Source: Blastocatellia bacterium
GTDB taxonomy: Bacteria > Acidobacteriota > Blastocatellia > UBA7656 > JADIYM01
Direction of reading: 5' to 3'
Assembly: GCA_021463145.1 (NCBI GenBank)
Contig: JAJTWZ010000040.1
Location: 1 to 37,775 of the forward strand
Length of the DNA: 37,775 bases
Shown: positions 1 through 37,775 of the stretch, one piece after another
Layout: every line of letters begins with the position of its first letter
How positions within the stretch are numbered: position 1 is the stretch's first letter
The notes under the pieces: model-generated
Databases searched by the model: none
Told to the model about the DNA's origin: nothing
Seen by the model: only the letters and a program-made list of their open reading frames with translations
Made by a program: the position numbers and the translations under genes

Positions 1-33
1 CGCGGCGGCCCGCACGTGGTCGACGTAATGCGA

Positions 34-1428
34 TCAGGCAGCGGCCCGGCGTGTGTCCAGCGAGCGGACCAGCGCATCGACGCATGCCGCATCGAGCTCC
101 ACGCCGCGCACGCGCTCCAGCTCGGCGACGGCCTCGTCGTGCGACATCGCGCGGCGGTACGGCCGGTCGGATGTCATCGCGTCGTAGGTGTCGGCGACGG
201 CGATGATCCGGGCGAGGAACGGGATCTGTTCTCCGCGGAGTCCGTCCGGGTAACCGGCGCCGTTCAGCCGCTCATGGTGCGCGCCGATCACGGCGGCGAT
301 CCCGCGCAGCGACCGTACACCCGACGCGATGCGGCCGCCACGCTGCGCATGGCGCTGCATCTCCGCGTGCTCGTCGGGGGTGAGCCTGCCGGGCTTGGCG
401 AGGATCTGGTCCGGCACGCCGATCTTTCCCACGTCGTGCATCTCGGCGGCGAGCGCGAGGTCGCGCAATTCGGTTGCGCCGAGCCGCAGCTCGCGGCCGG
501 CAGCGAGCGCATACGCGCTCACGCGGCGGACGTGCCCGAGCGTGGCGCGATCCTTCGTCTCGATCGCGTCGACGAGCTCGATGAGGTGGGCGTCGCGGCC
601 ACGGTCGAGCGCGGCGAGCGCGTCGCGCATTGAGAGCGCATCGGCGATGACGTTGAGCGAGCCGGCGCGCCGCGCCTCGTAGGCCCAGCCGGCGAACAGC
701 ACGACGAACGCCGCGCCGTAAAGGAGGTGGTACATCCACCACGAGAATGCCCACAGCTGGCCCCAGAGCAGGATCGCCGGCACGTCGGCAAGCAGCGCGA
801 GCGCGATCACCATCGCGCCCTGCGAGGGGAGGCGCGCGAACTGGAACGCCTGCCAGTAGCGGTAGGCGGCATAGGCGAACAGCGCCGTCGCCGTCGCGGC
901 GATGAGATACTGCGCGGCGCGTTCGTCGGTCGGCGCCCAGTCGAGCCAGCGCTCCGCCCGGAAGCTGAGCGTGATGTAGAGAGCGATGCCGACCGTCGCC
1001 CAGGCGAAGATCGCGGCGCCGGCGCGGGCGACCGCGCGCTCTATCGGCCGTGGCAGCGGCGCCGCGCTGAGCGCGACGAACGCCGATCCTGCGAGCACGC
1101 TTGCCCACGATGACACGGCGAGCGCCGGGTAAAACGTCTCGACCAGCACGTGCGGCGTCAGGAGACCGTGCACCGAGAAGATGCCGCCGATCGACACGAA
1201 TGCCAGCGCGAGGAACAGCAACCGTGTCTCCCGCAGCGTGCGCGCCCCGGCGACGATCACGCCGCACGCGATGGCGGATGCCAGTGCCGTGGCGCCGACG
1301 GACCAGAAGTGCAGGTGGTTTCGCATGATCAGCGGGTCGTGCTGGGGCCACGCGTGGAACGCAGCGAGCGCCAGCAGCGGCACAGCGATCACCGCAGCGG
1401 TGATGAGTTCGAGCGCACGCTCGCGCAT
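34..1428 (-). CDS. Membrane-anchored HD-GYP domain protein (probable c-di-GMP phosphodiesterase)
   Basis: The 464-residue protein begins with about 250 residues of hydrophobic segments (roughly seven to eight membrane spans), followed by a cytoplasmic HD-GYP domain at about residues 285-455. The catalytic signature is complete: HDVGK starting at residue 331, the HH pair at 384-385, GYP at 392-394 and the VADTYDAM metal-binding segment after it. Proteins with this signature hydrolyse cyclic di-GMP, so a membrane-signal-controlled c-di-GMP phosphodiesterase is likely. The membrane part matches no sensor domain I can name, so the input signal is unknown. The start at 1428 is supported by a GGAGGA ribosome site five bases upstream (1434-1439). 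It is divergent from the HAD hydrolase gene. It belongs to the left block, which may not be contiguous with the rest of the window. Confidence 0.88.
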   Translation of the reverse strand: MRERALELITAAVIAVPLLALAAFHAWPQHDPLIMRNHLHFWSVGATALASAIACGVIVAGARTLRETRLLFLALAFVSIGGIFSVHGLLTPHVLVETFYPALAVSSWASVLAGSAFVALSAAPLPRPIERAVARAGAAIFAWATVGIALYITLSFRAERWLDWAPTDERAAQYLIAATATALFAYAAYRYWQAFQFARLPSQGAMVIALALLADVPAILLWGQLWAFSWWMYHLLYGAAFVVLFAGWAYEARRAGSLNVIADALSMRDALAALDRGRDAHLIELVDAIETKDRATLGHVRRVSAYALAAGRELRLGATELRDLALAAEMHDVGKIGVPDQILAKPGRLTPDEHAEMQRHAQRGGRIASGVRSLRGIAAVIGAHHERLNGAGYPDGLRGEQIPFLARIIAVADTYDAMTSDRPYRRAMSHDEAVAELERVRGVELDAACVDALVRSLDTRRAAA

Positions 1429-1511
1429 GGGCGTCCTCCAACGGTAGCATCGGCCCCGCAGTGCCGAATGGCATCGGCGGAATACCTACGGGAGCGGGCG
1501 TGGCGCACCGT

Positions 1512-1541
1512 TTGTTTGAGCGCGAGAGCGCGATGTATCCT
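1512..1541 (+). promoter_or_regulatory. Putative promoter of the HAD - GT-C - argH operon
   Basis: TTGTTT (1512-1517) and TATCCT (1536-1541) are separated by 18 bases and lie just upstream of the HAD start at 1558. The predicted short leader carries the ribosome site GAGGGAAG. The call rests on pattern only. Confidence 0.4.
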
Positions 1542-1557
1542 CGCTCGCGGAGGGAAG

Positions 1558-2394
1558 ATGGCGATCAAGAACATGCTCTTCGACCTCGGCGATACGCTGT
1601 GGCACTTCCCGAAGATGCCGCCGGCGCAGGAGATCCGAACGGAGACGATGCGGCGGATCGGCGGGCTGCTGAAGTCGTGGGATGTGCCGCTCGGCGGCGA
1701 GCTCCAGTTCCTCGGGCGTGACATAAGACTCGGGGTGGAGAAGGTCGACCGGGCGGCATACGAGAGCGATTGCGTGAGCCCCGACTTCAACGAGGTCGTG
1801 CGCGGCATCGCCGCCGAAAAGGGCTTGCACCTGGACTATGAGCGCGCGGCGCAGCTGTGGGATGCGTGGAACCTCGGCGGGCTGACGCTCGGGCGCACGA
1901 TGTTCGATGACGCGTACAGGACGCTCGACTGGCTGCGGGAGCGCGGCGTGCGCATCGGCTGCGTGACGAACCGCGTGTTCGGCGGCCCACGCTTTGTCGA
2001 GGAGATGCGCGAGCTGCGGCTGGACCAGTATTTCGAGACGACGATCGTGTCCTGCGACATCGGCTACATGAAGCCGCATCCGAGGATCTACGAGCTCGCG
2101 TTCGAGCGGATGGGTATCGACCCGCGGGAGACGGCGATGGTCGGCGACTCGTTGCGCGCGGATGTCGAGGGCGCGCAGGCGGTCGCGATGACGGCGATCT
2201 GGCGGCGCGTGAAGAAGAAGGATCCGCCGCACGAGCCCGAGCAGGTGGGCGAGGTGCCGCCAAACATCGGCGCGACGCGTGCGGAGACGGGCCGCGCGCT
2301 CGGCGAGTGGAAGGGCGGCGAGGATGCCACGCCCGACTTTACCGTGCATACGCTGTGGGAGATCACGGAACTGCCGATCTACGGCGAGGGCTGA
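1558..2394 (+). CDS. HAD-superfamily hydrolase
   Basis: The 278-residue protein has the full set of HAD motifs: FDLGDT near residues 8-13 (nucleophile Asp and acid/base Asp), VTN as motif II, the Lys of MKPHP as motif III, and VGDSLRADVEGA as motif IV. It has the helical cap insertion between motifs I and II that is usual for phosphoglycolate phosphatase-like enzymes. The substrate cannot be told from sequence; a small phosphorylated metabolite is likely. The reading frame is open further upstream, but the ATG at 1558 is preferred because the purine-rich site AGGGAAG precedes it immediately and homology starts there. The next gene begins six bases after its stop, so the two are probably co-transcribed. 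Confidence 0.85.
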   Translation: MAIKNMLFDLGDTLWHFPKMPPAQEIRTETMRRIGGLLKSWDVPLGGELQFLGRDIRLGVEKVDRAAYESDCVSPDFNEVVRGIAAEKGLHLDYERAAQLWDAWNLGGLTLGRTMFDDAYRTLDWLRERGVRIGCVTNRVFGGPRFVEEMRELRLDQYFETTIVSCDIGYMKPHPRIYELAFERMGIDPRETAMVGDSLRADVEGAQAVAMTAIWRRVKKKDPPHEPEQVGEVPPNIGATRAETGRALGEWKGGEDATPDFTVHTLWEITELPIYGEG

Positions 2395-2400
2395 CGCCGG

Positions 2401-4073
2401 ATGACGTTCCCGGTGCTGGTGATCGCCGTGCTGCTCGTCGCGGCGGTGGCGGCGTGGGCCGTCCGGCTAACGGCGGAGTACGGTGTCGGCGCGGTGGCGG
2501 CGGGTGGCGCGATCCTGTTCCTGCACGGCCCGCTATACGCTCGCTACACGGCCGATGACGCATACATCTCGTACCGGTACGCGTACAACCTTTCGGAGGG
2601 ATTCGGGCTCGTCTGGAACCGCGGCGAGCACGTCGAGGGGTATTCGAACTTTCTCTGGGTGATGATGCTCGCCGGCGCGCACCGGGCGGGCGCCGACATC
2701 GTGCTGACGGGGCGGTGGCTCGGCTTTGCGGCCGGCGTGGCCGCGCTTGCGCTGACGTATGCGCTGGCGAGGCGCCTGCTCGATGGCGACAGCGGCCGCA
2801 TCGCCGGGTTCGTGGCGGTGCTGCTGCTGGCGGCATCGCCGCCGTTCGGCGTGTGGACGAGCGCCGGGCTGGAGGTGCCGCTCTTCGCGCTGCTGACGCT
2901 CGGGGCGGCGCTGCTGCACCTGCGGGAGCAGCGCGACGGCTCGTTCGCGCTCTCCGGCGCGGCATGGGGGCTCGCATCGATGACGCGTCCGGAGGGGCCG
3001 CTGCTGTTCGCCGTGTCAGCCGCCGCGAAGTTGATCGAGGCGGGCTGGCGTGCGCGCGAAGGGCGCGAGCGGCGCCTGCGCACGCTCGCCGTGTCGCTGG
3101 CGTGGCTGCTCGCGTGGGTCGCGCTCTTTGCCGCGACGTGGGGTATCTACTTCGGATGGCGCTACGCGTTCTACGACCACCTGTTCCCGAACACGTACTA
3201 CGCGAAGGTCGGCACCGGCGTCGACCAGTACGACCGCGGCCTGCAGTACTTCGCCGAGTTCGCGCGGCAGGACGCGGCGTGGCTGTTGCTGCTGGCGCCC
3301 GTCGCCGCCGTGGCGACGCGTATGCGGAGCGGCGCCGCCTGGTACATCGCCGCGCTGCTGGCGGCGTGGTTCGGGTACGTCGTGTACGTCGGCGGCGACT
3401 CGCTCGTGTGGTTCCGCTTCTTCGCGCCTGTGCAGCCGCTCGCGTGGGCGCTGGTCGCCGCGTCCGGTGTCGCGCTGCTGCGCCTGGCGCACGCGGAACG
3501 CGGCAGCGACGCGCGCGCGCTCGCGCTGGTGGCGGCGGTCATCGTCGGCGGGCTGATGGCGTTCCTGCTGCAGTCGGGCACCAGCGACTTCGCGCGCGGC
3601 TTTACCGGCGAGCGCGAGGCCGTCGCCGACCGCAAGGCGATGGGCAGCTGGCTGCGCGACGCGATGCCGGACGACACGGTGATCGCTACCGTCCCGGTCG
3701 GCGCGCTCGCCTACGAATCACGGCTGACGACGATCGACATGCTCGGCATCAACGATGAGCACATCGCGCACCGCGACCTGGCGATCGGGTCGTTTTCCGC
3801 CGGGCACGAGAAATACGACAGCGAGTACGTGCTCGGCCGGTCGCCTGATATCATCATCCTCATCGATGTCATCACCGCGGAGCCCGCGCGGAAGGCGGAT
3901 TACGACCGGCAAGGGCTGACGATCATCCCGGCGCTGGTCGATATGATCGCGATGCCGGACCTATGGGAGCGGTACGAGCCGCGGGTGGCTCCGGCGGCGG
4001 AGGGTGGATGGTTCAACGTGCTGGTGCGGAAGGGCGCAAGCGACGCGCTCGCGGCGACGGAGGCGCCCCCGGC

Positions 4074-4083
<10 letters not shown>
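2401..4083 (+). CDS. GT-C fold polytopic membrane glycosyltransferase
   Basis: The 560-residue protein has many hydrophobic segments. Near residue 50, between the first segments, there is a DDAYISYRYA motif followed by an EHVEGYSNFLW segment; acidic residues in the first extracytoplasmic loop are the expected catalytic feature of GT-C enzymes that use polyprenyl-phosphate sugars. The last 160 residues form a soluble domain containing WLRDAMPDDTVIATVPVGAL and a DMLGIND motif, as in many uncharacterised bacterial GT-C proteins. It probably transfers a sugar from a lipid carrier to an envelope glycan or lipid; donor and acceptor are unknown. It starts six bases after the HAD hydrolase stop and overlaps the argH fragment by ten bases. 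Confidence 0.72.
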
Positions 4084-4952
<869 letters not shown>

Positions 4953-4985
4953 ACCGGGCCGAGCGGCGCGGTCAGCGCGATCGGC

Positions 4986-5006
4986 GGCCCCCGCAAGTCC
5001 GGGGCC
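4986..5006. terminator. Possible hairpin between the argH fragment and the opposing gene
   Basis: GGCCCC (4986-4991) and GGGGCC (5001-5006) can pair around a nine-base loop, three bases beyond the stop of the minus-strand gene. There is no T tract on either side, so it is a weak terminator candidate. Confidence 0.25.
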
Positions 5007-5009
5007 TGC

Positions 5010-6272
5010 TCACCAGATCGCGATCAACACCCCCGCCACGCCGATGGCCACCGCAAAATAGCCCGCCAGTCGCGTGAAGAGCACCCGAGGGCCGAGCAAT
5101 GCCACCGTCCCGGCCTTGAACACAAGGTTCGACGTTGCCGCGACAAGCGCGAGCCTCCACCCCGTGGCCGGGTCGAGCATCCCTTGATTGATCAACTCCG
5201 CCGACGAGAGCGTAATCGCGTCGACATCCGTCAGCCCCGATATGGCCGCTATCACGTATAAGCCGCTGGCGCCGAAACTCTCCCTGGCGGCGGCCGCCGC
5301 AAAGAGCACCACGGCGTACAGCAGGCCGAATACGATCGCGGACTTCAGCTCCGACTTGCTTTCCGTGACTGTCAGTTCCTCGGCCGGGCCCCGGTAGGTG
5401 TACCAGGCGATTGCCGAAAGGACCACGAAACTCCCGAGCATGACGAGCACAGGCGGGCCGGTGATCCCGATGAACGCAGGCGCCGTTACCGCAAGTTCGA
5501 CGTACAGCCTGGCGAAGACGATCCCTGACGCAATCGTGATAATGACGACCGCGATGCCGCTGGCCGCCTGTGACGACGCGGCACGGCGCGAATAGCTGAC
5601 GGTCGTTGCGGTGCTCGAGATCAGTCCGCCAAGGACGCCGCCGAGAATCGTGCCGGCCCTGCCACCGAAGATCTTGAAGCAGATGTATCCGCCGAAACTG
5701 ATGCCGACGATCAGCACCACCATCATCCAGATCTTGTATGGGTTGAGAACCCCGTACCGGTCGAATGCGCGGTCGGGAAGCGTTGGCAGGATCACGAGCG
5801 CAAGCAGGACGAACTGCATGATCGAGCGTAAGTCGCTTTCCGTCAGCTTTGCGACCAGCCCGTGAAGCCGTTCCTTCTCGTGCAGCAGCACGGCCACGCC
5901 GGCTCCAACGGCAATCGCGACTTCGATTTGACCGATCGGAATGTAGGCGCCCACGCCGTACATCAGCAGGATCGCAACCTCGGTCGTGATGCCGGGATGC
6001 CGGGCCGGATCTCTGAGCGCCGCGATGTTTCCGACTATCACGATCCCCGAGAGCGCAAGCAGCCCGGCCGCTACGATCCACGGCCCGAGAACGCTCGACG
6101 TGAGCGATGCGATCGTACCGAAGACCGTGATGAGCGGAAACGTGCGGAACCCGGCGAGCATCGAGTCGGACCGCTCCCGCTGAAGCCCGACGAGCAGACC
6201 AAGTCCCACCGCCAGGCCTAGATGTAGAAAGGATTGGGCCAGGTCCACGGTCGCAGAATAGCACTCCGTCAT
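5010..6272 (-). CDS. MgtC/SapB and DUF4010 family membrane protein
   Basis: The 420-residue protein is almost wholly hydrophobic. Near residues 15-30 it has the GLGLLVGLQRERSD segment typical of MgtC/SapB N-termini. After a short charged linker (HEKERLHGLVAKLTESDLRS) comes a second multi-span part matching DUF4010: the GGLISSTATTVSYSRR segment and SGLTDVDAITLSSAELINQG. MgtC proteins modulate ion or ATP-synthase function under Mg2+ limitation, but the fused MgtC-DUF4010 family has no settled role. I chose the ATG at 6272 because the MgtC homology begins directly after it; a longer open frame reaches 6512 but codes for an Arg/Pro-rich stretch that looks non-coding. The gene diverges from the hybrid kinase at 6416. 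Confidence 0.8.
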   Translation of the reverse strand: MTECYSATVDLAQSFLHLGLAVGLGLLVGLQRERSDSMLAGFRTFPLITVFGTIASLTSSVLGPWIVAAGLLALSGIVIVGNIAALRDPARHPGITTEVAILLMYGVGAYIPIGQIEVAIAVGAGVAVLLHEKERLHGLVAKLTESDLRSIMQFVLLALVILPTLPDRAFDRYGVLNPYKIWMMVVLIVGISFGGYICFKIFGGRAGTILGGVLGGLISSTATTVSYSRRAASSQAASGIAVVIITIASGIVFARLYVELAVTAPAFIGITGPPVLVMLGSFVVLSAIAWYTYRGPAEELTVTESKSELKSAIVFGLLYAVVLFAAAAARESFGASGLYVIAAISGLTDVDAITLSSAELINQGMLDPATGWRLALVAATSNLVFKAGTVALLGPRVLFTRLAGYFAVAIGVAGVLIAIW

Positions 6273-6380
6273 CTGATGGATGAGAGCCTTCGCTGTCTCG
6301 CCACTCCCGCACCAGGTCACGGGCTCGCCTGGACGCACCCTGTAGCTGACGCACCGAGCCGTCCGCCACCCGCGGCGTGG

Positions 6381-6386
6381 TACTCT
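6381..6386 (+). promoter_or_regulatory. Putative -10 element of the hybrid kinase gene
   Basis: TACTCT, preceded by GTGG, sits 29 bases before the chosen start at 6416. It resembles the GTGGTACTTT element before coaX. Confidence 0.35.
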
Positions 6387-6415
6387 TGGCGGGCCTCTCC
6401 ACTGGATTTGCCCGA

Positions 6416-9400
6416 ATGAAACCCGGTCGCCCTCACGCAACGTTACGCGTCGCGGGAGTGATCGCCCTGCTTGGTGCGGTAATCGCAATGGCACCCAGCG
6501 CGGCGCAAGCACCCGCTCCCATCGCCGCGCCGGTATCCGCGCCGCCCGTCCACGGCCCGGATCCCGTCGAGTTCGGCCGTCCTGCGGTCCGCGCCTACAC
6601 CGACCGTGACGGACTGCCTCAGAACTCGGCGATGGCGATGGCGATCGACGCCCGCGGTTACCTCTGGGTCGCGACGCAGGATGGGCTGGCGACGTACAAC
6701 GGCCGCGCCTGGACGGTGATGAACCTGCCGGACAGGACCGTCTCGAATTTCGTGCGTTCGATGATCATCGCCTCGGACGGCAGCATCTGGTGCGGACGGG
6801 AGAACGGAGGTATCGCGCGACTAAAGGACGGCGAGTGGAGCACGTGGGACTCGTCGTCCGGCCTTCCCGAAGGCATCGTCGGCTGCGTCTACGAATCCAC
6901 GAAGGCCACCCCCGAGCCAGTTATCTGGGCCGGAACCTCGAATGGTATCGCGCGCTTCGACGGGACGAGGTGGAACCCGGTGCAGGCCGATGCCGGGCTG
7001 CCGGGGCAGCGATTGCGAGCGATGATCGAGTTGCCGATGCCCGGCGGCGGCGCGACGCTGTGGGCGGCCACCAACGGCGGTCTCGCTCGCCTCGACGGCG
7101 AGCGCTGGACCACGGTCGCCTTTCCATCCGGTAAGCCGGGCGATCCCGCCCTGGCGCTTGCCGTCGCGACCGGCCCGGACGGCGCCGCATCGCTCTGGGT
7201 AGGCTCGGTCAATGGCAGCGTCTCGCGTCTGGGCCCCGGCGGCGAATGGACCGCGCTGAATATCGGATCCACCGACACGGTTACTTGTCTCGCCGAGACC
7301 GTGAGTGCGACCGGCGAAAGAGTGATCTGGGCCGGGACGGACGGCGGCGGGGTCCGTCGCTTCGCGGACGGCCGGTGGAGCGCGTTCGACACGCGCACGG
7401 GAATGCCGAACAACACTTACTGGTGCCTGCTCCCGGTCGGCGGGCCTCGTGGAACGGCCACGCTCTGGATGGGAACGGATGGCGGCGTCGGGCGCCTGCA
7501 GCTCGGTCTTTGGACGAGTTTCGACGCGAAGCTGGGTATGCCGACCGACAGCGCGTACGCCCTGTGCGAAACAGTGGACGAGGATGGCACCCGCTCGATG
7601 TGGATCGGCACTCGTGGGGGAGGACTGGGCCGGCTGAAAAATGGCCAGTGGACTGTATTCACGTTGGAACAGGGACTTCCGAACAACACGGTTTTCAGCA
7701 TGGCGGAGTTTCGCGAGGCCGACGGACGCCGATGGCTGATCGCCGGTACGCAGGGAGGAGGCATTGCGCGGTTCGAAAACGAGAGGTTTCACCCCATAAA
7801 TCTGGGCATCGAGGGCTTCGGGACGTGGGCAGTCCGCCGGCTCGTGCCGACTGCCGACCTTGATGGCACGCCCGAGTTGCTTGCCGCGACAGGCGGAGGC
7901 GGTGTGCTTCGATATCGCGCGGGCGTCTGGACCGTCCTCGACAAGAGCACGGGACTTCCGACAAACACGCTGTTTTCCGTCACGGACGCGCCGGCGCCCG
8001 GCGGACGCCGCGCGATCTGGGTCGGCACCCAGGGTTTCGGCGCCGCGCGATGGCTGGACGGCAAATGGACCGTTTACAACACGTCGAACTCGACGCTGCC
8101 GAACAACAGCGTTCTCACCGTCCACGCGTCGAAGGATTCCAACGGCCACAACGTTCTCTGGGCCGGGACCGAAGGCGGCGGAGCGGCGAGGCTCGACCTC
8201 GACGCCGACGGTGCGGCGTGGACGGTCTTCGACGATTCGACGCCGGTCGCACTCCCGAACAACACCGTCTACCAGATCCGCGAAGACCGCACCGGCCGGA
8301 TCTACATGACCACGAACCGAGGCGTTGCGCGCCTTACCGCGCGCGAACCGGCTTCCGGCGACTCGCGCGAGTTTCGCGTCGAGGTATTCACGACGGAAGA
8401 TGGATTGCCGAGTAACGAGTTCAACGGCGGCTCCTCAGCCGTCGACAGCACCGGCCGTATTTGGGGTGGCACGCCCGCCGGCGTTGCCGTCTTCGATCCT
8501 GCGCAGGAAGTGCCGAACCTCGACCCGAAGCCGCTCTACATCGAGCGGCAACACCTGAACGATGCCGATAGCGAAGTCGACCGCGAGATTTCCGCAGGCG
8601 AATCGCTTGCCTACGACGAGAACAACCTCGCGTTCGAATACGCCCTGCTCAGCTTCTTCCGCGAGCGTGAAACGCGTTACCGCACCCAGCTCGAAGGCCT
8701 GGACCAGGCGCCATCCGAATGGTCAGCGGACGCCAAGATGAGCTACCGCACCCTTCCGGCCGGGTCGTACACGTTCCGGGTCTGGGCGCGCGACTATTCG
8801 GGCAACGTCTCCGGCCCGGTCGGTGTGTCGTTCGAAATCCGGCCGGCCCCGTGGCTCACCTGGTGGGCGTTCCTGCTCTACCTGGCGGCGCTTGCGCTGC
8901 TCGGTTACGCCGTCGTCCGATATCGGCTCAACGCCCTGCGGCGGAGGAACCTCGAGCTCGAAGAGGGCATCGCCGAGCGGACCGTTCAACTCGCGGAAAA
9001 GGTCGACGAGCTCGAGGTATCCGAACGTACCGCGCTCCAGGCCAAGGAAGACGCTCTCGAGGCACGAGAGGAAGCACTCGAAGCGAATCGCGCAAAGAGT
9101 GTGTTCCTGTCGAACATGAGTCACGAGTTGCGAACTCCGCTCAATGCCGTGCTCGGCTTCGCGCAACTCATGGAGCGCGAGCCCGCGCGGACCGCCGAAG
9201 ACCGCGAGAACCTCAACGTGATCGTCCGGAGCGGAGAGCATCTGCTCGGACTGATCAACGACGTCCTGTCGATTTCGAAAATCGAGGCTGGCAAGCTGAC
9301 ACTCAACGATCAGGTATTCGACCTCGGCAGGATGCTTCAGGGGGTCGAGGACATGATCGGAGTTCGCGCCCGCGCGAAGAACCTTCGCTTCGTCGTCGAC

Positions 9401-10492
9401 GAAGCGCCGGGCGTGCCGCAGCTCGTGCGCGGCGACGAAGGCAAGTTGCGCCAGGTGCTCATCAACCTGCTCGGCAACGCGGTCAAGTTCACCGATACGG
9501 GTGGTGTGGCGCTCCGGGTGAAGTGGGAGCGCGATCGCGCGTGCTTCGAGATCGAAGACACCGGCCAGGGCATCGAGAGTCACGAGGTCGATCGGATCTT
9601 CGACGCGTTCGTACAGAGCGAGAGCGGACGAACGGCGAAGGAGGGAACGGGACTTGGTCTCGCCATCAGCCGGAACTTCGTGAATCTCATGGGCGGCGAC
9701 ATAACGGTGCGGAGCGAGTTCGGCCGCGGTACGGTATTCAGTTTCGAAATCGACGCGCCAATCGCAGCGGCCGCCGACATCCCGAGCGAACCGCGCCGCG
9801 TGATGCGGCTCGAACCGGGGCAGACGGACATTCGCATTCTGGTCGTCGACGACCGGTACGAGAACCGTGTGCTGCTCGTAAAGCTGCTATCGTCGGTCGG
9901 GTTCGACGTTCGCGATGCCGCCGACGGCCGTCAGGCTGTGGACCGATGGCTGGAATGGCGGCCGCGCCTGATCTGGATGGACATGCGGATGCCGGTGATG
10001 GACGGCAGCGCGGCGACGCGCGAGATCCGGCGCGTCGAGGCCGCTGAGGACGTCACTGCGGAGCTTCGGACACGCGTGATAGCGCTGACCGCCAGCGCGT
10101 TCGAGCACGAGCGTAGCGCGGTTCTAGCGGCCGGCTGCGACGATTTCGTCACGAAGCCGTATCGAGACTCGACGATCTTCGAGAAGCTGGTCGAGCACCT
10201 CGGTGTGCGGTTCGCGTACGAGGGCGACGAGGCGCGGCTCGCCCGCGAGGCCGTAGCGCGAGAGGACGTGGAGATTACGCCGAAACGCCTTGGCGGCCTG
10301 CCCCCTTCGCTCGCGGCCGAGTTGCACGAGGCGCTCATGCTTGGAAATCCGAAGGGAGCCCAGATCGTCATCGATTCGATCGCGGAGCACGATGGCCCGC
10401 TCGCGGACGAACTGCGGCGGTTGGTGAAGAACTACGAGTTCGACGAGATCATCGACGCGATCGAGACCGCGGGTCTCGCGACGGAGAGTTGA
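6416..10492 (+). CDS. Hybrid sensor histidine kinase with double beta-propeller sensor (Reg_prop - Y_Y_Y - TM - HisKA - HATPase - REC)
   Basis: The protein has 1358 residues. Order: signal peptide (1 to about 31, ending SAAQA); about 14 propeller repeats of the type xxWVGTxGGGxxRxxDGxW...GLPNNT (about 45-700), a count that fits two seven-bladed propellers; a Y_Y_Y domain (about 745-810); one membrane span (about 813-838); a coiled coil; HisKA with phospho-acceptor His903 in SHELRTPLN; HATPase_c with DTGQGIE and GTGLGLAISRN; a receiver domain with phospho-acceptor Asp1189 in WMDMRMPVMDG and the FVTKPY lysine; and a tail ending near FDEIIDAIE. The propeller is periplasmic by topology and probably binds a carbohydrate or another extracellular ligand. 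It lacks the AraC output domain of Bacteroides relatives. The tail resembles the end of the next gene's product, so the two probably form one phosphorelay. Confidence 0.9.
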   Translation: MKPGRPHATLRVAGVIALLGAVIAMAPSAAQAPAPIAAPVSAPPVHGPDPVEFGRPAVRAYTDRDGLPQNSAMAMAIDARGYLWVATQDGLATYNGRAWTVMNLPDRTVSNFVRSMIIASDGSIWCGRENGGIARLKDGEWSTWDSSSGLPEGIVGCVYESTKATPEPVIWAGTSNGIARFDGTRWNPVQADAGLPGQRLRAMIELPMPGGGATLWAATNGGLARLDGERWTTVAFPSGKPGDPALALAVATGPDGAASLWVGSVNGSVSRLGPGGEWTALNIGSTDTVTCLAETVSATGERVIWAGTDGGGVRRFADGRWSAFDTRTGMPNNTYWCLLPVGGPRGTATLWMGTDGGVGRLQLGLWTSFDAKLGMPTDSAYALCETVDEDGTRSMWIGTRGGGLGRLKNGQWTVFTLEQGLPNNTVFSMAEFREADGRRWLIAGTQGGGIARFENERFHPINLGIEGFGTWAVRRLVPTADLDGTPELLAATGGGGVLRYRAGVWTVLDKSTGLPTNTLFSVTDAPAPGGRRAIWVGTQGFGAARWLDGKWTVYNTSNSTLPNNSVLTVHASKDSNGHNVLWAGTEGGGAARLDLDADGAAWTVFDDSTPVALPNNTVYQIREDRTGRIYMTTNRGVARLTAREPASGDSREFRVEVFTTEDGLPSNEFNGGSSAVDSTGRIWGGTPAGVAVFDPAQEVPNLDPKPLYIERQHLNDADSEVDREISAGESLAYDENNLAFEYALLSFFRERETRYRTQLEGLDQAPSEWSADAKMSYRTLPAGSYTFRVWARDYSGNVSGPVGVSFEIRPAPWLTWWAFLLYLAALALLGYAVVRYRLNALRRRNLELEEGIAERTVQLAEKVDELEVSERTALQAKEDALEAREEALEANRAKSVFLSNMSHELRTPLNAVLGFAQLMEREPARTAEDRENLNVIVRSGEHLLGLINDVLSISKIEAGKLTLNDQVFDLGRMLQGVEDMIGVRARAKNLRFVVDEAPGVPQLVRGDEGKLRQVLINLLGNAVKFTDTGGVALRVKWERDRACFEIEDTGQGIESHEVDRIFDAFVQSESGRTAKEGTGLGLAISRNFVNLMGGDITVRSEFGRGTVFSFEIDAPIAAAADIPSEPRRVMRLEPGQTDIRILVVDDRYENRVLLVKLLSSVGFDVRDAADGRQAVDRWLEWRPRLIWMDMRMPVMDGSAATREIRRVEAAEDVTAELRTRVIALTASAFEHERSAVLAAGCDDFVTKPYRDSTIFEKLVEHLGVRFAYEGDEARLAREAVAREDVEITPKRLGGLPPSLAAELHEALMLGNPKGAQIVIDSIAEHDGPLADELRRLVKNYEFDEIIDAIETAGLATES

Positions 10493-10639
10493 CGGGGTTT
10501 ACGGGAATTCGGGAAGGATTGACGGGTTCAGGACCTGGATAGATAATGCCTGCCAATCCGGCTCGCTGGGTCCGGGAATCCTCGGACAGCCCTGTCGATT
10601 TTGTCAATTCTTTGTCCTCCCTGTGCTCTAATGACGGCG

Positions 10640-12049
<1,410 letters not shown>

Positions 12050-12123
12050 GGGGGGCCCGACAGGGTTGCCGCGATTCGAAGAGGAATTGCTGGAACCGAA
12101 CGTGATCGGAACCTCGAAGGATT

Positions 12124-13263
12124 CTATTGGTAATCCTGCCCAACCACTCCGCGCTCGTAGTTGGCGATGAAGTTCGGGTCCCGCCGCCGCAGTTTCTCGT
12201 GATCGATCCTGCCGCTGCGCGTCATCAGCGCGTAGGCGAGCTCGAGGGGTGACTGATTCATTGCGTCGCGCGCGTGTTCGAACCACTCCATGCTGACCTG
12301 GGCGGCTTCCTGCAGCGCTTCGACGATCGGCCGCCGCGCGGATTCGAAGCGGACGAGCGCGTCTTCCACCTTGGCGCCGCCTTCGAAGCTGGTTGCGAGG
12401 GCGATCGCGTCCTCAAGCGCGAGCTTAGTTCCCGAGCCGATCGAAAAATGGGCCGTGTGGAGCGCATCTCCGAGCAGGACGACGTTTTCGTGGCGCCAGC
12501 ACGAGTTCTTAACTAGCAGGAACTGGATCCACTTCGAGTTGTTCGAGAGCAGCGGATGGCCTTCCAGGTCGGCGGCGAAGACGCGCTCGAGTTCCGCGCG
12601 GGCCTGTTCGTCGGATCGAGTGTCGAATCCTCCACGTTGCCACGTCTCGGGATCGCACTCGACTATGAACGTGCTGCAATCGCGGCTGAACTTGTAGGAG
12701 TGTGCGGCGAAAACTCCGGTGTCGCTCTCGCGGAACGTAAGCGTGAGCCCGTGGAAGAGCCGCCTCGTTCCGTACCAGATGTAGCGGTTCGGCCGCGAGT
12801 CGAGCGACGGCTGGAAATGCTCCGCGTACCGGGCCCGTACCAGGCTGTTCACGCCGTCGGCCCCGACGAGCAGGTCGGCGTCAGCAAGCGCGGCCGGATC
12901 GCCGATCTCGACTCCGAAGCGGAGGTCGACGCCGAGCTCGGCGCAGCGTGCCTGGAGAACGTTCAGCAGTCGTATGCGCGCAATGCCGGTGAACCTGTTT
13001 CCACCGATCGAGACCTTCTCTCCTCGGTGAACGACATCGACGTTGTCCCACGTCTGGAAGTTATCGACGATGCCCTGGTGGGTCGCTTCGTCGCTGTCGT
13101 AAAGGTATCCGAGCGTGCGGTCCGAAAAGACGACGCCCCACCCGAAGGTCGCGTCGGGCGCGTTCCGCTCGAACACGACGATCTCGCGAGACGGATCCGC
13201 CTTCTTCATCAGAATTGCGAAGTAGAGTCCCGCTGGCCCACCGCCGACGATGTGGATTTTCAT
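12124..13263 (-). CDS. FAD-dependent aromatic monooxygenase, salicylyl-CoA/anthraniloyl-CoA hydroxylase type
   Basis: The 379-residue flavoprotein has the dinucleotide-binding motif VGGGPAG at residues 6-12, the GADGVNS motif that contacts FAD and NAD(P)H, and the LLGDALHTAHFSIGSG ribityl-binding motif. DATFGWGVVFSD, ARIRLLNVLQ and the whole length correspond to the N-terminal hydroxylase half of bifunctional salicylyl-CoA 5-hydroxylase / 2-aminobenzoyl-CoA monooxygenase. The C-terminal old-yellow-enzyme-like half is absent, and the protein ends naturally. A ring hydroxylation in degradation of an aromatic CoA thioester is therefore likely but not certain, because no CoA ligase or ring-cleavage gene lies nearby. 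The start at 13263 puts the GGGPAG motif at the expected N-terminal position and is ten bases after a TAGAAT element. It is convergent with the phosphorelay genes. Confidence 0.8.
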   Translation of the reverse strand: MKIHIVGGGPAGLYFAILMKKADPSREIVVFERNAPDATFGWGVVFSDRTLGYLYDSDEATHQGIVDNFQTWDNVDVVHRGEKVSIGGNRFTGIARIRLLNVLQARCAELGVDLRFGVEIGDPAALADADLLVGADGVNSLVRARYAEHFQPSLDSRPNRYIWYGTRRLFHGLTLTFRESDTGVFAAHSYKFSRDCSTFIVECDPETWQRGGFDTRSDEQARAELERVFAADLEGHPLLSNNSKWIQFLLVKNSCWRHENVVLLGDALHTAHFSIGSGTKLALEDAIALATSFEGGAKVEDALVRFESARRPIVEALQEAAQVSMEWFEHARDAMNQSPLELAYALMTRSGRIDHEKLRRRDPNFIANYERGVVGQDYQ

Positions 13264-13273
13264 ATATCGGCGG

Positions 13274-13279
13274 ATTCTA
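13274..13279 (-). promoter_or_regulatory. Putative -10 element of the FAD monooxygenase gene
   Basis: TAGAAT on the minus strand ends ten bases before the ATG at 13263. No ribosome binding site lies between them, which fits a leaderless or nearly leaderless mRNA. Confidence 0.45.
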
Positions 13280-13390
13280 GCAGTTCCCCACGCGCCTGCG
13301 GTGCACACCCTCGGACGAAACGAGCAGCGTTTAGGGTCCGCGGGCCATTCTGAAGCGCCGGTGTTTTCTGTCAAGCTGGAAATGCTTCGA

Positions 13391-13789
13391 GTTTGGCCCT
13401 CCGAGAGGCAAACGGGTCCGCGACCGCGGAGCGGTCGATAGAATAGCCGTGGGTCGCGCGCGGCGAGCGCAGCGAGCAAGCGCGCGACCCGCGGAACCGC
13501 CCGCCGTGTCGAACCGACCGCGGAGCGGTCGCATTGTCCGTCCCAATGCGCGCCGGTGGTGACGCAATCGACGTTGTGTCCCGGCAAAGTGGCATCTCTC
13601 TCTTGACCGAAGATCGAGATTCGTACGGTTCGAACTGCGAACCCAATGCGACCGCTCCGCGGTCGGCGCATCTGGGTTCCGGGATCCGCGGGTCGCGCGC
13701 TTGCTCGCTGCGCTCGCCCACGCGCGACCCACGGCTACCATATCGACCGCTCCGCGGTCGCGGACCACCCTGCCTCTCGAGGGCCAAAG
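13391..13789. repeat. Long imperfect inverted repeat, 146-base arms with internal palindromes
   Basis: Arm 13391-13536 is the near reverse complement of arm 13644-13789, with a 107-base spacer; by eye the identity is about 85 percent with small gaps. Each arm has the same internal plan: palindrome GACCGCGGAGCGGTC (13422-13436 and 13516-13530; in the other arm, as GACCGCTCCGCGGTC, 13650-13664 and 13745-13759) on both sides of a hairpin with stem GGGTCGCGCG / CGCGCGACCC (13451-13460 with 13481-13490; 13690-13699 with 13721-13730). The loop carries a GCGAGCGCAGCGAGC stretch. This layout is typical of REP/BIME-like or MITE-like intergenic elements mobilised in trans. No transposase is encoded in the spacer. 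Confidence 0.85.
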
Positions 13790-13818
13790 CTGTAAAGCGC
13801 CGGCGCGAAAGCACCGTA

Positions 13819-13840
13819 GCCCACGGCGCAAGCCGTGGGC
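13819..13840. repeat. Perfect 9-bp hairpin with a GCAA tetraloop
   Basis: GCCCACGGC (13819-13827), loop GCAA (13828-13831), GCCGTGGGC (13832-13840). As plus-strand RNA the loop is a GNRA tetraloop, which stabilises RNA helices. Confidence 0.6.
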
Positions 13841-13980
13841 CTGTGGTGGGAAGGCGTCGAGAGCCCGCAAGGGGCGAAAGAAGAACGCGAATGCGCGACG
13901 GCCGTGGCCCTGTGGTGGGAAGGCGTCGAGAGTCCCGGAGGGGCGAAAGAAGAACGCGAACGCGCGACGGCCGTGGCCCT
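13832..13980. repeat. Tandem direct repeat, period 69 bases, two copies plus a partial third
   Basis: Copy 1 is 13832-13900, copy 2 is 13901-13969, and a third copy begins at 13970 and diverges after 13980. The copies share the segments CTGTGGTGGGAAGGCGTCGA and GGGGCGAAAGAAGAACGCGA and differ at a short variable block (CCCGCAA against TCCCGGA). Confidence 0.8.
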
Positions 13981-14250
13981 CTTTCGCCCCTTGCGGGGCT
14001 TCGATCGATTTCTGCCTGCTGACAAAAAGCTTGCGCCGTGGGGTTCGCGTGCTTTCGCGCCTTTGGTGACCCTGGAAGAAAGCGATGACGACTCGTTCAC
14101 GCGGCATTGCGACTCAAGGAAAACGGAGAGGTTCCGCAACAGGCTGACGAGTTGGGAGGCTCGAGGCGGCAACGACTGGCTGGCCGGCACTACCGGGCGA
14201 ACCCAACCGTACTGCAATCCGGTCACAATGACGGTCCGCCGGGTTCGCCG

Positions 14251-14736
14251 TCAGTTCCCGTTTGCGTCGTAAAGCGCCAGCCTGAACGAAATGCTGCTTC
14301 CGAGCCGCAGCGAATCGTCGCCCGCGAGCATAGTAGGCCGTTCTATCCGCTCGCCGTTCACGTACGTGCCGTTGAGCGACGCGAGGTCGAATACCTCGAC
14401 CCGGCGGTCCGCGTGTACCACCACGACGCAATGCCGTCGCGACACGTGGAGAGTTTCGTCGCCGACGACGACATCGTTGTCGCGCTGACGGCCAATGACG
14501 TTCGGACCGAGATGAAGCGAGAACGAGACCGTCCCGGCGAGCCAGATGTATCCCGTGCTGTCTGCGTGTACGGGCGCTTGCGATACCAGGACGAGAGCTC
14601 CGACCGGCCTCGCAGGGTCGCCGGCCGTGAGCACGGAAGTCCGGAAGCCACAAGAAACCAACGCCTCGTCACGCCGTTCGCGAAAGGCGGCCCGGCGGGG
14701 CAATTCGAGATGGGCGCTGGCATAGCCTCTGTTCAT
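14251..14736 (-). CDS. FHA-domain protein
   Basis: The 161-residue protein has an uncharacterised N-terminal part of about 70 residues and a C-terminal forkhead-associated domain. The FHA core residues are in place: the Gly-Arg of IGRQRDND, the Ser and His of VSRRH, and the Asn of SLNGTYVNG, which bind phosphothreonine. It probably docks to a Ser/Thr-phosphorylated partner, but no Hanks-type kinase gene is in the window. The start at 14736 is preferred; the frame stays open to 14844, but that extension would read through the terminator of the upstream gene. A promoter-like TTGCGG-18-TATCTT precedes the start. It lies downstream of the lipoprotein gene but is separated from it by that strong terminator. 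Confidence 0.78.
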   Translation of the reverse strand: MNRGYASAHLELPRRAAFRERRDEALVSCGFRTSVLTAGDPARPVGALVLVSQAPVHADSTGYIWLAGTVSFSLHLGPNVIGRQRDNDVVVGDETLHVSRRHCVVVVHADRRVEVFDLASLNGTYVNGERIERPTMLAGDDSLRLGSSISFRLALYDANGN

Positions 14737-14752
14737 TCGCGACCTCGAATTC

Positions 14753-14782
14753 AAGATACGCCCGCAGGCCGAAGCGCCGCAA
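14753..14782 (-). promoter_or_regulatory. Putative promoter of the FHA gene
   Basis: On the minus strand TTGCGG (14777-14782) and TATCTT (14753-14758) are separated by 18 bases. They lie between the terminator of the upstream gene and the ATG at 14736. Confidence 0.5.
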
Positions 14783-14793
14783 CGCACAATTGG

Positions 14794-14830
14794 AAAAGGC
14801 GCCGTGGCGGCCTTTCGGGGCCACGGCGCC
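14794..14830 (-). terminator. Rho-independent terminator of the lipoprotein gene
   Basis: Read on the minus strand, GGCGCCGTGGC (14820-14830) pairs perfectly with GCCACGGCGCC (14798-14808) over 11 bp, followed directly by TTTT (14794-14797). It starts about 40 bases after the stop of the lipoprotein gene. Confidence 0.85.
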
Positions 14831-14871
14831 TTTGCTGCGAGCATCCGGCCAGCGCCGGATCCAGACGATGA

Positions 14872-15993
14872 CTACTTCGAGTCGCCGCCCGAGTCGTCTC
14901 CCGAACCGCCCGGCATCGAACCACCCGGCATCGAGCCGCCCGGCATCGAACCGCCCGGCTCGCCACCACCCGGCATGCCGCCCATGTTCGAGAAGGACTT
15001 CGCGATCTCTTCGATCGTGGACGTCGGAACGTTGACCGCAAGCTTCACGTCAGCGCCGTTGAGCGAGAGAACGATCGAGTTGAGCACCGAATCGACGCCC
15101 TTCATCTGCTCGCTTCCGCCCAGAAACGTCTTGGCCTGGTCGAGCAGCTTAGTGAGGTCCTCGTGGATCGGCTTCGCTTCGGCTTCGCTGCCCGTGCGGG
15201 CGATGAGCTCGATGCCGAGGCCGGAGGTCACATCGAGAGATCCGAACAGTACCTTCGTGGCGGCCATGTGCTTGGCAAGGTCTTCGGACTCGCCAGCCAT
15301 CTGCTCCTTCGGGAACTTCATCGCGAAGCGGAGCGCGCCGGTCTCCTTCGTGCTCTTGAACGCCGCCATCAAGTCGGCATCCTTCGCGGCAGTGTCGCCC
15401 TTGCCCATCTTGGCGTCGATCGCCTTCTTGACCATGCCGACCGGAGAGCCCATCAGAAGCGTAGTCGAGTCGAGGACCACGACGCCGACGTCCTCGTTGT
15501 CCTTCTTGTTGATGATGATCGTCTGACCCTCGTACTGCTCGGTCGGACGGTCAGCCTTTGTCTTTTCGTCCTTCTTGAGCGCTTCGGTCAGTTTCGCGGA
15601 ATCCCAGGAGCCGGTCATCACGCCCGCGAACTGGGGCTTCTCGCTGCCTTTAGGAATCATCAGCGAGACGGCCAGGAGCTCGATTTTCTTAGGATCGATG
15701 CTGGATTTCTCCTGAACCTCGGTGAGTCCCTTCTCGAACTCGGCCTTTTCCTTCGGCGAGTTTGCGAGGATCTGCGGCGCGGTCTTGTTTATGAGGGTTC
15801 CCGCATCGATCGTCATCAGGACATCCCCGGCAGGGAGGAGGGCAAAGGCGTCGCCGCTTGCGAACGCCGCAGGCGAGAGGGCCGCCGACGCATTCTTGCC
15901 CGAACCGGAAAGGCCGGTTCCGGCTCCAAGGCCGCAGCCGGCAAACAACGAAGCCACGACGCACGCGGCGAAGACACCAGTCAGCTTACGCAT
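14872..15993 (-). CDS. Secreted lipoprotein of unknown function with PGGSM repeat tail
   Basis: The 373-residue protein has a type II signal peptide ending in the lipobox LFAGC, so it should be acylated on Cys20. The body (about 50-330) alternates charged helices and short hydrophobic strands and contains DVLMTIDAGTL and VVVLDSTTLLMGSP. Its arrangement recalls uncharacterised acidobacterial lipoproteins; I recognise no enzyme motif. The C-terminus is low complexity: Met/Gly-rich, then four PGGSM-like repeats and an acidic tail. The start at 15993 has a good ribosome site (AAGGTGGA, about ten bases upstream). It is a single-gene unit with its own strong terminator, divergent from comEC. Lys-rich composition in the middle sets it apart from its Arg-rich neighbours. 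Confidence 0.75.
   Translation of the reverse strand: MRKLTGVFAACVVASLFAGCGLGAGTGLSGSGKNASAALSPAAFASGDAFALLPAGDVLMTIDAGTLINKTAPQILANSPKEKAEFEKGLTEVQEKSSIDPKKIELLAVSLMIPKGSEKPQFAGVMTGSWDSAKLTEALKKDEKTKADRPTEQYEGQTIIINKKDNEDVGVVVLDSTTLLMGSPVGMVKKAIDAKMGKGDTAAKDADLMAAFKSTKETGALRFAMKFPKEQMAGESEDLAKHMAATKVLFGSLDVTSGLGIELIARTGSEAEAKPIHEDLTKLLDQAKTFLGGSEQMKGVDSVLNSIVLSLNGADVKLAVNVPTSTIEEIAKSFSNMGGMPGGGEPGGSMPGGSMPGGSMPGGSGDDSGGDSK
14912..14956. repeat. Three 15-base tandem units coding the PGGSM repeats
   Basis: Units 14912-14926, 14927-14941 and 14942-14956 are variants of GGCATCGAACCGCCC, with partial units on both sides. In-frame slippage would change the number of repeats without a frameshift. 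Confidence 0.75.
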
Positions 15994-16116
15994 TGTGAAA
16001 ATTCCACCTTTTTCGGAACGATCTGTTCACGCGGTCGCGTGAATCGGAAGCCGACGACGCTGAAAGGACCGCATTGGCGGACCAATCAGCCTGAACGGCT
16101 CCAAAGCGAAACAAGC

Positions 16117-16144
16117 AGCATACCAATTTGTGCGGATGCGGCAA
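16117..16144 (-). promoter_or_regulatory. Putative promoter of the lipoprotein gene
   Basis: On the minus strand TTGCCG (16139-16144) and TATGCT (16117-16122) are 16 bases apart. They would give a leader of about 115 bases before the ATG at 15993. Confidence 0.35.
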
Positions 16145-16256
16145 GCACATTCGTGCGGTGCGGGCCGTGTCCGCTTTACGTCAGGTCCGGGTCAACTGTT
16201 CGGTTTGGAATTGGCGACGCAACCTTGGTGTGGGTCGACTCGATCATGGGGCCGAC

Positions 16257-16262
16257 TACAAT
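16257..16262 (+). promoter_or_regulatory. Putative -10 element of comEC
   Basis: TACAAT lies 40 bases before the ATG at 16303 and overlaps an upstream candidate start (ATG 16261), which favours the start at 16303. Confidence 0.35.
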
Positions 16263-16302
16263 GGCCACTGATCGCGATTTTCAATACGACCTCCGATGCG
16301 AG

Positions 16303-19047
16303 ATGCAACCCCTGCTGTTGCCAGTATGCTCGCTTGCCGCGGGAATGTTTCTCGCGGGATACGCGGACATCCCGGCAACCCAGGCGGCAGGCGGCGCCAC
16401 TGCCGCCGCTCTCCTTGCTATCTGCGCGCGCAAACTCGGCCCTCGAGGCGCCGCGTTCGCCGCGATGCTCGTGGCGGTGCTGCTCGGAGGCGCCTGGCGT
16501 TACGGTTCGGCGCGTGACGGCGCGGCGGCCAGGCCGATTCGCGCGCTCGTCGATACGGGTCGCATCGCGGCCGGCGACGCCATGCTGGTCGTGGGTGAGG
16601 CGGAGGATCTGCCCGACGTGCTTCCCACGGGTCTGCGAGTGCGCCTCGGCGTCAAGCGTTTGCGGCTCGCCGATGGCTCCGATCTGGCAATCTCCGGCCG
16701 CGCTTCGGTCAGCATTCGCTGCAGCGATCAGGACAGGACCGCCACGGGCGCGCTTCTCCGCATCGAGCGGGGGACTCCTTTGCGGATCGACGCCGAGGCT
16801 GTAGATGACCTGGCGTATCGCAATCCGGGGCTCGAAACACAGCGAGGGCGACTGCGACGACGCGGGCTCGACCTTTCGCTTCGCGCTGCAGGACCCGATC
16901 GGATCGAGGTGACCGGGCCGCCCGCCGGGTGTCCGGTCCTCCGATGGCTCTCGGGGGTGCGAAGCTGGGGAATCGCGGAGATCGACCGTGCATTCTCCGT
17001 GCGGTCCGCGGGAGTGATGCGCGCCCTGCTGCTCGGCGACGAGTCGCACCTGGACGAGGCGACGGTCGAAGACTACCGGAATTCAGGCTCCTATCACGTG
17101 CTCGTGATCTCCGGGGCGCACATCGCGCTGGTTGCCGGTCTGTGCCTGTGGATATCCGGTTTCGTCACCCGATCGCCATTGGTGCGACTTGTTGCCGGCG
17201 CACTGCCTGCCTGGCTGTACGTCCTGATTCTTGGGGGGCCCGCGCCGGTCGTGCGGGCGGCGATTGGAGTGACGGTCGCTCTGCTTGCTCCGCTTGCCGG
17301 ACGCCGCGCTCCGCCGCCGAATACGCTCGCGGTTGCTGCCGGAGTGGTCCTGCTTGCCGATCCGGCGGCGATCCGGGATCCGAGTTTCCAGCTAACTTTC
17401 GCGGCAGTCGCAGCGATCGTGTGCATAGCGGCGCCGATCGCGGCGCGGCTCGCCGACATCGGCCGGTGGCGTCCCCATCGCGCGACGCCGCTTCCACCCG
17501 TCTGTGGAACGGCGACCCGGGCGCTTGCCGAAATTCTCTTCTGGGACGAGCCGGGTTTTCAGGCCGGCCGGCTCGCTCGAGCGGTCCGGTTCGGCGTGCC
17601 GAAGACTCGCGTGGCGCGTTGGCTGAGCCGGTTCCGCCTGCAGGGGACGGTGCGCAGAACGGTGCTCGGCCTTGCGATGGCCGCAATCGTCCAGGTAAGC
17701 CTCGCCCCATTCTCGGTTGCGTACTTCGGGCGGGTGACGCTCGCCGGAATTCCCTGGGCGCTTGCGGTCGAGGGACTGCTTGCCGTCGCGCTCGTTTCCG
17801 GCGTGGGGTTCCTCGCCGTCCGTGCCGTGGCGCCGGCGGCCGCGACACCGTTTGCCTGGATCGTGGAACGGCTGGTCGATCTGTCCGGCGCCGCCGCCGC
17901 CGCTGCGCCAGCAGGTTGGCCCGTCGCGGCGCCGGCCGGCTGGAGGGCGTGGCTGCCGATGCTTGCGCCTTTCGGCGCGGCGCTGGTCGCCGCCGCAGTC
18001 GCGCGCTGGCGTCCGGTGCCACGGGCTCTTCTCGACCTCGCGGCCCCCGGTACGCCACCGGTTGTCTGGAAGATCGGAGGCGCTCTGGGGCTCGCGATGC
18101 TCGTCTCGCTCGGCGCTCCATCGGGCCGGCGCCCCGCGGACGGGCGCCTCTATGTGCAGTTTCTCGATGTGGGTCAGGGGGATGCCGCCTTCGTTCGGTT
18201 TCCCGACGGAACGACGATGCTCGTGGATGCCGGGGGACGGCCGAGAATCGGTGCACCGCTCGGTTTCGTCGACGGCTCCGCGATCTTCGCCGAGCAGTTC
18301 GACGTTGGCGACCGCGTTGTCACCGCGTCGCTTCTGGCGCAGGGAATATCCGAGGTCGACTGGCTGATCGCGACGCACGGAGATGTCGACCACGTCGGGG
18401 GATTCGACGCGGTAATGCGCCGAATGTCGGCGGATCGCGTGATTGTCGGCGCCGGAGCCGACGGCAACGAGCGCGCGTTCATTCGATCTTCCGAAGCTCG
18501 GGGAAGCCGGATCTTGACGCTTGCCGCGGGTGACGCGATCGAAGTAGGGGGGACCCGGCTCGAGGTGCTCTGGCCGTTACCGGATGCGCCGCAGGGCAAT
18601 GACGGATCGCTCGTCTTCCGTCTGGTCTACGGGCGTCGCGCGATGCTCTTCACTGGCGACATCGAGACACCCGGGGAAGCCGCGCTCCTGGCGCTGGCCG
18701 CGCGAAACGGATGGGATGTTCGTGCGGACGTCCTGAAAGTGGCGCATCACGGCAGCCGTGGTTCGTCGTCGCCTCAGTTTCTCACGGCGGCCGGTGCGCG
18801 ATGGGCGGTCGTTTCGGCGCCGCGAGTATCGCCGTACGGTCATCCACACGCGGAGTCGCTCGAGAGGCTTCGAAACACCGGGTCGGTGGTACTGCAGACC
18901 GGCATCGAAGGCGCGGTGACCTTCGTGACCGACGGCGACCGGATCGAATTTCTAAGAATTTCGGACTTCGGTACGCAACTTTGTCCGCCGGATTTCGACC
19001 ATGGGGCGCGGCAAGACCGCACAAACATACCGGGAGGCCAACCATGA
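16303..19047 (+). CDS. comEC: ComEC/Rec2-family DNA uptake channel
   Basis: The 914-residue protein is an inner-membrane channel for single-stranded DNA in natural transformation. Order: N-terminal hydrophobic spans and a small soluble DUF4131-type domain; the competence domain beginning about residue 238 with LLGDESHLDEATVEDYRNSG and VISGAHIALVAG; several further spans; then a C-terminal metallo-beta-lactamase-like domain from about residue 616. That domain has FLDVGQGDA, the metal-site motif THGDVDHVGG (about 690) and AHHGSRGSS (about 812), so all three parts of the canonical family are present. Start: ATG 16303 follows the TACAAT element; ATG 16261 and 16246 are alternatives. Its stop overlaps the next start in ATGA, so the two are translationally coupled. 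No comEA or type IV pilus genes are in the window. Confidence 0.9.
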   Translation: MQPLLLPVCSLAAGMFLAGYADIPATQAAGGATAAALLAICARKLGPRGAAFAAMLVAVLLGGAWRYGSARDGAAARPIRALVDTGRIAAGDAMLVVGEAEDLPDVLPTGLRVRLGVKRLRLADGSDLAISGRASVSIRCSDQDRTATGALLRIERGTPLRIDAEAVDDLAYRNPGLETQRGRLRRRGLDLSLRAAGPDRIEVTGPPAGCPVLRWLSGVRSWGIAEIDRAFSVRSAGVMRALLLGDESHLDEATVEDYRNSGSYHVLVISGAHIALVAGLCLWISGFVTRSPLVRLVAGALPAWLYVLILGGPAPVVRAAIGVTVALLAPLAGRRAPPPNTLAVAAGVVLLADPAAIRDPSFQLTFAAVAAIVCIAAPIAARLADIGRWRPHRATPLPPVCGTATRALAEILFWDEPGFQAGRLARAVRFGVPKTRVARWLSRFRLQGTVRRTVLGLAMAAIVQVSLAPFSVAYFGRVTLAGIPWALAVEGLLAVALVSGVGFLAVRAVAPAAATPFAWIVERLVDLSGAAAAAAPAGWPVAAPAGWRAWLPMLAPFGAALVAAAVARWRPVPRALLDLAAPGTPPVVWKIGGALGLAMLVSLGAPSGRRPADGRLYVQFLDVGQGDAAFVRFPDGTTMLVDAGGRPRIGAPLGFVDGSAIFAEQFDVGDRVVTASLLAQGISEVDWLIATHGDVDHVGGFDAVMRRMSADRVIVGAGADGNERAFIRSSEARGSRILTLAAGDAIEVGGTRLEVLWPLPDAPQGNDGSLVFRLVYGRRAMLFTGDIETPGEAALLALAARNGWDVRADVLKVAHHGSRGSSSPQFLTAAGARWAVVSAPRVSPYGHPHAESLERLRNTGSVVLQTGIEGAVTFVTDGDRIEFLRISDFGTQLCPPDFDHGARQDRTNIPGGQP

Positions 19048-19682
19048 GCATGATCCAAAGCCTTATGTCGAAGGAAGACGATGCATTCGAATCCGAGGAC
19101 GACCTGCGCCGAGTGTACGGCGACGAGGCAGTATTCTCGCGTGTCGGGATCTTCACACTCGTCCACCTCGACAACCCTTCGCCGGAAACGATCGCGATTC
19201 GCATAAAGGAGTTCGATCCGGGCGAGTTCTTCTTCGACGACTGTCCACTCTGTGAGGCGTCACGTAACCACGGCGGACACATCGTGTACTCGGGATCGCC
19301 GGAGGACCTCGACGTGGACGACGACGAGCCCTTCTCGTCTGCATTCGCGGCCACGCCACTCAAACAACCGGCGGTAGAGCTGCTCGGAGCGCTCGAGTTG
19401 CTCGACATCGCCGCGGACGAACTGGTTTGCGAGCTCGAGCCCGTCGCGGCGTCCGGCCTTTTGAAGCGTACGATCGAAGATGTCGGGTTCCTTCACGACC
19501 GCTTCGTCGAATCGATGTGGGCAGAGGAGACGACCGACAGGCTGGAGGTATTCGAACGGCAGCTCTCTCGCGCCCTGACGACGCTCGACGTGATCCTGCG
19601 GGAGCACGCGGACCTGTCGCCGGCCGTAAGCCGGGTCGAAGTATCGCTCGTGAAGATCGCGGAGATCTGGCGGGGGCTATAG
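19044..19682 (+). CDS. Uncharacterised acidic protein coupled to comEC
   Basis: The 212-residue soluble protein is very acidic and matches nothing I recognise. The N-terminal half holds a DDCPLCEASRNHGGH segment near residues 67-82: a CxxC pair with a nearby His, which could bind a metal, although only two Cys lie in this motif. The C-terminal half (about 110-212) is predicted as amphipathic helices (LLGALELLDIAADELVCELE, then LEVFERQLSRALTTLDVILR). The ATG overlaps the comEC stop by four bases (ATGA) and has GGGAGG at 19032-19037, so its synthesis should be tied to ComEC. A role with DNA uptake is possible from position alone. Confidence 0.72.
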   Translation: MSMIQSLMSKEDDAFESEDDLRRVYGDEAVFSRVGIFTLVHLDNPSPETIAIRIKEFDPGEFFFDDCPLCEASRNHGGHIVYSGSPEDLDVDDDEPFSSAFAATPLKQPAVELLGALELLDIAADELVCELEPVAASGLLKRTIEDVGFLHDRFVESMWAEETTDRLEVFERQLSRALTTLDVILREHADLSPAVSRVEVSLVKIAEIWRGL

Positions 19683-19715
19683 GGTGCGTAGCGGATCTCG
19701 TTCCTGGTCATTTAC

Positions 19716-19953
19716 TCGTGAGCGGCTCTTCGTGAACTGGCGAACGCCGGCAGAGGCGACAGGTCGCCGGATCGAAGTCGATCGAGGATTGGCGTCGCCC
19801 TCAGACGCGCGTTGCAACGAAATTGCGTCGCGCTCTGAAGAGCGGCGCTGGAAACGCGGCGACGGCCCGCGTCGAATGCGGTCCTGATCCATAAGACGAC
19901 GTCAGAAGGCGGACTCGACGGACGGGCGGCAGTTCACGAAGAGTTGCTCACGA
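19716..19953. repeat. Imperfect inverted repeat, 24-base arms
   Basis: TCGTGAGCGGCTCTTCGTGA... (19716-19739) is the reverse complement of 19930-19953 (CAGTTCACGAAGAGTTGCTC...) except for two positions. The 190-base interior contains smaller hairpins but no gene. This could be a MITE-like remnant or a structured RNA. Confidence 0.7.
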
Positions 19954-20092
19954 AGAAATGACGAAAACAGGATCCGCGGCGCGTCCCGGCGATGTCACGA
20001 CCGGCCGGCCGTTTGACTTCACGGTCGCGGCCATCCTGGCCGCTCACTCCCCGATCGCGATCCGATCGTGGCGCTGAATCGGCGGCGCTCTC

Positions 20093-20098
20093 TATACT
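20093..20098 (+). promoter_or_regulatory. Putative -10 element of the glycosylase gene (leaderless)
   Basis: TATACT ends eight bases before the GTG at 20107, so transcription would begin at or next to the start codon. Confidence 0.55.
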
Positions 20099-20106
20099 CG
20101 CGTTCC

Positions 20107-21039
20107 GTGCGAAATCAGGTCATCGATGCCTGCATCCGGATCCCGGAACTGGCTGGGTTGGACCTCGAGGCCACCGTATTCGGCGGTCAGACGTTTCGCT
20201 GGAAACGTGGCGTGGACGGATGGGCCATCGGCTGGATCGGACCGCACCCCGTCCGGGCGCGTTCGTGCGCCGACGGGCTGAACGTCGCGCCGCGCGGAGC
20301 CGCCTTGACGCCCCAGCTCGAATCCGCGACGCGCCGCTATTTCGACGCGGATCGCGACTACGCGGGTCTCCGCGCGCGCCTGCTGCGCGACGCGCGCCTG
20401 CGCGAGGCCGCCGAAGGCCTCGAAGGCCTGCGGATTCTGAGGCAGCCCGCTTTCGAGACCGTCATCGGATTCATCGTGTCGGCGAACAACAACATCCCGC
20501 GAATCTCGAAATGCCTCGACGCGCTTTGCCGGCTGGCCGGCGAACCGGTTGTCGTCGATGGAGTCGAGGAGCGGAAGTTTCCGGTGGCCGCGTCGCTTGC
20601 GGGACTCGACGTGGCCGTCGCGAGAACCGAAGCCAATCTCGGCTACCGGGATCGCTACGTCGTCGAAACGTCCGAGCGCATAGCAAGCGGTGCCGCGGAC
20701 CTGGAGCGGTGGCATTCGTTCGAGACACCGGAACTCGTATCCGGATTGCAGACATTGCCGGGAGTCGGGCCGAAGGTCGCCGACTGCATTGCGCTCTTCG
20801 CTTACGGCCGATTCGACGTGTTTCCAGTGGACACCTGGATCAGGCAGGCATACGCATCGGTGTATCCGGTGCGTGGCGGAGTCGCTTCGAACCGCCGCAT
20901 CGCCGAGCTCGCGCGGCGGCGATTCGGCTCGGCAGCGGGTCTCGCGCAACAGTATCTGTTCGAATCGACGCGCCGGAAAGCCGGCCTTAAATCGACGGCA
21001 GAGAGCGAACGGGCGACCCGGCGAGCCGGCCGAGATTGA
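20107..21039 (+). CDS. 8-oxoguanine DNA glycosylase, OGG1 type
   Basis: The 310-residue base-excision repair enzyme should remove 8-oxoguanine and cut the strand by beta-elimination. The N-terminal domain has GGQTFRWKR, the usual OGG1-family segment. The helix-hairpin-helix reads LPGVGPKVADC with the Schiff-base Lys223, and Asp242 follows in FPVDTW; the Lys-to-Asp spacing of 19 matches human OGG1 (Lys249/Asp268). No iron-sulfur cluster cysteines are present, which argues against MutY/Nth. Start: GTG at 20107 lies eight bases behind TATACT, while the ATG at 20068 would lie upstream of the predicted transcript. The last 20 residues are Arg-rich and probably disordered. It is convergent with the response regulator, one base apart. 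Confidence 0.88.
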   Translation: MRNQVIDACIRIPELAGLDLEATVFGGQTFRWKRGVDGWAIGWIGPHPVRARSCADGLNVAPRGAALTPQLESATRRYFDADRDYAGLRARLLRDARLREAAEGLEGLRILRQPAFETVIGFIVSANNNIPRISKCLDALCRLAGEPVVVDGVEERKFPVAASLAGLDVAVARTEANLGYRDRYVVETSERIASGAADLERWHSFETPELVSGLQTLPGVGPKVADCIALFAYGRFDVFPVDTWIRQAYASVYPVRGGVASNRRIAELARRRFGSAAGLAQQYLFESTRRKAGLKSTAESERATRRAGRD

Positions 21040-21040
21040 C

Positions 21041-21784
21041 TCAACCCAGGAATTTGTAGCCGACGCCGTAGATCGTGATGATGAACCGGGGTTGATTCGG
21101 AAAGTCCTCGATCTTCTTGCGCAACTTCGCAACGTGCATGTCGACCGTCCGGGTGAACACTGCGCTGTTGGAGTTCCAGACGGTTCGCAACATCAGGTCA
21201 CGAGTGACGACCTGCTGCTGGTTGTCGATGAAGAACTTCATCAACTTGAATTCCAATGGCGACAGATCGAGACGCACGCCGTTCTTGCTGGCCTCGAGCA
21301 TCCTGAAGTCGAGCCTCACGTCTCCGAATTCCACTACCGGCGGCGATTCCGGCTTGGACGCCGACCGCCGCATCACCGCCTCGACACGGGCGTGCAGTTC
21401 CATGAAACTGAACGGCTTCGTGACGTAGTCATCGGCGCCGATCTTTAGCCCGAGCACCTTGTCGACCTCCTGGCCGCGCGCCGTGAGCATGATGATCGGG
21501 ACGTTGTTTCCAACGCCGCGGATCTGTTTGCAGACGTCGATGCCGCTCATCTCGGGAAGCATCACGTCGAGGAGGATCACGTCCGGCTTCTGCTCGGCCG
21601 CGGCCCGCACCGCGGCGCGGCCGTTCGTCGCCACCACGACGTCGAATCCCTCGAACTCGAATCCGTCGCGCAGCGCAAAGGCAGTTGCCTCGTCGTCCTC
21701 GACGATCAGAACCTTACCCGTGGCCGTTTCGGATTTGCCCGCCGGGCCGGGCGACGTCGCTCGCGATGCAGTTGAATCCATCAT
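21041..21784 (-). CDS. OmpR/PhoB-family response regulator
   Basis: The 247-residue DNA-binding regulator has a Ser/Gly/Pro-rich N-terminal extension of about 22 residues, then a receiver domain (KVLIVEDD, phospho-acceptor Asp73 in [17 protein letters not shown]), and a winged-helix domain (about 150-247) with [29 protein letters not shown] and IYGVGYKF. The start ATG overlaps the stop of the upstream kinase gene (ATGA; a second ATG follows immediately), so the pair is translationally coupled and should work as a cognate two-component system. Target genes are unknown. Confidence 0.9.
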
Positions 21785-23436
21785 GCCGGAAGTCCCTCGA
21801 TGGCGCCCGAGTCGGCGGCGCCCGCTGCATCAACGTCCGGAACCGCGGGAAATTGCAGGGTGAACGTGCTGCCACGTCCAACATCGCTCGTTACGGTAAT
21901 CGTGCCACCGTGAGCCTCGACGATGTGTTTGACGAGAGACAGTCCGAGCCCGCTTCCCTTGACGTCGTGGACGAGTCCGGTGCTGACGCGGTGGAAACGC
22001 TCGAAAATCTTCCGAAGTTCGTCCCCCGGAATTCCGACGCCGAAATCGGTGACCGACACACGAACCGAACCGGCCTCGTGCCACGCCCTGATGCGGAGTT
22101 GCCGCGACTCGCCCGAATACTTGATGGCGTTGTCTATGAGGTTCGAGAGCGCCTGCGTAAGCGCATCGGGATCGATCGAGACGGCCGGGAGCGGCGATGC
22201 CGGCATGTCGACATCGACCGCGAATCCGCGCTGCTGCAGCCTGACTTCGTAGACGCGCAATGCTTCGTGGACCACATCCTCGATCCGCCCGACGCGCAGA
22301 TCGTACGAACGCCGGCCGGATTCAATGTTCGCGAAATCCAGGATGTTCGAGATGAGCTTCGCCAGCCTGGCGCTCTCGGTCTCGATGAACTCGCCGTACT
22401 TTCGAAGCTTCTCGGGTTCGATCTCACGTCCCGAACGCAGGAACTCGCCAAGCACGCGGATCGACGAGAGCGGCGTACGCAGCTCATGCGACACGTTCGA
22501 GACGAAGTCGGACTTCATCTGCGAGATCTTCATTTCTTTCGAGGCTGCCCGAAGCGCGAAACCGATGCCGACCGCGAGCGCGAGAGTGTTCAGGATCGTC
22601 AGCGAGAAGTTCACGGCGAAATTCTGAGCCGCGAGTTGCTCCTGCGGCAGACCAAGGCTCCTGGCGCCGAGGCGCCATTTGGAGAACGCGAACTGCATCG
22701 GCACCCAGACGTCGCAGTTTCCAATAGGCTCCCCGCAGTTCGACGCGACGACTTCGTTGCGTTCGTCGAACACGGCGAACGCCATCTCGGCGAGCTCATC
22801 CTCGCTGAAATGGCGGCCGAGGTCTTCCTTCAACTCGCCAGGCAGAACCGCGGTCTTGAAGTGGGCCGTGTCGACGATCATTCCCGCAACGCCGACGGCG
22901 CGCGACGAGGAATCCACGATCGGCATCGCGATGACGCGGTTATCTGGGTCGTCCTCTCCGAATACCAGTTGCTGCGGGTCGACGGATGCGTCTCTCAGGA
23001 TGAGGCTGAAGAACGCCGACGACGCGGAGAACGCCGCCCAGTGGTCTGGCGTGCGATCGTCGACCTTCGTTCGAGTAGCAGGATCGTAGAGCGTGACCTT
23101 GACTATCCCCGGCCGGGAACTGACGGGCGAGCTGAGGAAGTAGCGCTTGACTCCTTCAGCCGGCGCGTCACGGAATGCCACTTCGACGGCGTCGTCCCAG
23201 TTGTCGGGGATGATGGCGCTAGGCGAGACCGATAGCGTTGCGCTTGCGCGCTGGCGGTAGAAGTCCTGCAGGTCGAAGGCGACGTCCGCCAGCCGGTTCC
23301 GCCAGGATGCCTGCCTCGCGAGTGGCGACGTCGTCTGCAACTCGGTGAGCGAGCGATACTGCGACCATAGGTTGAACAGCAGCAGGACGACGATTGCCGA
23401 CAGTCCGATCCAGACGATGTAGCGGCGCCGAAACAT
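21781..23436 (-). CDS. Membrane sensor histidine kinase
   Basis: The 551-residue kinase has a first membrane span at about 7-24, a periplasmic sensor of about 245 residues that resembles double-CACHE/PAS-like sensors but without a motif I can name (two Cys at about 234 and 241 could form a disulfide), and a second span at about 274-296. Then come HisKA with His317 in [13 protein letters not shown] and HATPase_c with [17 protein letters not shown] and [18 protein letters not shown]. The C-terminal 20 residues are Ala/Gly-rich. It is coupled to the response regulator directly downstream. The start at 23436 follows a TATCTT element by ten bases, with no ribosome site. Confidence 0.9.
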
Positions 23437-23446
23437 GTCGAGAGAG

Positions 23447-23452
23447 AAGATA
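23447..23452 (-). promoter_or_regulatory. Putative -10 element of the kinase - regulator operon
   Basis: TATCTT on the minus strand ends ten bases before the ATG at 23436. The 219-base divergent gap also holds a small hairpin, CGCACC-CGAA-GGTGCG (23503-23518). Confidence 0.45.
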
Positions 23453-23641
23453 CTCCGTGCAGAGGAACGAGACTCGTTGACAGCTACAAGTATACGGAGG
23501 CGCGCACCCGAAGGTGCGGCTTCAGGCTGAATGTTCCCCTTGCTTTACATGAATTTACACGGAAATGGGGGAGAACGGTGCAGTTGTGGGCCTGACGGAT
23601 GACGGACCCAGCCCGATCGAGCCAGTCGGGGCCACGTGTGA

Positions 23642-23647
23642 TGAAAT
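23642..23647 (+). promoter_or_regulatory. Possible -10 element of the GT4 - flippase operon
   Basis: TGAAAT ends eight bases before the GTG at 23656. It departs from TANNNT at the second base, but the spacing matches the other leaderless starts. Confidence 0.3.
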
Positions 23648-23655
23648 AGCCGCAG

Positions 23656-24846
23656 GTGGCCAATCTCCTGTTCGTGACCAGTTCGTATCCCGAGACCCCC
23701 ATCGACGGGGTCTGCGGCTTCGTCGACGATCTTGCCCGCGCGCTCGTCGAAAGACACGGGCACGCCGCGAGGGTTCTGGCGCCGCCAGGAAGGTTTCGCG
23801 GCTTCGATCCAATTGAGGTGAGAGCCGTCGATTATGCCTGGCCGGCAACCCGGCGACTGACCTCGAACGCCGACCTCGGGATGGCAGTCCGCAGCAGCCG
23901 CGCGAGAAAGGTCGAGGCGGTCGCTCTCACTACGGCAATGGCGGTGGCCGCACGCCGGTCGCTGGGCTGGGCCGATGCAACGATTTCGCACTGGCTATTA
24001 CCGTCCGCGATGGCGGCGGCGCTCGCCGGCGCGTCCGCTCACGTGGGCGTCGCGCACGGCGGCGACGTTCACCTGCTCGAGTCGATGCCGGGTGGCCGCC
24101 GCTTCGCGGGCTTCATCGCGGATCGTGTCGACCGCATCGTGTGCGTCAGTCGCGACATCGAGCAGCGGCTCGTACGGCTGGTCCCGGAGTCTTCGGCCAA
24201 ACTCGCAGTCGTGGCGATGGGCGCAAGTCTCGGCCCCGAACCGGACGACTCGGCCGTGCGCAGGTTTCGTGCCGAACACGCGCAAGGGGCTGGCCCGGTC
24301 ATCCTCTTTCTCGGCAGGCTCCAGCCGATCAAGGGCGTCGACGTCCTCCTCGAGGCAGCGAGAAGACTGCCAGGCGTTTCCATCTGGATCGCTGGCGACG
24401 GTCCGGAACAGGCCAGATTGCTGGATCAGGCGAGCGCCGCTAGACTGCGCGTTTCGTTTCTGGGACGAATCGACCGCCCGACGCGCCGTGTGGCGCTCGC
24501 GGCGTGCGACGCGGTCGTGATTCCCTCGCGAATCGAGCCGAACGGACGGATGGAGGGCACACCCGTGGTCTGCGCGGAAAGTTTCGCGGGCGGAAGGCCG
24601 GTAATAGCAACGCGGACAGGCGGCCTGGCCGAAGTTGTCGAGGACGGTGTAACCGGGGTGCTCGTTGCGCCTGACGATCCGGCTTCGCTTGCGTCCGCAA
24701 TTGGCCGGTTTGCGGACGATGCGGCGCTCCGCCGCCGGCTGGAGGCTGGCGTCCGGGCAGTCGCGCCGCGTTTCGACATGGACAGGACAGCCGAGTCGAT
24801 CGACCGGCTCGTCGCCGGCGTGATTGCCGGAGGCAGGCGCGGATGA
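23656..24846 (+). CDS. GT4-family glycosyltransferase
   Basis: The 396-residue GT-B enzyme has an N-terminal domain with SYPETPIDGVCGFVDDLARAL and HWLLPSAMAAALAG. The C-terminal domain contains FLGRLQPIKGVDVLLEAA, IAGDGPE, the EX7E-type segment (EPNGRMEGTPVVCAE) that binds the nucleotide-sugar donor, and a GGLAEVVEDGVTGVLV end motif. It most likely adds a sugar to a lipid-linked glycan at the inner face of the membrane. The start is GTG at 23656. Its stop overlaps the flippase start (ATGA), so the sugar-adding enzyme and the exporter are made together. Confidence 0.87.
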   Translation: MANLLFVTSSYPETPIDGVCGFVDDLARALVERHGHAARVLAPPGRFRGFDPIEVRAVDYAWPATRRLTSNADLGMAVRSSRARKVEAVALTTAMAVAARRSLGWADATISHWLLPSAMAAALAGASAHVGVAHGGDVHLLESMPGGRRFAGFIADRVDRIVCVSRDIEQRLVRLVPESSAKLAVVAMGASLGPEPDDSAVRRFRAEHAQGAGPVILFLGRLQPIKGVDVLLEAARRLPGVSIWIAGDGPEQARLLDQASAARLRVSFLGRIDRPTRRVALAACDAVVIPSRIEPNGRMEGTPVVCAESFAGGRPVIATRTGGLAEVVEDGVTGVLVAPDDPASLASAIGRFADDAALRRRLEAGVRAVAPRFDMDRTAESIDRLVAGVIAGGRRG

Positions 24847-26348
24847 GCGGCGCCGGCGACATCGCGGCCAAGGCCGGCCGTGGCACGATTTTCATTACCG
24901 CGTCGAAGCTCTGGTTCATGGTCACCGGAGCCGCCCTGATGTTTCTCCTGCCAAGGCTCGTGTCGGTCGCGGAAGTCGGCGTCTACAAGGTCGTCATCGG
25001 CCTCGTATCGGTCGTCAACGCCGTAGTGGTCACCGGCACCATCCAGACGGTATCGAAGTTCGTGTCGCAGACGCCCGAGCACGCTCACGCAATCAAGCGC
25101 AAGGCGCTCCTGTTGCAGGCGATGCTGGGCGGTGGCGCAGCGACTGTTTTCGCTCTCGGGGCGCCACTGGCCGCTTCGTCGCTCAACGATTCCTCGCTGA
25201 CGCCGTACCTGCGGCTTGCGGCGCTCATAACGGCCAGTTACACGTTTTACGCGGTGTTCGTCGGCGTGCTGAACGGACGCAAGGACTTTCTGCGGCAGGC
25301 CGGCCTGGATGCGTTCTACTCGACGGCGAAGGTAGTCCTGATCGTCGCCTTCACGGTCGCGACAGGGTATACCCTCACCGGCGCGATCGGCGGATTCGCT
25401 GCAGCCGCGTTCACAGTGCTCGTCGCCGCGGCACTGGTGGTTGGCATTGGAGGCCGCGCAGGAGCATCGCCCGTCGGACTCGGCGCATTGCTCAGGTTCC
25501 AGCTCGCGCTGATCGCCTTCCTGCTCGTCAACAACCTGTTGATGAAGACGGATCTGCTCATCGTGAAGGCGACGATCTCACCCGATCCGCTGGTCGCGAG
25601 CTCCGCCGCCGGCGCATACGGAGCCGCACTCGACTTCGCATACATCGTCTTCCAGATAATCCTGTCGATCACATTCGTCGTGTTTCCGCTCGTCTCCGAA
25701 GCCACTTTTCGCGACGAGATCGAGGTTGTCCGGGGCTACGTGCGCGAGACCCTGCGCGCGACGCTCGTCATCGCCGCCCTGCCGGCCGCGCTCTTTTCCG
25801 CAAATGCCGCGGAGGTCCTGCGGCTCGTCTATCCGCCCGAGTACGCTGCCGGAGGGCCGGCACTGCGCATCGTGGCGGTTGGAATGCTCTCGTTTGCGGT
25901 TATCACCGTTCTGACGTCCGTGATCTCGAGCGGGGGCCGGCCGTGGATTTCGGTGGCGATCGTCGCGTGCACGCTCGTCCTCGATGCGGGGCTCAACCTG
26001 TCGCTAATCCCGGCGTTCGGTCTTGCTGGCGCGGCGACGGCGACGACCGTGGCCATGTTTGCCGGCGCGGCTTCCTGTGTGGTCTACGTTCGGGCGAATT
26101 ACGGCGCGCGTCTTCCGCTCGTTTCGATCGCACGCGTCGGTCTGGTGGCAGGGGTGGTTTACGCGGCAAGCCTGTTGCTGCCCTCCGATGCACTGTTCGA
26201 GCGTCTCGGGCTTTCTGGACTTGCGGTTCGAGCCGCCGTCATGGCCGAGTTCTCGGTCATGGGTCTCGTCTATCTCGCCGGTCTCGTCGCGACCGGGGAG
26301 ATCGGGAAGACGGAGTGGAGGCTTCTTCGCCGGATCGCCGGCCGGTAA
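24843..26348 (+). CDS. Polysaccharide flippase, Wzx/MVF superfamily
   Basis: The 501-residue protein has about 12-14 hydrophobic segments. It begins with AGRGTIFITASKLWFMVTGA, the usual start of oligosaccharide flippases, and has a paired architecture of two similar halves. Such proteins carry undecaprenyl-linked glycan units across the inner membrane. Overlap with the preceding glycosyltransferase (ATGA) indicates a shared pathway. No polymerase (Wzy) or chain-length regulator is in the window, so the glycan could be an O-antigen, exopolysaccharide or cell-surface oligosaccharide. The frame on the same strand beginning at 24824 is an Arg-rich shadow. Confidence 0.88.
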   Translation: MSGAGDIAAKAGRGTIFITASKLWFMVTGAALMFLLPRLVSVAEVGVYKVVIGLVSVVNAVVVTGTIQTVSKFVSQTPEHAHAIKRKALLLQAMLGGGAATVFALGAPLAASSLNDSSLTPYLRLAALITASYTFYAVFVGVLNGRKDFLRQAGLDAFYSTAKVVLIVAFTVATGYTLTGAIGGFAAAAFTVLVAAALVVGIGGRAGASPVGLGALLRFQLALIAFLLVNNLLMKTDLLIVKATISPDPLVASSAAGAYGAALDFAYIVFQIILSITFVVFPLVSEATFRDEIEVVRGYVRETLRATLVIAALPAALFSANAAEVLRLVYPPEYAAGGPALRIVAVGMLSFAVITVLTSVISSGGRPWISVAIVACTLVLDAGLNLSLIPAFGLAGAATATTVAMFAGAASCVVYVRANYGARLPLVSIARVGLVAGVVYAASLLLPSDALFERLGLSGLAVRAAVMAEFSVMGLVYLAGLVATGEIGKTEWRLLRRIAGR

Positions 26349-26409
26349 GTGCTTCTAACGCGTGCGTCGCCGGCCTCTGCTGTTCATTCGGACCGGCCGG
26401 ATGGCCGCA

Positions 26410-26438
26410 TTGAACCGTTACGGAACTTCTGATTTACT
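26410..26438 (+). promoter_or_regulatory. Promoter of the nadC operon (leaderless)
   Basis: TTGAAC (26410-26415) and TTTACT (26433-26438) are separated by 17 bases. The ATG of nadC is nine bases after the -10, with no ribosome site between. Confidence 0.6.
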
Positions 26439-26447
26439 GGCGCCACC

Positions 26448-27305
26448 ATGGATCTCGATCCCAATGTGATCTTCAACATGACGTCGGCATACCTTGCCGA
26501 AGACATCGGCCGCGGCGACGTGACGACTCAGGCTACCGTGCGCCCGTCGCTGCGTGGCAGGGGACGTTTTCTCGCCAAACAACCGCTGGTCGTGGCCGGA
26601 CTGGAAGTGGCCGAAGCGATCTTTTCGAACCTCGAGCCCGGTATGGAGCTCGAGGCCTTCGTCTACGACGGCGAGCGAGCGAGCCAGGGACAGGAGTTCG
26701 CCCGTATCGAGGGGCTCGCGCAGGTGCTGCTGATGGGCGAGCGTGTTGCGCTCAACCTCCTTCAGCGCATGTCCGGAATCGCGACTCTCACCCGCCAGTA
26801 CGTCGACGCCATCGAAGGCACGAGGGCGCACATCGTCGACACGCGAAAGACGGCACCCGGTCTGCGCCTGTTCGACAAGTACGCCGTGTCGATCGGCGGT
26901 GGGCGCAACCACAGGTTCGGGCTGGACGACGGCTGCCTCATCAAGGACAACCACATCGCCCTTGCCGGCGGCATCAGGGAGGCGCTCCAGCGCGCGCGCC
27001 AGAGCATCAGCCACATGCTGCGGGTCGAGATCGAGGTCGGCAACCTCGACGACCTCAAGGAGGCGCTTGGTTTCGGTATCGACGCGGTCCTTCTCGACAA
27101 CATGACCCCGGAAAGGATGGCAGAAGCGGTCGCGTGGGTTCGCGCGCAGCCTGGGGGCGACGGGATTCTGCTCGAAGCCTCGGGGAACGTGAATCTGTCG
27201 ACGGTCCGGGCCTATGCCGAGACCGGTGTCGACCTGATTTCCGTCGGAGCCCTCACGCATTCGGCGCCTGCTGCCGATATCAGCTTCAAGATCGCACCGA
27301 TGTAG
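26448..27305 (+). CDS. nadC: Nicotinate-nucleotide pyrophosphorylase (quinolinate phosphoribosyltransferase)
   Basis: The 285-residue enzyme has the usual NadC length. It converts quinolinate and PRPP to nicotinate mononucleotide, the entry to NAD synthesis. Characteristic segments: EDIGRGDVTT near the start, ALNLLQRMSGIAT, DTRKTAPGLR, KYAVSIGGGRNHRFGL with its substrate-binding His-Arg, IKDNH, LLDNMTPE, and LEASGNVN. The gene begins a cluster with a small ORF and birA. It is monocistronic with respect to the upstream flippase, having its own promoter. nadA and nadB are not in the window. Confidence 0.95.
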   Translation: MDLDPNVIFNMTSAYLAEDIGRGDVTTQATVRPSLRGRGRFLAKQPLVVAGLEVAEAIFSNLEPGMELEAFVYDGERASQGQEFARIEGLAQVLLMGERVALNLLQRMSGIATLTRQYVDAIEGTRAHIVDTRKTAPGLRLFDKYAVSIGGGRNHRFGLDDGCLIKDNHIALAGGIREALQRARQSISHMLRVEIEVGNLDDLKEALGFGIDAVLLDNMTPERMAEAVAWVRAQPGGDGILLEASGNVNLSTVRAYAETGVDLISVGALTHSAPAADISFKIAPM

Positions 27306-27335
27306 TCCGGTTGCGGCCCGATTCGCGGAGGCACA

Positions 27336-27758
27336 ATGTCGACAACTCAACGCTCACGCCTGAAATTCGATCGAGTCCAGGAGCACTCCGCCGCCGGCGA
27401 AGTCTGGATGGATGTCACTCTGTCGTTCAACGGGGACGTATACACGGGCTCTAGCCCGCGAGTCGTGGCCGATGACTCTCGGGTGGGAATTCGGCGGTCG
27501 GCTCTCGCCACGCTCCAGGCCATCGAGAAGTTCGTCGACCGGCAGTTCACGTGTGAATTGCAGGAGGCCGATCGCGTTCAAGCGCTAGGCAAGGAACTCG
27601 TCGTGTTGTTGATCAGCATCGAGTTCGAGGGGCGCAAGATCCAGCTTTTCGGCAGTTGCCGGGCTGGTGATGCGGTTGCCGACGCGGCGGCGAAGGCGGC
27701 GCTCGACGCCACGAACCGCTACATCGACATCGTCCTTTCGAAGCGCGCCGAGGCCTGA
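27336..27758 (+). CDS. Uncharacterised small conserved-looking protein between nadC and birA
   Basis: The 140-residue soluble protein has alternating strand and helix predictions: a strand-rich first half (VWMDVTLSFNGDVYTGSS), helix SALATLQAIEKFVD, strands ELVVLLISIEFEGRKIQLFGSC, and a helix ADAAAKAALDATNRYIDIVL. The fold looks like two alpha/beta repeats, similar in size to small regulatory or substrate-binding domains such as the LeuA C-terminal domain, but I cannot name a family. A GGAGG at 27327-27331 precedes the ATG. It sits 30 bases after nadC and 7 bases before birA, so it is part of the operon. Confidence 0.7.
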   Translation: MSTTQRSRLKFDRVQEHSAAGEVWMDVTLSFNGDVYTGSSPRVVADDSRVGIRRSALATLQAIEKFVDRQFTCELQEADRVQALGKELVVLLISIEFEGRKIQLFGSCRAGDAVADAAAKAALDATNRYIDIVLSKRAEA

Positions 27759-27765
27759 TTCCCTG

Positions 27766-28554
27766 GTGGAGGTGCCCGAGCCCGAACGCGTGGGAGTGTC
27801 GGAGTTCGGCGGACGGACGACAAGGATCGAGGTCTACGGCGAGCTGGAGTCGACCAACACGCGGCTTCGCGAGCTTGCAAGCGCGGGCGCGGCCGAGGGC
27901 ACGGTCGTCGTGGCGCGTTCGCAGACCGCAGGTCGTGGCCGGGCCGGGCGGGTGTGGCATTCGCCGGCTGACGCGGGACTGTACGCCTCGATCCTGTTGC
28001 GGCCGGGGATCGCGGCGGAGCGCGGACATCTGTTGACGTTCGCCGCCGCGATCGCGGTCGCCGAGGGTCTCGGCGGACTTGGCGTGGAGGGTTTGGCCAT
28101 CAAGTGGCCGAACGACGTCCTTGTCAGGGGCCGCAAGATCTGCGGGATTCTGACGGAGACGAGCCTGCTGGACGGACGCATCGACACGGCGGTCGTCGGA
28201 ATCGGGATCAACGTCCGCCGCGCCGCGATCCCGGAGGATCTTGCCGGAGTCGCGACGTCGCTCGAGACGGAAGGAGTGGAGGTCGAGCCCGCCCAGTTGC
28301 TCACTCGGGTTCTCGAGCGGCTGGCGGTGTGGCGGCCGGGGGCGGAAGGGCGGCCTGCGGACGGCGAGATCGTGCGGCGATGGATGGAACTCGCTCCAAT
28401 GGCTCGCAATGCGGCGATCCGCGTGGCCAGCGGGAACGAAAGTTTCGATGGCGTGACGGCGGGGATCGGTGACGACGGGCGTCTGCTGGTGCGTCGGGCC
28501 GATGGGCGAATCGAGAGGCTGGCGTCCGCGGACGTATCGGTGAGGGAGAAGTAA
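27766..28554 (+). CDS. birA: Biotin-[acetyl-CoA-carboxylase] ligase, catalytic type without HTH
   Basis: The roughly 262-residue enzyme activates biotin with ATP and attaches it to the carboxyl-carrier protein of acetyl-CoA carboxylase. Visible motifs: ELESTNTRL, the biotinyl-AMP loop AGRGRAGRVW, IKWPNDVLV with its catalytic Lys, KICGILTE and VGIGINV. The C-terminal SH3-like domain is present. There is no N-terminal winged helix, so it should be a class I ligase that does not regulate transcription. The start is uncertain: GTG 27766 is used, and GTG 27772, 27790 and 27796 are in-frame alternatives. It is seven bases after the small ORF. Confidence 0.9.
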   Translation: MEVPEPERVGVSEFGGRTTRIEVYGELESTNTRLRELASAGAAEGTVVVARSQTAGRGRAGRVWHSPADAGLYASILLRPGIAAERGHLLTFAAAIAVAEGLGGLGVEGLAIKWPNDVLVRGRKICGILTETSLLDGRIDTAVVGIGINVRRAAIPEDLAGVATSLETEGVEVEPAQLLTRVLERLAVWRPGAEGRPADGEIVRRWMELAPMARNAAIRVASGNESFDGVTAGIGDDGRLLVRRADGRIERLASADVSVREK

Positions 28555-28812
28555 TCCGCCGGCGGCCCGGAAGCGTGGATGGACGAGCCCGACGGGACGC
28601 TGCTGAAGCGTTACGAGTAGCGACGGGTCGACAACTGCATCCAGGGGATGCGCACAGCAGGTCTGGCCCTTCGCTGGCGCTCCAGGTGCGACTCGTCAGC
28701 CGGCGTGCGGCTAACTGGCTTGTGCACACGACTCGCCGGGATCGCAACCTCCGGCCTTCCACCTCGTCGCCCGTCGTCGGCCCAGTCAATTCCGGGCGTC
28801 GCGCGGACGTGG

Positions 28813-28818
28813 TACTTT
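28813..28818 (+). promoter_or_regulatory. Putative -10 element of coaX (leaderless)
   Basis: TACTTT, preceded by GTGG, ends eight bases before the ATG at 28827. The gap from birA (28555-28826, 272 bases) otherwise holds nothing I can identify. Confidence 0.5.
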
Positions 28819-28826
28819 CAGCTTCC

Positions 28827-29621
28827 ATGCTTCTCGTCATCGATGTCGGCAACACCAACACCGTCCTTGGAGTCTACGACGGCGACCGCCTTGTTCAGAG
28901 CTGGAGGCTCACTACCGAGCGCCAGCGAACCACGGACGAGTACGGCATTCTCTGCCGCAATCTCTTCGAGCTCTCCGGTATTCGGTGGGACTCGATAACC
29001 GCGATCGCGATCGCATCGGTCGTCCCACCGCTCAACTACACGCTGCGGCGGATGGCGAGCGTCTACTTCCACGTCGAACCGCTCTTCATCGACCCGGCTC
29101 GCAATGCCGGAATGCCCGTCCGCTACTCGCCGCCGGCGGATGTGGGCGCCGATCGCATAGTCAACGGCGTCGCGGCATTCGCGCGCTACGGCGGACCGTG
29201 CATCGTCGTCGACTTTGGAACGGCAACGACTTTCGACGCGATCTCGGCGTCGGGAGAGTACCTCGGCGGCGTGATCTGCCCCGGTATCCAGATTTCCGCC
29301 GAAGCGCTTTTTTCGCGCGCTGCCAGGCTGCCGCGCGTGGAGATTGCCCGTACCGAATCCGTCATTGGCGAATCGACGGTCGCCTCGATCCAGTCCGGGC
29401 TCTTCTATGGTTACGTCGGACTGGTGGAGGGAATCTTGCACCGGATGATCGGAGAACTCGGGGAAGGCGTTAAGGTCATCGCCACAGGCGGTCTCGCCGC
29501 CATGATCGGCCGCGGCACCGGGATCATCGAGACGGTCGACCCGGAACTCACGCTCGAAGGGTTGCGATTGATCTACGAGCGCAACCGGGAGGCGGGGGCC
29601 GCCGATGGCGATGGACGCTGA
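28827..29621 (+). CDS. coaX: Type III pantothenate kinase
   Basis: The 264-residue enzyme has the usual CoaX length. It phosphorylates pantothenate, the first step of coenzyme A synthesis. Signature segments: DVGNTNTVLGVY (phosphate 1), NPxR-like PARNAGMPVRY, VGADRIVNGVAA with its catalytic Asp, VVDFGTATTFD (phosphate 2), and ATGGLA near the end. Type III enzymes are not inhibited by CoA and need a monovalent cation. The start ATG is eight bases after TACTTT. The next gene overlaps its end by 17 bases, so the pair is coupled. Confidence 0.93.
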   Translation: MLLVIDVGNTNTVLGVYDGDRLVQSWRLTTERQRTTDEYGILCRNLFELSGIRWDSITAIAIASVVPPLNYTLRRMASVYFHVEPLFIDPARNAGMPVRYSPPADVGADRIVNGVAAFARYGGPCIVVDFGTATTFDAISASGEYLGGVICPGIQISAEALFSRAARLPRVEIARTESVIGESTVASIQSGLFYGYVGLVEGILHRMIGELGEGVKVIATGGLAAMIGRGTGIIETVDPELTLEGLRLIYERNREAGAADGDGR

Positions 29622-30360
29622 CGCGCAGTTCAATTACTTCAACTATTACACCGAGGTGGAAGACGCTTTCGTCCGCCGGCGCGGCGCCCACATGCTCGTC
29701 TCGCCGCTCGATTGGGCGCTTATCGAGAGCTGGAAGGAGATGGGCGTTCCACTCGCCGTCGTGCTTCGCGGCATCGAACGCGCGTTCGACGCATTCGACA
29801 AACAACCGCGGCGTCACCGGAAAGTGAACTCGATCTTCTACTGCCAGCAATCGGTAGAGGAGTGCTTCGCCGAGCATCGTCAATCGATGGTCGGCGCGGC
29901 GGAGGAAACGGGATCGGCCACGACGCCGATCGCCGGGGGCGACGGCCCCGACTCCCCGTTCGAGCGCGTGCGGGTCGAACGTTATCTGGAACGAGTCGCA
30001 AGTGACCTGGCCGCGGCGCGCGCTCGCGCGGAAGGGCGGGGAGAGCTCGAAGAAGCGCTCGATCGCGCCGTCGCAAGACTTGGAGAGATCCGCGCCGATG
30101 TCGAAGCGGCGCGGCGGCTCGATCCGGAGGCGCTCGAGCGCGACCTCACATCGCTCGATGCGCTGGTTGTCGCCGCGATAGTCGACACGGCATCGACCGA
30201 GGCGGTCGAAGGGGCGCGTTCTGAAGCGAAATCCGCGCTGAAGGCGCACAAGAAGGGAATGGACAAGGCGTTCTACAAGCAGATGTTCGACAAGTTCGTG
30301 TCCCGGCGGCTGTGCGAGGCCGCTGGCGTTCCACGACTCAGTCTCTTCTTCATGGACTGA
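29605..30360 (+). CDS. Uncharacterised helical protein coupled to coaX
   Basis: The 251-residue soluble protein has two parts. The N-terminal 90 residues contain FNYFNYYTEVEDAFVRRRG and SPLDWALIESWKEMGVPL, a compact helical domain with a pattern like a DNA- or protein-binding helix bundle. The remainder (about 115-251) is predicted as long charged helices with possible coiled coil, ending in FYKQMFDKFVSRRLCEAAGVPRLSLF. I cannot assign a family. GGGAGG at 29587-29592 precedes the ATG, and the start lies inside coaX, overlapping by 17 bases. It is convergent with 30376-31089. Confidence 0.7.
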   Translation: MAMDADAQFNYFNYYTEVEDAFVRRRGAHMLVSPLDWALIESWKEMGVPLAVVLRGIERAFDAFDKQPRRHRKVNSIFYCQQSVEECFAEHRQSMVGAAEETGSATTPIAGGDGPDSPFERVRVERYLERVASDLAAARARAEGRGELEEALDRAVARLGEIRADVEAARRLDPEALERDLTSLDALVVAAIVDTASTEAVEGARSEAKSALKAHKKGMDKAFYKQMFDKFVSRRLCEAAGVPRLSLFFMD

Positions 30361-30375
30361 GGGGCGTCAGCGGGC

Positions 30376-31089
30376 TCACACCGTCACGTCGACGAGTTGC
30401 CAGTAGCTCTCGACTCGCTCGTAGACGAACGTCCTGACGGTATCGCAATCCGCCGGAGCCCGCTCCCGCCGGTTTCCTTCGCAGATTTCGAAGGCGATGA
30501 AATCAGCCGTGCGGTCGCCGTCCGCGTCGACCGCCACGAGGATCGCCGCTGGACCGAATCCATCCGGAAGGTCGCCAGCCGGGATCGCCGACGGTTCGAT
30601 GGCCCGCGCCCGCGGCGATGCAGGAAACAGGACCGCAACGTCCACGCTGCTCTCCCCCGTTCGGGCCTCGACGCCACTCGACGCAAGGATCGTGAGGTTG
30701 ATGTTGTCTTCGAACTCGAGCTGCCAGTAGTCCGGCAGTAATTGACCGGCCGGCCTGCCTTCGTTCATCGGGTTTTCGAAGAGATCCACCGACTTGATGA
30801 CGAGTTGAGCCCCGACGATTCCAGTCTGCAGCGGGATCACGGAAACGCGCTCGCCGCGAGCGGGCCGTCGCGAGGCAACGACCAAAACGTTGAGGCGCTC
30901 GTTCGACGAGCGACCTCTCTCGAGCGTACGGCGGATCGTGCCGATGCCGAATCCCCCGGATCGCGCGACGGGCCTGGGCGTAGGTAGACCGTCGCCCAGT
31001 GGTTCCTGGGCTGGACTCGATATCGCGAGTCCCAGAGTCACGAAGGCAAAAAGGAACGGAGCGATGCGGGATCGACGAGCGGAATGCAC
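30376..31089 (-). CDS. Secreted protein of unknown function
   Basis: The 237-residue protein has a cleavable signal peptide (about 1-25, RIAPFLFAFVTLGLAISSPAQ). The mature part is strand-rich with segments RLNVLVVASRR, VIPLQTGIVGAQLVIKSVDLF, DYWQLEFEDNINLTI, AAILVAVDADGDRTADFIAFEICE and ESYWQLVDVTV. The DADGDRTADF segment resembles the calcium-binding loop found in FG-GAP or dockerin-like domains. The start is GTG 31089, nine bases from AGGAGG (31099-31104); GTG 31095 is closer to that site and less likely. It follows the WecG-type gene by 42 bases and may be part of the same operon. Confidence 0.6.
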   Translation of the reverse strand: MHSARRSRIAPFLFAFVTLGLAISSPAQEPLGDGLPTPRPVARSGGFGIGTIRRTLERGRSSNERLNVLVVASRRPARGERVSVIPLQTGIVGAQLVIKSVDLFENPMNEGRPAGQLLPDYWQLEFEDNINLTILASSGVEARTGESSVDVAVLFPASPRARAIEPSAIPAGDLPDGFGPAAILVAVDADGDRTADFIAFEICEGNRRERAPADCDTVRTFVYERVESYWQLVDVTV

Positions 31090-31131
31090 GAGCACGGGCC
31101 TCCTGTCGGAAAAGTCGGGCGTTGGATGCTC

Positions 31132-31890
31132 CTACTGGACCTTGGGCGGTCCAACGCCGGATCGGGCGCGGCGTTCCCTCCAGAGCAGGATCGCAAACAA
31201 AGTATTTCCAATGAGATAGCGTCGCCAGAGCCGTCGCGGCTCCGATGCGAGCCGGTATAGCCATTCGAGGCCGGCGCGTTGCATCCACACCGGCGCGCGG
31301 CGGCTGATGCCCGCCACGTGATCGAAGCTGCCGCCGACACCAAGGCTGAAGGGTACGGACATCTCCAGGAGGTTTGCGGCGAGGAAGCGTTCCTGCGCAG
31401 GCGAGCCCATGGCAACGAAAAGCAGGTCCGGGTGCGAGTCCGCTACCATCGCGACTATCTCGGGTTCCCGGCCGGCGAAATAGCCGTCGTGGGATCCAGC
31501 CACGATCAACTCCGGGTGCCGCGCCTTCAGGACCGCGATCGCGCCGTCGAGCGCCGCCTGCTTCGCGCCGAGGAAGAAGACGCGCCAGCCGCGCTGCGCG
31601 GCTCGGGCGACCAGTGTTTCCATCGTGTCGATGCCGGTGACACGGCCGGGCAGCCGCGTTCCCAGCAGGCGCGCTCCCCAGACCACGGACATGCCATCGG
31701 CCGTGACCATGTCGGCGGCGGCGATCAATCGGCCGAGCTCGGGATCTTTCGAAGCGAGGACGAGCTTGGACGCATTGACGACAACCATCAGGTGGGGCCG
31801 GCGTGAAGCGACCATCGACTCGATCAATTCGATCGCCGCCGGCTCGTCGATGGCCGCGACGGGGATACCGGCAATCGTTACGCTCTTCAA
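31132..31890 (-). CDS. WecG/TagA/CpsF family glycosyltransferase (GT26)
   Basis: The 252-residue enzyme has the conserved GT26 core: VNASKLVLASKDPELGRLI, DMVTADGMSVVWGARLLG with its catalytic Asp, RVTGIDTM, VFFLGAKQAALDGA, SHDGYF, and MGSPAQERFLA. The family transfers N-acetylmannosamine-type sugars to undecaprenyl-linked GlcNAc in teichoic acid or enterobacterial common antigen linkers, or a sugar in capsule or exopolysaccharide units. The start is TTG at 31890, overlapping the asnB stop (TTGA), so translation is coupled. The C-terminal Arg-rich tail is typical for membrane-associated members. Confidence 0.87.
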   Translation of the reverse strand: MKSVTIAGIPVAAIDEPAAIELIESMVASRRPHLMVVVNASKLVLASKDPELGRLIAAADMVTADGMSVVWGARLLGTRLPGRVTGIDTMETLVARAAQRGWRVFFLGAKQAALDGAIAVLKARHPELIVAGSHDGYFAGREPEIVAMVADSHPDLLFVAMGSPAQERFLAANLLEMSVPFSLGVGGSFDHVAGISRRAPVWMQRAGLEWLYRLASEPRRLWRRYLIGNTLFAILLWRERRARSGVGPPKVQ

Positions 31891-33812
31891 CTGAGAAACG
31901 CCTCGTGCCAGAGCTCGAGCGTGAGCAGCTGGTAGACCTTCAGACTGTTGTCCTCGCGCCCCGACAGGTTGTCGTCGACGATCCGGCGCACTTCGGCATA
32001 GTCGAAGAGCCCGCGCCGCGCGACCCGCTCCGGCGACAGCAGGTCCTCGACCATCGGCCGCAGCTCGTTCGCGAGCCACGCACGAACCGGCGCCCGGAAC
32101 CCTGCCTTCTTGCGCCACACGACATCGCGCGGCAGGTACCGCTCGGCCGCCTTCTTCAAAACGTACTTGCTCTTCAGTCCCTTCAGCTTCAGCTCCGGAG
32201 GCATCTGCCCCGCGAGCGCCACGAACTCGTGGTCGAGGAACGGCACGCGCGCCTCGAGCGCGACCGCCATCGACGTCTTGTCCGTGTACGTGAGGTTCAG
32301 GCACGGCAGGAACGTCTTCAGGTCGAGGTAGAGCAGCTGGTTGAGCGGATCCTCGGCCGCGACGCGCGACAGATGGCGGCGGTGTTCGGAATAGGCATCG
32401 AGGCCTTCCGTTCGTTCGCGCATTGCCGGCGCGTAGAGCCGCGATTTCTCGGCATCGGTGAAGTACGTCCCGAAGCCGAGGTAGCGATCGGTCCACGGCA
32501 GCGCCGCCGACTTCGCGAGCTTCTTCAAATTCCGGAGCGGCGCGTTGAGCGGCCCGGGCCGCGACGCCGGCAGCCGCCCGACGATCGAGCTCGACACGCC
32601 AGCCGGCACCGCGTTGTAGAGCCCCGCGATCCGCATCGCCTTGTGGCGCGGGTAACCGGCGAAAAGCTCGTCGCCGCCCATACCGGAAAGCAACACCGTC
32701 AGCGACTCTCGCGCCTCGCGACAGATAAGAAACGACGTGACGATCGCGGGGTCCGCGACCGGTTCGTCCATCGAGTAAACGAGCCTCGGCAGCAGATCCA
32801 TCACGTCGGGCTCGAGGATCCGCTCCGACGCGTCCGTGCCGAAGAGCTTTGCGATTTTTCGAGCCCAGACGACGTCGTCTTCCTGGATGTCGTGCTTGAG
32901 GTCTTCGTCGCGGAATCCGATCGTGTAGGTCTGGACGGACCGGTCCATCCGCTCCGTCATGAGCCCGACTATGAGCGACGAATCGACGCCGCCGGACAGG
33001 AACGCGCCGAGCGGCACGTCGGCGATCAACCGGCGATCGACCGCGCGGCCAAGTCCTTCGAGCAGCCGGTCCCCCCATTCGCGCTCCGGCGTCGACCGAT
33101 CGACGTCGAAACGAACGTCCCAGAACTCTTCGATCTGCGGTTCGGGATCGCCGGCCCGCACGATCATCCGGTGTCCGGGCCGCAACTTCTTGACGGAGCT
33201 GAAGATGGTGCGTGGGTCCGGCACCCAGAGAAACGTCAGGTACTGGTGGAGTGCTTCGTGGTCGAACGCGCGGTCGAAGCCCGGCAGGTCGAGAAAAGCC
33301 TTGATCTCGGAAGCGAAGGCGAAGCCACGCGGGCCACCGTCCACGTCGTCGAGCATCGTCCAGTAGAAGGGCTTTATGCCGAGCCGGTCGCGGGCCGCGA
33401 AGAGCTCGCGCCTTTCGGCGTCCCAGATCGCGAAGGCGAACATGCCGTTGAAGTGCTCGACGCACTCCACGCCCCATTCGCGGTAGGCGTAGAGGATCGT
33501 CTCGGAGTCCGAGCCGGAAACGAACTCGTGACCGAGCGACCGCAGTTCTTCGCGGAGCGCGCGGTAGTTGTAGATCTCGCCGTTGAACGTCAGCCAGTAG
33601 CGCTCCGACGCGTCGGTCATTGGCTGATGGCCTGCGGACGAGAGGTCGATGATCGACAGGCGCCGATGGCCGAGCGCGCCGGCATTGCCGTTTGGCGCGG
33701 GGTCGGAAACGTAGACGCCCTGATCGTCCGGACCGCGGTGCGCGATGCGGGCGAGCATCGACTCGACGTGTCCGCGATCGAAGGTTCCGACCGCCCCGCA
33801 GATCCCGCACAT
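31887..33812 (-). CDS. asnB: Asparagine synthase (glutamine-hydrolysing) family amidotransferase
   Basis: The 641-residue protein has the class II glutaminase domain (Cys2 nucleophile in MCGICGAVG; about 1-210) and the synthetase domain (about 230-600) with the ATP pyrophosphatase motif FLSGGVDSSLI. The length exceeds that of E. coli AsnB and agrees with the version common in exopolysaccharide clusters, where its substrate may be a sugar carboxylate rather than aspartate. Lying directly before a WecG-type glycosyltransferase (overlap TTGA) and after another glycosyltransferase supports that reading. The start is fixed by the need for Cys at position 2. True asparagine synthesis remains possible. 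Confidence 0.9.
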   Translation of the reverse strand: MCGICGAVGTFDRGHVESMLARIAHRGPDDQGVYVSDPAPNGNAGALGHRRLSIIDLSSAGHQPMTDASERYWLTFNGEIYNYRALREELRSLGHEFVSGSDSETILYAYREWGVECVEHFNGMFAFAIWDAERRELFAARDRLGIKPFYWTMLDDVDGGPRGFAFASEIKAFLDLPGFDRAFDHEALHQYLTFLWVPDPRTIFSSVKKLRPGHRMIVRAGDPEPQIEEFWDVRFDVDRSTPEREWGDRLLEGLGRAVDRRLIADVPLGAFLSGGVDSSLIVGLMTERMDRSVQTYTIGFRDEDLKHDIQEDDVVWARKIAKLFGTDASERILEPDVMDLLPRLVYSMDEPVADPAIVTSFLICREARESLTVLLSGMGGDELFAGYPRHKAMRIAGLYNAVPAGVSSSIVGRLPASRPGPLNAPLRNLKKLAKSAALPWTDRYLGFGTYFTDAEKSRLYAPAMRERTEGLDAYSEHRRHLSRVAAEDPLNQLLYLDLKTFLPCLNLTYTDKTSMAVALEARVPFLDHEFVALAGQMPPELKLKGLKSKYVLKKAAERYLPRDVVWRKKAGFRAPVRAWLANELRPMVEDLLSPERVARRGLFDYAEVRRIVDDNLSGREDNSLKVYQLLTLELWHEAFLS

Positions 33813-33850
33813 GGCGCTAGTTCACCACAGATGCCGGGTTACGCGCACCT

Positions 33851-33974
33851 GCGCGAAGCGCCTTGGAGTGCGGCGCGCAGCGCCGCTTTGAAGAAGCGGG
33901 GCAGCAGGCCCAGGGACAGAAACGGTCAAAGCACGAAAGTGGCGCTTCACGCCGCACTCCAAAGCGCTTCGCGC
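33851..33974. repeat. Intergenic inverted repeat, 25-base arms
   Basis: The arm 33851-33875 (GCGCGAAGCGCCTTGGAGTG...) is the reverse complement of 33950-33974 except for one base. The interior of about 75 bases holds smaller hairpins, for example CCGCTT ... AAGCGG (about 33882-33899). The element fills the gap between asnB and the glycosyltransferase gene and has the layout of a REP/MITE-like element. Confidence 0.8.
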
Positions 33975-33978
33975 CGGA

Positions 33979-35154
33979 TCAACGCCTCGGTGCCGCAGAC
34001 TCGATCCAGGCGCTCACTTCTTCGGTCCGCACGTCCCAGGTCTTGTCCTTCACGATGGCCTGCCGCTCGGCACGCGCGTCGAGATCGCGGTCGGCGAGCG
34101 CCGATTCGACGAGCTCGATGAAGTGATCGTACGACCGCGCGATTCGCAGCGGCCCGTCGAAGCGCTCGTACTCGTAGAGCGGCGTGATGACGACCGGCTT
34201 TCCGGTGGCGAGGTACTCGCGCACCTTGATCGCGCTGCCGTAGCTGACGAACTCGTTGTCGGTGACCCACGGCAGCACGCACAAGTCGAAGTGCGCCGCG
34301 TAGCCGGGCAGGTCCGCGTAGTTCTTCGAGCCGAGGTGCCGGACATTTGGAAGCGCCTCGATGTCGAGCGTTCGCGACTTCAGTCCTATGAAAACCCAGT
34401 GCCACTCGGGACGCTTCTCCGACACGTACCGCACGAGGTTCTGATCGATGAGCCAGGCGTCGACCTGCCCGAAATAGCCGAGGCACGGATGGGGAATCGC
34501 AGCGATGTCGGGCGGCGACGTGTGCGCGACGGCGGTCGTGGACGCGAAGTGCTCGAAGTCGACGGCCTGCTCGAGCAGCTTCGACTTCTCGAGGTGCGTC
34601 GTGGCCTCCTCGATGAGTTTCCGGCCCGAGTAGAGCACGAGGTCCGCCCGCTCGAGGAGCTCCTCGTGCAGCTCCCGGATGAGGTTGGACTTCGTCGCGT
34701 GGTCCATCGTGTTCGCGTCGTACTTGTCGGACACCTGGTAGACGAGGACGTCCTCGCCGAGGCGTCCGGCGACGTCCTTCGCGGTCGGAATGGCAATCCA
34801 GAGGACCGGATTCCGGAATCCGTGGATGAGCATCAGCAACCGAAGCTGCACGACGAGCAGCCACTTGTTGAGCGCGCGGCCCCAGGCGCTGCCGAAGAAG
34901 GGCGTGACGATGGGCGTGACGACGAGGATGCCTTCGGGTGAGCGGCGGACGAACTTCGCGAAGCTCCTCAGCTTGCGGCGGATCTTCGCGAAGAAGTCGG
35001 CGCTGCGCACACTCGGAAGGCCCATCGAGATCGAGTTTATGAACATCACGCGGTTGCGGGCGGCGAGCCGCTTCATGATGTGGTTCTTCGAGTGGGGGTG
35101 GTGGTACCACCAGTCCTCGCCGGCGAAGCAGATAATGGAGCGATTCTCGAGCAT
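33979..35154 (-). CDS. Glycosyltransferase, GT-B fold
   Basis: The 391-residue protein begins IICFAGEDWWYHHPHSKNHIMKRLA, as in TuaH-like and other GT1/GT4-type envelope glycosyltransferases. The C-terminal half has CLGYFGQVD, NVRHLGSKNYADLPGYAAHFDLCVLPW, KVREYLATGKPVVITPL and a final helix, all typical of a nucleotide-sugar-binding Rossmann domain. The start ATG at 35154 is ten bases after TATACT; the frame continues to 35196, but that lies upstream of the predicted transcript start. It precedes asnB and wecG on the same strand, with a repeat element between. Donor and acceptor are not known. Confidence 0.82.
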   Translation of the reverse strand: MLENRSIICFAGEDWWYHHPHSKNHIMKRLAARNRVMFINSISMGLPSVRSADFFAKIRRKLRSFAKFVRRSPEGILVVTPIVTPFFGSAWGRALNKWLLVVQLRLLMLIHGFRNPVLWIAIPTAKDVAGRLGEDVLVYQVSDKYDANTMDHATKSNLIRELHEELLERADLVLYSGRKLIEEATTHLEKSKLLEQAVDFEHFASTTAVAHTSPPDIAAIPHPCLGYFGQVDAWLIDQNLVRYVSEKRPEWHWVFIGLKSRTLDIEALPNVRHLGSKNYADLPGYAAHFDLCVLPWVTDNEFVSYGSAIKVREYLATGKPVVITPLYEYERFDGPLRIARSYDHFIELVESALADRDLDARAERQAIVKDKTWDVRTEEVSAWIESAAPRR

Positions 35155-35164
35155 GAAGCGCGCG

Positions 35165-35170
35165 AGTATA
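35165..35170 (-). promoter_or_regulatory. Putative -10 element of the glycosyltransferase gene
   Basis: TATACT on the minus strand ends ten bases before the ATG at 35154, with no ribosome site. Confidence 0.5.
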
Positions 35171-35228
35171 GCGGGCCGCGCTTGTTCCTGTCCCATCGGG
35201 ATTTACCTCGATCGGCACCAGGCGGGCG

Positions 35229-35234
35229 TACACT
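35229..35234 (+). promoter_or_regulatory. Putative -10 element of amrS (leaderless)
   Basis: TACACT ends seven bases before the ATG at 35242. It is in divergent arrangement with the TATACT of the glycosyltransferase gene, the two hexamers being about 58 bases apart. Confidence 0.5.
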
Positions 35235-35241
35235 TGTGGTG

Positions 35242-36324
35242 ATGGCTGCAAATCCCCATCACGTTCCGGCGCGTTACTGGCACACCCAGGCAGATGGACG
35301 TGTCCAGTGCGACGTCTGCCCGCGCTTCTGCAGCCTTCACGAAGGCCAGCGCGGGCTGTGTTTCGTGCGAATGCGCGAGAACGACGCCGTGGTCCTGACC
35401 ACGTACGGCCGTTCGAGCGGCTTCTGCGTCGATCCCATCGAGAAGAAACCTCTCAACCACTTCCGCCCCGGGACGCCCGTCCTCTCGTTCGGCACCGCGG
35501 GCTGCAACCTCGCCTGCAAGTTCTGCCAGAACTGGGACATCAGCAAGTCGCGCGAAATCGACACCCTCGCTGACGACGCGTCGCCGAGCGCCATCGCCGA
35601 GGCGGCCGTGCGGACCGGGTGCTCGTCCGTGGCCTTCACATACAACGATCCGACGATCTTCATCGAGTACGCGATGGACGTCGCGGACGCGTGCCACGAA
35701 GCCGGGCTCGCAACGGTTTCGGTGACCGCCGGTTTCATCTGTCCCGAGCCGCGCCGCGAGTTCTACCGGCACGTCGACGCGGCGAACGTCGATCTTAAGG
35801 CGTTCACGGACACGTTCTACCGGAAGATCACGGCGTCGGAGCTCGCGCCGGTGCTCGAGACCATCGAATACCTCGCCAACGAGACCGACGTCTGGGTCGA
35901 GCTGACGACCTTGCTCATTCCAGGCCTGAACGACTCGGACGCCGAGATCGACGCGATGACGACGTGGGTCGTCGAGCACGCGGGTCCGCAAGTGCCGATG
36001 CACTTCACGGCGTTTCATCCCGACTACCGGCTTCGCGACGTCGAACACACGCCGGCGTCGACGCTGCAACGCGCTCGGCGGATCGCGATCGGCAACGGGG
36101 TGCGGTACGCGTACACGGGCAACGTCCGCGACCTCGAGGGTGCGACGACCAGATGTCACGGCTGCGGAACTGCGCTCGTCGTCCGCGACGGATACACGAT
36201 CGTGGAGTGGGAGTTGACGGACGACGGACGCTGCCGGGCGTGCGGGACGGCGTGTGCGGGGAGGTTCTCCGGAGCGCCCGGACGTTGGGGGTCGCGGCGG
36301 CTGCCGGTGCGCATCGGCGGCTGA
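35242..36324 (+). CDS. amrS: AmmeMemoRadiSam system radical SAM enzyme
   Basis: The 360-residue radical SAM protein has the cluster motif CNLACKFC with Cys88, Cys92 and Cys95. An N-terminal Cys-rich part (CDVCPRFCSLHEGQRGLC) and a C-terminal zinc-ribbon-like pair (CHGCG ... CRACG) are standard for AmrS. In between are TAGCN, KKPLNHF, VAFTYNDPTIFIEYAMDVA, NVDLKAF and PMHFTAFHPDYRL. The other partners of this system, AmmeMemoRadiSam protein A and B (AMMECR1 and MEMO1 families), are not in the window. The function of the system is unsettled. The start at 35242 follows the TACACT element. Confidence 0.93.
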   Translation: MAANPHHVPARYWHTQADGRVQCDVCPRFCSLHEGQRGLCFVRMRENDAVVLTTYGRSSGFCVDPIEKKPLNHFRPGTPVLSFGTAGCNLACKFCQNWDISKSREIDTLADDASPSAIAEAAVRTGCSSVAFTYNDPTIFIEYAMDVADACHEAGLATVSVTAGFICPEPRREFYRHVDAANVDLKAFTDTFYRKITASELAPVLETIEYLANETDVWVELTTLLIPGLNDSDAEIDAMTTWVVEHAGPQVPMHFTAFHPDYRLRDVEHTPASTLQRARRIAIGNGVRYAYTGNVRDLEGATTRCHGCGTALVVRDGYTIVEWELTDDGRCRACGTACAGRFSGAPGRWGSRRLPVRIGG

Positions 36325-36381
36325 GCGCAGAGGCCGATCGTGACGTGCCCGGGCGCGGGCACTCGCACGAACCCCCCGTGA

Positions 36382-36387
36382 TACACT
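36382..36387 (+). promoter_or_regulatory. Putative -10 element of the PASTA - rpe operon
   Basis: TACACT lies 42 bases before the GTG at 36430. That leader contains GGAG (36415-36418) as a ribosome site. Confidence 0.35.
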
Positions 36388-36429
36388 TCCAGGCCGGACG
36401 GATTCTTCACCCTGCGGAGCAAACGCACA

Positions 36430-37053
36430 GTGGACGGCACTTCGAAAACCGGCACGATCATCAGGCGCATCTTTCTTCTCGGACTGCTTGCCGGACTGTT
36501 CGGCGGCAGTGCGATGCTGACGATCTACCTGCTGTTCCGAACGGGCGAAGTCACGGTGCCGAACACGGTCGGCATGAGCCAGGCAGAGGCCGAGAAGACG
36601 ATCGAGCGAGCCGGGCTGACGTTCAAGCTCCGGCGGCAGCATTTCGACGACGAGGCTCCGACCGGTGCGGTGACGGAGCAGGACCCTGCGGCTGGATTTC
36701 CCGTCAAGGTCGGGTTCGACGTGAAGGTCGACATCAGCAAAGGGCCGAACCCGGCTGGCACGCCGGCGGGTCCGGCGCCGGTAGGACCGACGAATCCGGC
36801 GGAACCGCCCGTCGACCCGAACAAGAAGAAGAAGGACGACAAGAAGGCTGAAGAAGCGAAGGCGGCGGCAAAGGCCGCCGAGGAAGCGAAGAAGCCCAAG
36901 ACCGACGAGGACTCGGGGGCGAAGAAGCCCGCCGATACGAAGAAGGAAGATCCGAAGCCCGCGGATCCGAAGCCGAAGTCAGGCGACGGCGACGCGCCGC
37001 CGAAGCCGAAACCGAAACCTCCAGCTGCGAAGGTCCCCCCGCATGACGACTGA
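36430..37053 (+). CDS. Membrane-anchored PASTA-domain protein
   Basis: The 207-residue protein has a short cytoplasmic stretch, one membrane span (about 12-34), a single PASTA domain (about 38-105; [23 protein letters not shown] and [11 protein letters not shown]) and a long disordered tail rich in Lys, Ala, Asp and Pro (about 130-207). PASTA domains bind peptidoglycan fragments or beta-lactams, so it probably contacts the cell wall. Unlike Ser/Thr kinases or class B PBPs with PASTA repeats, no enzymatic domain is attached. The GTG start at 36430 has GGAG 11 bases upstream. Its stop lies within rpe, overlapping by 11 bases. Confidence 0.82.
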
Positions 37054-37726
37054 TCTCGGAGTCAAGATCGCTCCATCGATACTGTCCGCCGATTTCGCCA
37101 GGCTCGGCGACCAGATCCGCCTGGTCGAGGACGGCGGAGCCGACATCGTCCACGTCGACGTCATGGACGGTCATTTCGTGCCGAACATAACGATCGGACC
37201 GCCTGTCGTGGCGGCGATTCGCAAGATCACGGGACTGCCGCTCGACTGTCACCTCATGATCGACCGCCCCGAACGGTTCATCGACGATTTCGCGGACGCG
37301 GGGGCGAACATGATTTCTGTCCATCCGGAGGCCTCGATCCATCTGCACCGCACGCTTGCGGCCATCCGCGCCCGCGACTGTCTGGCCGGCGTCGTGTTGA
37401 ATCCGTCGACGCCGCTCTCGGTGCTCGACGAGGTGCTCGGGAGCATCGATTTCATCCTGGTGATGTCCGTGAATCCTGGCTTTGGCGGTCAGAAGTTCAT
37501 CGAGCACTCGCTCGACAAGGTTCGCCGGTTGCGCAGCATGATCGCCGTTCGCGGTCTGCAGATCGCGATCGAGATCGACGGCGGGATCGGAATGTCGACG
37601 GCGGGACCGGTGGCGGAGGCGGGGGCCGAACTGCTCGTCGCCGGTTCGGCGATTTTCGGCGATCCCGATCCGAAGGGCGCTGTCGGACGGTTGCGCCGCG
37701 CTGCGATGGCGCCGTTCACGGTCTGA
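37043..37726 (+). CDS. rpe: Ribulose-phosphate 3-epimerase
   Basis: The 227-residue TIM-barrel enzyme interconverts ribulose 5-phosphate and xylulose 5-phosphate (pentose phosphate and Calvin cycles). The family motifs are complete: [30 protein letters not shown] (metal His and Asp), [19 protein letters not shown] and EIDGGIG, with phosphate binding at VAGSAIFG. The ATG at 37043 overlaps the PASTA gene by 11 bases. The end of the gene is followed closely by a near copy of its own last bases. Confidence 0.95.
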
Positions 37727-37775
37727 TTGGGATGCGATTGCCCAAAACGGTGCGCCGCGCTGCGATGTCGCCGTT
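37687..37775. repeat. Near-perfect direct repeat of the rpe 3' end at the window edge
   Basis: Bases 37687-37716 (ACGGTTGCGCCGCGCTGCGA...) recur at 37747-37775 with one deleted T and one substitution. The second copy runs to the last base of the window. Confidence 0.8.

Follow-up and report, generated by a model that had tools for sequence, protein, structure and literature searches.

A dispersed, composite-armed inverted repeat in a Blastocatellia genome: a probable REPIN associated with subclass 1.2 TnpA-Y1 transposases

REPINs, as described together with their RAYT (TnpA-REP) transposases in Pseudomonas fluorescens SBW25 and E. coli, are high-copy inverted doublets of hairpins, each a single hairpin of 20 to 50 nt with a tetranucleotide foot; several subfamilies occur per genome, and an HUH-Y1 transposase gene (motif Y---NP) is flanked by its cognate repeat (PMC3116915, PMC8266576). 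TIRYT/TIRtron elements carry a tyrosine transposase between long inverted repeats, some self-complementary and some forming dispersed dimer families (PMC3733652). In a 2018 phylogenomic survey (PMC6006769), 20 of 26 TIRYTs are HTH-tailed members of subclass 2.1, and the others fall in subclasses 2.2 and 2.5. The same survey describes class 3 TnpA-Y1 genes of planctomycetes and acidobacteria (178 aa, Y----Q), whose flanks hold several repeated secondary structures of an atypical kind with a CnGA foot. Subclass 1.2, found mostly in Cyanobacteria and Bacteroidetes, is generally without typical terminal structures there, and no REP association is listed for it. We found no description of REPs for subclass 1.2 in the open-access literature.

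The inverted repeat and its neighborhood

The window, the whole 37,775-nt stretch that was analyzed, is contig C109 of an incomplete Blastocatellia genome (G000; 5.28 Mb, 173 contigs). In a comparison with 24 named genomes, the NadC protein of the window came closest to Pyrinomonadaceae, "Acidobacteria bacterium 28-1", and Chloracidobacterium (60, 60, and 58%), which, as far as a single protein can show, points to Acidobacteriota and probably to Blastocatellia. As the preliminary description had proposed, paired inverted arms lie head to head around a 107-nt spacer: the repeat spans 13390 to 13791, with two arms of about 147 nt (13390-13536 and 13644-13791) on either side of the spacer (13537-13643). 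Complementarity between the arms is 82% over the outer 74 nt, 97% over the middle 37 nt, and 100% over the inner 23 nt. Each arm consists of a palindrome, an ATAG or GTAG tetranucleotide, a 15-bp hairpin, and a second palindrome; thus, the layout described earlier stood, while the stem length of 10 bp given with it did not. The palindrome, CGACCGC-GGA-GCGGTCG (CGACCGCGGAGCGGTCG), occurs four times, at 13421 and 13515 on the plus strand and at 13649 and 13744 on the minus strand. At all other sites, the window sequence departs from it by at least three mismatches, and at up to three mismatches the window holds 12 matches versus 2.35 expected.

The left arm (type 1, plus strand) begins with a 30-nt outer extension, followed by the outer palindrome (13421-13437), ATAG, which forms the 5' foot (13443-13446), the main hairpin itself (13447-13494; stem CCGTGGGTCGCGCGC/GCGCGCGACCCGCGG, 13447-13461 paired with 13480-13494), and the inner palindrome (13515-13531), after which comes CATT. 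The right arm, also type 1 but inverted on the minus strand, comprises the inner palindrome (13649-13665), the main hairpin (13686-13734; stem 13686-13700 with 13720-13734), a foot that reads GTAG on the minus strand (13735-13738), and the outer palindrome (13744-13760). The 15-bp stem includes one T-G pair, a wobble present only on the arm's own strand, read from outer end to inner end; on the opposite strand, this type-1 pair becomes a C-A mismatch. Such a one-stranded wobble hints at strand-specific folding.

The repeat appears to sit in intergenic DNA, upstream of a minus-strand gene starting at about 13264 that, from inspection of the open reading frame, we take to be FAD-monooxygenase-like; open reading frames crossing the arms are mechanical. 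Other dispersed repeats adjoin it upstream (13278-13360) and downstream (13800-14142). The upstream one is a dispersed module of about 83 nt that precedes many arms (window 13278-13360; L062 1103-1163; L002 1355-1438). It also stands directly before the arms at one of the transposase genes discussed below (gene 1), where it abuts the arm; in the window, two TCCGCG direct repeats enclose about 75 nt, which have the look of an insertion or deletion between them. Downstream, within 13796-14070, a second dispersed inverted-repeat element occupies 13802-14061 (GGCGCGAAAGCAC ... GTGCTTTCGCGCC). It is separate from the one under study, has 105 matches in the genome, and contains a tandem duplication of 69 nt along with a classic-looking hairpin, GTAG-CCCACGGC-GCAA-GCCGTGGG; a cognate transposase of its own did not come to light. 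Elsewhere, degenerate palindromes stand in tandem at regular intervals of 40, 60/61, or 73 nt beside arms (C8:38-280, C54:132-427, C44:3184-3424).

Copies and arm types in the host genome

Copies were counted by sequence searches of the host genome and in individual stretches. The whole element returned 192 matches, and the 17-nt palindrome, at no more than one mismatch, occurs 390 times (203 and 187 on the two strands), whereas a reversed-pattern control occurs twice (1 and 1); the element is therefore present far above chance. In 215 kb of stretches picked around matches, and hence not an unbiased sample, same-direction palindromes recur at 92 to 95 nt, corresponding to the arm, and head-to-head palindromes recur at spacings of 134, 90/91, and 71 nt. 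By eye, a palindrome lies within about 165 nt of the first base in approximately 27 of contigs C1 to C68 (for example, C7, C13, C16, C18, C20, C33, C34, and C66). The repeats thus coincide with assembly breaks at many contig ends, which helps explain why such genomes assemble into fragments. An assembly artifact is ruled out by copies on many contigs with differing flanks and linkers.

The same element was lacking in 38 of 39 genomes of relatives searched, the nearest of which belong to another family, and the exception was one weak match. Because the searched relatives are without this DNA family, insertion sites could not be compared; excision, insertion polymorphisms, and empty sites were not observed.

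Alignment of 60 arms separated 42 of type 1, the window type, from 18 of type 2 (TGACCGCGAAGCGGTCA ... ATAGCCGGGGGTCACGGC ... GCCGTGACCCCCGG ... CGACCGCGGAGCGGTCG). The foot is ATAG in 53 of the 60 and GTAG, the hairpin foot by which the GTAG-tagged REP superfamily is defined, in 5. Pairing is kept across the aligned arms in the outer palindrome (C-G in 40, T-A in 15) and in the stem, at columns 42-74 (G-C in 42, A-T in 17), 36-80 (T-G in 42, G-C in 17), and 43-73 (C-G in 52, G-C in 3). These pair-preserving changes mostly divide type 1 from type 2 and therefore represent few evolutionary events rather than dozens. They also support the earlier proposal that secondary structure is under selection at these sites. 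That description had named the lack of any second copy and of structure-preserving changes as grounds for abandoning it; a search of the same genome, as it had advised, yielded hundreds of copies, and such changes were found as well.

Every spacing class of doublets has its own homologous linker. In the 134-nt class, a 117-nt linker starts with CAT[T/C]G and ends with CAATG, and both arms are type 1 wherever both could be typed; the window spacer belongs here, being homologous in about 15 copies (linker CATYG...CAATG). The 90/91-nt and 71- to 82-nt classes, on the other hand, combine a type-1 with a type-2 arm in all 8 doublets whose arms could both be typed. Doublets of the two types with a shared linker were seen at C84:45294-45572, C125:15133-15409, C44:3424-3700, and C130:55722-55980. 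As a rule, in the stretches examined, type-2 arms away from their transposase gene stand in mixed doublets, and type 2 was seen paired with type 2 only around that gene. This mostly mixed pairing is not predicted by a simple model of one transposase for one REP.

Two bracketed transposase genes and their homologues

A PF01797 profile search identified exactly two Y1_Tnp genes in the host genome. Gene 1 (contig C119, ORF L062:1462-1935) is preceded by two type-1 arms and followed, from about 6 nt past its stop codon, by an inverted type-1 arm; gene 2 (contig C128, ORF L061:1483-1935) lies between a type-2 arm on its upstream side and an inverted type-2 arm on its downstream side. Their proteins are 51% identical and share the HUH motif (NHVH/DHMH), WQ, and YIADQKQHH/YIASQKEHH. 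Both genes bear the TnpA-Y1 subclass 1.2 signature ([ND]HxH, WQ, Y---Q--HH, approximately 148 aa), an assignment made by comparison with the motif table of PMC6006769, not with its HMMs. In NCBIfam, both proteins are IS200-like; TnpA passes the IS200 model (62.4 versus 55 bits). On the REP_Tyr_transpos (RAYT) model, gene 2 reached 27 of the 80 bits and gene 1 had no match. An AlphaFold2 model of TnpA had a pLDDT of 89, and sequence comparison with solved transposases gave one weak match (2f4f).

The assignment was weighed against four other groups. The motif and the NCBIfam cutoff rule out a canonical RAYT of class 2, whose motif is Y---NP. A TIRYT/TIRtron is ruled out by the subclass 1.2 motif; Pfam gives only Y1_Tnp, and no HTH tail of the subclass 2.1 type was found. 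Class 3 is ruled out by Y---Q--HH together with the ATAG/GTAG foot. For an IS200/IS605 insertion sequence of subclass 1.1, multiple near-identical copies of the whole element with tnpA did not appear, the two genes of this incomplete genome being 51% identical. The suggestion that the arms are RAYT-type sites is supported, with one refinement: the host has two Y1 HUH genes, each between head-to-head cognate arms, but with subclass 1.2 motifs they lie outside the canonical RAYT groups.

A single scan returned 80 homologous loci, spread over Acidobacteriota, Planctomycetota, Verrucomicrobiota, Bacteroidota, Chloroflexota, and other phyla; these are the loci most like the query, and fractions among them refer to these loci, not to the whole of subclass 1.2. 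With the host's own two included, Y---Q--HH is present in 80 of 82 loci, and in 38 of 79 the upstream and downstream flanks are inverted repeats of one another, exceeding the 99% level obtained with mismatched pairs. A mechanical search found a palindrome-hairpin-palindrome arm in 110 of 196 flanks of 98 further homologues, compared to about 7 in dinucleotide shuffles. Same-class relatives accounted for 34 of 48 (shuffle, 1.0) and the other loci for 76 of 148 (shuffle, 5.7), while control windows 1.5 to 1.9 kb away gave 4 of 102 (shuffle, 3.3). In a small control within the same relatives, subclass 1.1-like genes scored in 0 of 10 flanks versus 18 of 38 for subclass 1.2. At least one flank scored in 11/13 Acidobacteriota, 6/6 Planctomycetota, 6/6 Verrucomicrobiota, 22/34 Bacteroidota, and 5/7 Chloroflexota. 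Moreover, among 117 arms, 35 have TAG in the 5 nt that precede the hairpin (background, 3%), and the palindrome sequences differ among the brackets of homologues from many phyla. The flanks of L144, L175, and L183 (Bacteroidota and one Anaerolineales) show palindromes followed by ATTATAG-like boxes, often without a main hairpin, and short CCCGAAGGG-GACATTATTATAG units.

Arms are also dispersed in two other genomes, with 15 and 25 matches, several of the latter clustering around the gene. In the relative G019, the arm of its gene has 75 matches, many as plus/minus pairs 10 to 14 nt apart, largely inverted dimers. Since dispersal thus recurs in three other genomes, the association is not peculiar to that of the window.

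A probable REPIN and its comparison with known systems

The hairpin repeats are present at high copy, mostly as linker-joined inverted doublets, and they also lie on both sides of a Y1 HUH transposase gene of the same genome. We therefore regard the element, with a probability of roughly 0.85, as a REPIN, a nonautonomous single-stranded DNA transposable element whose likeliest mover is the type 1-bracketed subclass 1.2 TnpA on C119. Mobilization would presumably occur in trans, as the preliminary description had suggested. By analogy with IS200/IS605 and TnpA-REP (PMC8266576), from which the idea of a foot-guided recognition of the hairpin is taken, we propose that when the region becomes single stranded, for example, as lagging-strand template, the main hairpin would fold on the arm-oriented strand. 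TnpA would then bind it, reading the ATAG foot as guide, cut close to the palindromes in the vicinity of the arm borders, and join the excised strand elsewhere. Binding, cleavage, mobility, and the role of the short palindromes are what we infer from this parallel.

Instead, an ordinary IS200/IS605-like insertion sequence might terminate in these arms, the window copy being its deletion derivative (MITE). A TnpA gene wedged between inverted arms and scoring above the NCBI IS200 cutoff (62.4 versus 55 bits) would fit this, as would the several relatives with arms within a few nucleotides of the gene on both sides. However, hundreds of arms face only two divergent tnpA copies, and the spacers bear conserved linkers of their own. 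To our knowledge, moreover, the ends of IS200 are not long inverted repeats. We consider this explanation unlikely, although the border between MITE and REPIN is partly semantic. It is highly improbable that the repeats are retained as host sites (terminators, mRNA-stabilizing hairpins, or nucleoid-protein sites) beside incidental transposase genes: the strong hairpins in intergenic DNA, and the fact that such roles are known or proposed for REPs (PMC3733652), agree with it, but both Y1 transposases, and no others, are bracketed by cognate subfamilies, and homologues from many phyla show the same bracketing, with palindromes that differ in sequence. Host co-option could be a secondary development of a REPIN.

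Beyond this locus, the evidence suggests, with rather less confidence than for the REPIN itself, that subclass 1.2 TnpA-Y1 proteins, to which neither IS properties nor REPs had been ascribed, are REP-mobilizing transposases spanning phyla, that they act on a common, conserved arm of three hairpins in which a TAG foot and a hairpin stand between two palindromes, and that mixed doublets built of arms belonging to two different transposases can operate within a single genome. What is new here is the pairing of a subclass 1.2 transposase with a composite arm. It likely supplies a substrate for a published "orphan" transposase subclass and adds an arm architecture to the REPIN repertoire from outside the gammaproteobacteria, the subject of most prior work considered. 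A genome with two subfamilies, two transposases, and mixed doublets also offers a natural test of how strictly a TnpA keeps to its own repeats.

Altogether, the system resembles REPIN/RAYT in its high-copy inverted doublets, tetranucleotide foot, cognate-flanked HUH-Y1 transposases, and several subfamilies per genome, but differs from it in an arm of three hairpins and about 115 to 147 nt, a mostly ATAG foot, Y---Q--HH, and mixed type-1/type-2 doublets. It agrees with subclass 1.2 of PMC6006769 in protein length (about 150 aa), [ND]HxH, WQ, Y---Q--HH, a conserved C-terminal tail, and low copy per genome; in contrast to that account, the arms here are scattered through the genome, and homologues are frequent in an acidobacterial class as well as in other phyla. 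Like TIRYTs, it places the transposase between long inverted repeats, and GGGGTCAC of the type-2 arm fits their GGGGWSAS; unlike them, its genes have the subclass 1.2 motif, with no HTH tail found. With class 3 it shares HUH-Y1 genes flanked by several repeated secondary structures, whereas its proteins of about 150 aa, Y---Q--HH, and ATAG set it apart.
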